Below are positions 1 through 51,099 of a stretch of 51,099 nt of DNA, one piece after another. This DNA comes from Gemmatimonadota bacterium (lineage in GTDB: Bacteria; Latescibacterota; UBA2968). Position 1 is the stretch's first letter. Each line of letters begins with the position of its first letter. Below the pieces are notes generated by a model that was not told the DNA's origin, did not search any database, and saw nothing but the letters and a program-made list of their open reading frames with translations. The stretch covers positions 1 through 51,099 of the forward strand of contig VXRD01000129.1 in assembly GCA_009838845.1 (NCBI GenBank), written 5' to 3'. The position numbers and the translations under genes were made by a program.

Positions 1-2
1 AC

Positions 3-2693
3 AACTTGACCAACCTTCAGTACCTGTATCTTAATAGTAATCAGTTGACTGGTGAGATTCCCCCTGAATTGGGCAATCTGACCAGCCTTCAGCGGCTGCA
101 TCTTGACCGCAATCAGTTGAGTGGGGAAATCCCAACTGAATTGAGCAACCTATCCAACCTTCAGCGGCTGAATCTTAGCCGCAATCAGTTGAGTGGAGGG
201 ATTCCAATAGAATTGGGCAACTTATTTAATCTCACTTACCTGAATCTCGGCGTGAATCAATTGAGTGGAGGGATTCCAATAGAATTGGGCAACCTGACCA
301 ATCTTGGGTTGCTGGCAATTTGGGATAATGATTTGAGCGGTCCGATACCAACAGAATTCGGCAACCTGACAAACCTCGTGCATCTGAGTTTTGGCGGCAA
401 TCAATTAAGTGGTCCGATTCCCGTGGAATTGGGCAACCTGACCAACCTCACTTATATGACGTTTTGGAACAATCAATTGATTGGTGAGATTCCAACAGAA
501 TTGGGTAATCTGATCAACCTCACTTATCTGAACCTTGGCGATAATCAGTTGAGTGGTGAGATACCTCAGAGCCTGACAATGCTGACGAAGCTGGAGACAT
601 TTTCATTTGGAGGCGAGGGAGGGCTATGTGCATCCTCTGATCCGACCATTCAGATGTGGCTTGACGGCATTGAAAATGCTCATGGCCCGACTTGTGCTCT
701 ACCAGGCCAGCGCGAGGCATTAGTGGCGTTATACAATGCGACGGATGGACCCAATTGGACAAATAACGACAATTGGCTCACGGACAATGACATCTCCTCC
801 TGGTATGGCGTCCACGTTTCTGACGGTTCGGTGAAGAGCCTGGACATGAGGGATAATAATCTGACGGGTGAACTTCCCGCAGAATTGGGCAACCTGACCA
901 ATCTTGAAACCCTGCATCTTCCCAACAATGCATTGAGTGGACAGATCCCAACAGAATTGGGCAACCTATCCAACCTTCAGTACCTGTGGCTTTACAGGAA
1001 TCAGTTGACTGGTCCAATTCCAACAGAATTGAGCAACCTGACTAACCTTGGGGTCCTGGAGCTTTGGGACAATCAGTTGACTGGAGAGATACCTCCTGAA
1101 TTGGGCAATTTGTCAAACCTTGAGAGACTGTACCTTCTCGCCAATATGTTGAGTGGGGAGATTCCAGCAGAATTGAGCAATTTGACCAATCTTACAGAGC
1201 TGAAGCTTAGCGGCAATCGATTGAGTGGTGGAATACCTGTTGAATTGGGCAACCTATCCAATCTGAAGATATTGGAGCTTGGCGGCAATCAGTTGAGCGG
1301 GGAGATTCCTCAGAGTCTGACAGGACTGACAATGCTGGAGCGTTTTTCATTTGGAGGTGAAGGAGGTCTATGTGCGCCATCTGATCCGACCATTCAGATG
1401 TGGCTTGACGGCATAGAAAATGCCCACGGTCCGACTTGTGCTCCACCAGGCCAGCGCGAGGCATTGGTAGCACTGTATAATGCAACAGATGGACCCAATT
1501 GGACAAATAACACCAATTGGCTCACCGACAACGACATTTCCACATGGTATGGTGTCGAGGTCTCTGACGGTTCGGTGACAGAATTGGAACTGAGGGAGAA
1601 TAATCTGACAGGAGAGCTTCCGGTAGAATTGGGCAACCTGACCAACCTTGGAGGGTTAAGTCTTTGGGGTAATCAGTTGAGTGGAGAAATACCAACAGAA
1701 TTAGGTAACCTGACTAACCTTGGGTACCTGGGCCTTTGGGATAATGCGTTGACTGGAGAGATACCAGCAGAATTGGGTAACCTGACTAACCTCACTCATC
1801 TGAGACTTGGTAGGAATCAGTTGACTGGAGAGATTCCAACAGAATTGGGCAATTTGACTAACCTTTCGAACCTGACTCTTGAAGGCAATCAGTTGAGTGG
1901 AGAGATACCAACAGAATTGGGTAACCTGACTAACCTCACTGAACTGGGTCTTCACGATAATGATTTGACTGGAGAGATTTCAACAGAATTGGGTAACCTG
2001 ACAAATCTTACTTACCTGTGGCTCTGGGACAATTCATTGAGTGGCTCGATTCCAACAGAATTGAGCAACTTGACTAACCTCACTGAACTGAGTCTTAACC
2101 ATAATCAGTTGAGTGGGGAGATCCCCATGGAATTGGGGAACTTGTCCAATCTTACGGGGCTGTGGCTTCACGATAATCAGTTGAATGGCACGATTCCCGC
2201 GGAATTGGGTAACCTGTCCAACCTTGAGCGGCTGGAGTTTGACAGGAATGCGTTGAGTGGGGAGATCCCCGCGGAATTGGGTAACCTCACCAATCTCAAG
2301 CACCTGGCTCTTAACAACAATGCGTTGAGTGGTTCGATTCCAATAGAATTGGGCAACCTGTCCAGCCTTGAGGAAATGAATCTTCACGATAATCAGTTAA
2401 GCGGGGAGATCCCATCACAATTGGGCAACCTGGCCAGTCTTAAGGCACTGAATATTTGGAATACTCAGTTAAGCGGTGGTATTCCCGCTGAATTGGGCAA
2501 TCTGACCAATCTTGAGCGCATGGAGCTTTGGAATACTCAGTTAAGTGGTACACTTCCTCAGAGCCTGACAATGCTGACGAAGCTGACGAAGTTTCGCTTT
2601 CAAAACACAGGGCTATGTGCGCCATCTGATGCAGCCTTTCAGACGTGGCTACAGGGCATTGAAGACGCCAATGGCCCAACTTGTTCGGAATAA
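3..2693 (+). CDS. Giant leucine-rich-repeat protein, 5' end cut by window
   Basis: The frame is open to the left edge, so the true start and any signal peptide are missing. About 896 residues are visible. Most of the protein is plant-type 24-residue LRRs with the pattern LxxLxLxxNxLSGxIPxELGNLTN, which fold as a solenoid used for binding proteins or glycans. The LRRs form three blocks. Each block ends in a cap containing GGLCA/GLCAPSD and WLxGIE (about residues 190-232, 437-480 and 851-895). Blocks two and three each start with an N-terminal cap with the motifs REALVALYNATDGPNW, NWLTDNDIS and WYGV (about 235-288 and 483-538). The last cap ends GPTCSE with no anchor or sorting domain. This suggests a secreted or surface adhesion protein; the ligand is unknown. 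A terminator follows 30 bp after the stop. Confidence 0.9.
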   Translation, partial: NLTNLQYLYLNSNQLTGEIPPELGNLTSLQRLHLDRNQLSGEIPTELSNLSNLQRLNLSRNQLSGGIPIELGNLFNLTYLNLGVNQLSGGIPIELGNLTNLGLLAIWDNDLSGPIPTEFGNLTNLVHLSFGGNQLSGPIPVELGNLTNLTYMTFWNNQLIGEIPTELGNLINLTYLNLGDNQLSGEIPQSLTMLTKLETFSFGGEGGLCASSDPTIQMWLDGIENAHGPTCALPGQREALVALYNATDGPNWTNNDNWLTDNDISSWYGVHVSDGSVKSLDMRDNNLTGELPAELGNLTNLETLHLPNNALSGQIPTELGNLSNLQYLWLYRNQLTGPIPTELSNLTNLGVLELWDNQLTGEIPPELGNLSNLERLYLLANMLSGEIPAELSNLTNLTELKLSGNRLSGGIPVELGNLSNLKILELGGNQLSGEIPQSLTGLTMLERFSFGGEGGLCAPSDPTIQMWLDGIENAHGPTCAPPGQREALVALYNATDGPNWTNNTNWLTDNDISTWYGVEVSDGSVTELELRENNLTGELPVELGNLTNLGGLSLWGNQLSGEIPTELGNLTNLGYLGLWDNALTGEIPAELGNLTNLTHLRLGRNQLTGEIPTELGNLTNLSNLTLEGNQLSGEIPTELGNLTNLTELGLHDNDLTGEISTELGNLTNLTYLWLWDNSLSGSIPTELSNLTNLTELSLNHNQLSGEIPMELGNLSNLTGLWLHDNQLNGTIPAELGNLSNLERLEFDRNALSGEIPAELGNLTNLKHLALNNNALSGSIPIELGNLSSLEEMNLHDNQLSGEIPSQLGNLASLKALNIWNTQLSGGIPAELGNLTNLERMELWNTQLSGTLPQSLTMLTKLTKFRFQNTGLCAPSDAAFQTWLQGIEDANGPTCSE
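572..1620 (+). repeat. Internal DNA duplication within the LRR gene
   Basis: The stretch 572-870 (C-cap plus N-cap of the next block) recurs at 1314-1620 with most bases identical, including the WLDGIE cap and the ATDGPNWTNN segment. A third, more diverged C-cap lies at 2556-2690. Superimposed on this is a 72-bp period of the LRR units, with the phrase gaattgggcaacctgacca recurring throughout. Such repeats are prone to unequal recombination, so the number of LRR units may vary between strains. Confidence 0.85.
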
Positions 2694-2722
2694 GATGTAC
2701 TTATGCCCGGATGCAATATTGC

Positions 2723-2759
2723 AAAAGCCCGACTTGATTAGAACAGGTCGGGCTTTTTT
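2723..2759 (+). terminator. Rho-independent terminator after LRR gene
   Basis: AAAAGCCCGAC (2723-2733) pairs perfectly with GTCGGGCTTTT (2747-2757) around a 13-nt loop and runs into six T residues. It lies 30 bp after the LRR stop codon. Confidence 0.9.
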
Positions 2760-2819
2760 GTTTTTCTGAATGATGTTTAAGGCGCAAGATTGGGAATTGG
2801 CCGCATCCAAGCCGTGTGA

Positions 2820-2898
2820 ATTGATGCAACCACACATCCGAAGCCACCCCTTCAGGTGGCTTCATCAACGGCGTGAAAGGAATCAGACCCGAATGCCT
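2820..2898 (-). pseudogene. Short decayed copy of the Rpn-like nuclease gene
   Basis: About 78 bp here match the interior of the nuclease gene at 3640-3717, in the same orientation, with only scattered substitutions. The matching part encodes the region around PLMKPPEGMASDVWLHQ in the intact gene. Nothing else of the gene is recognisable and there is no open frame of useful length. It looks like the remnant of a second copy of this multicopy family. The small gene at 2909-3169 starts just beyond it. Confidence 0.7.
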
Positions 2899-2908
2899 CG
2901 CTATGAAC

Positions 2909-3169
2909 TCAGCTTAGCTCCTGAAGATATAAATTTCGCGCACTATCAGTGAGTGACACGGCATCGAGACCACCGGGACGGAGAGCAAATTTCGCACGTT
3001 CGTCACCTGCTAAAATAAAAAATTCAGGATGGCTTTTGACGATTTGGGTTACCGTTTCTGAAGGAATTTGGAGAGCTCTTGCAATGCCTCCAGGTGTGCG
3101 CCAATCACCCCTGGAATGATAGATCACTTTGACAATATCCCTTATCGTTCCTCGTTCATTTTGAGCCAT
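2909..3169 (-). CDS. Small hypothetical protein, possible winged-helix fold
   Basis: This encodes 86 residues starting MAQNERGTIRDIVKV. I chose this ATG rather than one nine codons upstream because AAGGAG lies six nt before it. The sequence has an N-terminal helix (IRDIVKVIYHS), then WRTPGGIARALQIPSETVTQIVKSH, which resembles a helix-turn-helix, then two short strands (FFILAG, KFALRPGG). That order fits a small winged-helix DNA-binding domain, but I do not recognise a named family. It lies about 75 bp downstream of the nuclease gene on the same strand and may be co-transcribed with it. Confidence 0.6.
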   Translation of the reverse strand: MAQNERGTIRDIVKVIYHSRGDWRTPGGIARALQIPSETVTQIVKSHPEFFILAGDERAKFALRPGGLDAVSLTDSARNLYLQELS

Positions 3170-3245
3170 TTTTTCGCTCCTTTCCAGCACCAACATCCTT
3201 GTTATCGCAACTTAACTCGTCTCGCTCCCCTTTTTGGAAATCGCG

Positions 3246-4142
3246 TTACTCATCTAACAGATGTTGAAATGCTTCAAGACTGACCACCTGTATCGCCGAG
3301 CGGTGCAACTGCTTGAGACGTTGCAAATCGTTGATAGCGGCAATGTGAGCAGATATAGGGTGTGACTCAGACATATCAAATCGAATCTCTAACACTTCGA
3401 GGATATCTTCAAGCGTGCTTTTTCTTTCGCCTTGCTCAAAACTTTCCTCTCTACTTTGTTGGGTAAGGGATTGAAAAAGTGATGATTCGCGGATCAGATC
3501 CATGATGCCCTCCTTGAAAATAATATCAGAAATCGTTTCAGACGCATATACCAACTCGCTCAACGCCACCATCCCTGCCAGATAATCCGCCCTATATGAC
3601 CGAGCGATGGGGCGCGTCCGAGCCGTATGAATACACTGATGCAACCATACATCCGAGGCCATCCCTTCAGGTGGCTTCATCAACGGCGTAAAAGGGATTA
3701 GCCCTGAATCTCCCGAATTGAGAACGCGCTCGCCTTCTATCTCAATCAGTCTGATCACGCGATACCGAATCGTGATTTCGTAGCCGAGATGCTCCTGGAT
3801 ATAGTGCCCGGGATCGTGCTGCCCAGCATTGGGACGCAGGTAGATCACATTGGAATATATCGGCAGGCCGTGTTGCCGAATAGCATGTCCAATATAGCCC
3901 GCCATGCGGCGTGGCATAGGCGGATTGGTGCTGTCCGTGGTTTGAAACTCGTTATGGACTAATACCTCCTCACCATCGATATGCACGCGAATCAGGCTAT
4001 CGGTTTGGCGTGCTTCAACAGTGAGTTGCTCTGTGTCAATGACTGCAAGAACTTCAACGTCCTCGCGTCCGAGAGTAAAGCCAGCAAAGTCACTGGGGTA
4101 TTTCTGAATCAGATGTTTGGAAATCGTATCAAATTCGGCCAT
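3246..4142 (-). CDS. Rpn/PD-(D/E)XK-family putative nuclease (transposase-like)
   Basis: This encodes 298 residues from MAEFDTISKHLIQKYPSDF; an upstream in-frame ATG at 4202 would add 20 residues of low-quality sequence. The N-terminal half has the pattern of the Rpn/YhgA-like PD-(D/E)XK family: ARQTDSLIRVHIDGEEVLVHNEFQTTDS followed closely by PRRMAGYIGH. The acidic residue and EFQ would form the nuclease core. The C-terminal third is helical and charged (REESFEQGERKSTLEDILEVLE), as in Rpn proteins whose tails mediate regulation. Members of this family occur in many copies in related uncultured genomes and promote RecA-independent recombination in E. coli. A decayed fragment of the same gene lies 350 bp downstream. 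Neither start has a strong ribosome-binding site. Confidence 0.75.
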   Translation of the reverse strand: MAEFDTISKHLIQKYPSDFAGFTLGREDVEVLAVIDTEQLTVEARQTDSLIRVHIDGEEVLVHNEFQTTDSTNPPMPRRMAGYIGHAIRQHGLPIYSNVIYLRPNAGQHDPGHYIQEHLGYEITIRYRVIRLIEIEGERVLNSGDSGLIPFTPLMKPPEGMASDVWLHQCIHTARTRPIARSYRADYLAGMVALSELVYASETISDIIFKEGIMDLIRESSLFQSLTQQSREESFEQGERKSTLEDILEVLEIRFDMSESHPISAHIAAINDLQRLKQLHRSAIQVVSLEAFQHLLDE

Positions 4143-4576
4143 GTGAGATGCTTGGTCTGAGGGTTGGTCGTATTTTGGACAAACGCAACAGTCAGAACTC
4201 AAGCAAATATCAGGCCAAAAAATGAAATCATCACAAAATTACGCAACAAAAGGAGGCTCGACAGAAACGCAGGCACCTCGTTATGCTTTCAATATGCAGT
4301 ATTGTGCTCTTGTTCACAACTTGAATTTGTGAATTGTCTGTTGAAGCGAAGATAGTGGAGCACAAGCATTGGCGGCAAAAGTGTAAATTTTGAGCGATGG
4401 ATGAGTGGTATGGTGAAAAATATGCACTTCTCATCATGCCGCGATGACAACCCAAACCTCCAGGATTAAGTCAAAAGTAAAGAAAGCCCATTGATCGGTA
4501 GTGATCAATGGGCTTTCTTATTTTCCTCTCCTAATTTGGGTTGCATTCTGGTATCGCGGATTAGATATTACAAAAC
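4143..4576. other. Intergenic stretch with no supported gene
   Basis: These 434 bp separate the leftward nuclease gene from the rightward GT39-like gene. Short open frames here have no recognisable motif, composition or ribosome-binding site. The only structured element is the strong hairpin at 4480-4519, which is unexpected between two divergent genes. Confidence 0.5.
4480..4519 (+). terminator. Strong hairpin terminator between divergent genes
   Basis: AAGAAAGCCCATTGATC (4480-4496) pairs over 17 bp with GATCAATGGGCTTTCTT (4503-4519) around the loop GGTAGT and is followed by TATTTTCC. On the minus strand it is followed by TACTTTTGACTT, so it could act in both directions. No recognised gene ends at it, so it may terminate an unrecognised short transcript or be left from a lost gene. 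Confidence 0.75.
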
Positions 4577-6409
4577 ATGACATCGAAAACAAACAACGCG
4601 AAAGATCGGATCTCGCGCTACTTCCCTTATATTGTGGGCGGGACTGCGGTCGTGATCCGTTTTTTTTATCTCTGGTCATTCTGGGCCACTCATCCGTTTT
4701 CCCAGAAACTCATCTCAGACGCGCGGATATTCGACGACTGGGCACAGCGCATCGCCTCGGGAGACTGGCTCGGTGCCCCTGAAGTCTTCATTCTACCCTC
4801 CCTGTATCCATACCTCATGGCGGTTGTATATACGACCTTCGGACACGCGCCCAAACTGATCATAGGCTTACAGGCTGCTGCCGGATGTGCCAGTGCGATA
4901 CTGGTCTATCGATTGGGCGCGCGGCACTTTGGCGCATACGCGGGGTTATTTGCGGGATTATTATTTGCGAGCTATGGACCGCAACTATTTTACGAAGGCA
5001 TGCTACTGGGCACATCGGGTGCCGTATTTCTCAGCCTGATAGGATTGACGCTAATCTCGGGCAATAATAAAACCCACTGGCACCTGGGACTGGCCGGATT
5101 GGTCTTTGGACTGGCAACACTCATGCGCCCCAACATCTTATCCGCAATCCCATTCTTGCTATTCGGCGCGTGGTGGGCCTATCACAAAGCAACGCCGGCA
5201 AAACGTTCAATACGACTGGGCGGTTACTTCCTCGGGGGACTCATCCTCCCACTCCTCATGTGCGGACTGCGCAATGGCCTGGTCGCAGACGACTGGGTAC
5301 TGATGACCGCGCACGGCGGCATCAACTTTTACATGGGCAACCACCCGGATGCGCCGGGCTGGTTCTCCGCACCTCCTGGTGTGGATGCACAGATCACCCC
5401 GGATGGGGCACAGGGCAATTTGGAAGGCCCGCGCCGCGTGGCCGAAAATGCTCTGGGGCGATCTCTGAAAGCATCTGAAGTCTCTGCCTTCTGGTTTAAT
5501 AAGGGCCTCGCATTCTGGATAGACGATCCCGTGGGTGCGATAGCCGTGACCTTGCGAAAAATGCGCCTATTTGCATCGGGATACGAAGTCCCGCTCAATT
5601 ACAACTTTTATTACCAGAGAAAATTCTCCGCCCTCCTGCGCTTTCCAATCGCAGAACTGTGGATATTATTTCCCCTATCCATCGTGGGACTCATCATCGC
5701 AGCCCGGCAATGTGACCGCCATGCCATCCTGTATCTGTGGCTCATTGGATATGCGGCAGGCGTATTGGCATTTCACGTATCGTCGCGCTATCGCATGCCC
5801 GCAATCCCCATCCTCATGATATTTGCAGGCCTGGGAATATGGACATTGATATCCCGTGTACAATCGCAAAAGTGGAAAAACCTCTGCATCAGTGCAGCGG
5901 CACTGATCATCCTGTGGACCGGCTACCGCATAGAACTAAACGCACAACTCGCCCAAAACAACTGGGCCATGGATCCCTTCAATCTGGGCACGGCTTATTT
6001 GTGGGCAAACGAAAATGAACCGGCGCGATTATATCTGGAAGAAGCGGAAAAATACGGACAGGGCGATGCCGTCTTGTATTACAACCTGGGATTGGCCTAC
6101 GCACGCACAAAAAAAATGGAAGCCGCCAAAAACGCGTATCAACAGGCACTATCTCAGGATCCCGACATGGTGCGCGCGTACGTCAACCTGGGCAACATCT
6201 TATTTTTCGAAGAAAAATTTCACGAAGCGATAAACAACTATGGAGAAGCACTGAAACGCGACCCCAACACCCACAATGCGCGTGCGAACATGGGCTGGGC
6301 ATACTGGTCTCTGGGAAAAATAGACGAAGCGCGCAACGCCTGGCAGCAAGTCTTGCAAACAGCACCCGATCACCCCTCGGCAAAAGCGGGGATAGCGCGC
6401 ACGCGTTAA
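4577..6409 (+). CDS. GT-C (PMT/GT39-like) membrane glycosyltransferase with C-terminal TPRs
   Basis: This encodes 610 residues. A first TM segment (YIVGGTAVVIRFFYLWSFW) is followed by a periplasmic loop with the acidic pair region SDARIFDDWA, typical of the ArnT/PMT_2 superfamily that transfers sugars from polyprenyl-phosphate donors. About ten further hydrophobic segments follow to residue 455. Residues about 475-610 hold three to four TPR units (LYYNLGLAYARTKKMEAAKN, MVRAYVNLGNILFFEEKFHE, ARANMGWAYWSLGKIDEARN), probably on the outer face. The substrate cannot be told from sequence. The start at ATG 4577 has no clear Shine-Dalgarno. The next gene begins 66 bp downstream on the same strand, suggesting an operon with the DUF6785 and GWxTD genes. 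Confidence 0.8.
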   Translation: MTSKTNNAKDRISRYFPYIVGGTAVVIRFFYLWSFWATHPFSQKLISDARIFDDWAQRIASGDWLGAPEVFILPSLYPYLMAVVYTTFGHAPKLIIGLQAAAGCASAILVYRLGARHFGAYAGLFAGLLFASYGPQLFYEGMLLGTSGAVFLSLIGLTLISGNNKTHWHLGLAGLVFGLATLMRPNILSAIPFLLFGAWWAYHKATPAKRSIRLGGYFLGGLILPLLMCGLRNGLVADDWVLMTAHGGINFYMGNHPDAPGWFSAPPGVDAQITPDGAQGNLEGPRRVAENALGRSLKASEVSAFWFNKGLAFWIDDPVGAIAVTLRKMRLFASGYEVPLNYNFYYQRKFSALLRFPIAELWILFPLSIVGLIIAARQCDRHAILYLWLIGYAAGVLAFHVSSRYRMPAIPILMIFAGLGIWTLISRVQSQKWKNLCISAAALIILWTGYRIELNAQLAQNNWAMDPFNLGTAYLWANENEPARLYLEEAEKYGQGDAVLYYNLGLAYARTKKMEAAKNAYQQALSQDPDMVRAYVNLGNILFFEEKFHEAINNYGEALKRDPNTHNARANMGWAYWSLGKIDEARNAWQQVLQTAPDHPSAKAGIARTR

Positions 6410-6475
6410 ATTAAATAGACACCTGATATTACCATCCTTATATTGCCCACCGTTTTTCATCCATCTGGAGCACGA

Positions 6476-8428
6476 ATGGCAATTCGCGAACAACAAACAC
6501 AGACAGCACCACTTCAACGAGCCGTAACCGCACGGTCCATTGTGATAGGTGCCATGTGCGCGGGCTTCCTGGGGTGGGGTGGGCATTTTACGCGACACAT
6601 TGCACACACGACAAAAATGGCACAGGATCACTTGCCCTGGGGCGCAGTAGTGCCGTTTTTGTTGATCGCAGTAATATTGAATAAAATCCTGGAAAAGGTG
6701 CGCCCGCAATGGGTCTTGCGCCCTTCGGAATTGCTGGTCATCTTCAGCATGGGCCTGGTCGCATCGGCATTGCCCAGCTATTTCATGGGACACTTAATCG
6801 CCAACGTCTCAGCGCCATTTTACTTTGCCAACACGGAAAACCGATGGGCAGACGACATACATCCGTACTTAGCTGAATGGGCGGTCGTAACCGACAGGAC
6901 AGCTGCGCGGTGGTTTTTTGAAGGACTGCCAGCCGGCGCAACAATCCCATGGGAAATCTGGATAACGCCGATGATCTGGCGATTGAGCCTGGTATTTATG
7001 ATCGGCGTATTTGGATTTTGCGCGGTCTCAATCCTGCGCAAGCAATGGGTAGAACACGAACGCCTCACCTTTCCATTGATGACATTGCCACTGGAACTCG
7101 TCAACAGAGAACCGCGAGGATTCTGGCCCGTGGGCATCATGAATCGCCCCGTATTCTGGTGGGGATTCGCGCTCGCCTCATTTCCCATATACTGGAACAT
7201 GGTTGAATATTTCCAGCCGCATTTTCCAACCATTCCCCGATACCTGGGATTGATGGAATTCGGTCGGTATTTCCCGCCGATTCACATGCGGTTTTATCCA
7301 GTGATCATTGGCGTATCGTATTTTATGGACCTGGATGTATTGTTTAGCATTATTGCCTTTCACCTGTTATTGACCCTTGAAATGGGGCTGTTCAACCGCC
7401 TGGGAATCGAAATAGGCCCAACCCATGTGTGGCCGGCATCGCAATTCGAAAACTGGCAGGGATTTGGTGCCCTATGCGTGCTGGTGCCGTGGAGCTTGTG
7501 GATGGCGCGAGAACATTTGAGCAACGTATTTCGCAAAGCCGTACTCAATGCACGGGAGGTTGAAGACACGGGCGAATTATTGTCCTACCGCGCAGCACTT
7601 GGCGGACTGCTGGCGAGCGGACTATTTATTTTGAGCTGGTGCGTAGCCTCCGGCATGTCGATCTTTGTCGCCCTGACTTTTTTGAGCCTTGTCGGCATTA
7701 TCTGGTTGGGCATCACGCGCGTCTGCGTGGAAGGCGGCATGATCAGCAGCCGCATGATACAGGGACAATTTGTCGCATATCACCTGCTCGGTCCCGTAAA
7801 TATTTCCCCATCGGGAATGGCGGCATTTGCCCTCACAGAAACATGGCACCACGATATCAAAACCATATTGATGGCCAACCTGGCCAATGCCACGCGGCTT
7901 TACGACAGCATCCGACACGAAAGAACGCGCCTGGTCATCGCCCTGGGACTGGCCATGCTGGTGGTAATAACCACAAGCGCGTATTATCAAATATCATCGA
8001 GCTATGTAACCGGCGCATTTAATTACGGCGGAATTTACGGTCCCTATGTGCAAAACACTTTTGATACCATAGCCGGTCATATTCGGGACCCCTTTGCCCT
8101 GAAGCGCGAGCGCGTACTCATCGCGCTCATTGGAATGGCAACCACGGCATTGATGCTATCCTTGCGCTATATATGGCCCTGGTGGCCCTTGCATCCGATC
8201 GGATTTGCCGCCGTAACAGCGTATCCCGTCAACCGCATTGTATTCTCGATCTTCTTTGCATGGTTTTCCAAATTTGTCATCTTGCGGGCGGGCGGCATTG
8301 ATCTGTACCGCAAAGCATCGCCGTTTTTCCTGGGACTTATGGTGGGGTATTTCACGGGCGTATTTGTGTCGTTTCTGGTAGATTGTATCTGGTTCCCTGG
8401 GCAAGGACATTCGCTGGCATTGTATTAG
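6476..8428 (+). CDS. DUF6785/DUF6784-type polytopic membrane protein
   Basis: This encodes 650 residues from MAIREQQTQ; GGAG five nt upstream of ATG 6476 supports this start over an upstream TTG. There are about 13-14 hydrophobic segments, beginning ARSIVIGAMCAGFLGWGGHF and ending FFLGLMVGYFTGVFVSFLVD. The stretch LRPSELLVIFSMGLVASALPS and the periplasmic IHPYLAEWAVV/FFEGLPAG region are what I recall from DUF6785 proteins of Planctomycetes and Latescibacteria, distantly like oligopeptide-transporter (OPT) permeases. A transport role is likely, but the substrate is unknown. The stop codon lies 10 bp before the GWxTD gene, so the two are almost certainly co-transcribed. Confidence 0.75.
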   Translation: MAIREQQTQTAPLQRAVTARSIVIGAMCAGFLGWGGHFTRHIAHTTKMAQDHLPWGAVVPFLLIAVILNKILEKVRPQWVLRPSELLVIFSMGLVASALPSYFMGHLIANVSAPFYFANTENRWADDIHPYLAEWAVVTDRTAARWFFEGLPAGATIPWEIWITPMIWRLSLVFMIGVFGFCAVSILRKQWVEHERLTFPLMTLPLELVNREPRGFWPVGIMNRPVFWWGFALASFPIYWNMVEYFQPHFPTIPRYLGLMEFGRYFPPIHMRFYPVIIGVSYFMDLDVLFSIIAFHLLLTLEMGLFNRLGIEIGPTHVWPASQFENWQGFGALCVLVPWSLWMAREHLSNVFRKAVLNAREVEDTGELLSYRAALGGLLASGLFILSWCVASGMSIFVALTFLSLVGIIWLGITRVCVEGGMISSRMIQGQFVAYHLLGPVNISPSGMAAFALTETWHHDIKTILMANLANATRLYDSIRHERTRLVIALGLAMLVVITTSAYYQISSSYVTGAFNYGGIYGPYVQNTFDTIAGHIRDPFALKRERVLIALIGMATTALMLSLRYIWPWWPLHPIGFAAVTAYPVNRIVFSIFFAWFSKFVILRAGGIDLYRKASPFFLGLMVGYFTGVFVSFLVDCIWFPGQGHSLALY

Positions 8429-8438
8429 AGGCTGCGCC

Positions 8439-11021
8439 ATGTGTAACGACAAAAGAAAAATTCGCTCCATCTGTGAACGCATCTTTATCGCGTGTGCATT
8501 TGCCATGATATGTGTGCCTGTCTGGGCAGACCGCCTGCAGGAAAGCTTCGATGCACGGGCAGATTCGCTCGCTGCGGTTATAGTCGCAGAACGCGCTGGA
8601 CCAGACAGCGTAGCCGTATATCGGGCATTGCCGCGAGAGGAGAAAGCGCAATTTTTAATCGACTTCTGGCAACGACACAATCCCGTAGTACTGGAATTTT
8701 ATTACGGGTATCACAGCGGGCGTCGCTACCTGACGGTATCAGACGCTTTTTTTGAACGCGGTCGATTGATACCCCAGCGCTATAAAACGCGCGCCACACC
8801 ACCAGATCCCGCCCTGCTCGACAACGCTGTTGCACTATTTGAACGGATGCTACAGGACGATGCCAACGACCGCCTCGCCTTGTGCGCGCTGGGATATTGT
8901 TTGTTAGAGCAACACAAAGGCGTAGAAGCAGAACGCATTTTTGTGCGCGTACTGGAAAAAGATCGGCGGTTTCTCATCGCGCGACACGGGCGGGCACTGG
9001 CGTGCTTGATCCAGAAAAAACAGGTGCGTCGTGCACTGGACCTTTTCCAGGACACCGTATCTCTCGATTCGCAATACGAGGCCGCGTATTATAATCTGGC
9101 AATGTGCCACCTGGCGATGCGCAGCGTGGATATGGACCATCATTTTAGCAACGTGGTCAAGCGGTTTCCCCAACACCGCGATGCGTATTTCAAGCTGGGA
9201 GTATTTTACGAATCACTCTATTATTTTGAAAAAGCCGTCAAGGCATTGTCAAAGCAAGTCGCTGTAAATCCAGCGCACAGCGTGGCAAGGGGCAGACTGG
9301 CGCGCGTGGCTATGGAATTGAAGTATTTAAAACAAGAACTGCACACCACCACAGAACTGCGCGACCTCGCCCAAAAAGACCCCGAGCGTTATCTGCCGCT
9401 TTTGGGCGCACAATATCTGGAATCGGGCGCGTACGAGCAGGCAGAAGCGTCATTTTCGCAATTTTTATCCATCATACCGCAAAATGAACGCCTCCTGTAC
9501 GAAGATGTCACCTTGCTCCTGTCGGCAACAGAATTTGAGACCTTTCGCATGATCAGGGGAGATGAAAAACGCGCATTTACCAATTTGTTCTGGCGCAAGA
9601 TAGATCCAACGCCGACCACACCGGTTAACGAGCGCAGGCTAGAACACTACCGGCGCGTGAACTACGCGATACAGAACTTTTCCGAAGGTCGAATACCCTT
9701 TGATGCGCGCGGCGATGTGTATATCCGTTTTGGTCATCCCGATCATCGAAGCTGGTCCGACCACCTCGTATTCGAAACCAATCCAAAAGTGATTCGGGTA
9801 AAAAACCGACTCATGGACCTCGCGGGACGAGCACTGCACGAAATCGCTCCGACGACATCGCTGCAGGTAGAATCGTCGTTGGGCGCAAGCACCGTAATGA
9901 AGGTGACACCCGAAGTTCGAGGACTGCCGATATTTCCCCTGCCTCACCAGGGCGCATTGTTTCGAGATGGCGCATCTTTAAACTACAAGTGGGAGTCCTG
10001 GATTTACGCCCATATTGGCGAAGGGATCGAAGTGACATTTCTCGACGCTCTGGGCAATTTTGATTTTCAATTTCCCCAGCCGCCTGTTGACTCGCCCAAT
10101 CGATTGCTGTGGCTACATCTCGCACCCGAAACTGTGGTCGCACGGGTCGTCAACCGCACGCCCTCTGTTTACCGCTATCCATATCCCGGAGACCCAATGC
10201 CGCTGCTTATGTCCGTAGCGGATTTCAAAGGCAATGAACGCGATACGCGCCTGGATGCCTTTATCGGCATACCCTGGACCGCATTGAAAACGCAAAAACG
10301 GGGCACACAGATAGAGGCTTCTGTGAAGCGAATGTGGGTCCTCTATGACGCACAGGGAATAGAAATTGCCCGCGATAGCCTGAATACGCGGGCAACACAG
10401 CGCGAAGCCGTTGACGATCCCGGCGTTTTATGGGTAGATCAGGTCACAACAGAAGTTAAACCCGGCCACTATCTCATGGCTGTGCGAGTGACCGATCCGG
10501 CTTCGGGGAAATTGCAAATTCACCGGCAACTCGTCGATGTAGAAGCATACAATGCTCCGACCCTGATGGTAAGCGACATTGTCGTAGCGGGAAAAATTGC
10601 AACATTGGAAGCCCGTGCAGAGGGCAAATTCATCCGAGACGACCTCGAAGTACTCCCCCTGCCGTCACACACTTTTGCCCCAGACCAGCCCGTCTATCTG
10701 TACTACGAAGTGTATAACCTCTTCCGAGACGACACGGGACAAACGCATTATCGCGTGGATTATGCTGTGCGCGGCAGCAAAAATGCCGGTGCCCGACTGC
10801 TAAAAGGCATCGGCACATTGCTGGGCATATCTGAAAAGCAAGAAGGCGTTCAGGTATCTTATGAACACCGGGGCAATACGGAAACAGAACCCGTATATGT
10901 TGCCCTCAACGTAGCGGCAAAACCCGGACAAAAACTCACGATAGGTGTAACCGTAACCGACCTGAACCGCCCAGGAATACCCACAGCGACAAAAGATGTT
11001 TGGATAGAGATAGGGAAATAA
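8439..11021 (+). CDS. Secreted GWxTD-domain protein with TPR repeats
   Basis: This encodes 860 residues. A Sec signal peptide (IFIACAFAMICVPVWA|D) gives cleavage near residue 30. Residues about 120-350 are TPR-like helices (YNLAMCHLAMRSVDMD, YFKLGVFYESLYYFEKAVKAL). From about residue 375 comes a GWxTD-type region: FTNLFWRKIDPTPTTPVNERRLEHYRRV, then GRIPFDARGDVYIRFGHPDHR, matching the family core GRxxIRxGxPD, although the GWxTD tetrad itself is changed to GRIPFD. A C-terminal beta-rich part contains PVYLYYEVYNL. GWxTD proteins are typical of the FCB group, and their function is not established. It is the third gene of the 4577-11021 set and may act with the membrane protein just upstream. Its 3' end faces the PQQ-like gene eight bp away with no visible terminator. 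Confidence 0.8.
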   Translation: MCNDKRKIRSICERIFIACAFAMICVPVWADRLQESFDARADSLAAVIVAERAGPDSVAVYRALPREEKAQFLIDFWQRHNPVVLEFYYGYHSGRRYLTVSDAFFERGRLIPQRYKTRATPPDPALLDNAVALFERMLQDDANDRLALCALGYCLLEQHKGVEAERIFVRVLEKDRRFLIARHGRALACLIQKKQVRRALDLFQDTVSLDSQYEAAYYNLAMCHLAMRSVDMDHHFSNVVKRFPQHRDAYFKLGVFYESLYYFEKAVKALSKQVAVNPAHSVARGRLARVAMELKYLKQELHTTTELRDLAQKDPERYLPLLGAQYLESGAYEQAEASFSQFLSIIPQNERLLYEDVTLLLSATEFETFRMIRGDEKRAFTNLFWRKIDPTPTTPVNERRLEHYRRVNYAIQNFSEGRIPFDARGDVYIRFGHPDHRSWSDHLVFETNPKVIRVKNRLMDLAGRALHEIAPTTSLQVESSLGASTVMKVTPEVRGLPIFPLPHQGALFRDGASLNYKWESWIYAHIGEGIEVTFLDALGNFDFQFPQPPVDSPNRLLWLHLAPETVVARVVNRTPSVYRYPYPGDPMPLLMSVADFKGNERDTRLDAFIGIPWTALKTQKRGTQIEASVKRMWVLYDAQGIEIARDSLNTRATQREAVDDPGVLWVDQVTTEVKPGHYLMAVRVTDPASGKLQIHRQLVDVEAYNAPTLMVSDIVVAGKIATLEARAEGKFIRDDLEVLPLPSHTFAPDQPVYLYYEVYNLFRDDTGQTHYRVDYAVRGSKNAGARLLKGIGTLLGISEKQEGVQVSYEHRGNTETEPVYVALNVAAKPGQKLTIGVTVTDLNRPGIPTATKDVWIEIGK

Positions 11022-11029
11022 AGCAGCGA

Positions 11030-12259
11030 TCAACGGCTCAAATCCAAACAGACCATCTCATTGTGATTTCGAAGATAAAGCCTGCCATTAGATAGTGTGG
11101 GTGGCGTCCAGCACCGCGCAGACAAAACCTGAGCACTGGCTCTTTCTATGTACGCTTCTGGCTTGGCCTCCACGAGCGCCAGCTTGCCCTGTTCGCCCAG
11201 GACGATCAGATGGCCATCCGCAAAGATGAGTGATCCCTTTTGAAAGCCGCGTTTGCGCCATTGCTCCTGCCCGGTATCTGCGGCAATACACTTGAGAATG
11301 GCGTTGTCAAAGCCATAGAGGTACCCCTCGTGATGTATGGAAGAGGCAAAGTGGTTTTTCATACTGCGATTGAACCATACTCTTTTTACCGAAAACTGAC
11401 CGTTCTGGGAAATAAGCTGGATAACCGTCGCGCCTTTGCCATAACCCGAAGAGATAAAAAGTCTATCTGGGGGGAGAAAAATAGGCGTCGCAGCATTGAC
11501 ATCGGGACCCGTTTGCCAGGGATGCCGCCACAGGAATCGGCCATCTCTGGCAGCGACACCGACCAGACCAGAAACTGGAAAAAAGACGATTTGCCGGACG
11601 TCAGACACAGTAATCGCAATAGGCGAAGCATAAGAAGGAGCGTCATCTTGAGAAGCCCAGGCAACCTCGCCAGTGGTTTTATCAAAAGCAATAAAAGCGT
11701 TTCCAGAAGAACCCCCAACCTCGACAATCAGCAAATTGCCTTCTATCAAAGGAGAAGTAGAAAAGCCCCAATGGGGGGGATCACTTATAAATTCAGTTTG
11801 AAAATGGTGAGACCATACAGTTTCTCCGCTTTTAATATCGAGGGCATAAAGCTGTCCGTATGCACCTAAAAAGAACGCCCGTTCTTTGTCAATAATGGGC
11901 GTAGCTCTGGGACCATTCCCCCCTTGCCAGTCTGGAAAATTGCGTCCCGTCTTAACTCGCCAGCGCTCTTCCCCTGTAGCGGCATCCATACATACCGCAT
12001 ACTCATCTTTGCCCTCTGCAAACATAGTATAGGCTGCGCCCCCTGCAACGGCAATGCTCGAGAACCCCTCGCCCAGTGGTGTTCGCCAGAGAACAACAGG
12101 CCCGGAATCAGGCCAATCTTTGAGAACTCCTTTCTCAGAGGAAACACCATCGCGATTGGGACCAAACCACTGCGGCCAGTCCGCAGCAAGACCTCTATCC
12201 GTCAGGACAACAGAGCCTGAAAACATAATCATCGAAAAGGTGATTATGAGGATACGCAT
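11030..12259 (-). CDS. Secreted PQQ-like beta-propeller protein
   Basis: This encodes 409 residues from MRILIITFS. GGAGGAG five nt upstream selects this ATG over one 12 codons earlier. A signal peptide (ILIITFSMIMFSGSVVL...GLAA|DW) is followed by WPQWFGPNRDG, the opening motif of the PQQ-like outer-membrane BamB/quinoprotein-dehydrogenase-related propellers. Repeated blades contain AxDxxTGExxW variants: CMDAATGEERW, ALDIKSGETVW, AFDKTTGEVAW, CIAADTGQEQW. No dehydrogenase active-site residues are evident, so it is more likely a binding or scaffold propeller than an enzyme. It is a single-gene transcript, convergent with the GWxTD gene and divergent from the hydrolase gene. Confidence 0.85.
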   Translation of the reverse strand: MRILIITFSMIMFSGSVVLTDRGLAADWPQWFGPNRDGVSSEKGVLKDWPDSGPVVLWRTPLGEGFSSIAVAGGAAYTMFAEGKDEYAVCMDAATGEERWRVKTGRNFPDWQGGNGPRATPIIDKERAFFLGAYGQLYALDIKSGETVWSHHFQTEFISDPPHWGFSTSPLIEGNLLIVEVGGSSGNAFIAFDKTTGEVAWASQDDAPSYASPIAITVSDVRQIVFFPVSGLVGVAARDGRFLWRHPWQTGPDVNAATPIFLPPDRLFISSGYGKGATVIQLISQNGQFSVKRVWFNRSMKNHFASSIHHEGYLYGFDNAILKCIAADTGQEQWRKRGFQKGSLIFADGHLIVLGEQGKLALVEAKPEAYIERASAQVLSARCWTPPTLSNGRLYLRNHNEMVCLDLSR

Positions 12260-12433
12260 GGAAACTCCTCCGTGTAAGAATCTATTTACAGGCATAGCAA
12301 AGCGATAACGGGCCTACCATTAATCCATTCTTACCACTAACACTCTGTAAAACAACATCTTTCCAAACATTCTGTCAAGGGCTATTCCGTGTTTTGTTTT
12401 CTATTTTTGTCAAACGTTAAGATAAAAATGTTC

Positions 12434-12462
12434 TTGCACGACTTCCTATAACTGCATAACAT
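12434..12462 (+). promoter_or_regulatory. Candidate sigma-70-type promoter for hydrolase/PKS locus
   Basis: TTGCAC (12434-12439), a 17-nt spacer and TAACAT (12457-12462) lie 80 bp before the hydrolase start codon. The boxes match consensus at five and four of six positions. This is a pattern match only. The rest of the 283-bp gap between the divergent genes shows nothing else I recognise. Confidence 0.3.
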
Positions 12463-12542
12463 GGCACGCTCGTCCTCGACGCATTTGTGTCGTGTGGTGC
12501 TGCGTGCCATTCTTTAGTACTAATGCTATTGGAAACCCTGCT

Positions 12543-13469
12543 ATGAACAATGTATGGGAAATACCCGAGCCACTTTCGACATGCGAAGTCCAGCTCGACG
12601 ACAATACCGTCACCATTCTGCGCCGACATGGAAACCCTGCAGGACCCCGCCTCGTTCTGGGCCACGGCAATGGTCTCGCAATGGACCTTTATTACCCCTT
12701 CTGGTCACTGCTCGCCGAGGATTTCGACCTCATCATCTTCGACCTCAGAAACCACGGCTGGAATACCGTTGGCCCACGCGCAAATCACAATGTTCCAACG
12801 CTGGTCCGCGACCATCTCTGCATTTTTGAAGCCATCGACCATCACTACGGAAACAAACCAAAAATCGGTATATTTCACTCTGCTTCCGCACTGATAACAC
12901 TCCTATCACTAACGACTATGGCAGACCTCGGGCCATCTGCCCAAAGTAGCCACTTATCCGCGATGATACTATTCGATCCCCCCCTGTGCAAGCCCGGCAA
13001 TAGCCAGATAGAATTTGATGAAGCCGCCGAATACGCAGCCGACGTTACCCGCCGACGCGGGTATCTGTTCCAAACAGAAGAGGATTTTGCAGAACTCCTC
13101 AGCTTTCTCCCCGGCTTCTCGCGCCTCGTTCCCGGGGTTCGGGAACTCATGGCAAAAACAACGCTTCGAAAGGCCGTCGATGGGCAGGGTTATGAGCTTC
13201 GATGTCCCCGCGACTACGAAGCGCAGATCGTCGATTATATGAGAAGCTTTTCCGCATTGATGGATTTTGAAACACTCCCTTGTCCCACAAAAGTCATCGG
13301 ATCCGATCCCACCTTGCCTTATACATTCCTGCCGACCATTGACCTCGGTGACATTCTAACTGTAGATTATGATTTTGTCCCTGAAACAACGCACTTTCTT
13401 CAACTGGAAAAACCCGAGGAATGCGTTGAATTGGTCCGAGAATTTATCGAGAGTAATCACCTGCAGTAA
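12543..13469 (+). CDS. Alpha/beta hydrolase next to the PKS
   Basis: This encodes 308 residues from MNNVWEIPEP; I chose ATG 12543 because the sequence upstream of it in frame does not look like protein, but there is no strong Shine-Dalgarno. The fold is recognisable from GPRLVLGHGNGLAMD (oxyanion HG), FDLIIFDLRNHG, and the nucleophile elbow IFHSAS, where Ser replaces the central residue of the usual GxSxG with small flanking residues. The C-terminal ETTHFLQLEKPEECVELVREFI supplies the catalytic His. It ends 89 bp before the PKS, same strand. Since the PKS has no thioesterase, this enzyme may release or edit the acyl product, as type II thioesterases do; that is inference from position. Confidence 0.75.
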   Translation: MNNVWEIPEPLSTCEVQLDDNTVTILRRHGNPAGPRLVLGHGNGLAMDLYYPFWSLLAEDFDLIIFDLRNHGWNTVGPRANHNVPTLVRDHLCIFEAIDHHYGNKPKIGIFHSASALITLLSLTTMADLGPSAQSSHLSAMILFDPPLCKPGNSQIEFDEAAEYAADVTRRRGYLFQTEEDFAELLSFLPGFSRLVPGVRELMAKTTLRKAVDGQGYELRCPRDYEAQIVDYMRSFSALMDFETLPCPTKVIGSDPTLPYTFLPTIDLGDILTVDYDFVPETTHFLQLEKPEECVELVREFIESNHLQ

Positions 13470-13493
13470 AACCCATGCAAACAGGGGAAAATT

Positions 13494-13526
13494 GTAGGGG
13501 CGGCGTCCCCGTGCCCGCCCGTCCTG
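13494..13526 (+). repeat. GC-rich dispersed-type hairpin repeat
   Basis: The stretch gtaggggcggcgtccccg followed by tgcccgcccgtcctg contains GGGCGG (13498-13503) pairing with CCGCCC (13515-13520). It sits in the 89 bp between the hydrolase and PKS genes. Its style resembles short GC-rich intergenic repeats I recall from uncultured marine genomes, but no second copy is present in this window. Confidence 0.4.
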
Positions 13527-13558
13527 GAAAAACCCGTCCGAACATGGAGGATTAAATC

Positions 13559-16500
13559 ATGAAACCGGACAAATCTTTCGGTCCTTCCGTATCAGACCAA
13601 CCGATAGCGATCATAGGTATGGCCTGCCGATTCCCTGGCGCGCCGGGCATCTCTGCCTTCTGGCGTCTGCTCGAAGCCGGCGGGAATGCCGTCAGCGAAG
13701 GCGTCCCGGGTTCAGGCGTAGGGCGCTGGGGCCTGCTCTTTCCCGACGATGCGGTACAGAGCGAAGGTTGCCGTTTCGGTGCCTTCGTTGACGATATCGA
13801 CCAGTTCGACGACGCCTTCTTCCGGATTTCCCCAGTGGAGGCAGAACTGCTGGATCCACAGCAGCGAATGATGCTGGAGACGAGTTGGGAGGCTCTTGAG
13901 GACGCGGGAATCGATCCGGAGGGATTGAGAGAGAGCCGCACCGGTGTGTACACCGGGATCAGCAACGACGAATACCGAATGCTGGTCGTGGACTCGAGCA
14001 AACCCGCCGAGGCTGCCAGTTGTCTCTACGCCCTCAGCGGCACCAACCTCAACGGCACCAGCGGACGGGTCTCTTTCGTGCTGGGGCTAAGGGGACCGGC
14101 AAAGGCAGTAGATGCCGCGTGCGCGTCATCCATGGTATCAGTCCACGACGCGGTGGCAGACCTGCAGCAGGGCAAAGCGGATCTGGCTATCGCGGGCGGC
14201 GTACAGGCAATCCTGAACGGTCGCATCTACGAACTGCGCGCGGATGCGATGATGCTGTCTCCGGATGGACAGTGCAAAACCTTTGACGCATCCGCGAACG
14301 GTTACGTGCGGGGTGAGGGCTGTGGGGTCGTCATCCTCAAACGGCTCGATGAGGCGGAGGCGGACGGCGATCGGATCTGGGCAGTGATCCGGGGCGCGGC
14401 GGTGAACCACGGCGGAGCCAGTACGGGACTAACCGTGCCGAACACACCCGCGCTGGAAGAAGTGATCGAGACCGCGCTGTCCGACGCGAAAATCCCCGCA
14501 TCGGACGTAGATTACCTGGAGGCGCACGGGACTGGAACGACGGTGGGTGATCCCATCGAGATCAACGCTGTGGCCAATGTCTATGGCAAGGGACGTTCCT
14601 CTGACCAACCCCTTCTCATCGGTTCCGTGAAGACCAATGTCGGCCATCTGGAGTCGGCCGCGGGCGTAGCCGGAGTGATCAAAGCCGCGTTGGTACTGAA
14701 GCGGGGTGTGATTCCAAAACACCTCCATTTCCATAATCCCAACCCGAGTCTCGACTGGGACCGCCTGCCATTGCGGGTGACATCGTCGATGATGGACTTG
14801 CCGCACCGTCCCGATCGACCGCGACTCGCAGGGGTGAACTCCTTCGGGATATCCGGGACGAATGCCCACATCGTAATGGAGGAATACCGTGCCTCAGACG
14901 GTGCATCTACTGCTGTTGGCTCTGCGAAGCCAGTGGTAGTCTCGCTGCCAGCGACCCTTGGGGATCTGCCGCTGCCAGAGCAGGAAGTCCAGCCGCGAAA
15001 GACCCGTCTCCTTCCGCTGTCGGGAAAATCCGATGAGGCACTTCGGGACCTGGGAGGGCGGTACCTTTCATGGCTCGATGAACACGCCGACGAAGAAGGC
15101 GAGGCGATACTTGCAGACATGGCGTGGACAGCGGGCGTGGGGCGGAGCCACTTTGATCACCGCGCGGGTATCGTCTTCCACGACGCGGAATCGCTGCGAG
15201 AGCGCCTCCGTGAACTGGCGAAAACAGATGGGGGCGTGGCGTCGCGAACACCGACCCGGGTGGCGTTTGCCTACACCGGACAGGGAAGCCAATGGGTCGG
15301 CATGGGACAGGTGCTCTACGAGAGCGAGCCAGTGGCGCGGGCAGTTCTGGACCGCTGTGAGGCGGTCCTTCTTCGGGAAAGAGGGGCCTCGCTTTTGGAC
15401 GTGATGTTCGGTCGGTCCGAAGGCGGAGAGGACCTCGGCGACACGGCTTGGGAACAGCCTGCCCTCTACGCGCTGGAGTGCGCACTGACAGCGCTCTGGT
15501 CGAGCGTCGGCATCCGTCCCGATGTGGTCGTCGGACACAGCATTGGAGAACTCGCGGCATCGCAGGCGGCAGGCGTGTTCAGCCTTGAAGACGGGATGCG
15601 GTTTGCCGCCGTGCGCGGCGCGCTGATGTCGCAGATGGAAGAGGGCGGCATGGCCGCGGTCTTCGCACCGGCCGATCGCGTGGCGGTGGAAGTGGAGACG
15701 GTAAACGCAGCCTCCTCTGGCGCCGGGTTGAGCATCTCGGGATACAACGGAAACCATCAGGTGGTCAGCGGCCCGATTGCGGAAATTGAAGAGATCTCGA
15801 AGCGATTCGAACAAGAAAGCATACGGGTCAGGCGGCTGAACACTGCCAAAGCGTTCCACAGCGCCCTTGTTGAACCCATCCTGGACGAACTGGAAGCGTC
15901 CCTCAACGGCGTGGCGATCCAACCGCCCTCCCTTACTGTGGTCAGCAACCTGACGGGCCGAGCCGTAGAACCGGGGCAGTCGCAGGACGGGTCCTACTGG
16001 AGGCAGCATGCCCGGGAGCCAGTGGCATTCGCCCAGGGGGTGAAAACACTATCGGATCTCGGGGTCGATGTGGTGCTGGAAATCGGCCCGCGGTCCGTGC
16101 TGGCTCCAATGGCGGCCTCCGCCTGGCCGGAGTCGCCGCAGACACCGGCAGTGCTGTCGAGCCTTTCCCCGCCGTCGGACAACGCAGAGAAATCGGGAAG
16201 CACTGACGGTTTCGCGGGATCGGTCGCAGAAGCGTACCAGGCGGGACTCCCGATTCGTTTCGCGGGACTCTTCGCAGGGGAGACGCGGCGGCGGATCTCC
16301 CTGCCCAGCTACCCATTCCAGCGCAGACACCACTGGCTTGAGCCACCGAAGCGTCAGCGCCGGAGTTCCGACCATCCGCTACTGGGTGCCCGGCACGAAT
16401 CAGCCCGTGGAGAAATTACCTTTGAGACGGAAGTTTTTCCCTCGGATCCGTCCTATCTGAACGACCACAAAGTGTTTGGCCGGATCGTAGCACCTGGCGC

Positions 16501-19500
16501 GCTCTACGGGGCCATGGCGTGCACGGCGGCGTTCCTCGAAGAGAGTGGATCAGTAGTCGTGGAGGATTTCCAGTTGCACAACGCGATGGTCTTCGAGGAC
16601 GAAGACGAGACGGATGAAGAGGGCAGGAAGATGCAGGTCGTGCTCGACGCCTCTGAACAGGCGTCGTTGCGCGAAGTCCAGATATTCAGCAAGGGAAGTG
16701 AAGGGGAATGGACAGTACACGTGGAAGGTCGCGTGTCGTCAGGTGCCCCTCTGCCGGAAGCGGGTGAGAGGGTTGATCTGGAAAGTCTGAAAGCCGGCCT
16801 CTCTCCAGTAGATGTGGCGGGCTATTACCGCCACAGGGCGAGTACCGGGGTTGATCTCGGTCCATTCTTCCGCACGCTGGGGAAAGTCTGGTCCCGCCCG
16901 GGCGAGGCATTGGGCGAAGTGTCTCTGCCAGAAACTCTGACCAGGCACGGGCTGGACATCCATCCGCTCGTCCTGGACGGTTGCTTTCAGGTCGTGGGCG
17001 CAGCGCGCAACCTGGAGGGAACCGGGGGCGAAACCACATATCTGCCGTTTGGCTGGGAGCGGCTGTGGCTGACGGGACGGCTACCGGATCGGGTCGTCTG
17101 TCACGTGCGCTTGAATGAGGCTTCCCAGGAAACGGACGAACCTCCGGAAGTCCTGAGCGGAGAACTGAACATCTACGATCTGAACGGCGTTCCGCTCGGT
17201 GGCTTGAGCGGGTATACGGTGAAGCGGGCAACACAGGAAGCACTGCTCTCGGCAGTCGAAGGCGTGAAGGACCTCCTGTACGAGGTGGTGTGGCGCGAGC
17301 GCGACCTTTCACCTGGAATAACACCCGCGGACTTCTTCCCGGGTCCGTCAACTGTTGCCGCCCGCTCGCAGTTGTTCTCCGACTATCTGATAGATGCAGG
17401 CGTTGATCCCGAAGGCAGGAACGCTCTGCTCGCGGATCTGGAACGGTGGTCCCGGTCCCGCGCACTCGCGACCCTGAAAGAGCTGGGTTGGCAGCGCAAG
17501 ACGGGCGAGACCGTGGATCCCGAAGACTTGCGGCAACGCCTGCAAGTCACCGAGGAACACAAGCGCCTCTTCCGCCGAATGCTCGAAATGCTCGCCAAAT
17601 CGGGGGTTTTGGAAGAGACGGGCGACGGCTTCGTCGTGGTCATAGGACCCGAAGATCCGCTGCCGGAAGAAATGCCGGGCGATCTTGAGGAATTCGCCTC
17701 CCGGATGACTGACCTGCACCCCCACGGCCTGACCGAGATCGGCCTGTTTCGACGCTCTGGCCGCGCTCTGGCAGAGGTGCTTCGCGGTCGCGAAGATCCG
17801 CTGACCCTTCTGTTCAGCAGCGGAGAACCGACCGCAGCCGATCTGTATCTGAAGGCACCTGTGGCACGAGCGGCGAACAGTATGCTGGGCGATGCGGTGC
17901 GAGCACTCGTGTCCGCATTGCCGGATGACCGGCGCCTCAGAGTCATCGAGGTCGGCGCGGGTACGGGTTCAGCAACCGCGTCCGTATTGCCAGAACTTCC
18001 GGACGGACGATTCGACTATATGTACACGGATATATCCGCGGGCTTCTTTGCGGAAGCCGAGGCTCGGTTCGGAGACGAGGCTATCGAATACCGTCCGCTG
18101 GATATCGAGAAGGATCCCGTGGCACAGGGCTTTGACGCCCATAGTTATGACTTGCTGATCGCGTCCAATGTGCTACACGCCACGCGATACCTTGAAGAAA
18201 CACTCGCACACTGTCGTGACCTTCTTGCGCCATCGGGGCAGTTAATCGCACTCGAGAACCTCAGCGGCCTGGGTTGGATGGATCTGACTTTCGGACAACT
18301 GGATGGCTGGTGGCGATTTGCCGACAGCTACCGCCCGCACCACGCTCTGGCTGAGCCTTCGGTATGGCGACGAGCGCTCGGCAACGTGGGCTTCGAGGAA
18401 GTAGAAGTCCTGGGCGTAGATGAGACCGACGCCACCAGGACGCTGGATAAGGGCGTGATCGTGGCGCAGGGACCGGCGAAGGTGACAGAGCAGGGAGGCG
18501 CGTGGGTTCTGGCGGCAGACCAGGGAAGAGCCGCAGAGGAACTCGCGGCAGAACTCGCGGCGCGAAACCAGACAGTTGTGCTGGCATGTAGCGATGGCCC
18601 GCGGGTAGAGGAAGGCTCTAAAATTATTAAAAAAACCATAGATATGGAGCAACGCGAGGCGTGGGGATCTCTCCTGATGGAGCTACCGGACGACGTGCCA
18701 CTCAGCGGCATTGTACATCTCGCGTCACTGGAAGGGCATGGGACAGAGGCAACGACCGGGGAAATGGCGGCGGATGTACGACGAGTGGGGGCGAGTGCGC
18801 TCGCGCTGGTGCAGGCCGTCGCCGACTTCGATATGACACCAGAAAAGGGCGTGTGGTTTATCACGCGCGGAGCCCAGGTATTGGAGCGAGAGCGCGGTGG
18901 AGAACTCGCCGGCGCAGCACTCTGGGGCTTCGGCAAAGCAGTAGCCCGAGAAGCGGCGCATCTGCAGCCGAGGATGATCGATCTGGACCCCGGCGATATG
19001 GCACCGGCACCCGACCTCGTCAATGAACTCCTGTATCCCGATCCCGAGAATCACATCGCGTACCGCGGGGATGCCCGCCGCGTAGCCCGCCTGATTCGGA
19101 TGGGTTCCGGGGTAGAGCGCCTGACCTTGCCGGAGGACCCAGAATGGGTGCTGGCTCCGGATCCGGACGGCGTGTTCGAAAGACCGTATGTCCAGCCACT
19201 ACCGGCACCTTCTCTCGAACCGCGCGAAGTTCGCGTCGCAGTCGAGGCCTCCGGGCTCAACTTCTGGGATGTGTTTCGTTCACTCGGCTTTATTGAGGAG
19301 GGCAATCTGGGCAGGGAGATGTGCGGCTACATTCTCGAGGTGGGTTCCGATGTCTCGACCATTTCCGTCGGCGACCATATAGTTGGATTGGGATTTGGGG
19401 CGTTCGGGGCGCAAATGGTCACGCGGGAAGAATTGGTAGCACCCGCGCCATCGGACTTCTCCGTCACTGGACTTGCCACAGTGCCGAGCGCGTTCGTATC

Positions 19501-22500
19501 CGCCGCGCTGTCTTTCGAACTCTCGGGACTGGAGGCCGGCGATCGGGTACTGATTCACGCTGGTTCGGGCGGCGTGGGATTGGCGGCCATTCAGTTGGTG
19601 CAAGCCGCGGGCGCAGAGGTCTTTGCCACCGCGAGCGCGCCGAAGCAGGCCTATCTCCGATCACTGGGCGTGGAACACATATTCGACAGCCGCCAGACAG
19701 CATTCGGGAAAGAGATCCTCGAAGCTACAAATGGAGAAGGCATCGATGTGGTGCTGAACAGCCTCACAGGAGAGGGCTTCATCGACGCGAGCCTGTCCTG
19801 CCTCAAGCACGGCGGTCGGTTCGTGGAATTGGCCAGGCGGGACATCTTGAGCGAGGAAGAGATGGCGGCTGTACGTCCGGATGTGGCCTACGACATCCTG
19901 GAATTAGATGTTCTGAAAAAAACCGATCCGGCGTGGGTGGGAAGAGTCCTGCGGGACATCATGGCGCGCCTTTCGTCGGGAGAACTGAAAACAATCACCC
20001 ACAGCAGGTGGCCGCTCGCCGAAGCCGGAGCCGCGCTGAGCTTCATGCGCGCCGCCCGGCACATAGGAAAGATCGTCGTAACGACGCCACCGATCCTGAA
20101 GGACAAGTTGCGACAGGACCGCACCTATTTGGTAACAGGTGGTCTGGGTGGGATCGGATGCGCCGTAGCAGACTGGCTGGCGGATCGCGGTGCGGGCGCA
20201 ATAGCACTAAACGGGCGCCGGGCACCGGACCCCGAGGCTGAGGAGGTGATCCGCAGGCTGCGAGAACGCGGCGTGACAGTGCAGGTAGAGATCGCAGACG
20301 TGACAGATGCCGCCGCAATAGATGAGATGATGGCGCGGATAGATGAGACGCTACCGCCGCTCGGAGGCGTGATCCACAGCGTGGGCGTGCTGTCGGACGG
20401 CGCGCTGACCAACCAGAGTTGGGAGCGATTCGAAACCGTGCTCTGGCCAAAGGTACTGGGCGCATGGCATCTGCATCGGGCGACTTTGGATCGCGACCTG
20501 GATATGTTTGTCCTCTTCTCGAGCCGGGTTGGCGTCATGGGCAATCCGGGCCAGGCGAACCACGCCTCAGCCAATGCATTTCTGGATCAACTCGCCGGTC
20601 ACCGCCGCGCGATGGGGCTACCTGGACAGGCCATAGCCTGGGGAGCGTGGTCGGAGATCGGCGAAGCAGCGGAACAGCGGGAGCGGATTGACCAACAGCG
20701 GTCAGCGCTTGGCGGCCGCTGGTTTACCCCGCAACAGGGTATCCGGGCATTCGATCAACTGGTGCGTCAGGACGCCACGACTTCCGTGGTGATGTCGATG
20801 GACTGGTCAGTGTTCGAAGAGGCGGTCGAAGATCGTCCTCCCTTCCTGGAGGACTTGCTGTCCGCCGATGCGGACGACGAAGCCGACGCCTCCGCCTCGT
20901 CAAAGGACCTGCTTTCCCAACTGCGAGAGGCACCTGCAGCGGCACCCGAGGACCTGCTTGTATCCTTCCTGCAGCAGGAGGTACAGGCAGTGCTGAGGTT
21001 GCCGACAGCGCCGGAACCCACAGTGGGATTTTTCGATTTGGGGATGGACTCGCTGATGGCGGTAGAGTTGCGGAATCGTCTGAACCGGGCATTTGCCGAT
21101 GAGTACGTGGTCCCCAACACCGTGGTATTTGACTACCCGGACATCGCCAGTCTCGCCCGCCATCTGGTCGAGGAACTCGGCGAAGTCAGCGATGCGCCCG
21201 CCCCTCAGCCTCAGGTGCAACCCGAACCAGAACCGCAGCCGACAGTGCAGCGCGAGGATGACGGTATTGCGATCGTGGGTATGGCGTGCCACTTCCCCGG
21301 CGCTCCGGATCTTTCCACCTTCTGGCACCTGCTCGAAGCAGGTGCGGACGCAGTGACCGACGGACGCCAGGATCCCGGTTCATGGAACAATCTCGCCAAA
21401 GACCTTCCACCCCAGTACGCAGCTTATCGCCGGGGTGGATTTGTGGAGGGCATTGATCAATTTGACGCGAGATTCTTTCGGATTTCGCCGATTGAGGCGC
21501 GCATTATGGATCCGCGGCAACGCATGATGCTGGAGACGACCTGGCAAGCGATTGAGGATGCGGGGATGGATCCAGACGAATTGAGAGGTAGCCGCACCGG
21601 GCTATATGCCGGCATCGCCACCAGCGAATACCGGGACCTGATGACAGCCAGCGACTACGGCATCAGTTATCTGGGCACTGCCGCGAGCATGACGGTCGGG
21701 CGAATTGCTTTCCTCCTTGGTCTGGAGGGACCGACGATACCGGTGGAACTCAACTGCGCGTCGTCACTGGTCGCGGTACACCAGGCAGTGATGGGTTTGC
21801 GGCAGGGCGAAGTAGATATGGCTCTGGTTGGAGGGACACACGCAGTTTTATCACCTGATTTAACCAGAGAAATGGCGGACCTGGGCATGTTGTCACGAGA
21901 GGGGAAGGGCAGGCCCTTCGATGCCTCTGCAGACGGCTTCACGCGCGGCGAGGGCTGTGGGATAGTCGTCCTCAAGCGGCTGAGCGAGGCAGAAGCCGAC
22001 GGCGACCGCATCTGGGGCGTGATCCGCGGGTCTGCGGTCAACCAGAACGGAGCCAGCGCGGGACCCACCGTGCCAAATGGACCGGCACAGGAGCGGGTGA
22101 TCGAAGAAGCGCTGTCGCGAGCGGGCGTTGCACCATCGGACGTAGATTATCTGGAAGCCCACGGAGGAGGGTCGGAATTGGGCGATCCGATCGAAGTTCA
22201 GGCAGCGGCTGCTGTTTACGGCAAGGGCCGCGAAGCAGACCGCCCGCTCTTGATCGGCTCCGTGAAGACCAATATCGGCCACCTGGAGCCAGCTGCCGGA
22301 ATTGCGGCTCTAATCAAGGCAGTCCTGGCGATGAAGCGGGAAAAGATACCCAAGCACCTGAACTTTGAGAATCCGAGTCCGCATATAGACTGGGATCGGT
22401 TGCCGGTACAGGTGACTTCCGAATTGACGGACTGGCCGAGCCATCCCGACCGACCGCCGCGGGCCGGGGTAAGTGCCTTCGGTATATCGGGAACGAATGC

Positions 22501-23617
22501 CCATGTTGTCGTAGAGGGATATGACAGCCCGGATACAACGCCTGTGGGTTCAGCACAACCCGTTTCCCTATCCGTTGTGGAACTCCCAGACGAGGAAGAA
22601 GCGTTCGCTCCGCGCCAGACCCGGCTCCTGCCCTTGTCGGGAAAATCCGATGAAGCTCTCCGGGATCTGACAGAACGCTATTTGTCGTGGCTCGACGAGC
22701 TTGCCTCCGAAGATGTGGACCTGCTTGCCGACATGGCGTGGACAGCGGGTGTGGGACGCAGCCATTTCGACCACCGCGCAGGCATCGTATTCCAGGACGT
22801 CGAATCCTTGCGAGAAAAACTACAGGCACTCGCAGAGACAGGTGAAAGGCAAGAACCGCGTACCGCGACAAAAATCGCCTTTGCGTACACCGGACAGGGC
22901 AGCCAGTGGATCGGCATGGGGAAAGACCTCTACGAAAGCGAGCCGGTAGTCCGAGCCGTTCTGGATCGCTGCGACAAAGTAATTCGGGAAGAGCGGGACA
23001 CCTCGTTGCTGGACGCGATGTTCGGCCAGAACGGTGATCTATCTGACCTGCCTGCCATCTACGCACTGGAGTCCGCGCTTACGGCACTGTGGTCAAGCAT
23101 GGGGATTCAGCCCAGCGTGGTGGTCGGGCACGGTATAGGGGAAATTGCAGCGGCACAGGCGGCGGGCGTCTTTAGCCTGGAGGATGGCTTGCGGGTTGCG
23201 CTGGAATGGGATACGGACAATCTGGAAGCCACCCTCACAGACGTCACAATCGCATCGCCATCTCTGGTCCTTGTGAGCAGTGTGACAGGGGGCGTCGAAG
23301 TCCTCGACGCGGCGTATTGGCGTCGGCAAGCACAGGAACCGGCGGTATTGGACAAATGCGCGAAGAAGCTTGTGAATCTGGGGGTCGATGTACTCATCGA
23401 GATTGGCCCGAACGCGGCGCCGGGACCGATAGAAGGCGACGCGAATCCACCCGTTGTGCTGTCGAGTCTGGAAGACGGCGGTTTTGTACAAGCAGTAGCA
23501 AAAGCGTATGAAGCGGGCCTCTCGGTATCATTTCCCGGACTATTTGCGGGAGAAACGCGCCGCCGCATCTCGCTGCCGAGCTATCCATTCCAGCACCAGC
23601 ACTACTGGATTCAATAG
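13559..23617 (+). CDS. Type I polyketide synthase, reducing C-methylating module plus trailing KS and dead AT
   Basis: This encodes 3352 residues; GGAGG eight nt before ATG 13559 fixes the start. Domain order: KS1 (15-440, Cys188/His323/His363); malonyl-type AT1 (567-870, GHSIG Ser661, KAFH 764-767); DH (940-1225, His970 in HKVFGRIVAP, Asp1140); C-methyltransferase (about 1250-1640, VIEVGAGTG 1462-1470); structural psi-KR (1640-1845); ER (1855-2180, HAGSGGVG 2000-2007); KR (2187-2370, TGGLGGIG 2193-2200, but His2335 in place of the catalytic Tyr); ACP (2464-2540, Ser2498); Pro/Glu linker; KS2 (2567-2988, Cys2733/His2868/His2908); AT2 (3105-3352) with Gly3192 in place of the nucleophile Ser and about 85-90 residues missing, including the second catalytic His. 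No terminal ACP or thioesterase. The first module should make alpha-methylated, largely reduced chains, as in methyl-branched fatty-acid or lipid PKSs. The gene looks more GC-rich than its neighbours. A free ACP follows. Confidence 0.95.
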   Translation: MKPDKSFGPSVSDQPIAIIGMACRFPGAPGISAFWRLLEAGGNAVSEGVPGSGVGRWGLLFPDDAVQSEGCRFGAFVDDIDQFDDAFFRISPVEAELLDPQQRMMLETSWEALEDAGIDPEGLRESRTGVYTGISNDEYRMLVVDSSKPAEAASCLYALSGTNLNGTSGRVSFVLGLRGPAKAVDAACASSMVSVHDAVADLQQGKADLAIAGGVQAILNGRIYELRADAMMLSPDGQCKTFDASANGYVRGEGCGVVILKRLDEAEADGDRIWAVIRGAAVNHGGASTGLTVPNTPALEEVIETALSDAKIPASDVDYLEAHGTGTTVGDPIEINAVANVYGKGRSSDQPLLIGSVKTNVGHLESAAGVAGVIKAALVLKRGVIPKHLHFHNPNPSLDWDRLPLRVTSSMMDLPHRPDRPRLAGVNSFGISGTNAHIVMEEYRASDGASTAVGSAKPVVVSLPATLGDLPLPEQEVQPRKTRLLPLSGKSDEALRDLGGRYLSWLDEHADEEGEAILADMAWTAGVGRSHFDHRAGIVFHDAESLRERLRELAKTDGGVASRTPTRVAFAYTGQGSQWVGMGQVLYESEPVARAVLDRCEAVLLRERGASLLDVMFGRSEGGEDLGDTAWEQPALYALECALTALWSSVGIRPDVVVGHSIGELAASQAAGVFSLEDGMRFAAVRGALMSQMEEGGMAAVFAPADRVAVEVETVNAASSGAGLSISGYNGNHQVVSGPIAEIEEISKRFEQESIRVRRLNTAKAFHSALVEPILDELEASLNGVAIQPPSLTVVSNLTGRAVEPGQSQDGSYWRQHAREPVAFAQGVKTLSDLGVDVVLEIGPRSVLAPMAASAWPESPQTPAVLSSLSPPSDNAEKSGSTDGFAGSVAEAYQAGLPIRFAGLFAGETRRRISLPSYPFQRRHHWLEPPKRQRRSSDHPLLGARHESARGEITFETEVFPSDPSYLNDHKVFGRIVAPGALYGAMACTAAFLEESGSVVVEDFQLHNAMVFEDEDETDEEGRKMQVVLDASEQASLREVQIFSKGSEGEWTVHVEGRVSSGAPLPEAGERVDLESLKAGLSPVDVAGYYRHRASTGVDLGPFFRTLGKVWSRPGEALGEVSLPETLTRHGLDIHPLVLDGCFQVVGAARNLEGTGGETTYLPFGWERLWLTGRLPDRVVCHVRLNEASQETDEPPEVLSGELNIYDLNGVPLGGLSGYTVKRATQEALLSAVEGVKDLLYEVVWRERDLSPGITPADFFPGPSTVAARSQLFSDYLIDAGVDPEGRNALLADLERWSRSRALATLKELGWQRKTGETVDPEDLRQRLQVTEEHKRLFRRMLEMLAKSGVLEETGDGFVVVIGPEDPLPEEMPGDLEEFASRMTDLHPHGLTEIGLFRRSGRALAEVLRGREDPLTLLFSSGEPTAADLYLKAPVARAANSMLGDAVRALVSALPDDRRLRVIEVGAGTGSATASVLPELPDGRFDYMYTDISAGFFAEAEARFGDEAIEYRPLDIEKDPVAQGFDAHSYDLLIASNVLHATRYLEETLAHCRDLLAPSGQLIALENLSGLGWMDLTFGQLDGWWRFADSYRPHHALAEPSVWRRALGNVGFEEVEVLGVDETDATRTLDKGVIVAQGPAKVTEQGGAWVLAADQGRAAEELAAELAARNQTVVLACSDGPRVEEGSKIIKKTIDMEQREAWGSLLMELPDDVPLSGIVHLASLEGHGTEATTGEMAADVRRVGASALALVQAVADFDMTPEKGVWFITRGAQVLERERGGELAGAALWGFGKAVAREAAHLQPRMIDLDPGDMAPAPDLVNELLYPDPENHIAYRGDARRVARLIRMGSGVERLTLPEDPEWVLAPDPDGVFERPYVQPLPAPSLEPREVRVAVEASGLNFWDVFRSLGFIEEGNLGREMCGYILEVGSDVSTISVGDHIVGLGFGAFGAQMVTREELVAPAPSDFSVTGLATVPSAFVSAALSFELSGLEAGDRVLIHAGSGGVGLAAIQLVQAAGAEVFATASAPKQAYLRSLGVEHIFDSRQTAFGKEILEATNGEGIDVVLNSLTGEGFIDASLSCLKHGGRFVELARRDILSEEEMAAVRPDVAYDILELDVLKKTDPAWVGRVLRDIMARLSSGELKTITHSRWPLAEAGAALSFMRAARHIGKIVVTTPPILKDKLRQDRTYLVTGGLGGIGCAVADWLADRGAGAIALNGRRAPDPEAEEVIRRLRERGVTVQVEIADVTDAAAIDEMMARIDETLPPLGGVIHSVGVLSDGALTNQSWERFETVLWPKVLGAWHLHRATLDRDLDMFVLFSSRVGVMGNPGQANHASANAFLDQLAGHRRAMGLPGQAIAWGAWSEIGEAAEQRERIDQQRSALGGRWFTPQQGIRAFDQLVRQDATTSVVMSMDWSVFEEAVEDRPPFLEDLLSADADDEADASASSKDLLSQLREAPAAAPEDLLVSFLQQEVQAVLRLPTAPEPTVGFFDLGMDSLMAVELRNRLNRAFADEYVVPNTVVFDYPDIASLARHLVEELGEVSDAPAPQPQVQPEPEPQPTVQREDDGIAIVGMACHFPGAPDLSTFWHLLEAGADAVTDGRQDPGSWNNLAKDLPPQYAAYRRGGFVEGIDQFDARFFRISPIEARIMDPRQRMMLETTWQAIEDAGMDPDELRGSRTGLYAGIATSEYRDLMTASDYGISYLGTAASMTVGRIAFLLGLEGPTIPVELNCASSLVAVHQAVMGLRQGEVDMALVGGTHAVLSPDLTREMADLGMLSREGKGRPFDASADGFTRGEGCGIVVLKRLSEAEADGDRIWGVIRGSAVNQNGASAGPTVPNGPAQERVIEEALSRAGVAPSDVDYLEAHGGGSELGDPIEVQAAAAVYGKGREADRPLLIGSVKTNIGHLEPAAGIAALIKAVLAMKREKIPKHLNFENPSPHIDWDRLPVQVTSELTDWPSHPDRPPRAGVSAFGISGTNAHVVVEGYDSPDTTPVGSAQPVSLSVVELPDEEEAFAPRQTRLLPLSGKSDEALRDLTERYLSWLDELASEDVDLLADMAWTAGVGRSHFDHRAGIVFQDVESLREKLQALAETGERQEPRTATKIAFAYTGQGSQWIGMGKDLYESEPVVRAVLDRCDKVIREERDTSLLDAMFGQNGDLSDLPAIYALESALTALWSSMGIQPSVVVGHGIGEIAAAQAAGVFSLEDGLRVALEWDTDNLEATLTDVTIASPSLVLVSSVTGGVEVLDAAYWRRQAQEPAVLDKCAKKLVNLGVDVLIEIGPNAAPGPIEGDANPPVVLSSLEDGGFVQAVAKAYEAGLSVSFPGLFAGETRRRISLPSYPFQHQHYWIQ

Positions 23618-23639
23618 CCAAAACGACCACAAAAAAAAT

Positions 23640-23668
23640 TTGACTTTATGCCTGCCGAGCACTATCTT
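23640..23668 (+). promoter_or_regulatory. Candidate promoter for the free-standing ACP
   Basis: TTGACT (23640-23645), a 17-nt spacer and TATCTT (23663-23668) fall in the 90-bp gap between the PKS stop and the ACP start. This would allow the small ACP to be made in excess of the giant PKS. Pattern match only. Confidence 0.35.
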
Positions 23669-23707
23669 TTCGGTTCAAACCATCTACCTTACGAAAGGAG
23701 CGTAACA

Positions 23708-23950
23708 ATGGCTTCAACCGCAGAACGTATCAGAAACCTCATCGCGGAAAATCTGGAAGTCGATGGACAGCCAATTGCATTACCCGATGATCTGAACATC
23801 AGCCTCCAGGAGGCTGGAATTTCCTCCGTAGATCTCGTCGCGTTCGCGAAAGTAGTCGCACAGGAATTCGACGTTGAATTTACGCTTGAAGATTGTGGTG
23901 ATGTCAAAAGCGTACAGGAATTGGTCGAGCGGCTGGACGCAGCCAGCTAA
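23708..23950 (+). CDS. Free-standing acyl carrier protein
   Basis: This encodes 80 residues starting MASTAERIRN. GAAAGGAG lies seven to eight nt before ATG 23708, which is preferred over an upstream in-frame ATG. The predicted four-helix ACP has the phosphopantetheine serine in AGISSVDLVAF (Ser40), with the usual D of DSL replaced by Ser. Acidic residues EDCGDVKSVQELVERL form the last helices. It lies 90 bp after the PKS and is followed by a terminator. The PKS ends KS2-AT2 without an ACP, so this protein is the natural candidate for the missing carrier, possibly charged in trans by AT1. No phosphopantetheinyl transferase gene is in the window. Confidence 0.85.
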   Translation: MASTAERIRNLIAENLEVDGQPIALPDDLNISLQEAGISSVDLVAFAKVVAQEFDVEFTLEDCGDVKSVQELVERLDAAS

Positions 23951-23986
23951 AATCTTCTCCAACCGGAGAACGTACGCTTCTTACAG

Positions 23987-24018
23987 AACAGGCCCCGGAT
24001 GGAAATTCGGGGCCTGTT
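23987..24018 (+). terminator. Hairpin terminator after ACP
   Basis: AACAGGCCCCG (23987-23997) pairs perfectly with CGGGGCCTGTT (24008-24018), 37 bp after the ACP stop. The following tract (GGTTTATGGGG) is only weakly T-rich, so termination may be partial. It probably marks the end of the PKS-ACP transcript. Confidence 0.65.
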
Positions 24019-24123
24019 GGTTTATGGGGATTCCACTTATTCAACCTTTCACTGTAAACTGGTCTGGACTGCGACCAGTCATGCTCGATTTACTCGCCTT
24101 CATACACCATTTCACACTTCACA

Positions 24124-25875
24124 ATGAGCACCAATAACCCCAGCAGTGCTTCACGCATCCGCTACCAGCCTGACGACAGGCTCTCGGCCACTCTCTCCCT
24201 TGGCCTTGGCTTCCAAATCGCCGTTCTCAGTATCGCCGGCATCATATTGATCCCAACAGTCGTGATGCGTGCTGCGGATGCGACCGAAGCCTATCTGTCA
24301 TGGGCCGTTTGTACCGCTGTCGCAGTCGGCGGCGCAGCCACAATTCTACAAGCGGTCCGCATCGGCCGAATTGGCATGGGTTACATACTCGCTATGGGAC
24401 CTTCTGCGGCCTTTATCGCGGTCTGCATCACAGCGGTTGCCGAAGGCGGCCCGGCAATGCTCGCCACCCTGGTCGTCATCACATCGCTCGTCCCCCTTGT
24501 ACTTTCCTATCGGCTTTCGCTGTTCCAGCGGATCTTGACGCCTACTGTCGCGGGAACTGTCATCATGCTGATACCAATCACGGTAATGCCAGCCATCTTG
24601 AACCTGCTATCAGCCACACCGCCCGGGACCCTGGTCTTATCTGCTCCGCTGAGTGCGCTTGCAACAATAATCATCATCAGCGGCATCGCGCTAAAGGCGA
24701 CAGGAGCACTGCGCCTGTGGGCACCTGTCATCGGCGTTGTCGTCGGCTCGGTAATTGGCGGCTTCTTCGGTCTATACGACACGGGCCGCGTCGCCGAGGC
24801 TTCGTGGATCGGCATACCCACGAACGAATGGCCGGGCTTTGATCTCGATTTTGGACCGACATTCTGGGCACTGCTTCCGGCATTCTTGCTCGTCGCCGTA
24901 ATCAATACCATCCGAACGATCAGCAGTGCCATCGCCATCCAGCGCATATCGTGGCGCCAGAGCCGGGCAGTGGATTTTCGGGCAGTGCAGGGTGCGGTAA
25001 CCGTAGATGGTATGAGCACCTTGATTTCCGGCCTCGTGGGAACAATGCCAAACACAGCCTATACGGTAGGCGTATCGGTAACTGAACTCACCGGGGTCGG
25101 TGCCCGCAGCGTCGGGGTTGCCACCGGGGCAGTGTTCATTGCTATGGCGTTTCTTCCGAAAGTACTCGCCTCAATCCTGGCGATACCGGGTCCGGTCATT
25201 GCAGCTTATCTCACCGTACTGCTATCAGCCCTCTTCGTAGTCGGCCTGAAGATAGTCGTTCAGGATGGAATCGACTATCGCAACGGCATGATCGTCGGCA
25301 TCGCGTTCTTTGTAGGGGTTGGCTTCCAGAGCGGCCTGATATTTCCCGAATACATCTCGGAATTTGCAGGCGGTCTGTTGCAGAATGGAATGAGCGCGGG
25401 CGGTTTCACAGCCATCCTCATGACCATATTCGTGGAACTAACAGAACCTCGTCGCAGTCGGATAGAAACGGAATTCGATATTTCCGCCCTGCCAAAAATC
25501 AGAGACTTTCTCGGCGCATTTGCATCCCGCAACGGCTGGGACACGGCAATGTCGAACCGTCTGGACGCCGCTGCTGAGGAGACATTGCTGACACTCATCC
25601 CACAAGATGAAGAAAACCGCGACCGACGGCGTTTGCGCCTTACTGCGCACAAAGAAGAAGGCGACGCAGTCCTCGAGTTCATTGCCGCATCCGGAGAGGA
25701 AAATCTTCAGGATCGACTCGCGCTACTCAATGCACAGACGGATGAATTGTCCAGTGAGCGAGAAATTTCACTTCGGCTGTTGCAGCACCTCGCGTCATCT
25801 GTTCGCCACCAGCAATATCACGACACGGATATCGTGACCGTGCGTGTGAAAACCCACCATCAAGCACCGCCATAA
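24124..25875 (+). CDS. NCS2-like (xanthine/uracil-type) permease fused to an ATPase-like domain
   Basis: This encodes 583 residues. Residues about 25-440 contain 12-14 hydrophobic segments in the style of solute carrier family 23/NCS2 (AYLSWAVCTAVAVGGAATILQA, MGPSAAFIAVCITAV, GLVGTMPNTAYTVGVSV). The NTAYTVGVSV stretch corresponds to the family's substrate-site motif region before TM10. From about residue 460 follows a soluble domain: FLGAFASRNGWDTAMSNRLDAAAEETLLTLI and later strands, which resembles the N-box of a GHKL/anti-sigma-type ATPase (HATPase_c_2), although the G-boxes are poorly conserved. This fusion is unusual. The start at ATG 24124 has no strong Shine-Dalgarno. The 3' end overlaps the convergent sulfatase-like gene by 16 bp. 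A link to the PKS is possible but unproven. Confidence 0.75.
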   Translation: MSTNNPSSASRIRYQPDDRLSATLSLGLGFQIAVLSIAGIILIPTVVMRAADATEAYLSWAVCTAVAVGGAATILQAVRIGRIGMGYILAMGPSAAFIAVCITAVAEGGPAMLATLVVITSLVPLVLSYRLSLFQRILTPTVAGTVIMLIPITVMPAILNLLSATPPGTLVLSAPLSALATIIIISGIALKATGALRLWAPVIGVVVGSVIGGFFGLYDTGRVAEASWIGIPTNEWPGFDLDFGPTFWALLPAFLLVAVINTIRTISSAIAIQRISWRQSRAVDFRAVQGAVTVDGMSTLISGLVGTMPNTAYTVGVSVTELTGVGARSVGVATGAVFIAMAFLPKVLASILAIPGPVIAAYLTVLLSALFVVGLKIVVQDGIDYRNGMIVGIAFFVGVGFQSGLIFPEYISEFAGGLLQNGMSAGGFTAILMTIFVELTEPRRSRIETEFDISALPKIRDFLGAFASRNGWDTAMSNRLDAAAEETLLTLIPQDEENRDRRRLRLTAHKEEGDAVLEFIAASGEENLQDRLALLNAQTDELSSEREISLRLLQHLASSVRHQQYHDTDIVTVRVKTHHQAPP

Positions 25876-27296
25876 GCTCTTGCAAAATAGGTCTGAAACC
25901 CTTCTGGACCGGGCCAGCCATCGAAAAGGCGGCAATTCTCGGGCACCTGGCCCTCTGCACCGTTCTTGAGCCAGTCAATCAAGAGTAGATCAGCACCCCG
26001 GCGCTCGAGTTCAGAAAGACCAGCGGCATGCAGCTTCTGGACGCGGTCGGGATGTTCCGTGTTGTCCAGCGACCCATAAGGCGTGAGCATACAATCTTCG
26101 GTCCTGGGTTGCCATTCCAGGTACCCCTCCTGGTCAAACACAGTGAAAAATCCGCGCTGTGGTGCCCATCCCCGGGCAGTGCCAGCCAGCGCGAGTTGCC
26201 GCATCCCCGTACTCCCTTCCCGTGCGGCGGCGATAATATCCTGGCTGTCTATATCCCCCGGAATTGGCGCACCGGCCAGGTTGGCGACAGTAGCAAAAAA
26301 ATCCTGGGGTTGGAAAATAGCTGAACTGCGTCCCGCGTCGCCCTCGGGCGTTTTGATAATGAGCGGGATGTGGATTTCCTGCTCGTACACGGGCGCGTAC
26401 TTGCCAAAGCGCCCGCGCTCACCTACATTGGTACCGTGATCCCCAGCGACAATGATCGCGGTATTTTTGCTCAGACCCGTGGCATCAAAAGCCTCGAGAA
26501 ACCGCCCGAAGCAATGATCCATCCAGGTGACCTTGGCCGCGTAACTCGCTTTGAGGCGCGCTCTGGCTTCATCAGGCAAATTGGGATTGTTGCGTCCCCC
26601 ACCCTGAAAAGCGCGGGGATCAAGCCGCCCATCATAACCGGGGGTCTTGTCGTATTTCAGCATAAAGGCCGGGGGCACGTCCCACGGTTCGTGAGGGTCG
26701 AAGCAGTCAATCCAAAGAAAGAAATTTTCTCGCCGCGCATTATCCCGCAAGAATTGAGCTGCCGTATTGAACAGCTTCGCGCAATTCCAATCGTCTAAAT
26801 TTGTGCGTCCCCGATTGGTACGGGCATACGTGTAATTGTGTTTTGTCAGATCCGCATCTTCGCCCAAAACATCGAATAAAGGATCTCTGCACCAGTTGCT
26901 GGGCCACTGCGCTTCATCGTCCATCCATGCACGGTCAACTTCTGCACCGCGGATAAATGTCCACGTGTGGAAGGGATAATCAAATGCGTGCCCACCGTTG
27001 ACGAGATGAGGCGTATCGTGAATGAGCTGTGTCGCGTATCCGGCTTCCCCCAGAACAGAGGGAAGAGACCGAGTATCAAAAGGCAAGGGTTTCCAGGTGT
27101 GGAACGGACTGCCGTATTTCCCGGTCATAACATCCGTGCGATAGGGAATGGTGGGAAAGCTGGCGGCAAAAGCCCGATCAAAACACCATGACTGCGCAGA
27201 TAGACGGTCGAGATTGGGCGTTTCGATCCAGTCATTTCCGTTTGCGCCAATATAGTCATAGCGCATCGTATCAATGATAATGAGGACAATATTCAT
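25860..27296 (-). CDS. Sulfatase-fold hydrolase with Thr at the nucleophile position
   Basis: This encodes 478 residues; AAGGAG five nt before the ATG supports the start. Alkaline-phosphatase-superfamily features are clear: metal-binding IIIDTMRYD (Asp9), DCFDPHEPWDVPP, IIVAGDHGTNVGERG (Asp-His pair). The sulfatase signature C/SxPxR reads TIPYR (Thr49-Arg53), preceded by SFP. Thr cannot be converted to formylglycine; it is the nucleophile in phosphodiesterases of this superfamily, so a phosphate or phosphonate ester substrate should be considered. There is no signal peptide, so it is probably cytoplasmic. It is the last gene of the operon SMP-30, dehydratase-like, PhyH, this gene, 10 bp after PhyH. 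Confidence 0.85.
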   Translation of the reverse strand: MNIVLIIIDTMRYDYIGANGNDWIETPNLDRLSAQSWCFDRAFAASFPTIPYRTDVMTGKYGSPFHTWKPLPFDTRSLPSVLGEAGYATQLIHDTPHLVNGGHAFDYPFHTWTFIRGAEVDRAWMDDEAQWPSNWCRDPLFDVLGEDADLTKHNYTYARTNRGRTNLDDWNCAKLFNTAAQFLRDNARRENFFLWIDCFDPHEPWDVPPAFMLKYDKTPGYDGRLDPRAFQGGGRNNPNLPDEARARLKASYAAKVTWMDHCFGRFLEAFDATGLSKNTAIIVAGDHGTNVGERGRFGKYAPVYEQEIHIPLIIKTPEGDAGRSSAIFQPQDFFATVANLAGAPIPGDIDSQDIIAAAREGSTGMRQLALAGTARGWAPQRGFFTVFDQEGYLEWQPRTEDCMLTPYGSLDNTEHPDRVQKLHAAGLSELERRGADLLLIDWLKNGAEGQVPENCRLFDGWPGPEGFQTYFARAYGGA

Positions 27297-27306
27297 GGAA
27301 TCTCCT

Positions 27307-28083
27307 TCACACTTCCTGAACCACAGGCGGGCGCCTTCCCGCAGATGGCGGCGTTAAGACACGCCGCTGTTGATCTGATGGGTTGGTGTAGTCATCCGCA
27401 TTGTAAAACTTATTGGAATACGCCAGATGGCCCGGCGCGTATTTATACAGAAATGCGCGGCGTTCATGGCCTGCTCTCCACGGCATCGTACCGTGCATCA
27501 GCGCCTCTGTAAAAATCAATGCATCGCCTGCTTCCACTTCTGGTTGAACCATATAATCGGGAACGCGTTCAAAATTTCTCACCTCGTGCGGCACATTTTG
27601 CCCAAAATTGGTCTTATGGCTCCCGGGAATACAGGCAAAGCCGCCATCTCCCGCCTTTGCATCCGCCAAAAAGAACGTCACCACACTCAACCCATTCAAC
27701 ATCTCACCTTCCAGATACAGGTACTTGCGCTGGCTGCCCGTATGTCCTCCGGGCGCACCGTGCAGGCGACCACATGCAGCCCCCGGCCTCATAAAGATGC
27801 AATAATCGTGATCGAGCCGAAAAGCTGGACCGAGCAATTCAATTAAATACGGCAAAATACGCGGGTGATCAATCAGTGCCTGTGTCTCTGGCGACCACGC
27901 AGACACGCGCCCCACTTGTCGGCGACCAACTCGCCCCTTTGAGTCCTTGCCCGGGTCGTCGTAATCGCGCACAAATGTCGCATCAGCGACTTCATTGAGC
28001 CGTTTGACTGCCTCGGGCGTCAACACATTTTTAATTATCAAATACCCCTCGAGGTCAAACATAAACCTTTCTTCTGGTGTCAT
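27307..28083 (-). CDS. Phytanoyl-CoA dioxygenase (PhyH) family protein
   Basis: This encodes 258 residues; AGGAGG upstream of the ATG is strong. Double-stranded beta-helix signatures are present: FDLEGYLIIKNVLTPEAV at the N-terminus, GDGGFACIPGSHKTNF, and the distal His197 and Arg in EALMHGTMPWRAGHERR for iron and 2-oxoglutarate binding. The first metal motif, usually HxD, reads LHGA (His108, Ala110), so the carboxylate ligand is absent. The same HGG/HGA form is what I recall for a large PhyH subgroup in Poribacteria-like genomes. The substrate is unknown. It lies in a catabolic operon with SMP-30 lactonase and an acid-sugar dehydratase-like enzyme. Confidence 0.88.
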   Translation of the reverse strand: MTPEERFMFDLEGYLIIKNVLTPEAVKRLNEVADATFVRDYDDPGKDSKGRVGRRQVGRVSAWSPETQALIDHPRILPYLIELLGPAFRLDHDYCIFMRPGAACGRLHGAPGGHTGSQRKYLYLEGEMLNGLSVVTFFLADAKAGDGGFACIPGSHKTNFGQNVPHEVRNFERVPDYMVQPEVEAGDALIFTEALMHGTMPWRAGHERRAFLYKYAPGHLAYSNKFYNADDYTNPSDQQRRVLTPPSAGRRPPVVQEV

Positions 28084-28101
28084 TGCTCCCTCCTAAAAAC
28101 A

Positions 28102-28170
28102 AGCGATCAGCGATCAGCGGTCAGCTTTTAGCTCCCTACTTGTTTTGCTGACTGCTGATAGCTGACTGCT
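28102..28170. repeat. 24-bp imperfect inverted repeat
   Basis: The left arm 28102-28125 is made of near-repeats of GCGATCA/GCGGTCA. It is complementary at 20 of 24 positions to the right arm 28147-28170, separated by 21 nt. It fills the 94-bp gap between the dehydratase-like and PhyH genes of one operon. It could be an mRNA-stabilising or processing hairpin, or a dispersed palindromic repeat of the gcgatcagcggtcagc type. Confidence 0.7.
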
Positions 28171-28177
28171 AACCGCT

Positions 28178-29323
28178 TTAAATATAATTCGTCGAACCAT
28201 CAGGCGCTTTAGTACTCCCCCGTTCCCAGTGGACGTATTCACCAGCCCTGATGACCTCTTCATTCACTTCCACACCCAAACCGGGGCGGTCTGGCCTCAG
28301 TTCCAAATATCCATCTACGGGCCAATAGGGTTCGTCCAACCAGTTCAGGGCATTGTTTTCATCGGGCAGGTGATATTCCAGAATTTTGAAATTGGGCGTG
28401 GCCGCGGCAAATTGGACATTGACCGCTGTAGCCAACGGTCCCATCGGATTGTGCGGTGCCACCGACACATAATGCGCCTGTGCAATCGCAGCGATCTTCC
28501 GCATCTCCAACAACCCACCGCATATACAAATGTCTGGCTGAATAATATCCGCGCCATCTTTCGACATCAAATCCAAAAACTCAAACTTCGTGTACAGAGA
28601 TTCACCCGTTGCCAGCGGCACCTGCATTTGTGAACGCAAGCGCGCCCACGCATCGCTGTTCTCGGGCCTTAACGGTTCTTCATAAAAAAGCGGATCGTAA
28701 GGCGTAAGGGCGTTGGCCAGTTGCAATGCGCGAATTGGCTCAAAAATTTTGGCATGTGGATCAAATGCAAATTCCCAATTGTCATCTGAATACTTTCGCA
28801 ATGCCTCGAAATAATCGGCGGCAGCCGCGCATACCCGACCCCACCGATCCGCACTGGGATCCAGGCGAAACGGACTGGTCTTAAATGCCGTAATGCCGTG
28901 CTCTTCATTTAGCTGGCGCGCAACTCTTGCTGCTTCCCTGCCGTCTTTTCCACCAACACTCCGATAAACCTGAATGCGATCGCGCACAGCACCGCCCAAC
29001 ATCATATAAACCGGCAATCCCGCTGCTTTGCCACTGATATCCCACAGCGCGTGGTCCAGCCCCGACATAGCGGAAAGACCTATTGCCCCGGGTGGAAATC
29101 TGAACTGCTGAAACAGCTTGAGCATGATATATTCAATCCGCCGCGGATCTTCGCCTTTAACCAGCTCAAAAATATAATCCATCGTTGGACCAATTGCCAG
29201 ATCGGGACCGGGGCTATAACACTCTCCCCATCCGTAAATGCCTTCGTCAGTTTCGACCTTCACCAGCGCACGAGACCGCTGCCCCATGCTCGCCATAAAC
29301 GTCTTGATCGCTGTAATCTTCAT
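28178..29323 (-). CDS. Enolase-superfamily acid-sugar dehydratase (galactonate dehydratase-like)
   Basis: This encodes 381 residues from MKITAIKTFM; GGGAGG before this ATG selects it over one seven codons upstream. The mandelate racemase/muconate lactonizing fold is clear: N-terminal capping domain, then LDHALWDISGKAAGLPVYMMLGG. Metal ligands are Asp188 (FDPH), Glu215 or Glu216 (YEEPL) and Glu241 (ATGES). His190 and His291 (APHNPMGPL) match the acid/base pair of the galactonate dehydratase subgroup. It probably dehydrates an aldonic acid to a 2-keto-3-deoxy acid in the cytoplasm. The start lies two nt after the lactonase stop, implying translational coupling, and a lactonase followed by an aldonate dehydratase is a coherent sugar-oxidation pathway. 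Confidence 0.87.
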   Translation of the reverse strand: MKITAIKTFMASMGQRSRALVKVETDEGIYGWGECYSPGPDLAIGPTMDYIFELVKGEDPRRIEYIMLKLFQQFRFPPGAIGLSAMSGLDHALWDISGKAAGLPVYMMLGGAVRDRIQVYRSVGGKDGREAARVARQLNEEHGITAFKTSPFRLDPSADRWGRVCAAAADYFEALRKYSDDNWEFAFDPHAKIFEPIRALQLANALTPYDPLFYEEPLRPENSDAWARLRSQMQVPLATGESLYTKFEFLDLMSKDGADIIQPDICICGGLLEMRKIAAIAQAHYVSVAPHNPMGPLATAVNVQFAAATPNFKILEYHLPDENNALNWLDEPYWPVDGYLELRPDRPGLGVEVNEEVIRAGEYVHWERGSTKAPDGSTNYI

Positions 29324-29325
29324 AT

Positions 29326-30198
29326 CTATCCTCCCACTTTGCACGCCACGCGATAAACATCCGTTCGCGCTGTAAAAAACAACGTCTTCCGATCTTCGCC
29401 GCCCCAGTTCAAATTGGCAGCGGGAAGAGGCAGTCTAATTTTCCCAAGGAGATCACCCGCAGGATTAAACACCCACACAGCCCCAGGTCCCGTGCAGTAA
29501 ATATTCCCATTGCGATCCAGCTTCATACCATCGGGTGCACCATCTTCATCGCCTTTTAATTCCGCCAATACTCTGCCATTTGCGAGAGAGCCATCATCCT
29601 GCACATCAAATGCGCGGATATGTCCCCGATGCGTGTCATCGACGTACAGGGTCTTTTCATCGGCTGTTATCGCCAACCCATTGGGGCGTTCAAAATCGTC
29701 AATCAAAAGAATGGGCTCTGATTCGCCTACAGGCAGGCGATACACGCCCAGAAACGGCAATTCCTGTTCTGCCACCACGCCGTGGCTGCTCGACAGACCA
29801 TACGGAGGATCCGTGAAAATGATATCCCCATTCTGACATACAACCAGATCATTGGGCGAATTGAGTTTTTTGCCCTGATAGGAATCCGCCAGCGTCTTCA
29901 ACTCGCCATCTGCCTCAACGCTCACCCGCCGGCCAGAATGCTCGCACGAAAGAAGCCGTCCCTCTCCATCCAATGTCAATCCATTTGAATGATAACTCGG
30001 CTGACGATATGCGACTATCCCCCCTTCTGGCGTCCACTTAAAAATGGTATTTGCCGGAATATCCGAAAAAAACAAACAGACTTGTGCGGGGTCCCAGACC
30101 GGGCCTTCGGTGAACTGAAACCCATCTGCAACCAATTCGGGTTCTGCCGCGGGATCGACCAGATCGGACATCTCGTCCCGAATAACTTCAATACCCAT
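29326..30198 (-). CDS. SMP-30/gluconolactonase family lactonase
   Basis: This encodes 290 residues in a six-bladed beta-propeller pattern. Likely Ca/Zn ligands of SMP-30 enzymes are visible: Glu31 (FTEGPVWD), Asn116 (NSPNDLVV), Asn173 (RPNGLAIT) and Asp223 (APDGMKLD). These enzymes hydrolyse aldonolactones such as gluconolactone to the free acid. There is no signal peptide, so it is probably cytoplasmic. GAAAGG lies nine nt before the ATG. It is first of the four tightly packed enzymes, just before the acid-sugar dehydratase-like gene. The two small genes at 30241-30680 lie 42 bp upstream and may share the transcript. Confidence 0.88.
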   Translation of the reverse strand: MGIEVIRDEMSDLVDPAAEPELVADGFQFTEGPVWDPAQVCLFFSDIPANTIFKWTPEGGIVAYRQPSYHSNGLTLDGEGRLLSCEHSGRRVSVEADGELKTLADSYQGKKLNSPNDLVVCQNGDIIFTDPPYGLSSSHGVVAEQELPFLGVYRLPVGESEPILLIDDFERPNGLAITADEKTLYVDDTHRGHIRAFDVQDDGSLANGRVLAELKGDEDGAPDGMKLDRNGNIYCTGPGAVWVFNPAGDLLGKIRLPLPAANLNWGGEDRKTLFFTARTDVYRVACKVGG

Positions 30199-30240
30199 TG
30201 TATGAACCTTTCATAAAAAGTGGTAAAAAACAAAAAATGG

Positions 30241-30438
30241 TTATGCGGTCACTTCCTGAAATGAAAATTCCCGGAGTCCTGCATTGGCTTTGGCGTGCTC
30301 AATTGTCATACTTACCAGATTCCCCTCTTCATCGAGATCGACATAGATGTTTTCATTAATTTCTCTGGTCTCAAAAATTTTTTTATCTACAAATTCAACC
30401 AGTGCCGTATCGGTATCGGAAAAGTATCGTACTTTCAT
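30241..30438 (-). CDS. DUF2283 family small protein
   Basis: This encodes 65 residues, starting MKVRYFSDTDTALVEF and containing REINENIYVDLDEEGNLVSMTIEHAKAN, the typical DUF2283 pattern. Such proteins are usually encoded beside a short partner, as here (four-nt overlap with the gene upstream), and have been discussed as toxin-antitoxin-like pairs; no activity is established. It lies 42 bp before the lactonase on the same strand. Confidence 0.8.
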   Translation of the reverse strand: MKVRYFSDTDTALVEFVDKKIFETREINENIYVDLDEEGNLVSMTIEHAKANAGLREFSFQEVTA

Positions 30439-30680
30439 ATCTCATTCTCCTCTTCAAAATCTCTATCAAAAAAAGCATTGTGAACCGTTTCTCCGTCTTC
30501 TAATAAAACGACTCTTAGATATTTGTCGGCTTCAGATATTTTAGCCCACATTCGCATTCTGCCATCGGTCTGTATCTCTGTTCTCAAAGGATTATTGATT
30601 GTATATTGAATCCATTCGTCTGTAATATTGATGCGATCAGGTCGCTTGCGAGTGTGTTTGAAATATTCGGTTGTTTTCAT
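30435..30680 (-). CDS. Small partner protein of DUF2283 pair (DUF4258-like)
   Basis: This encodes 81 residues: MKTTEYFKHTRKRPDRINITDEWIQ and later GRMRMWAKISEADKYLRVVLLEDGETVHNAFFDRDF. The strand pattern and the R-x-W/KY-LRVV segment resemble RelE/BrnT-like or DUF4258 folds that pair with DUF2283. Its stop overlaps the start of the DUF2283 gene by four nt, a coupling typical of toxin-antitoxin operons. The role is inferred from arrangement only. Confidence 0.65.
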   Translation of the reverse strand: MKTTEYFKHTRKRPDRINITDEWIQYTINNPLRTEIQTDGRMRMWAKISEADKYLRVVLLEDGETVHNAFFDRDFEEENEI

Positions 30681-30769
30681 TTAGATCGCCTAAAATTCAG
30701 AACGACACTGATGGCAATGGATTAATTTACGGGCATTCATACACATCGGCAACCGTTAAAGGAGGGGTT

Positions 30770-32002
30770 ATGGAGCGCGTAATCAGCCTGCTGGGTCTGG
30801 TCGTCATGATGGGCCTGGCCTGGGCTATGAGTGAGCATAAAAAGCAAGTGAGCCTTCGCGTGGTCTGGGGCGGGCTGTTGTTGCAGTTTGTCCTCGCGGT
30901 ATTCATTTTGAAAACGTCAATAGGTGCGGCCATATTTCAGAGTATTGGAGATTTTTTCACCGCCACATTGGGCTTTGTCGATGCGGGCACAAGCCTGGTA
31001 TTTGGAGAAGAATACGTACACCATTTCTTTGCCTTCAAAGTATTGCCCACCATCATCTTCTTTTCATCACTGATGTCCATCCTCTACTACCTCGGCATCA
31101 TTCAAAAAGTCGTCGAAGCATTTGCCTATGTCATGCAACGCACACTGGGAACATCGGGATCGGAAACACTCTCTGCAGCAGCCAATATCTTTGTCGGACA
31201 AACAGAAGCCCCGCTGATGGTGCGTCCATACATAAGCAGCATGACAAAATCGGAACTCATGGCATTGATGGTCGGAGGCTTTGCAACCATCGCCGGTGGC
31301 GTCCTGGTCGCCTATGTGGGTATGGGCATTGACGCGGGACATCTCGTAGCCGCGTCGGTCATCTCCGCACCTGCAGCATTGCTAATCTCCAAACTGATGA
31401 TTCCCGAAACCGAGCAATCCGTGACTCTGGGACACGTTGAATTAAGCGTGGATGAAAAACACGCCAATATCGTGGATGCAGCCACCAACGGAGCATTAGA
31501 CGGCATGAAACTAACCCTAAACGTCGTCGCAATGCTCATCGCTTTCCTTGCCCTTGTCGCGCTGGGCGATGCCATTCTCGGATTGATTGGTGGGTGGATT
31601 GGCGCGCTCCTTGGATACAACTGGCACTGGTCCCTTGCCGCACTTTTCGGTTATGTCTTTGCACCATTTGCCTATTTGCTGGGCATTCCGTGGTCCGATT
31701 GCTTCTATGCCGGTGAATTACTGGGCAAAAAGATGGTGCTCAACGAATTTATCGCCTATGCACAAATGATGGAATGGTCCCAGCCCGATTCCGGCGTGGT
31801 CTTGAGCGAACGGAGCACCTTGATACTGACGTATGCATTGTGCGGCTTTGCCAACTTTGGCAGCGTGGGCATTCAAATCGGCGGCATCGGCGGCATTGCC
31901 CCAGAACGCCGCACAGAGTTAGCCATCCTCGGCATACGCGCCATGATCGGCGGCACGCTTGCGATGATGATGACCGCCTGTGTTGCCGGTATTTTGATCT
32001 AA
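30770..32002 (+). CDS. nupC: Concentrative nucleoside transporter (NupC family)
   Basis: This encodes 410 residues from MERVISLLGL; AAAGGAGG before ATG 30770 is strong. CNT-family signatures are evident: FVDAGTSLVFGEEY, FKVLPTIIFFSSLMSILYYLG, GQTEAPLMVRPYISSMTKSELMALMVGGFATIAGGVL, and the C-terminal GFANFGSVGIQIGGIGGIAPERR. These form the nucleoside and Na+/H+ sites of the inward pump. It is a cytoplasmic membrane protein. The first 20 bases of coding sequence, its leader and its last 13 codons recur in a deleted copy at 35105-35265. The region after the stop also matches that copy to 32048. Confidence 0.92.
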   Translation: MERVISLLGLVVMMGLAWAMSEHKKQVSLRVVWGGLLLQFVLAVFILKTSIGAAIFQSIGDFFTATLGFVDAGTSLVFGEEYVHHFFAFKVLPTIIFFSSLMSILYYLGIIQKVVEAFAYVMQRTLGTSGSETLSAAANIFVGQTEAPLMVRPYISSMTKSELMALMVGGFATIAGGVLVAYVGMGIDAGHLVAASVISAPAALLISKLMIPETEQSVTLGHVELSVDEKHANIVDAATNGALDGMKLTLNVVAMLIAFLALVALGDAILGLIGGWIGALLGYNWHWSLAALFGYVFAPFAYLLGIPWSDCFYAGELLGKKMVLNEFIAYAQMMEWSQPDSGVVLSERSTLILTYALCGFANFGSVGIQIGGIGGIAPERRTELAILGIRAMIGGTLAMMMTACVAGILI

Positions 32003-32054
32003 AAAAACGCTGTTGGTTGACTTTTATGGTTGGGTATAGTAACTTCGAACATAA

Positions 32055-32112
32055 CCGGCAGTTCCGACGAAGCGACGACTTAGAAACCGATGGTCGTCCA
32101 AGGGGCGATCAT
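32055..32112 (+). pseudogene. Remnant of a Phd-type antitoxin gene 3' half
   Basis: CCGGCAGTTCCGACGAAGCG followed by ACGAC (32055-32079) matches 35693-35717 of the antitoxin gene at 22 of 25 positions. Translation gives AVPTKRR followed by a diverged SSKGRS stop, against AVPTKRRRRPGSAKG in the intact gene. It lies immediately after the segment shared with the mini-nupC copy, so a deletion joined the nupC downstream flank to the middle of an antitoxin gene. Confidence 0.6.
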
Positions 32113-32133
32113 AGAGAGGTTAATAGGTAAAAA

Positions 32134-33582
32134 ATGAAAAATATTGTTTTACTTATCACCGATACCTTTCGGTATGACAATCTCGGCGCGCGGGCGAGAC
32201 GTCCGATTCGCACGCCAATGCTCGATAAATTTGAGACAGAACGAGCGACTGCTGTTGACAAATTCTATATGAGTAGTTTCCCGACGGTACCGCACCGCAC
32301 AGATATTATGACGGGAACAGTCGGGTGGCCCCACTACCCGTGGCAGCCAATCGATCTGAGCGGACGGAACATCACCGCGCAACTTCTGAGTGAGCAGGGA
32401 TACGCAACGCAACTCATCTGTGACACCCCGCACCTGTTTAACACACGGTTCCAGCACTGTTTCGATGCCGCTTTCCAGCATCGTGGACAGGAAGGAGACA
32501 AACCGCTTCTCCACCTCAACGATGAAATAAAAATCGTTATGCCGAATGAAAAGACGCGACCACACCCATCATACCGCGGACACACCCTACCGAACACGCA
32601 CCGCTGGACGAACCGCTACTACCAGTACGAGGCGGAAACGTTCTCCAGTAGGACTTCCGAGACTACAATTCGATGGTTGGAGGAAAACCACCGCTCGGGT
32701 CCCTTTTTCCTCTGGGTTGACTTCTTCGATCCACACGAACCGTGGGACCCACCTGAATACCTCGTCAAACGATACGATCCAGATTATACCGGTCCACCGA
32801 TGATACATCCGAACTACGGTCTGTCGTCCCTCTTTACGGATGCGGAATTGCACAACCTCTGGGCACACTACGCAGCAGAGGCAGAACTCATTGACCGACA
32901 CATCGGACGGGTTCTGCAGAAAGTGGAAGATCTGGAATTATGGGATGATACCCTCGTCGTTGTGCTTTCCGACCACGGCATGTCCATCGGTGAACACAGT
33001 AGAACGGGCAAATCCAACATCGATCCAGACGATTCACGCTACTGGCCCACGTATCCAGAGATTAACCATGAGATGTTCCTGATTGCTGGTGGAGATGTTC
33101 CGTGCGGGCAACGCCTCGATCTTATCGCGCAACCGATGGATATTATGCCGACACTCTGTGAATTGGCTGGTGTTACCCTGGATCCACCCAAACCATTTGA
33201 GGGACATTCCTTCACACAGGCTCTCCTTAACGGTGATACACAACACAGGGAATACGCCGTAACAGGTTGCCATATCGGCGCACCGGATGGGAGTGTACCA
33301 CGTCGAGCAACAACGCCGTTCCTCGTCACCGAACGCTGGGGATACGCACCTGTCGGTGAATACGGTAGACCGGAACTGTTCGACCTGCCCGCAGACCCCA
33401 TAGCGGAGAACAACATCGCTGCGGATAACATGGAACTCGTCAAGGAATTGCATGAACTCTTTATGGCGCATCTCACGGAGCATAATGCGCCTGAGAAGTT
33501 CCTTGATCTCTGGAAGGAAGAACCCTCCGGCGACGGACGCGGCAAATGGTCGATCGACTATCCTGACGAGTCAGATGAATAG
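32134..33582 (+). CDS. Second sulfatase-fold hydrolase with Thr nucleophile position
   Basis: This encodes 482 residues, related throughout to the gene at 25860-27296. LLITDTFRYDNLG supplies metal ligand Asp10. The signature segment reads SFPTVPHRTDIMTG, with Thr51 at the sulfatase Cys/Ser position. DFFDPHEPWDPPEYL and VVVLSDHGMSIGEHSRTGK complete the site. The paralogy and shared SFPTxPxRTDxMTG motif define a subfamily distinct from formylglycine sulfatases; phosphodiester or phosphonate hydrolysis is possible. There is no signal peptide. Only weak ribosome-binding sequence precedes ATG 32134. A terminator follows the stop codon. Confidence 0.85.
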   Translation: MKNIVLLITDTFRYDNLGARARRPIRTPMLDKFETERATAVDKFYMSSFPTVPHRTDIMTGTVGWPHYPWQPIDLSGRNITAQLLSEQGYATQLICDTPHLFNTRFQHCFDAAFQHRGQEGDKPLLHLNDEIKIVMPNEKTRPHPSYRGHTLPNTHRWTNRYYQYEAETFSSRTSETTIRWLEENHRSGPFFLWVDFFDPHEPWDPPEYLVKRYDPDYTGPPMIHPNYGLSSLFTDAELHNLWAHYAAEAELIDRHIGRVLQKVEDLELWDDTLVVVLSDHGMSIGEHSRTGKSNIDPDDSRYWPTYPEINHEMFLIAGGDVPCGQRLDLIAQPMDIMPTLCELAGVTLDPPKPFEGHSFTQALLNGDTQHREYAVTGCHIGAPDGSVPRRATTPFLVTERWGYAPVGEYGRPELFDLPADPIAENNIAADNMELVKELHELFMAHLTEHNAPEKFLDLWKEEPSGDGRGKWSIDYPDESDE

Positions 33583-33591
33583 AAATTGGTA

Positions 33592-33624
33592 AAAGGCGGG
33601 ACACCGAAGTGTTCCGCCCTTTTT
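33592..33624 (+). terminator. Rho-independent terminator after sulfatase-like gene
   Basis: GGCGGGACAC (33595-33604) pairs with GTGTTCCGCC (33609-33618) with one G-T wobble and a CGAA tetraloop, followed by CTTTTTG. It lies 12 bp after the stop. Confidence 0.9.
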
Positions 33625-33752
33625 GTATTCATACTTTATCCCTGCACCGACGCTCAATCTCAAAAAGCTTCGGATGCTCCCCACCTCAGAAAGGGATGAT
33701 CTGGTTTCCAAATTTCCTTTTGCTTTTCATTCCTAAATGAAGTACTGAAAAC

Positions 33753-35042
33753 CTAAGTATTATCAGGTACATCAAGCACGGCATCAAGCTGATCCATCAC
33801 TTTGTGAAACGCTTCGACGTAACAGGACATCAACTCGAAATCGTTGGGTGGGTTGACATCGAAGATATAACAGTGAGAATCAATGAATTCAACAGTTCGA
33901 GGATAATCCTTTGTCTTATATTCAACCGTCGACTGATTACATCGCCACGGACAGCCCATCCCGTAACCAATCCGATTCTGGAAAATCTTTTGAGACGGCA
34001 CGGGGAGCCGTTGCCACTGTCCGGTCGGCACCCCCTCAGCGCGTAGTGCCGCTTGCACCTTCTCACGCAAGGTTCGTGCGGGAATATCCAACCCCAACGC
34101 CTCTGGATCGAAACCGATAACATAGTTGTAATACACCGGTTCACACGCTTCTGGCGTAACAGGCGTTTCAATGCCATCAATTTCATCCAGATGTTCGGTA
34201 AGATAGTGGCAATTCCTGATCCGCAGCGCGTTGTTCACATCAAGCCGTTTGAGCTGGCTACGGATGAACGCTTGACTGAACATATCCCCACGATACATCC
34301 ACCCAAGCCCGTAAGCATTGTACTCCTGTTCCTCGCGTTCCCTACCCGGCACGACGATTTCTCCGAAATACTGCAATAACGCTGCGCGTTTGTAGATTTG
34401 CTCATCATCCGTTGTGAACAAACCGCCTTGACACCCACTACTCAGCGTCTTTGAGGCTTGCGTGCTGTAACCCGCCGCATCGCCAAATGACCCACAAAGC
34501 TTGCCGTTATAATATGCCCCGTGTGCCTGAGCGACATCCTCAATAACTTTCAGGTCATGCTTCTTCGCAATCGCTAAAATCGGATCCATATCGGCGGGCA
34601 TACCGTGGATATGAACCGGCATAATCGCACGTGTTCGCTCCGTGATTTTCGCTTCGATGTCGTTTGGGTCAATACAGTAGGTTATTGGGTCAATGTCAAC
34701 AAAGACGGGAATAGCGTTGTGATGGAGAACAGCCGCTGCCGTTGCCCAGAAAGTGAAGGCAGGGATAATGACCTCGTCACCCGGCTCAATGCCAACACCT
34801 GCGACACACAGATGCAACGCAGCGGTTCCGCTGTTGACTGGGATGCAATACTGGACACCCATATATTCCGCCCATTCCTTCGCGAGACCTTCGGATTGGA
34901 TCCGTTGCTGTTCCGTAATTTTTTCGGAGGCGATAACCTCGGCAATCGCGTCTTTGTCGGATGGGGTAACCTGTGGCCACGGCTGAATTAATCCATCAGG
35001 GACAGTCCCTTTACCACCATATATAGCGAGTTTTGCTGCCAT
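33753..35042 (-). CDS. DegT/DnrJ/EryC1/StrS-family PLP aminotransferase
   Basis: This encodes 429 residues; AAGGAGG seven nt before the ATG is strong. Features include VNSGTAALHLCVAGVGIEPGDEVI (PLP phosphate binding), FVDIDPITYCIDP, VIEDVAQAHGAYYNG with Asp169 contacting the ring nitrogen, and Lys198 in STQASKTLSSG as the Schiff-base lysine. The family makes amino sugars or, in the AHBA-synthase branch, aminocyclitol/aminobenzoate precursors. No sugar-nucleotide gene adjoins it, so the substrate is open. It stands alone, convergent with the sulfatase-like gene; 33625-33752 shows nothing recognisable. Confidence 0.88.
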   Translation of the reverse strand: MAAKLAIYGGKGTVPDGLIQPWPQVTPSDKDAIAEVIASEKITEQQRIQSEGLAKEWAEYMGVQYCIPVNSGTAALHLCVAGVGIEPGDEVIIPAFTFWATAAAVLHHNAIPVFVDIDPITYCIDPNDIEAKITERTRAIMPVHIHGMPADMDPILAIAKKHDLKVIEDVAQAHGAYYNGKLCGSFGDAAGYSTQASKTLSSGCQGGLFTTDDEQIYKRAALLQYFGEIVVPGREREEQEYNAYGLGWMYRGDMFSQAFIRSQLKRLDVNNALRIRNCHYLTEHLDEIDGIETPVTPEACEPVYYNYVIGFDPEALGLDIPARTLREKVQAALRAEGVPTGQWQRLPVPSQKIFQNRIGYGMGCPWRCNQSTVEYKTKDYPRTVEFIDSHCYIFDVNPPNDFELMSCYVEAFHKVMDQLDAVLDVPDNT

Positions 35043-35104
35043 GAGCGACCTCCTTATGCGCCTTTAGACCGCATAGAAATGGAGACGAGAACAAAAGACA
35101 CCGA

Positions 35105-35265
35105 ATTAATTTACGGGCATTTACAGACATCAACAACCGTTAAAGAAGGGTCTATGGAGTGCGTAATCAGCCTGCTTGCAATGATGATGACCGCCTGTGT
35201 TGCCGGTATTTTGATATAAAAAAACGCGGTTGGTTGACTTTTATGGTTGGGTATAGTAATTTCGA
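35105..35265 (+). pseudogene. Internally deleted copy of nupC (21-codon mini-nupC)
   Basis: Bases 35105-35176 match the nupC leader and first eight codons (30721-30792). Bases 35174-35265 match the nupC 3' end and downstream flank (31957-32048) at 88 of 92 positions. The interior, about 1.16 kb, is gone, with GCT shared at the joint. The join is in frame: ATG 35154 to TAA 35217-35219 reads MECVISLL-AMMMTACVAGILI. The ribosome-binding site has drifted from AAAGGAGG to AAAGAAGG. It is a pseudogene by descent but could still specify a hydrophobic 21-residue peptide. Confidence 0.85.
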
Positions 35266-35313
35266 TATATAAGCGGTTCATGCCCCTTGCAATCAATTCC
35301 AAAGGAGAAAATG

Positions 35314-35496
35314 ATGGATACACTCGATGTGCGAGGCTTGCCCGATGAATATACCATCTGGTTACAGAAGATGGTTGATAGTTTACGGGAACAGACCCAG
35401 CACAGAAAGGCGTGCAAAGACAAAGAAATCGTGTTTGCGACGCATAAGTCCCACCTGATTGGCGGGTATGATCGAGTAGCGGCTTATGAACCATAA
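35314..35496 (+). CDS. Small hypothetical protein upstream of the antitoxin
   Basis: This encodes 60 residues from MDTLDVRGLPDEYTIWLQKMV; AAAGGAG six nt before ATG 35314 supports this over the ATG three nt earlier. The pattern LDVRGLPDEYTxWLxKMVxxLRE with a later IVFATHKS is one I recall from small proteins beside PIN-domain toxins in cyanobacteria and Poribacteria-like genomes. It ends 55 bp before the antitoxin gene. A role in the toxin-antitoxin locus is inferred from position. Confidence 0.65.
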   Translation: MDTLDVRGLPDEYTIWLQKMVDSLREQTQHRKACKDKEIVFATHKSHLIGGYDRVAAYEP

Positions 35497-35551
35497 TCCC
35501 GAGGACCTGGCGTTACTGGACACCATATCCTGATTTATGGAGAATTTTGCA

Positions 35552-35800
35552 ATGAATTGTTTTGAGTTGGATCAAGCACAGCAACGGTTCCCTGAACTCG
35601 TTGAGCGAGCCAGACGTGGCGAGGATGTCATTATTACGGAACGTAATCAACCCGTAGTCAAATTTGTGGCTGTTGAGCAGGATGCAACTGCACCAGCAGT
35701 TCCAACGAAGCGGCGACGGCGACCCGGAAGTGCCAAAGGGCTTGTTCATATTAGCGATGATTTCGATGAACCGCTTGAAGATTTCCGGGAATATATGTAA
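35552..35800 (+). CDS. Phd/YefM-type antitoxin
   Basis: This encodes 82 residues from MNCFELDQAQQRFPELVERARRG; GGAG nine nt before ATG 35552 favours it over ATG 35537. The N-terminal Phd/YefM fold is recognisable (AxxRFPELVERARRGEDVIITERNQPVVKFVAV), binding DNA as a dimer. The basic PTKRRRR linker and acidic C-terminus (FDEPLEDFREYM) would wrap the toxin. Its stop overlaps the toxin start (TAATG), giving translational coupling. Such antitoxins usually repress their own operon. A fragment of a second copy lies at 32055. Confidence 0.88.
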   Translation: MNCFELDQAQQRFPELVERARRGEDVIITERNQPVVKFVAVEQDATAPAVPTKRRRRPGSAKGLVHISDDFDEPLEDFREYM

Positions 35801-36186
35801 TGCGCCTTTTACTCGATACGCACAGTTTTTTATGGTATATAGAAGACGATGACAAGCTCAGCCAGAGAGCAGAGCAAATGATCTCTAATATAGATAATGA
35901 GGTGCTGCTGAGCATAGGAAGTCTGTGGGAGATAGCCATTAAGTATGGTATCGGTAAGTTGAGCCTGTCGCGTACCTTCAGCGAGTTCATCCCAGAGCAA
36001 CTTCTGATAAACCAAATAGATGTACTACCTATCTCATTACCTCATCTTGCGAGATATACCGAACTTCCATTTCATCACCGCGACCCGTTTGACCGCTTGA
36101 TCATTGCACAGGCTATGGTAGAAGACATACCAGTGGTTAGCAGAGACAAACCCTTTCAGGAGTATTCAATTGATGTGATATGGTAA
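35800..36186 (+). CDS. PIN-domain (VapC-type) ribonuclease toxin
   Basis: This encodes 128 residues. PIN-domain acidic residues are in place: Asp6 (LLLDTHSFLW), Glu44 (SLWEIAIKYGIGKL), Asp95/Asp98 (HRDPFDRLIIAQA) and Asp116 (VVSRDKPF). They coordinate Mg2+ for RNA cleavage. The TAATG overlap with the Phd-type antitoxin defines a complete type II toxin-antitoxin operon. It acts in the cytoplasm, inhibited by its antitoxin partner. Confidence 0.9.
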   Translation: MRLLLDTHSFLWYIEDDDKLSQRAEQMISNIDNEVLLSIGSLWEIAIKYGIGKLSLSRTFSEFIPEQLLINQIDVLPISLPHLARYTELPFHHRDPFDRLIIAQAMVEDIPVVSRDKPFQEYSIDVIW

Positions 36187-36253
36187 TCACCTCTTTCTCC
36201 TTTTTTTATTTTGGAAAATAATCAGCCCAATATTGTCATCTGCATAGTATTCT

Positions 36254-36284
36254 CAAAAAAACAGGGACGCACCTGGCGTCCCTG
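36254..36284 (-). terminator. Terminator for the leftward sulfatase gene
   Basis: CAGGGACGC (36262-36270) pairs with GCGTCCCTG (36276-36284). Read on the minus strand the hairpin is followed by seven T residues (complement of 36255-36261). It lies about 125 bp after the sulfatase stop. The rest of 36187-36408 shows nothing recognisable. Confidence 0.8.
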
Positions 36285-36408
36285 GGGTAGCAATAATCGA
36301 ACACACGTTAATTCCCTATACGGGCGACGGTTCGATGGGTCATGTTGATAAACAAATTGTCCTATATAAGCAGCAATGTCAAATTATTTTTGGGTATATA
36401 ATTATAAA

Positions 36409-37704
36409 TCACCCATGAGACCCTTTGACACCAATCGGCCAGTTGTAGGAGTCCGTGCGCGCATCCTTCATAAAGTTCTCAATTTCAGCGATCACATCCG
36501 GGTGATCTGCTGCGACATCGTTTTCCTCGCCAATATCCCTGTCCAGATCGTATAACTCAAGCGGTTCGTCGAGCAACAGGGGCGACGGATTGCGCACGGC
36601 CTTCCAATTCTTCCAGCGCACAGCCTGTTTGAAGCCCCCGCCAAAGCGCTCCCAGTACAAAAAGCGCTCTCCAATATCCTGTGACTCACCCAAAAGCGTC
36701 GGCAATATGCTCACGCCATCCATATTCTCCGGCGCATCTGTGCCGATCACGTCTGCAACCGAAGGCATAAAATCGGTATAATACCACACCTGATCGCTCA
36801 CAGTACCTGCCGGAATGCGCGCCGGCCAATGCACAATCATAGGCGTGCGCAAACCACCTTCGTACATCGTCCCTTTTTGCCCGCGCAAATCACCACAACT
36901 GCCAAACGGTTCCCACCGGCGTGCGGCCCCATGGTCAGAACCAAAAAACAAAAGCGTATTATCCTTTATCTCCAGCTCGCGCAATAAATCCGCAATCTGT
37001 CCAACCTGCGTATCAATTTTTGTAATCATCGCCGCATAAACTTTCTCATCATCCGTCCAGGGTTTATCGTCCCAGGCACTCGCATCGGGGATTTCATATC
37101 TCCCGTGCGGCAATGTCCACGGCAAGTACAAAAAAAACGGACCATCGCTATTGTTGCGAATAAAGTCACAGGCAAAGTCAAAAATCATGTCGTGAGAATA
37201 GTCGTTTTCCTGGCCATCCAGATTGCCTTTGAGAATAACCTTCTCTTCGTTGTGCCACAAATAAGGCGGATAATACGAATGCGCATTGCGCTGATTGAGA
37301 TAGCCAAACCATTCATCAAATCCCTTGCGGGTGGGAATACCCGTCGTATCGGGCTCACCCAACCCCCATTTGCCGGTTATCCCAGTGGTATATCCCGCCT
37401 CCTTGAGCATCTCGGCAACCGTAAAATCCTCCGGCTCGAGCGGCACCCGTTTCTGCTCTCCCACACCGCCCACAATGCCCATATTGTCGCGCACTCTCGT
37501 GTGCCCACTGTGCAAACCCGTCATCAAAACTGACCGAGATGGCGCGCAGATAGAAGACCCGGTATAACACTGCGTGAACCGCATAGATTCTGACGCAAGC
37601 TGATCCAATCGGGGTGTGGGAATAACCTTTTGCCCATAACAACCCAGATCGCCATAGCCAATATCATCGCAGAGGATGAAGATAATGTTGGGCAATGACA
37701 TCAT
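36409..37704 (-). CDS. Type I formylglycine-dependent sulfatase
   Basis: This encodes 431 residues. FILCDDIGYGDLGCYG provides metal ligands Asp13/Asp14. The FGly signature is intact: CAPSR (Cys53-Arg57) followed by LMTGLHSGHTRVRDN. GITGKWGLG, LPWTLPHGRYEIP and LLFFGSDHGA complete the arylsulfatase A-like active site. Cys53 would need a formylglycine-generating enzyme, not in this window. No signal peptide is visible, unusual for a polysaccharide sulfatase, so it may desulfate small substrates in the cytoplasm. No good ribosome-binding site precedes the ATG. Confidence 0.92.
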   Translation of the reverse strand: MMSLPNIIFILCDDIGYGDLGCYGQKVIPTPRLDQLASESMRFTQCYTGSSICAPSRSVLMTGLHSGHTRVRDNMGIVGGVGEQKRVPLEPEDFTVAEMLKEAGYTTGITGKWGLGEPDTTGIPTRKGFDEWFGYLNQRNAHSYYPPYLWHNEEKVILKGNLDGQENDYSHDMIFDFACDFIRNNSDGPFFLYLPWTLPHGRYEIPDASAWDDKPWTDDEKVYAAMITKIDTQVGQIADLLRELEIKDNTLLFFGSDHGAARRWEPFGSCGDLRGQKGTMYEGGLRTPMIVHWPARIPAGTVSDQVWYYTDFMPSVADVIGTDAPENMDGVSILPTLLGESQDIGERFLYWERFGGGFKQAVRWKNWKAVRNPSPLLLDEPLELYDLDRDIGEENDVAADHPDVIAEIENFMKDARTDSYNWPIGVKGSHG

Positions 37705-37722
37705 GTGATATTTCCCGATGAC

Positions 37723-39633
37723 TTACTCTTTCACCAACGCCAATTTTTGAGCGTAAACAGCCCGATCCTTTAACAGGCGAACAGCCTCCTGAAACTGCTT
37801 ATCACCCTTCAGCGTCGCTAAAATTTTGCCATTAGTGCCCCACACGCGATTGGCCAATGCCCGTTCAATCTCCAGCCGGATATACGGCCTGGCCTTGTCA
37901 TAATCGGCTTCGCGCTCGCGCTCTGCAGCCTGTGACAATTGAGTGAGTGAGGTTATAGTATCGTCTGTAAATACATCGTTCTCTATCAGTGCTTCTTTGA
38001 TCTCCTGTACCTTAATCTCCGTATCCGTTTGATATGAAAAACCACCGGAATTAGTTGAATCTGCCATGAAAGTCCAGAATTGATCGACAATATCTTCAGG
38101 CAATGTGTAGTCTTCAAATCGACTGGGGAACGCTTGCGTCGTTGCAAAATCAACCGCAAAATCAAAAATCAGGCCTGCGCGCAATAACGCCAGCACCAGC
38201 CGCGGCCTGCGCTCTTGTTGCACCACCACATCGGGTTTAATCCCACCGCCACCATAAACCTTGCGCTTATTCACGCGCGTTGTAAATACCTTTTCAGGAT
38301 CGATATCTTCGGGTCCGTTATGCTCGCTGGAAGCCAAACCCAACAACCCTTCCAATCGCATTCCAAGGACCTCTTCGGCCAGGTCCTTTTCCAGACCAAA
38401 TCTTTCCTCGAGTTCTATAATAACATCGTCTCGCCGTTCAGCCTGACCAATAATGCCAAAGAGTTCATAGGCCGAGACCTTGGTTGAAGTTCCCACTGTA
38501 ATCTCAATGGGACCGCCGCGATATCGGCGTTTTTCAGCATTGTGAATACTGCGCCCGCTCGGCGTATAATAGGCTGCTGTCGTCAACTTCAAAGCTTTAT
38601 CGCCATCACGTCCCAATGGACGCACGGTTTGTACAGAGCCTTTCCCAAATGTTTGTGTGCCCACAATCAAACCCCGATCCCAATCCTGAATTGCCCCTGC
38701 GACAATTTCTGATGCACTGGCACTGCGCTCGTCAACCAGGATCACAAGTGGAATATCGGCGGGTAATATGGGGTCGTACCGCGTCTTGTGACTGCGACTC
38801 TGTTCTGCAAGGCGACCTCTGGTTGACACCACCAGATGATTGGATGATAAAAACTTATCGACCACATCAACCGCTGCGTTGAGCAAACCGCCCGGATTGC
38901 CGCGCAGGTCCAGGATAATCCCCGTAGCACCATTATTGAGCGATTTGATCAGTGCCCGTTGCAACTCCCTACCCGTGCGTTCAGTAAATCGAGAAGAACT
39001 GAGCCAGGACATGGAAATATACCCGATATCGGGATCGACTTCGCCCGGAATTTGGACACTTGAAATGTCAATGCGCGCCCGAATAATTGGCTGATCAAAT
39101 GGTTTCTCCAGGCCTGGTCGTTCAATCTTAATCGTCACGCCAGCACCTGGATCACCTCGCAAGGTACCGACAATTTCGCGCAGATCCTTGTCAAAAGTCG
39201 GATCTCCGTCAATGGCGATGATGCGATCTCCTACAACGAGCTTCGAGGTGTCCGCAGGCGTGCCTTCAATAACATTCATCACAACTGGAGGGCCTTCTTC
39301 CTTCCCCCGCTTGCTGATCATAATCCCCAGCCCACCAAATTTGCCCTGCGTTTCAATCTGGAGTTGTTTGAGGTCTCTGCTATCAAAAAAGGTGGTATAG
39401 GGATCCAGATCCCACAACATGCCGGAAATGGCAGCCTTGCTCAAATCCTCTGCCTTTAGCTCATCGACATACTCGTTGAAGAGCAACTGGTAGGCTTCGT
39501 TAATCGCCTCAAAGCCGCGCCCCAATTGTTCATAAGTATCTTCGCCGGTCACCAACCGGGAATCAAGCACAAGATAAACACACAAAACACCAATTAAAGT
39601 TGTAAAAATGGCGAATCTTCTTCGGACAAACAT
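37723..39633 (-). CDS. ctpA: C-terminal processing peptidase (S41, CtpA/Prc)
   Basis: This encodes 636 residues from MFVRRRFAIF; GGAGG six nt before ATG 39633 selects it over a start 21 codons upstream. An N-terminal TM anchor (FAIFTTLIGVLCVYLVL) is followed by DLDPYTTFFD, a PDZ domain (GGLGIMISKRG...GTPADTSKLVVGDRIIAIDG), and the serine protease core: LDLRGNPGGLL, DERSASASEIVAGAIQD (nucleophile Ser) and GTQTFGKGSVQT (catalytic Lys), then TTAAYYTPSGRSIH. The C-terminal 250 residues are an extra helical region. It is a periplasmic protease that trims or degrades envelope proteins. The next gene, sulfatase, begins 18 bp away on the same strand. Confidence 0.92.
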   Translation of the reverse strand: MFVRRRFAIFTTLIGVLCVYLVLDSRLVTGEDTYEQLGRGFEAINEAYQLLFNEYVDELKAEDLSKAAISGMLWDLDPYTTFFDSRDLKQLQIETQGKFGGLGIMISKRGKEEGPPVVMNVIEGTPADTSKLVVGDRIIAIDGDPTFDKDLREIVGTLRGDPGAGVTIKIERPGLEKPFDQPIIRARIDISSVQIPGEVDPDIGYISMSWLSSSRFTERTGRELQRALIKSLNNGATGIILDLRGNPGGLLNAAVDVVDKFLSSNHLVVSTRGRLAEQSRSHKTRYDPILPADIPLVILVDERSASASEIVAGAIQDWDRGLIVGTQTFGKGSVQTVRPLGRDGDKALKLTTAAYYTPSGRSIHNAEKRRYRGGPIEITVGTSTKVSAYELFGIIGQAERRDDVIIELEERFGLEKDLAEEVLGMRLEGLLGLASSEHNGPEDIDPEKVFTTRVNKRKVYGGGGIKPDVVVQQERRPRLVLALLRAGLIFDFAVDFATTQAFPSRFEDYTLPEDIVDQFWTFMADSTNSGGFSYQTDTEIKVQEIKEALIENDVFTDDTITSLTQLSQAAEREREADYDKARPYIRLEIERALANRVWGTNGKILATLKGDKQFQEAVRLLKDRAVYAQKLALVKE

Positions 39634-39648
39634 GGGGCGCCTCCAGGC

Positions 39649-39673
39649 GGTGTACAACTGCATCAGCAGTTCA
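39649..39673. repeat. Palindromic repeat, AACTGC/GCAGTT type
   Basis: AACTGC (39656-39661), ATCA, GCAGTT (39666-39671), preceded by GTGTAC. Nearly the same sequence, GTGTACAACTGCGCCAGCAG followed by TTC, occurs at 44665-44687. It lies just upstream of the ctpA start and belongs to the palindrome family clustered near parS. Confidence 0.6.
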
Positions 39674-39713
39674 TTTTTGATAAACGGCAAATTCACATGA
39701 AATCATATCGCGA

Positions 39714-40343
39714 TTATTTCGTCCCCGACATTCGATCGACAACCACCTTTTTAACATCATCAAACACATCGCTTATGGGCTGAGAGCCATCAACTTTGAA
39801 AATGCGATCGGGTTCCGATTTATATCCCGCGGCAAAACCCTGTCGAACCCTTTGAAAAAATGCTTCATCTTCCTTCTCAATGCGATCTGCCCCGATTCCC
39901 CAACCGCGTTTTCGCGCAGTCTGTAAATCGACATCTAACCAGATCGTGATATCTGGCATCAAACCACCCGTGGCCACATTTTGAATCATTCTCAGGTCAT
40001 TGAGATTCAAACCGCGACCATAGCCCTGATAAGCCAGTGTAGAATCGACATACCGATCCGAAATCACCACTTTGTCTGCATCCAGCGATGGTCGAATCAC
40101 TTCGTTGACATGCTGTGCGCGATCTGCTGCAAATAAAAACATCTCGGCAGTTGCATCAATCTCGCCTTGTGGTTTCCAGTCGAGTACCAGGTGGCGAATC
40201 TCTCCACCAAGTTGTGTGCTGCCCGGCTCATAAGTAAACACAACTTCGTGATCGCTACTCCGCAGATGATCAACCAGCAATCTGGCCAGGGTACTCGTCC
40301 CGCTTTTATCAATGCCTTCAAATGAAATAAAAAAACCAGACAT
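39714..40343 (-). CDS. tmk: Thymidylate kinase with altered P-loop
   Basis: This encodes 209 residues. dTMP kinase features: FFISFEGIDKSGTSTLARLL at the P-loop, EPGSTQLGGEIR, MFLFAADRAQH, ISDRYVDSTLAYQGYGRGL (DRY and base-recognition region) and a LID with ARKRGWGIGADRIE. The product phosphorylates dTMP to dTDP. The Walker A sequence, normally GxDGxGKST/T, reads GIDKSGTST: the conserved Lys codon is ACG (Thr), one base from AAG. The upstream GIDK lysine might partly compensate. The rest of the protein is intact. Either the enzyme tolerates this, the site has shifted, or there is a sequencing error. It lies 80 bp from ctpA on the same strand. Confidence 0.88.
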   Translation of the reverse strand: MSGFFISFEGIDKSGTSTLARLLVDHLRSSDHEVVFTYEPGSTQLGGEIRHLVLDWKPQGEIDATAEMFLFAADRAQHVNEVIRPSLDADKVVISDRYVDSTLAYQGYGRGLNLNDLRMIQNVATGGLMPDITIWLDVDLQTARKRGWGIGADRIEKEDEAFFQRVRQGFAAGYKSEPDRIFKVDGSQPISDVFDDVKKVVVDRMSGTK

Positions 40344-40426
40344 TTGTTCCCAGTTTTTCTACAAAGAAAAAAAGAACCCGGCAATATGCCCCCGGGTTTT
40401 ATCATCCAGCATTGGACAATCGGTCC

Positions 40427-41041
40427 CTATGATTTTGTCAGCTTTCGAAAGTGAATTACCCGCTCCATCGCAGTAAAATTTCCCAACAGAGCAATTGCCC
40501 AGACCACAACGATCAGACCAATATCCCCAATCAAAGGAACGATCACCCCGCCAGCGCCAATGGCAATAACGCGCTCGGGCCGCTGCATAAATCCAACCTT
40601 GCACTCCGCCCCAAGCCCCTCAATGCGCGCGCGCACATAACTCACCATCAAAGATCCTGCCAGTGCAAAAAAGACCGCCGCGCTTGTCCAGAGATCATCC
40701 GCCCGTATAAAACTGATCGCAATGCCAAACCAGATGAAAATTTCGGAATATCGGTCAACAGTGGAATCGAGAAGCGCACCAAATTTGGACTCTGTCTTGC
40801 CCTTGCGCGCCACCTGCCCGTCGAGAAAATCAAAAACACCCGCGACAAGCACCGTCAACCCCGCCCACATATACAATAATGGTGCCGAAGTAGGCGAGGC
40901 AAAGCCGAAGAGCACTGCGGCACCTATATTGAAAACAAACCCGATCATGGTCAACAAATCGGGCGTAAAGCGCTTTTCTACGAGAAATTCTGTAGATGGT
41001 CCCAAAATTTCGGCGACATCATCTTTAACTTTTTCAATCAC
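40427..41041 (-). CDS. CDP-alcohol phosphatidyltransferase family protein
   Basis: This encodes 204 residues from a GTG start reading MIEKVKDDVAEILGPS. A TTG at 41128 would add 29 residues that do not look like protein, so this start is tentative. The diagnostic motif DGx2ARx8Gx3Dx3D is complete: FLDGQVARKGKTESKFG then ALLDSTVDR. About five to six TM segments are visible (LTMIGFVFNIGAAVLFGFA, LLYMWAGLTVLVAGVFDFL, IGAGGVIVPLIGDIGLIVV). It would transfer a phosphoalcohol from a CDP-activated lipid or alcohol at the inner membrane; phosphatidylglycerol-phosphate or inositol-phosphate synthase are both possible. Upstream lies the DnaA-box cluster. Confidence 0.8.
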   Translation of the reverse strand: MIEKVKDDVAEILGPSTEFLVEKRFTPDLLTMIGFVFNIGAAVLFGFASPTSAPLLYMWAGLTVLVAGVFDFLDGQVARKGKTESKFGALLDSTVDRYSEIFIWFGIAISFIRADDLWTSAAVFFALAGSLMVSYVRARIEGLGAECKVGFMQRPERVIAIGAGGVIVPLIGDIGLIVVVWAIALLGNFTAMERVIHFRKLTKS

Positions 41042-41184
41042 TGTAAACCCACAGAGAGTGAAGTTTTTGGTTGAATTTTCTAATGTTAGAACAAATCCAA
41101 ATATAGGCCAATTCTGTAGGTGTTGCAAGCGAAATATCCCTTCAAAACAGGTGAAAAAACAGCCTGAACAGCCTGCATTTCAGT

Positions 41185-41311
41185 GGTGGAAAACCCGAGA
41201 GATAATGTGGAAAAGTATGTGGATAACTTTGGGCAAGTCGCATAAATTTAGTACTTTTATTCAATAAAATCAACTACTTAAATTGTTGATAATATTATCC
41301 ACTTTTCCACA
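41185..41311. other. Candidate replication origin (oriC): DnaA-box cluster with AT-rich core
   Basis: There is one perfect DnaA box TGTGGATAA (41218-41226, complement of TTATCCACA). Two TTTTCCACA-type boxes lie at 41206-41214 (complement) and 41303-41311, and TTATCCACT lies at 41295-41303. Weaker one-mismatch boxes lie at 41185-41193 and 41284-41292. Left boxes point one way and the two right boxes the other, bracketing a strongly AT-rich stretch 41241-41298 that could be the unwinding element. It occupies the gap between the CDP-alcohol transferase and the cyclophilin genes. No such boxes are seen upstream of dnaA. Confidence 0.7.
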
Positions 41312-41354
41312 TTCAATGCGACACCCCTTTGAGTGTCCATATCTTCTCATCTAT

Positions 41355-42038
41355 CTATCGAAACACATCTATGCGCTTGATCACCACGGGTTTTAGAGGT
41401 CGATCCCCCGGCGCAGTTTCGACCATTGCAATATTGTTAACCACATCCATTCCCTTTGTCACTTCTCCAAAAGCAGTATATTGATTGTCCAAATTGGGCG
41501 AAGACCCATGCATAATAAAAAATTGTGACCCGGCACCAGCCGACACATCCGAAACGCGAGCCATGGAAAGAATTCCCGGTACATGGTTTGTATCATTAAA
41601 TTCATGAGGGATATGCACGAGCGGTCCCCCCATCCCATCATCAGACGGATCATCGTCCTTTGAATTGGGATCGCCCCCTTGAATCATGAAATTTCTAATT
41701 ACGCGATGAAACTTGGTATTATCGTAAAACCCGCTTTCTGCTCTGGTGATAAAAGCCAAACAATGAACAGGTGCTTTTTCGGGATGGAACTTCAATTCGA
41801 TATCGCCCATATTTGTCGCGATACGCGCCGTCACACCCCGAATCTGATTTACCAGAAATAGCATTCGGCCGCCGATCTCACCGGCTCGCTTAATCTGGTT
41901 TTGCGCCTTGCTCAAGGAGCTTTTCAACGACCGATTCTCATTGTTCAACTTCTCATTGGCTTGTTTTAAATCTTCCATTCCGCTACCTCCACAGCTCGCT
42001 ATCGAGAGACATAATCCCAAAAAAACAAATCGTTTCAT
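41355..42038 (-). CDS. Cyclophilin-type peptidyl-prolyl isomerase, predicted lipoprotein
   Basis: This encodes 227 residues from MKRFVFLGLCLS; AGGAG eight nt upstream fits this ATG better than one two codons earlier. The lipobox IASC directs lipid attachment at the Cys, then a short coiled coil (LKQANEKLNNENRSLKSSLSKAQNQI) precedes the cyclophilin domain. Active-site motifs are FHRVIRNFMIQGGDP, GSQFFIM and FGEVTKGMDVVNNI. It would catalyse prolyl cis-trans isomerisation in the periplasm while anchored to a membrane. The DnaA-box cluster lies immediately downstream. Confidence 0.92.
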   Translation of the reverse strand: MKRFVFLGLCLSIASCGGSGMEDLKQANEKLNNENRSLKSSLSKAQNQIKRAGEIGGRMLFLVNQIRGVTARIATNMGDIELKFHPEKAPVHCLAFITRAESGFYDNTKFHRVIRNFMIQGGDPNSKDDDPSDDGMGGPLVHIPHEFNDTNHVPGILSMARVSDVSAGAGSQFFIMHGSSPNLDNQYTAFGEVTKGMDVVNNIAMVETAPGDRPLKPVVIKRIDVFR

Positions 42039-42230
42039 AGACATTTCTCCTTACAAAAATAATACCCCCCAAATCTCCCTTGACAGTGGTTCTTCTCCAC
42101 GCTTTATTGTTCGCGCTATGATGATACAGGCGCAACACAACGCCGGTCAATCTCATTGCGCCTATCGCGGGGCTGAAACACCGCCGCGCAGAACAACATA
42201 AACCTCCACATTCCCAAGGACAACATCATT

Positions 42231-43091
42231 ATGCGACTCGTTACATTTACGCACCGGGGACAGTGTCGGCTCGGTGCCCGATCAGGCGATTCAATCATTG
42301 ACCTCAGTGCTGCCGATCCCTCAATTCCATCCACCATGAAAGAATTTCTCGAAGCGGGCGATAATGCCATTTCCAGGGCTCAAGCAGCGATTGATAGAGG
42401 AACGCATGCTATTTCAGCAAACGATGTCACCATTCAGGCGCCCATCGACAATCCAGAAAAAATCATTTGCATAGGTCTCAACTACGCCGATCATGCCGCC
42501 GAGAGCAGTATGCCCATTCCCGACGAACCCATTGTCTTTTCCAAATATGCATCATCCATCATCGGCCCCGATGAGAATATCGTGGCTCCCAGCGCGAGTT
42601 CCCAGGTTGACTACGAAGTCGAGCTTGTCGTCGTTATTGGCAAACGCGGTCGCAACATCTCGGAAGAAAATGCCCTCGACCACGTTGCAGGCTACATGGT
42701 TGGACACGACGTGAGTGCTCGTGATTACCAACTCGAAAAGCCAGGTGCACAATGGATGATGGGCAAGACCTTTGACACATTTGCTCCAATAGGACCTGAC
42801 CTGGTCACAACCGCCGATGTGCCCGATCCTCATAACCTGGGCATTCGTTGCATTCTCAATGGCGAAACAGTACAGGAGTCCAATACTTCTCAACTGATTT
42901 TCGGCGTACCCAAACTCATTGCTTATCTCGCACATGTATTCACGCTTACCCCCGGAGATTTGATTTTTACCGGCACACCACACGGTGTGGGTATGGGACG
43001 TGAGCCACAACTCTGGCTCAAACACGGCGATCATGTAATATGTGAAATTGATGGGTTAGGGCGGCTCGAAAATCCAGTTATTTCAGATTGA
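42231..43091 (+). CDS. Fumarylacetoacetate hydrolase (FAH) family protein
   Basis: This encodes 286 residues. A small N-terminal domain (LVTFTHRGQCRLGARSGDSIIDL) precedes the FAH core: KIICIGLNYADHAAE, EPIVFSKYASSIIGP, VDYEVELVVVIGKRGRNI (metal Glu/Glu), VAGYMVGHDVSARD (metal Asp), GKTFDTFAPIGPDLV and PGDLIFTGTPHGVG. The family includes 2-keto-3-deoxy-acid dehydratases/hydrolases, ureidoglycolate lyase-like enzymes and acylpyruvases, so it could act downstream of the acid-sugar enzymes at 28-30 kb, though it is a separate transcript. AAGGAC lies 11 nt before the ATG. The preceding 190 bp show nothing recognisable. Confidence 0.9.
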   Translation: MRLVTFTHRGQCRLGARSGDSIIDLSAADPSIPSTMKEFLEAGDNAISRAQAAIDRGTHAISANDVTIQAPIDNPEKIICIGLNYADHAAESSMPIPDEPIVFSKYASSIIGPDENIVAPSASSQVDYEVELVVVIGKRGRNISEENALDHVAGYMVGHDVSARDYQLEKPGAQWMMGKTFDTFAPIGPDLVTTADVPDPHNLGIRCILNGETVQESNTSQLIFGVPKLIAYLAHVFTLTPGDLIFTGTPHGVGMGREPQLWLKHGDHVICEIDGLGRLENPVISD

Positions 43092-43147
43092 GATCTCCCA
43101 AAGTCAATGGGAGGACTCTTGGAGGGACTTGGCGTTTGGGAGGAATA

Positions 43148-43498
43148 TTAAACGGAAGGCAAACGGCTCCGCAATTCTGCCAATTCGCGTTCGAGATGAT
43201 CCAATCTGAGTGAAACTTCACGCTCGTGCAAGAACCGATCAGCGGTACCCATACTATCGTGTATGATCGAAAGCCTGCGCTTGAGCTGTTCGCAGATGTG
43301 GCCGACTTCAGATATATCGGCCTCGACCTGAGTCTGGCGTGTGCTTATTTTGCGAATCTCATCCTGTACATTCTGAATATCAGATCGAATATCGACAAAC
43401 TGCTTGACGACCATTTGAGCGAATTTTTCTTGCGAAGACTCAATAGCATCGCGAACGGCTTCTCGAATAAGGTCGAGTTCGCCACCATCAAGGGCCAT
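43148..43498 (-). CDS. Hypothetical coiled-coil protein
   Basis: This encodes 116 residues, nearly all predicted helix with heptads: REAVRDAIESSQEKFAQMV, DIQNVQDEIRKISTRQTQVE, EQLKRRLSIIHDSM and SLRLDHLERELAELRSRL. No TM or signal segment. AGGA lies about nine nt before the ATG. I do not recognise a family; it may be a small structural or scaffold protein. It is convergent with the FAH gene, 56 bp apart. Confidence 0.65.
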   Translation of the reverse strand: MALDGGELDLIREAVRDAIESSQEKFAQMVVKQFVDIRSDIQNVQDEIRKISTRQTQVEADISEVGHICEQLKRRLSIIHDSMGTADRFLHEREVSLRLDHLERELAELRSRLPSV

Positions 43499-43941
43499 GG
43501 GCGAATTCCTGAAAAAGGCAGACGGAGTCCGAAAAATAGCAATACTTAAACGAAAAAAAGGAGGAGAAGGTGGGGAAATGGGGAGGATAAGCCTGACGAT
43601 CTGGGGAGAAAGGGGAATCAGAGCAAGATCGGTTTACCCTCCCCACCCAATAAAGAGAGACTTGAATCCAGGAGAAATAGAATGTAACTGAATCTCGTTT
43701 CTCTTTATTTTTCAGGACGTTAAGTCCTTAATACACACAAACAAGTGTGTGTGTATTGCGTTCTGTGTGGGGAGTTCCAGAATGCAATTGCCTAAATATA
43801 CACTCTCAAGTTTGTGTTGTCAAGAGTAAATATATTCATTTAACCTATCTGTTTCTCAAGGATTTAGCTTGCCACACGGCACTTTTCAATTCATATTAGG
43901 GCATCAAATTTTTGAACGCGACTGACCATTGGGAGAGGTGT
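43499..43941. other. Intergenic region with hairpins upstream of XRE regulator
   Basis: These 443 bp separate divergent genes. AATACACACA (43730-43739) pairs perfectly over 10 bp with TGTGTGTATT (43748-43757). Just before it AGGAC (43714-43718) pairs with GTCCT (43724-43728). Both lie about 190-230 bp before the XRE start and could be operators or an mRNA hairpin. No gene is supported here. Confidence 0.5.
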
Positions 43942-44445
43942 ATGAGGTTTGGTGAAATAATTAAACGCGCTCGTAATGGGCGATTTAGCCAGCAGGCTTT
44001 GGGTGAAACTATTGGGGTGTGGGGCACTTATATCTATCAAATAGAAAAAGGCGAACGCATACCATCCGACGACGTGTGTACGTATCTTGCAAAAGCACTC
44101 GATCTCGATCCTCAAAGGCTTCTTTTTTTAGCATATAAAGAACGCGCACAAAAAACGCCCGAAGGCCGCAGACTTTTTTCTCAGATGGAAAAGCTGATGA
44201 CAGATCCTGTCATCAGCCAGGTAATTGTCAACCCTAAAATGCTCGATGCAGGCATTGTCAAAGCACTTCAGAGTCCCGATATTCGCAAGGTGCTCAAGAA
44301 CAAGCAATGGTGCGAAGCCCTGAGCGCGAGTGCAGCAACCACAGACCGGGATATTCCCGAACTCATTAAGATCATCACCCAGATCCCCGTCCAACAATGG
44401 CAGGTATTGCTCAGTACAGCAAAAGCTTTTGCTGATATAAAATAA
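43942..44445 (+). CDS. XRE-family helix-turn-helix regulator
   Basis: This encodes 167 residues from MRFGEIIKRARNGR; GGGAGAGG five to eight nt before ATG 43942 selects this start. Residues 1-65 form an XRE/Cro-type HTH: FSQQALGETIGVWGTYIYQIEKGERIPSDDVCTYLAKALDLD. The remaining 100 residues are helical with no named domain. It probably binds DNA as a dimer, with targets perhaps including the hairpin-rich region upstream. A terminator follows. It occupies the position next to rsmG where parA-parB often sit in other bacteria. Confidence 0.85.
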   Translation: MRFGEIIKRARNGRFSQQALGETIGVWGTYIYQIEKGERIPSDDVCTYLAKALDLDPQRLLFLAYKERAQKTPEGRRLFSQMEKLMTDPVISQVIVNPKMLDAGIVKALQSPDIRKVLKNKQWCEALSASAATTDRDIPELIKIITQIPVQQWQVLLSTAKAFADIK

Positions 44446-44504
44446 AAAAGAGGGTTGGGGACTGGGGCGGTGCGCTCCCCTTGTGTAGCACCTTAAAATG
44501 AAAA

Positions 44505-44540
44505 AAAGCCCGTTTCTCGCGTAGAGAAGCGGGCTTTCTC
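44505..44540 (+). terminator. Terminator after XRE gene
   Basis: AAAGCCCGTTTCTC (44505-44518) pairs with GAGAAGCGGGCTTT (44524-44537) with one T-G wobble, 60 bp after the XRE stop. The trailing sequence is CTCTCTGG, so the T-tract is short. Confidence 0.8.
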
Positions 44541-44596
44541 TCTGGTTATATGATAAATAATTCGTTAATATAATCTTCTATTTACTAACTTATGTT

Positions 44597-44722
44597 GAAC
44601 TGGCCTGAGAGGCGACCAGTTGTACCCCGTTTCACGTGGAACGATGTATGAAGGCGAGTGAGCGGTGTACAACTGCGCCAGCAGTTCAATCGCGCATGAC
44701 TGGTCGTATCCCAGAGCAGTTC
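44597..44722. repeat. Cluster of related palindromes downstream of rsmG
   Basis: There are three related elements. 44597-44624 starts GAACTGG and ends CCAGTTGTA (arms AACTGG/CCAGTT). 44665-44687 contains AACTGC GCCA GCAGTT. 44698-44722 is the reverse of a GAACTGCTCTGGGATACGAC then CAGT form and overlaps the rsmG stop by two bases. The first abuts a parS site at a three-nt spacing. Related copies are at 45460-45487, 45494-45516 and 39649-39673. Confidence 0.75.
44628..44643 (+). promoter_or_regulatory. parS-like ParB binding site
   Basis: CGTTTCACGTGGAACG matches the bacterial parS consensus TGTTTCACGTGNAACA at all but the two outermost bases and is itself palindromic except one position. It lies between the XRE and rsmG genes, in the origin-proximal position typical of parS. 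It is preceded, three nt away, by a palindrome. Confidence 0.85.
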
Positions 44723-45359
44723 AACATCTTTTAAGAAAGACAAAGGAGCGCTTTCGTCGTGAAAATGGTAATCTCAAAGTGGTTTCAGCGGCATAGATGT
44801 GGTCTGGAACACCGTTCGCAAACTCACTGAGAGAACCTGGACCTTTCATTGCAATAAGTACACCGGGGGGGGCGAGAAGAGGTTCAACCCAATTCCAGAG
44901 TTGAGGAAGCCTTGCAACTGCGCGCGCTGTACCAATTAGAAATTTGCCCGAGAACGAGGAATCTCCAACAAGTGTCTCAGCACGACTTCTAATAGCGAAG
45001 GCGTCTTGAAGGTCGAGCGTTGTGATAGTTTCCTTGAGAAAAAGGGTTTTCATGCGGGCGGGTTCGAGGAGATAAACTTCGAGGTCGGATCTCATAATCT
45101 TGATCACAATACCCGGCAGACCTGCCCCGGAACCCAAATCAAGGAGAGGGCCATCTATTGGAAGGTGCGGTACCAGCGAAAGACAATCGAGAATATGACG
45201 TTCCCATATAAAATTGCGGTCATTGCGGGAGACCAATCGAACGCGAGCCGACCAATCGGTAAGCAAATCGACGTATTGAACGAGCAACGCGACCTGTTCA
45301 GGGGAAAGTGAAAGATCAAAGGACTTCTCCGCAAGCTCAATTGCTTCATCGGGTTGCAT
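44721..45359 (-). CDS. rsmG: 16S rRNA (guanine-527-N7) methyltransferase RsmG
   Basis: This encodes 212 residues from MQPDEAIELAEKSF; AAAGG upstream of this ATG is preferred to an upstream start whose extra residues are not typical. SAM-binding motif LLDLGSGAGLPGIVIKI, then EPARMKTLFLKETI and RAVARLPQLWNWVEPLLAPPGVLIAMKG, are diagnostic of RsmG/GidB. It methylates G527 of 16S rRNA. It follows mnmE on the same strand, separated by 161 bp carrying the second parS site and palindromes. Confidence 0.93.
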   Translation of the reverse strand: MQPDEAIELAEKSFDLSLSPEQVALLVQYVDLLTDWSARVRLVSRNDRNFIWERHILDCLSLVPHLPIDGPLLDLGSGAGLPGIVIKIMRSDLEVYLLEPARMKTLFLKETITTLDLQDAFAIRSRAETLVGDSSFSGKFLIGTARAVARLPQLWNWVEPLLAPPGVLIAMKGPGSLSEFANGVPDHIYAAETTLRLPFSRRKRSFVFLKRC

Positions 45360-45440
45360 TGGATATACCTTTAGAAGGGGGAGTAAGAGGTAATACGCAA
45401 GAGGAGAGTACACAGTTCAACGCACCAGCCCCTCTTTGCA

Positions 45441-45456
45441 TGTTTCACGTGGAACG
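45441..45456 (-). promoter_or_regulatory. Second parS-like ParB binding site
   Basis: TGTTTCACGTGGAACG matches the parS consensus at 15 of 16 positions. It lies between rsmG and mnmE, 813 bp from the first site. On the minus strand it is preceded, again by exactly three nt, by a palindrome closely related to the one beside the first parS. Confidence 0.88.
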
Positions 45457-45459
45457 TTT

Positions 45460-45516
45460 TACAACTGATCGTATCTCAGACCAGTTCAACGGGGTACAAC
45501 TGGTTCAGACCAGTTC
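45460..45516. repeat. Palindromes between mnmE and parS
   Basis: 45460-45487 is, in reverse complement, 24 of 28 identical to the element at 44597-44624. 45494-45516 contains AACTGG TTCAGA CCAGTT (45498-45515), five nt after the mnmE stop on the transcribed strand. The latter could act as an mRNA 3' hairpin, but no T-tract follows. Confidence 0.75.
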
Positions 45517-45520
45517 GACA

Positions 45521-46867
45521 TTATTTGCCTATGCAAAAGGTTTTGAAGATTCGATCGAGAACATCATCCGGGGTAGTCTCCCCAATAATCGCGGCAAGCG
45601 CGTCCAGTGCAACGCGGAGATCCATGGCAATAATTTCCCCCGGATTGCCGAATTCAAGGCTTTGAAGTGCCTGGGAGAGTCCCGTTGAAGCCTGTTGAAG
45701 TGCGAGAACATGCCGTTCTCTGGTAACGATTTCTTCGGGCAGGTCGCTCTTTCCCAGGAGACTCTCACGAAGGCGATCCCGCAAAGAGGAGATACCATCG
45801 CCTGTTTTGGCTGAAAGAACGATCTGGGGGTGGAGAGACTGAATGCTTTGCCAACCGGTATGAATATTCAAATCGCTCTTATTGAGAACGAGAAATGCGT
45901 GATCATAACGACTGATGTTGTCCAGATCCGCGCAAGACGGGGGATGCGATCCATCCACAATATAGAGAACAATGGCTGCGCGTTCTATGAATCGTTGAGA
46001 CCGACGCGTACCCTCTCTTTCCACCGGGTCATCAGTGTCGCGAATACCAGCAGTGTCAACCAGTGTAACAGTAATTCCATCGAGATCAATTTGCTCTTCA
46101 ATTGTGTCTCGCGTTGTACCGGGAATATCTGTAACAATCGCACGGTCTTCTTCAAGGAGCCGGTTAAGAAGGCTGGATTTTCCCACATTGGGTTGACCTG
46201 CAAGGGTGATGACAGCACCTTCCCGAATAATTTTTCCACGATCATACGAAAGAATGAGATCTTCAATATGCTCTAAAGCCTGCGAGAGCGGTGGCTTAAT
46301 CATCTCGAAATCTATCTCTACATCTTCGGAAAAGTCTAAATTAGCTTCAAGAAGCATAGCTGCCTGACGAATAGACTCTGCCATTTTTACGAAATGGCGA
46401 TGAAGCCCACCGCGGAGTTGAAAAAAAGCTGATTGGAGGCTTAGATCGGATTTCGCGGTGATCATATCAGACACTGCTTCGGCCTGTGAGAGGTCCATTT
46501 TACCGTTGAGAAAAGCTCGTCTGGTAAATTCTCCAGGTCCAGCCGGTCGAGCACCTTCTCGAAAAACGGCTTCCATAATCCGTCTGAGGAGAAATGGTCC
46601 CCCGTGGCAGTTAAATTCAACTGTATCTTCACCGGTAAAGGAATTGGGAGCACGCATGACCGAGATCAGGACCTTGTCAAAATCTCGGTCCTGAATGTAG
46701 AGATGTCCAAAAGAAAGTTGGTGAGAAGGAAGGTGGCTGAGGGGGGTTTTGCTTCTGAAGAAACGTTCTCCAATTGAGATGGCATCAGGTCCGCTGAGTC
46801 TAATGATGCCAATTGCCCCTTCGCCTGGCGCAGTGGCGATTGCCGCGATGGTATCTTTGTCAGACAT
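45521..46867 (-). CDS. mnmE: tRNA uridine-5-carboxymethylaminomethyl modification GTPase MnmE
   Basis: This encodes 448 residues. N-terminal folate-binding domain (TIAAIATAPGEGAIGIIRLSG, EFTRRAFLNGKMDLSQAEAV), helical domain, and inserted G domain with G1 GQPNVGKSSL, G2 GTTRDTIEE, G3 DTAGI and G4 NKSD. The C-terminus ends CIGK, the catalytic C(I/L/V)GK tail. With MnmG, not in this window, it modifies the wobble uridine of tRNAs. It starts 13 bp after yidC and belongs to the rpmH-rnpA-yidC-mnmE cluster. Confidence 0.96.
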   Translation of the reverse strand: MSDKDTIAAIATAPGEGAIGIIRLSGPDAISIGERFFRSKTPLSHLPSHQLSFGHLYIQDRDFDKVLISVMRAPNSFTGEDTVEFNCHGGPFLLRRIMEAVFREGARPAGPGEFTRRAFLNGKMDLSQAEAVSDMITAKSDLSLQSAFFQLRGGLHRHFVKMAESIRQAAMLLEANLDFSEDVEIDFEMIKPPLSQALEHIEDLILSYDRGKIIREGAVITLAGQPNVGKSSLLNRLLEEDRAIVTDIPGTTRDTIEEQIDLDGITVTLVDTAGIRDTDDPVEREGTRRSQRFIERAAIVLYIVDGSHPPSCADLDNISRYDHAFLVLNKSDLNIHTGWQSIQSLHPQIVLSAKTGDGISSLRDRLRESLLGKSDLPEEIVTRERHVLALQQASTGLSQALQSLEFGNPGEIIAMDLRVALDALAAIIGETTPDDVLDRIFKTFCIGK

Positions 46868-46880
46868 AGAAATAAACCAA

Positions 46881-48584
46881 TCAGGACGTGCCCAACATCG
46901 ATTTGGTTCTTTCCATGATGATCTGCTGGGCGAGAGTCAACACATTGTAGAGCGTATAATAAAAGACGAGGCCAGAGGACATACTCCAGAAAATATAGGT
47001 GAGAAAGACGGGCATGATATAAACGAGAATAGCCTGTTTGGGATCCTTCATCATCATCTTTTGCTGAATAAACATCGACACGCCCATTAGAAGAGGCAAG
47101 AGGTGCAGGTCAAAACCACCAATAGGAATGGTATCTGGTTGGGAAAGATCGGTGATCCAGAGAGCGAATCCAGCTTGCCGGAGTTCAATAGTACCGCGAA
47201 ACAGAGAAAAAAGAGAAAACAGTATGGGCATCTGTAAGAGCATGGGCAAACATCCACCGATGGGATTGATCTTCTCGTCCCGGTAGAGTTTCATCATCGC
47301 CTGATTTACTTTTTGCTGGTCGTTGGCATAACGTTCGCGAAGTTCGGCAATTTTGGGTTGGAGAGTCTGCATCTTGGCAGTAGATTCAAGACTCTTGTGC
47401 GTGAGTGGGAAAACAACGACCTTGACGAGAATAGAAAAAAGAATTATGACCACGCCGTAATTTGGAACCAGAGCATGCATGGCGAGGAAGGCTTTGAGTA
47501 TTAAAATTGTAACTGGCTTGAGAATGGAGCGAACAAAATAAGGACCGTAATCGACAAAGTCATCGAGGTCCAGTTCTCGTTCAAGCCCATCGAGGTCGCG
47601 GTTTTGTGCACGCAAAATGTCATAAGAAATTGGACCAATGTATGCGGAGTAATTGATAATATTAAGTCCAGAATCAGCATACATATCAAAAGCAAAATCG
47701 CGATAAGAAAAGCCAAAAGGATCAGTCTTATTATCACCGTATAGCGCGAGGTCATAACGACCTTCGTGGGGGATAACCGCGGCGAGGAAGTATTTATTTC
47801 TTATGCCAATCCAGGTTAGCTGACCGCTCGGGGGTGTCTCTTTCTCCTGAAGGCGACCCGTATCCCATGTTTCAACTTCCCCTCCCATGTAGGTGACGAT
47901 TTGTTCGTAAACACCTTCGTAAAAACTCTCTGAAGTCCCGCGCTTATCTTCTGTATCAGCGAGACCACCATCCCACGTTATCGCCAATTTATCATCTCGA
48001 GCAAGCCCCTCAGCTATGACGGAAACGTGAATGCGATATCGGTTGCCCTGAAAACGGAAACGTTTCTCAACTGGACCACGCGGAGATTGAGCGCGAAATA
48101 CAATCAAGTCTTGCGTATCACCATAAATGTCAAGGCGGTCGCGATCGGGGATAAATTCGAGACCATTGAGAGACTCACTTGCAACAGTAGCTCCAAGTCC
48201 AGCACCGTTAGATGGGATCAATTCCAGCCAATTGCCATTGCGATCAAAATAGCTCTTGAGTTGCCAACTGGTAATTACGCCACCGCGCGTGGAGATGACA
48301 GCGCGGTAAAGTTCCGCGTCTATGACAACATCACGAGCCTGGAAGGTCGATGTAGTGGCTGGACTTTTGTCCTGTACAGGAGGTTGTTGGGGTTTGGGTT
48401 GTTGTGTAGGTTGAGGTTCGGGATGTGTATCAGTAATATGGGGTGGATCAATCTCGCGAGGGGCGGCTTTTTTTACAGGATCTGGCGACTGAGGTTCGTC
48501 ACCTTGAAAGAATTGCATGTAATACGGCATCAGTATCAAGATCAGGCCGATTAACGCAAACGCAATTACTGTACGTCTATCCAT
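46881..48584 (-). CDS. yidC: Membrane protein insertase YidC
   Basis: This encodes 567 residues. An N-terminal TM helix (VIAFALIGLILILMPYYMQFF) is followed by a Pro/Gln/Lys-rich linker and a large periplasmic beta domain (about 85-350), the Gram-negative YidC form. The conserved insertase core then follows: VVIILFSILVKVVVFPLTHKS, MQTLQPKIAELRERYANDQQK, INPIGGCLPMLLQMPILFSLFSLF and further TMs to the end. It inserts and folds inner-membrane proteins with or without Sec. No Jag/R3H gene intervenes before mnmE. Confidence 0.96.
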   Translation of the reverse strand: MDRRTVIAFALIGLILILMPYYMQFFQGDEPQSPDPVKKAAPREIDPPHITDTHPEPQPTQQPKPQQPPVQDKSPATTSTFQARDVVIDAELYRAVISTRGGVITSWQLKSYFDRNGNWLELIPSNGAGLGATVASESLNGLEFIPDRDRLDIYGDTQDLIVFRAQSPRGPVEKRFRFQGNRYRIHVSVIAEGLARDDKLAITWDGGLADTEDKRGTSESFYEGVYEQIVTYMGGEVETWDTGRLQEKETPPSGQLTWIGIRNKYFLAAVIPHEGRYDLALYGDNKTDPFGFSYRDFAFDMYADSGLNIINYSAYIGPISYDILRAQNRDLDGLERELDLDDFVDYGPYFVRSILKPVTILILKAFLAMHALVPNYGVVIILFSILVKVVVFPLTHKSLESTAKMQTLQPKIAELRERYANDQQKVNQAMMKLYRDEKINPIGGCLPMLLQMPILFSLFSLFRGTIELRQAGFALWITDLSQPDTIPIGGFDLHLLPLLMGVSMFIQQKMMMKDPKQAILVYIMPVFLTYIFWSMSSGLVFYYTLYNVLTLAQQIIMERTKSMLGTS

Positions 48585-48637
48585 AAATTCAGTCTTTCTG
48601 CACAGAAAATAATAAAGGAAGGGATTGCAAAAACGGA

Positions 48638-48967
48638 TCAGGAGTCGATAAGACCGAGCTTTTGAAATGCGAGGTGTAGTTCAAGGCGGAGTTCAGTATA
48701 AGAGACACCGCAGGCGTAATCTCCTATGGAGATAAGTACCAGACGGTGAGGATGGCCTGAAGGTATTAGTTCGGAACATACTGCACGTACTTGCCGGCGG
48801 ATGCGATTGCGCCGAACGGCGTTTCCAAATTTTTTCCGAATTGAAATGAGCGTTAGATCCATCTCGGAAGTACCTATCCGAACATGAACCCAACGCCCAC
48901 GAAAGATCTGGCCGTGCTGTCGAATTTTCGCAATCTCGCGTCGAATACGCAGGTTGGGTGTTCCCAT
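48638..48967 (-). CDS. rnpA: Ribonuclease P protein component
   Basis: This encodes 109 residues from MGTPNLRIRREIAKIRQHGQ; this ATG lies 14 bp after rpmH, and an earlier one would overlap the rpmH stop. The RNase P signature is present as IRKKFGNAVRRNRIRRQVRAV, with ISIGDYACGVSYTELRLEL at the C-terminus. It binds the RNase P RNA and helps process pre-tRNA 5' ends. yidC starts 53 bp further on. No yidD frame is recognised in that gap. Confidence 0.93.
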   Translation of the reverse strand: MGTPNLRIRREIAKIRQHGQIFRGRWVHVRIGTSEMDLTLISIRKKFGNAVRRNRIRRQVRAVCSELIPSGHPHRLVLISIGDYACGVSYTELRLELHLAFQKLGLIDS

Positions 48968-48981
48968 AACACACCTACATA

Positions 48982-49116
48982 TCAATGCGATAGCTGCTTG
49001 CGACCCTTTCGGCGCCGTCGATTCAGCACATGGCGACCACCAGGAGAACTCATGCGAGCGCGAAAACCATGTTTATTTTTGCGCTTGCGATTATGTGGTT
49101 GAAACGTGCGTTTCAT
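48982..49116 (-). CDS. rpmH: 50S ribosomal protein L34
   Basis: This encodes 44 residues: [32 protein letters not shown], then [12 protein letters not shown] and stop TGA. It matches L34 throughout ([14 protein letters not shown], RRRxKGRKxL). GAGGTGG lies four to five nt before the ATG. It is the first gene of the leftward cluster, and its promoter should lie in the 49117-49642 gap shared with dnaA. Confidence 0.97.
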
Positions 49117-49244
49117 CAAACCACCTCGTATCTACAAAAATTTCAATTATCTATATCGACAAAGATTTTGGAATATAGAGGTGCATACCTCCTTTGTCAA
49201 GCTATTTCCCTTTGACTGGAGCCTCCTGTGACTATACTACTATA

Positions 49245-49273
49245 TATGGTGTACATTTTTTTTGTACACTATA
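49245..49273. promoter_or_regulatory. Operator-like inverted repeat upstream of dnaA
   Basis: TATGGTGTACA (49245-49255), seven T residues, TGTACACTATA (49263-49273): 11-bp arms with one mismatch. The left core GTGTACA/TGTACAC is perfect. It lies immediately before the TTGACT element at 49276, a typical position for a regulator binding site. Confidence 0.5.
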
Positions 49274-49275
49274 TC

Positions 49276-49304
49276 TTGACTGTTTACTATTATTTTACTA
49301 TTTT
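49276..49304 (+). promoter_or_regulatory. dnaA: Candidate dnaA promoter
   Basis: TTGACT (49276-49281), 17 nt, TATTTT (49299-49304), right after the inverted repeat. A second candidate has a perfect TTGACA (49343-49348), 17 nt and TAGTTT (49366-49371). Either would give a long dnaA leader. Pattern match only. Confidence 0.4.
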
Positions 49305-49642
49305 TCAAATGTTTACTAATATTTTCCTTTGAGAAAACCCTCTTGACATCGCTCATTTCATTGCTTAGTTTTCGATTAGCTTTCAGAATCTTTTGAAATC
49401 CACTTTTGAAGTGGATTCCCCCACCGTGGTCTGCTGTTAAAAATAACCGAAGTATTTCGATTTCAAAGTTTCAGAATACTTTCAATTTTCCTTCCTCCAA
49501 TTGAGAGTCCCCCATTTCCTGAAGCGAAATCAGGCCTCCCTTATATTCGGATTTCTCAGACAACGGTTTCCAGCACGTAAAGTATCCTATTGATATTCCC
49601 TTAGTTGGCGCGTGTTTGCCAGCCATAGACGGATATTGCCCT

Positions 49643-51025
49643 ATGGATGAACGCTCTTCTGACTTATGGAACCGGTGTCTCTACGCCATCCAGGAAAAAA
49701 TACAGGATCAGAGTTTTGAAACCTGGTTCGCTCCAATCAAGGCGCGGCAGTTTACCTCCGAAGAAGTTATTCTGGTGGTACCCGAGAGGATTTATGCCGA
49801 TTGGTTAGAACAAAATTACATCGGGTTGATCAAAACGACCATCCAGGAAGTCTTCACATGGAATCCACGCATAACTTTTGCGGTTGGTGATACTCACCAA
49901 CAAATGCCATCCCATGTAAAAGATGCTCCCGGATTCATGCAGGGAGCACCTCTCGATTCTGTATCTACTGCGCCATCTATCCATCCAGAACCTGTCCAAC
50001 CAGTATTTCCCCTCAATCCACGCTACAGGTTTGATAATTTTGTTGTTGGTGAAAGCAATGAAGTGTCGTTTTCTGCGGCAAAAGCCACAGCAGAGTCGCC
50101 TGGACAAACGGCTTTTAATCCGCTTGTCCTTTATGGCGGCGTTGGATTGGGAAAAACCCACCTGCTCCAGGCCATTGGTGCACACTGTATCGAAATGGGA
50201 ACAGGTCAACGCGTGGTTTATGTTACTGCACAACAGTTTCTCACAGATTATTTAGAAGGAATCAATCGCGGAACAATCTCTAATTTCCATCAAACCTATC
50301 GCCAAGCGGATGTGTTGCTGGTGGATGATATCCAGTATTATGTGAAAACAGAAGGTTGCCAAAGAGAGTTTATCCATACATTTAATGCCCTATTTCAAGC
50401 AGATAAGCAGATTATCATCAGTTCTGATCGCCCACCATCTCACCTCAAGGGATTTGAGGATCGGTTGATTTCTCGATTTCAATGGGGTTTAGTTACAAAT
50501 ATCGAAGCACCTGATCTGTCCACGCGGGTGGCTATTTTAATGCAAAAAGCAGAAGAGATGGGTGTTTTATTGTCCCACGAAATTGCCAGTTTCTTAGCTG
50601 AGCAGATCGATACCAACATACGCGAACTTGAAGGCGCATTAAAACGCCTGGTCGCTTATACCAAATTACAACGCTATCCACTCACGATTGAAACAGCGCG
50701 AAAGACCCTGTTAAGCCCGCCTCAAAAGACCAAACCGACTGTTACTATTGAAAGCATTCAAAAAGCAGCAGCCCACTTTTTTGAAATACCTTTAGATAAA
50801 CTGGTTGGTACAACGCGGAAGCAGGATGTGACAACAGCCCGTCATGTGAGTATGTATTTGAGCAAATCTCTTACAGGTGCTCCTCTCAAGACGATTGGTT
50901 TGCAATTTGGAAACCGCGATCACAGTACAGTTATTCACGCATGCCGGAGAGTAGAAGACAAGATATCAGCGGATCCAGAATTTGAACATCTTGTGAGTGA
51001 ACTACAAGATCATATCGTAAGTTAA
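49643..51025 (+). CDS. dnaA: Chromosomal replication initiator protein DnaA
   Basis: This encodes 460 residues from MDERSSDLWNRCLYAIQEKI; ATG 49643 is preferred to an upstream TTG because domain I usually starts here. Domain I (FETWFAPIKARQ) runs to about 85, then a flexible linker. The AAA+ domain III begins YRFDNFVVGESNEVSFSAA, with Walker A GGVGLGKTH, Walker B VLLVDDIQYY, sensor ISSDRPP and the arginine finger region EDRLISRFQWGL. Domain IV carries the DNA-binding signature GNRDHSTVIHACRRVE. It binds DnaA boxes, unwinds oriC and loads the helicase. Its likely target in this window is the cluster at 41185-41311. Only the GG-to-GN change in GGRDHST is atypical, and mild. Confidence 0.97.
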   Translation: MDERSSDLWNRCLYAIQEKIQDQSFETWFAPIKARQFTSEEVILVVPERIYADWLEQNYIGLIKTTIQEVFTWNPRITFAVGDTHQQMPSHVKDAPGFMQGAPLDSVSTAPSIHPEPVQPVFPLNPRYRFDNFVVGESNEVSFSAAKATAESPGQTAFNPLVLYGGVGLGKTHLLQAIGAHCIEMGTGQRVVYVTAQQFLTDYLEGINRGTISNFHQTYRQADVLLVDDIQYYVKTEGCQREFIHTFNALFQADKQIIISSDRPPSHLKGFEDRLISRFQWGLVTNIEAPDLSTRVAILMQKAEEMGVLLSHEIASFLAEQIDTNIRELEGALKRLVAYTKLQRYPLTIETARKTLLSPPQKTKPTVTIESIQKAAAHFFEIPLDKLVGTTRKQDVTTARHVSMYLSKSLTGAPLKTIGLQFGNRDHSTVIHACRRVEDKISADPEFEHLVSELQDHIVS

Positions 51026-51071
51026 GGAGTCAAAGCCCAGTAATGACATAAACAGATAGATCTTAAATATA

Positions 51072-51099
51072 TGCCCCGGACTCTCATAGAGGTCTGGGG
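51072..51099 (+). terminator. Probable dnaA terminator at window edge
   Basis: CCCCGGACTC (51074-51083) can pair with GAGGTCTGGGG (51089-51099) through one wobble and one bulge. The window ends at the hairpin, so a T-tract cannot be seen. It starts about 50 bp after the dnaA stop. Confidence 0.5.

What the first reader, a model, noticed from the sequence alone, without database searches (positions are those of the whole stretch)
41185..41311. Origin candidate displaced from dnaA
Six DnaA-box-like 9-mers, one perfect TTATCCACA and two TTTTCCACA, sit within 127 bp with opposite orientations on the two sides of a very AT-rich core. The gap upstream of dnaA has none. Together with parS sites 3-4 kb away this places oriC between a CDP-alcohol transferase and a cyclophilin gene, an arrangement I do not know as a standard one.
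Basis: partly seen in the sequence, partly recalled or inferred. Interest (0 to 1): 0.75.

Follow-up and report, generated by a model that had tools for sequence, protein, structure and literature searches.

The report
DnaA-box cluster near, not at, oriC
In an uncultured marine bacterium (Candidatus Latescibacterota), a real and conserved cluster of binding sites for the replication starter protein DnaA lies about 10 kb from the likely replication origin, which sits in the ordinary place just behind the dnaA gene beyond the end of this contig, so the cluster looks like an accessory control site.

Summary
In detail: six DnaA-box-like 9-mers lie in 127 bp around the least stable 56-bp stretch of the window, far beyond chance; five are conserved in the genus. 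The window is Candidatus Latescibacterota. A 2-6-box cluster sits upstream of the same CDP-alcohol transferase gene in 32 of 33 class members with that gap intact. The rpmH-dnaA gap has none, and two parS sites lie 3-4 kb away.

There, relatives carry another conserved cluster (23 of 23), the strongest in the 200-800 kb scanned, with a box-spacer-DnaA-trio unwinding module, directly before dnaN outside the genus. This genome has it too, at the start of contig C155. G011 lost the finding's cluster but kept that one. GC skew fits an origin in the neighbourhood but cannot separate the two.

Best reading: the canonical oriC lies 3' of dnaA. The finding is an accessory, origin-proximal DnaA-box cluster (titration, looping or regulation), like the Bacillus subtilis trmE site. 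In the genus a consensus IHF site lies between its box groups, as in E. coli datA. No function was tested. A split or dual origin remains possible (about 0.13).

The parts
41185..41193 (-). DnaA-box-like 9-mer 1, TTTTCCACC (weak; poorly conserved)
   Evidence: genus identity 0.79 against 0.90-1.00 for the others
41206..41214 (-). DnaA box 2, TTTTCCACA
   Evidence: genus identity 0.90
41218..41226 (-). DnaA box 3, TTATCCACA (perfect)
   Evidence: genus identity 0.98
41227..41283 (.). AT-rich core between the two box groups (57 bp, 74% AT)
   Evidence: core more AT-rich than the rest of the gap in 23 of 24 genomes
41268..41280 (+). IHF/HU consensus site AATCAACTACTTA (WATCAANNNNTTR)
   Evidence: exact in all 8 genus members tested; P 0.013 in shuffled cores; alignment; consensus from PMC10380432
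41284..41292 (-). DnaA box 4, TTATCAACA
   Evidence: genus identity 0.92
41295..41303 (+). DnaA box 5, TTATCCACT
   Evidence: genus identity 0.98
41303..41311 (+). DnaA box 6, TTTTCCACA
   Evidence: genus identity 1.00
41100..41128 (-). Probable sigma-70-type promoter of the CDP-alcohol transferase gene: TTGCAA, 17 bp, TATATT
   Evidence: Read from the sequence; genus identity 0.92 over 41105-41142
40427..41044 (-). CDP-alcohol phosphatidyltransferase, nearest to phosphatidylinositol-phosphate synthases; conserved left neighbour of the cluster; probable GTG start at 41042-41044
   Evidence: PF01066; NF052561/NF040950/NF045883 matches below their cut-offs
41355..42044 (-). Cyclophilin-type peptidyl-prolyl isomerase; right neighbour only in some families
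   Evidence: PF00160; absent from the block in f4
44629..44642 (+). parS site GTTTCACGTGGAAC
45442..45455 (+). parS site GTTTCACGTGGAAC
49117..49615 (.). rpmH-dnaA divergent promoter gap: AT-rich and conserved, no DnaA box
49616..51025 (+). dnaA; the contig ends 74 bp later. The probable canonical oriC begins within about 150 bp of the gene's end, beyond the window (start of G000:C155)
   Evidence: TIGR00362; DNA-binding domain like 1j1v; C155 by synteny and 95% identity, boxes

Best explanation
The feature is an accessory, origin-proximal DnaA-box cluster and not the unwinding origin. The probable oriC lies directly 3' of dnaA, about 10 kb to the right (off the contig, at the start of contig C155). 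Shown: the boxes, their conservation in the class at a fixed place upstream of the CDP-alcohol transferase gene, and another conserved box cluster with a DnaA-trio module behind dnaA. Inferred: DnaA binds both; unwinding and helicase loading happen behind dnaA; at the finding, DnaA bound to the two box groups, with the DNA between them bent by an IHF/HU protein in this genus, forms a complex that holds or inactivates DnaA, or loops to oriC, soon after the region is replicated. It may also tune the promoter of the neighbouring lipid-synthesis gene.
For: Box cluster real and present in 32 of 33 class members with this gap intact. CDP-alcohol transferase homologues outside the synteny block have no cluster. 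Boxes behind dnaA in 23 of 23 relatives and in this genome. That gap is the strongest cluster in all five long stretches scanned and the finding's gap the second: scores 128/66, 84/68, 113/66, 87/40, 83/44. Conserved module behind dnaA: TTATCCACA, 10 bp, CTA YTG TTG AT in 6 of 7 genus members (G008: TTATTCACA and TTG), and tandem boxes plus trio-like repeats in 10 of 10 f4 members, a full CTACTAG in 4; own genome TTATCCACA-TCGGGCAAAT-CTATTGTTGATA. The finding's cluster has no such module better than shuffles in this genome (p 0.33). G011 lost the finding's cluster and kept the dnaA one. Outgroup classes f5 and f6 have clusters beside dnaA. Step fits in G037 and mostly in G061 put the skew switch at +6 kb, i.e. 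at the dnaA-dnaN gap. Precedent: B. subtilis DnaA binds upstream of trmE/mnmE as well as at oriC, all within 7 kb (PMC4447404). IHF-like site between box groups, as in datA (PMC5835720; PMC10380432).
Against: In this genome the two clusters score alike (86.0 and 85.0 per 200 bp). In the genus third-position skew changes sign between the FAH-hydrolase gene and rsmG, and G008's fit (+2 to +5 kb) lies nearer the finding than dnaA's 3' side. The core is the least stable DNA in the window, which an origin would have. The IHF-like site is conserved in the genus only. The trio score is home-made and beats shuffles in some genomes only.
Confidence: 0.72

Rival explanations
1. The finding is the active oriC, displaced from dnaA; the boxes behind dnaA serve dnaA or dnaN regulation.
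For: AT-rich core, conserved boxes, parS 3-4 kb away; the genus skew change and the G008 step fit lie on this side of rsmG.
Against: A more box-rich cluster with a conserved unwinding module sits at the canonical place; G011 lacks the finding's cluster; f4 step fits prefer dnaA-dnaN by 1.5-3.3 log units.
Confidence: 0.1
2. A split origin: the finding is the distal lobe of one bipartite oriC whose unwinding lobe is behind dnaA. DnaA bridges 5-10 kb by looping.
For: Both clusters are conserved together across the class while the rpmH-dnaA gap, where B. subtilis has its other lobe, is empty. In B. subtilis a distal box works at several distances and orientations (PMC6669920).
Against: Distances of 5-10 kb are far beyond the lobes known to me; the spacing changes twofold between families; G011 has only the one behind dnaA.
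Confidence: 0.13
3. The boxes regulate transcription of the neighbouring CDP-alcohol transferase operon (and tmk) by DnaA, with no role in replication.
For: The cluster stays with this gene while its other neighbour changes; a conserved promoter lies 57-78 bp away. DnaA appears to repress trmE-noc in B. subtilis (PMC4447404).
Against: The same gene outside the origin region carries no boxes, so the link is to the place; up to 6 boxes in two groups is more than a simple operator.
Confidence: 0.12

Closest known systems
Bacillus subtilis origin-proximal DnaA-box clusters, in particular the one upstream of trmE (mnmE)
   Same: Strong DnaA-box cluster a few kb from dnaA, on the far side of the rpmH-rnpA-yidC genes, in addition to oriC (PMC4447404). 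Removing six clusters outside oriC gives early initiation (PMC5295017).
   Different: Here it lies upstream of a CDP-alcohol transferase gene beyond rsmG, not upstream of mnmE; B. subtilis also has boxes in the rpmH-dnaA gap, absent here. DnaA binding is not shown here.
E. coli datA
   Same: Noncoding site in the origin half of the chromosome with several DnaA boxes and one IHF site between them (PMC5835720; PMC10380432).
   Different: datA is hundreds of kb from oriC (own knowledge), not 10 kb; no sequence homology was tested; the IHF-like site here is genus-specific; ATP hydrolysis is untested.
Bacillus subtilis bipartite oriC (incA/incB and incC)
   Same: Box clusters on both sides of dnaA, the unwinding one at dnaA-dnaN with DnaA-trios (PMC6669920; PMC5295017).
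   Different: The other cluster is 5-10 kb away, not next to dnaA.
E. coli oriC, the usual example of an origin away from dnaA
   Different: Here a canonical candidate next to dnaA exists.

Membership tests
Chromosomal origin oriC | Cluster of DnaA boxes beyond chance | tested here: met
   score 76.7 against at most 36.9 in 200 simulated windows
Chromosomal origin oriC | AT-rich unwinding element beside the boxes | tested here: met
   Least stable 56-mer of the window; in f4 relatives the core is only slightly AT-richer than its surroundings
Chromosomal origin oriC | DnaA-box, spacer and DnaA-trio module (predicted in 85% of origins, PMC8287927) | tested here: not met
   At the finding the best module is a one-mismatch box with TTG ATT TTA TTG, p 0.33 against shuffles; behind dnaA a conserved CTA-type module
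Chromosomal origin oriC | Strand skew switches at the site | tested here: inconclusive
   A local switch exists but its position differs by genome: +2 to +5 kb in G008, +6 kb in most fits of G037, +6 or +15.5 kb in G061, tens of kb in G006/G007
Chromosomal origin oriC | Retained in all relatives with the same gene order | tested here: not met
   32 of 33; G011 has none even at two mismatches, while its dnaA 3' cluster remains
Chromosomal origin oriC | Replication starts there | not testable with these tools
   Needs coverage or fork mapping
Origin-proximal DnaA-box cluster (B. subtilis type) | Multiple DnaA boxes outside oriC and near it | tested here: met
   Second strongest cluster in all five long stretches, 6-12 kb from the strongest
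Origin-proximal DnaA-box cluster (B. subtilis type) | Binds DnaA and restrains initiation | not testable with these tools
   Only inferred; this DnaA has the RDHSTVIHAC recognition segment aligned to the E. coli domain solved with a DnaA box (1j1v)
datA | IHF site between essential DnaA boxes | tested here: met
   Exact WATCAANNNNTTR between the box groups in all 8 genus members tested; not in the f4 members tested
datA | IHF-dependent hydrolysis of DnaA-ATP | not testable with these tools
   HU/IHF-family genes exist, no activity data

The most novel reading that the evidence does not exclude
This class starts replication from a split or dual origin: an unwinding site behind dnaA and a second conserved DnaA-box lobe with its own AT-rich core 5-10 kb away, with parS between them, so that long-range DnaA bridging or two alternative start sites control initiation.
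Probability: 0.13. Interest if true: 0.65.

Novelty: new member of a known kind. Interest (0 to 1): 0.33.

Why it matters
It corrects an origin call that a contig end made plausible: the box-rich gap behind dnaA was cut off. It gives an origin map for a phylum for which the paper library held no origin study (one search found only two unrelated papers), and a conserved pair of DnaA-box clusters around the parS-dnaA block that could show whether origin-proximal titration or control sites are widespread outside Firmicutes and Gammaproteobacteria.

Tried and rejected
GC skew as arbiter: whole-chromosome sampling of G008 is noisy; local fits disagree between genomes, so skew supports the neighbourhood only. 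Origin in the rpmH-dnaA gap: conserved and AT-rich but no boxes in 23 of 24 genomes; its conservation fits divergent promoters and an inverted repeat. Cluster as a general feature of this lipid gene's promoter: rejected, homologues elsewhere lack it. DnaA-trios inside the core: four weak trios 10 bp from box 4, not better than shuffles, and the conserved letters are better explained by an IHF site. Third clusters in G006-G008 as a shared further site: not alike in sequence. RNA element in 40.0-51.1 kb: none in Rfam. The B. subtilis cluster-deletion paper itself (PMC3245932) is not held; it is cited through PMC5295017.

Full report
WHAT WAS CHECKED. By a weight-matrix sum the place scores 76.7 in 150 bp; 200 simulated 51-kb sequences never exceeded 36.9 and the next best place in the window scored 20.1. 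The 56-mer starting at 41242 is the least stable in the window. In 11 genus members the identity is 0.90-1.00 in boxes 2-6 against 0.55-0.75 in most flanking stretches; box 1 is weaker (0.79), and the neighbouring promoter and part of the core are conserved too.

WHERE IT IS. Record titles of the nearest relatives name Candidatus Latescibacterota; by length and position the complete chromosomes OX638329, OY282377 and OX638377 are G007, G008 and G037. Gene order is S41 protease, tmk, CDP-alcohol transferase, [cluster], cyclophilin, FAH hydrolase, small HTH gene, rsmG, mnmE, yidC, rnpA, rpmH, dnaA. The transferase is nearest to phosphatidylinositol-phosphate synthases, all below the curated cut-offs, so 'pgsA' in my notes is only a label. 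In family f4 of the same class the cyclophilin, FAH and HTH genes are absent from the block and the cluster lies directly between the transferase and rsmG; thus the right-hand neighbour named in the finding is lineage-specific.

CONSERVATION OF THE CLUSTER. Two to five boxes at one mismatch occur in this gap in 24 of 24 genomes with the block assembled, and two or more in eight others (G004, G005, G010; G014, G019, G022, G061, G062; G022 has six). Number, order and orientation turn over; two groups around a 33-118 bp spacer are the common pattern. G011 has a complete gap of about 0.2 kb with no box even at two mismatches. Homologues of the transferase outside the block, including other Latescibacterota classes, have no cluster. 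parS occurs at this block and hardly elsewhere in six genomes.

THE TURN. The contig ends 74 bp after dnaA. In every relative with that DNA the gap behind dnaA is rich in boxes (2-9 at one mismatch, 23 of 23). Long stretches of five genomes (200-800 kb each) give the same ranking, dnaA's 3' gap first and the finding's gap second, with scores 128/66 (G007), 84/68 (G008), 113/66 (G006), 87/40 (G037) and 83/44 (G061). In six of seven genus members the gap holds TTATCCACA, a 10-bp spacer and CTA YTG TTG AT; G008 is one base off in the box and has TTG as first trio. In ten of ten f4 members tandem boxes are followed by trio-like repeats, with a full CTACTAG in four (G024, G025, G029, G032), and in f4 dnaN follows. 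This is the layout described as the basal unwinding system: DnaA-box, spacer of about 10-13 bp, trios with consensus 3'-GAT-5' (PMC8287927). My search score found it better than shuffles in some genomes and not in others, so the argument rests on the conserved alignment more than on the score.

THE OWN GENOME. A query from G001 finds the missing piece at the first base of contig C155, 95% identical, starting about 147 bp after the dnaA stop by synteny. It carries TTTTCCACA three times and TTATCCACA-TCGGGCAAAT-CTATTGTTGATA. The adjacency of C129 and C155 is inferred from the relatives, not assembled. By box score the two places are equal in this genome (86.0 and 85.0). dnaN lies 19 kb into C155, so in this genus dnaN has been parted from dnaA.

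GC SKEW. Near the block the skew changes sign in G008 (cumulative minimum 4.4 kb right of the transferase start). Third-position skew in eight genus members is negative up to the FAH gene and positive from rsmG to yidC. A step model with a gene-strand term puts the switch at +2 to +5 kb in G008, at +6 kb in three of four fits of G037, at +6 or +15.5 kb in G061, and tens of kb off in G006 and G007; the difference in log-likelihood between the two clusters is at most 3.3. The genus pattern favours neither cluster cleanly, f4 favours dnaA's 3' gap weakly. Skew therefore supports an origin in this neighbourhood and does not decide.

MECHANISM. Shown: sites, conservation, a DnaA with the standard box-reading segment (RDHSTVIHAC), HU/IHF-family genes, and in all eight genus members tested an exact IHF consensus between the two box groups (chance 0.013 in shuffled cores of this genome). 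Inferred: DnaA binds here; because the region is copied soon after initiation, doubling of these sites would draw or inactivate DnaA and delay the next start, or, less likely, the place acts as a distal lobe of oriC by looping. A role in transcription of the transferase operon is possible; the promoter read at 41100-41128 is conserved.

COMPARISON. Closest is B. subtilis, where DnaA binds in vitro upstream of rpmH/dnaA, at dnaA-dnaN and upstream of trmE within a 7-kb stretch (PMC4447404), and where removal of six clusters outside oriC gave early initiation (PMC5295017). datA shares the box-IHF-box plan. The membership test for oriC fails on the trio module and on retention in all relatives; for an origin-proximal DnaA-box cluster the sequence features are met and the activity is untested.

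VERDICT. A true and conserved feature, read as the origin because the window stopped at dnaA. Ordinary in kind, new in its phylum.

Noticed in passing
parS 44629, 45442; parB G000:C170:7684, G007:C1:4543232, G008:C1:335412, G037:C1:3695396: The ParB_N-domain gene lies 1.3-2.4 Mb away from parS and the origin block in the three complete chromosomes, unlike the usual parAB next to the origin.
   Followed up: partly
44595-44724 and 45413-45518: Ten copies of CAGTT(C/G)(A/T/G)A in both orientations crowd around the two parS sites (0.18 per kb elsewhere). A similar stretch with GTACAACTG is inserted in the cluster's gap in G002, G005 and G006.
   Followed up: partly
49244-49274: Inverted repeat ATATGGTGTACA-N7-TGTACACTATAT in the rpmH-dnaA gap, nearly invariant in eight genus members (G008 deviates); an operator of unknown owner.
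   Followed up: no
43730-43757: Inverted repeat AATACACACAAACAAGTGTGTGTGTATT upstream of the HTH gene at 43912, perhaps its own operator.
   Followed up: no
G000:C155:19487-19852: dnaN is about 20 kb from dnaA in this genome, 2.7 kb in G008, and close behind dnaA in the other families examined.
   Followed up: partly
13559-23617: A 3352-residue polyketide synthase with two KS/AT sets, DH, methyltransferase, ER, KR and carrier domains, GC 0.58-0.63 against about 0.48-0.52 on its left.
   Followed up: partly
L273-L287 (dnaA loci of other Latescibacterota classes): Classes f5 and f6 have box clusters next to dnaA, f5 also in the rpmH-dnaA gap; f7 and f10 show almost none at this stringency, so their boxes or origin positions may differ.
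   Followed up: no
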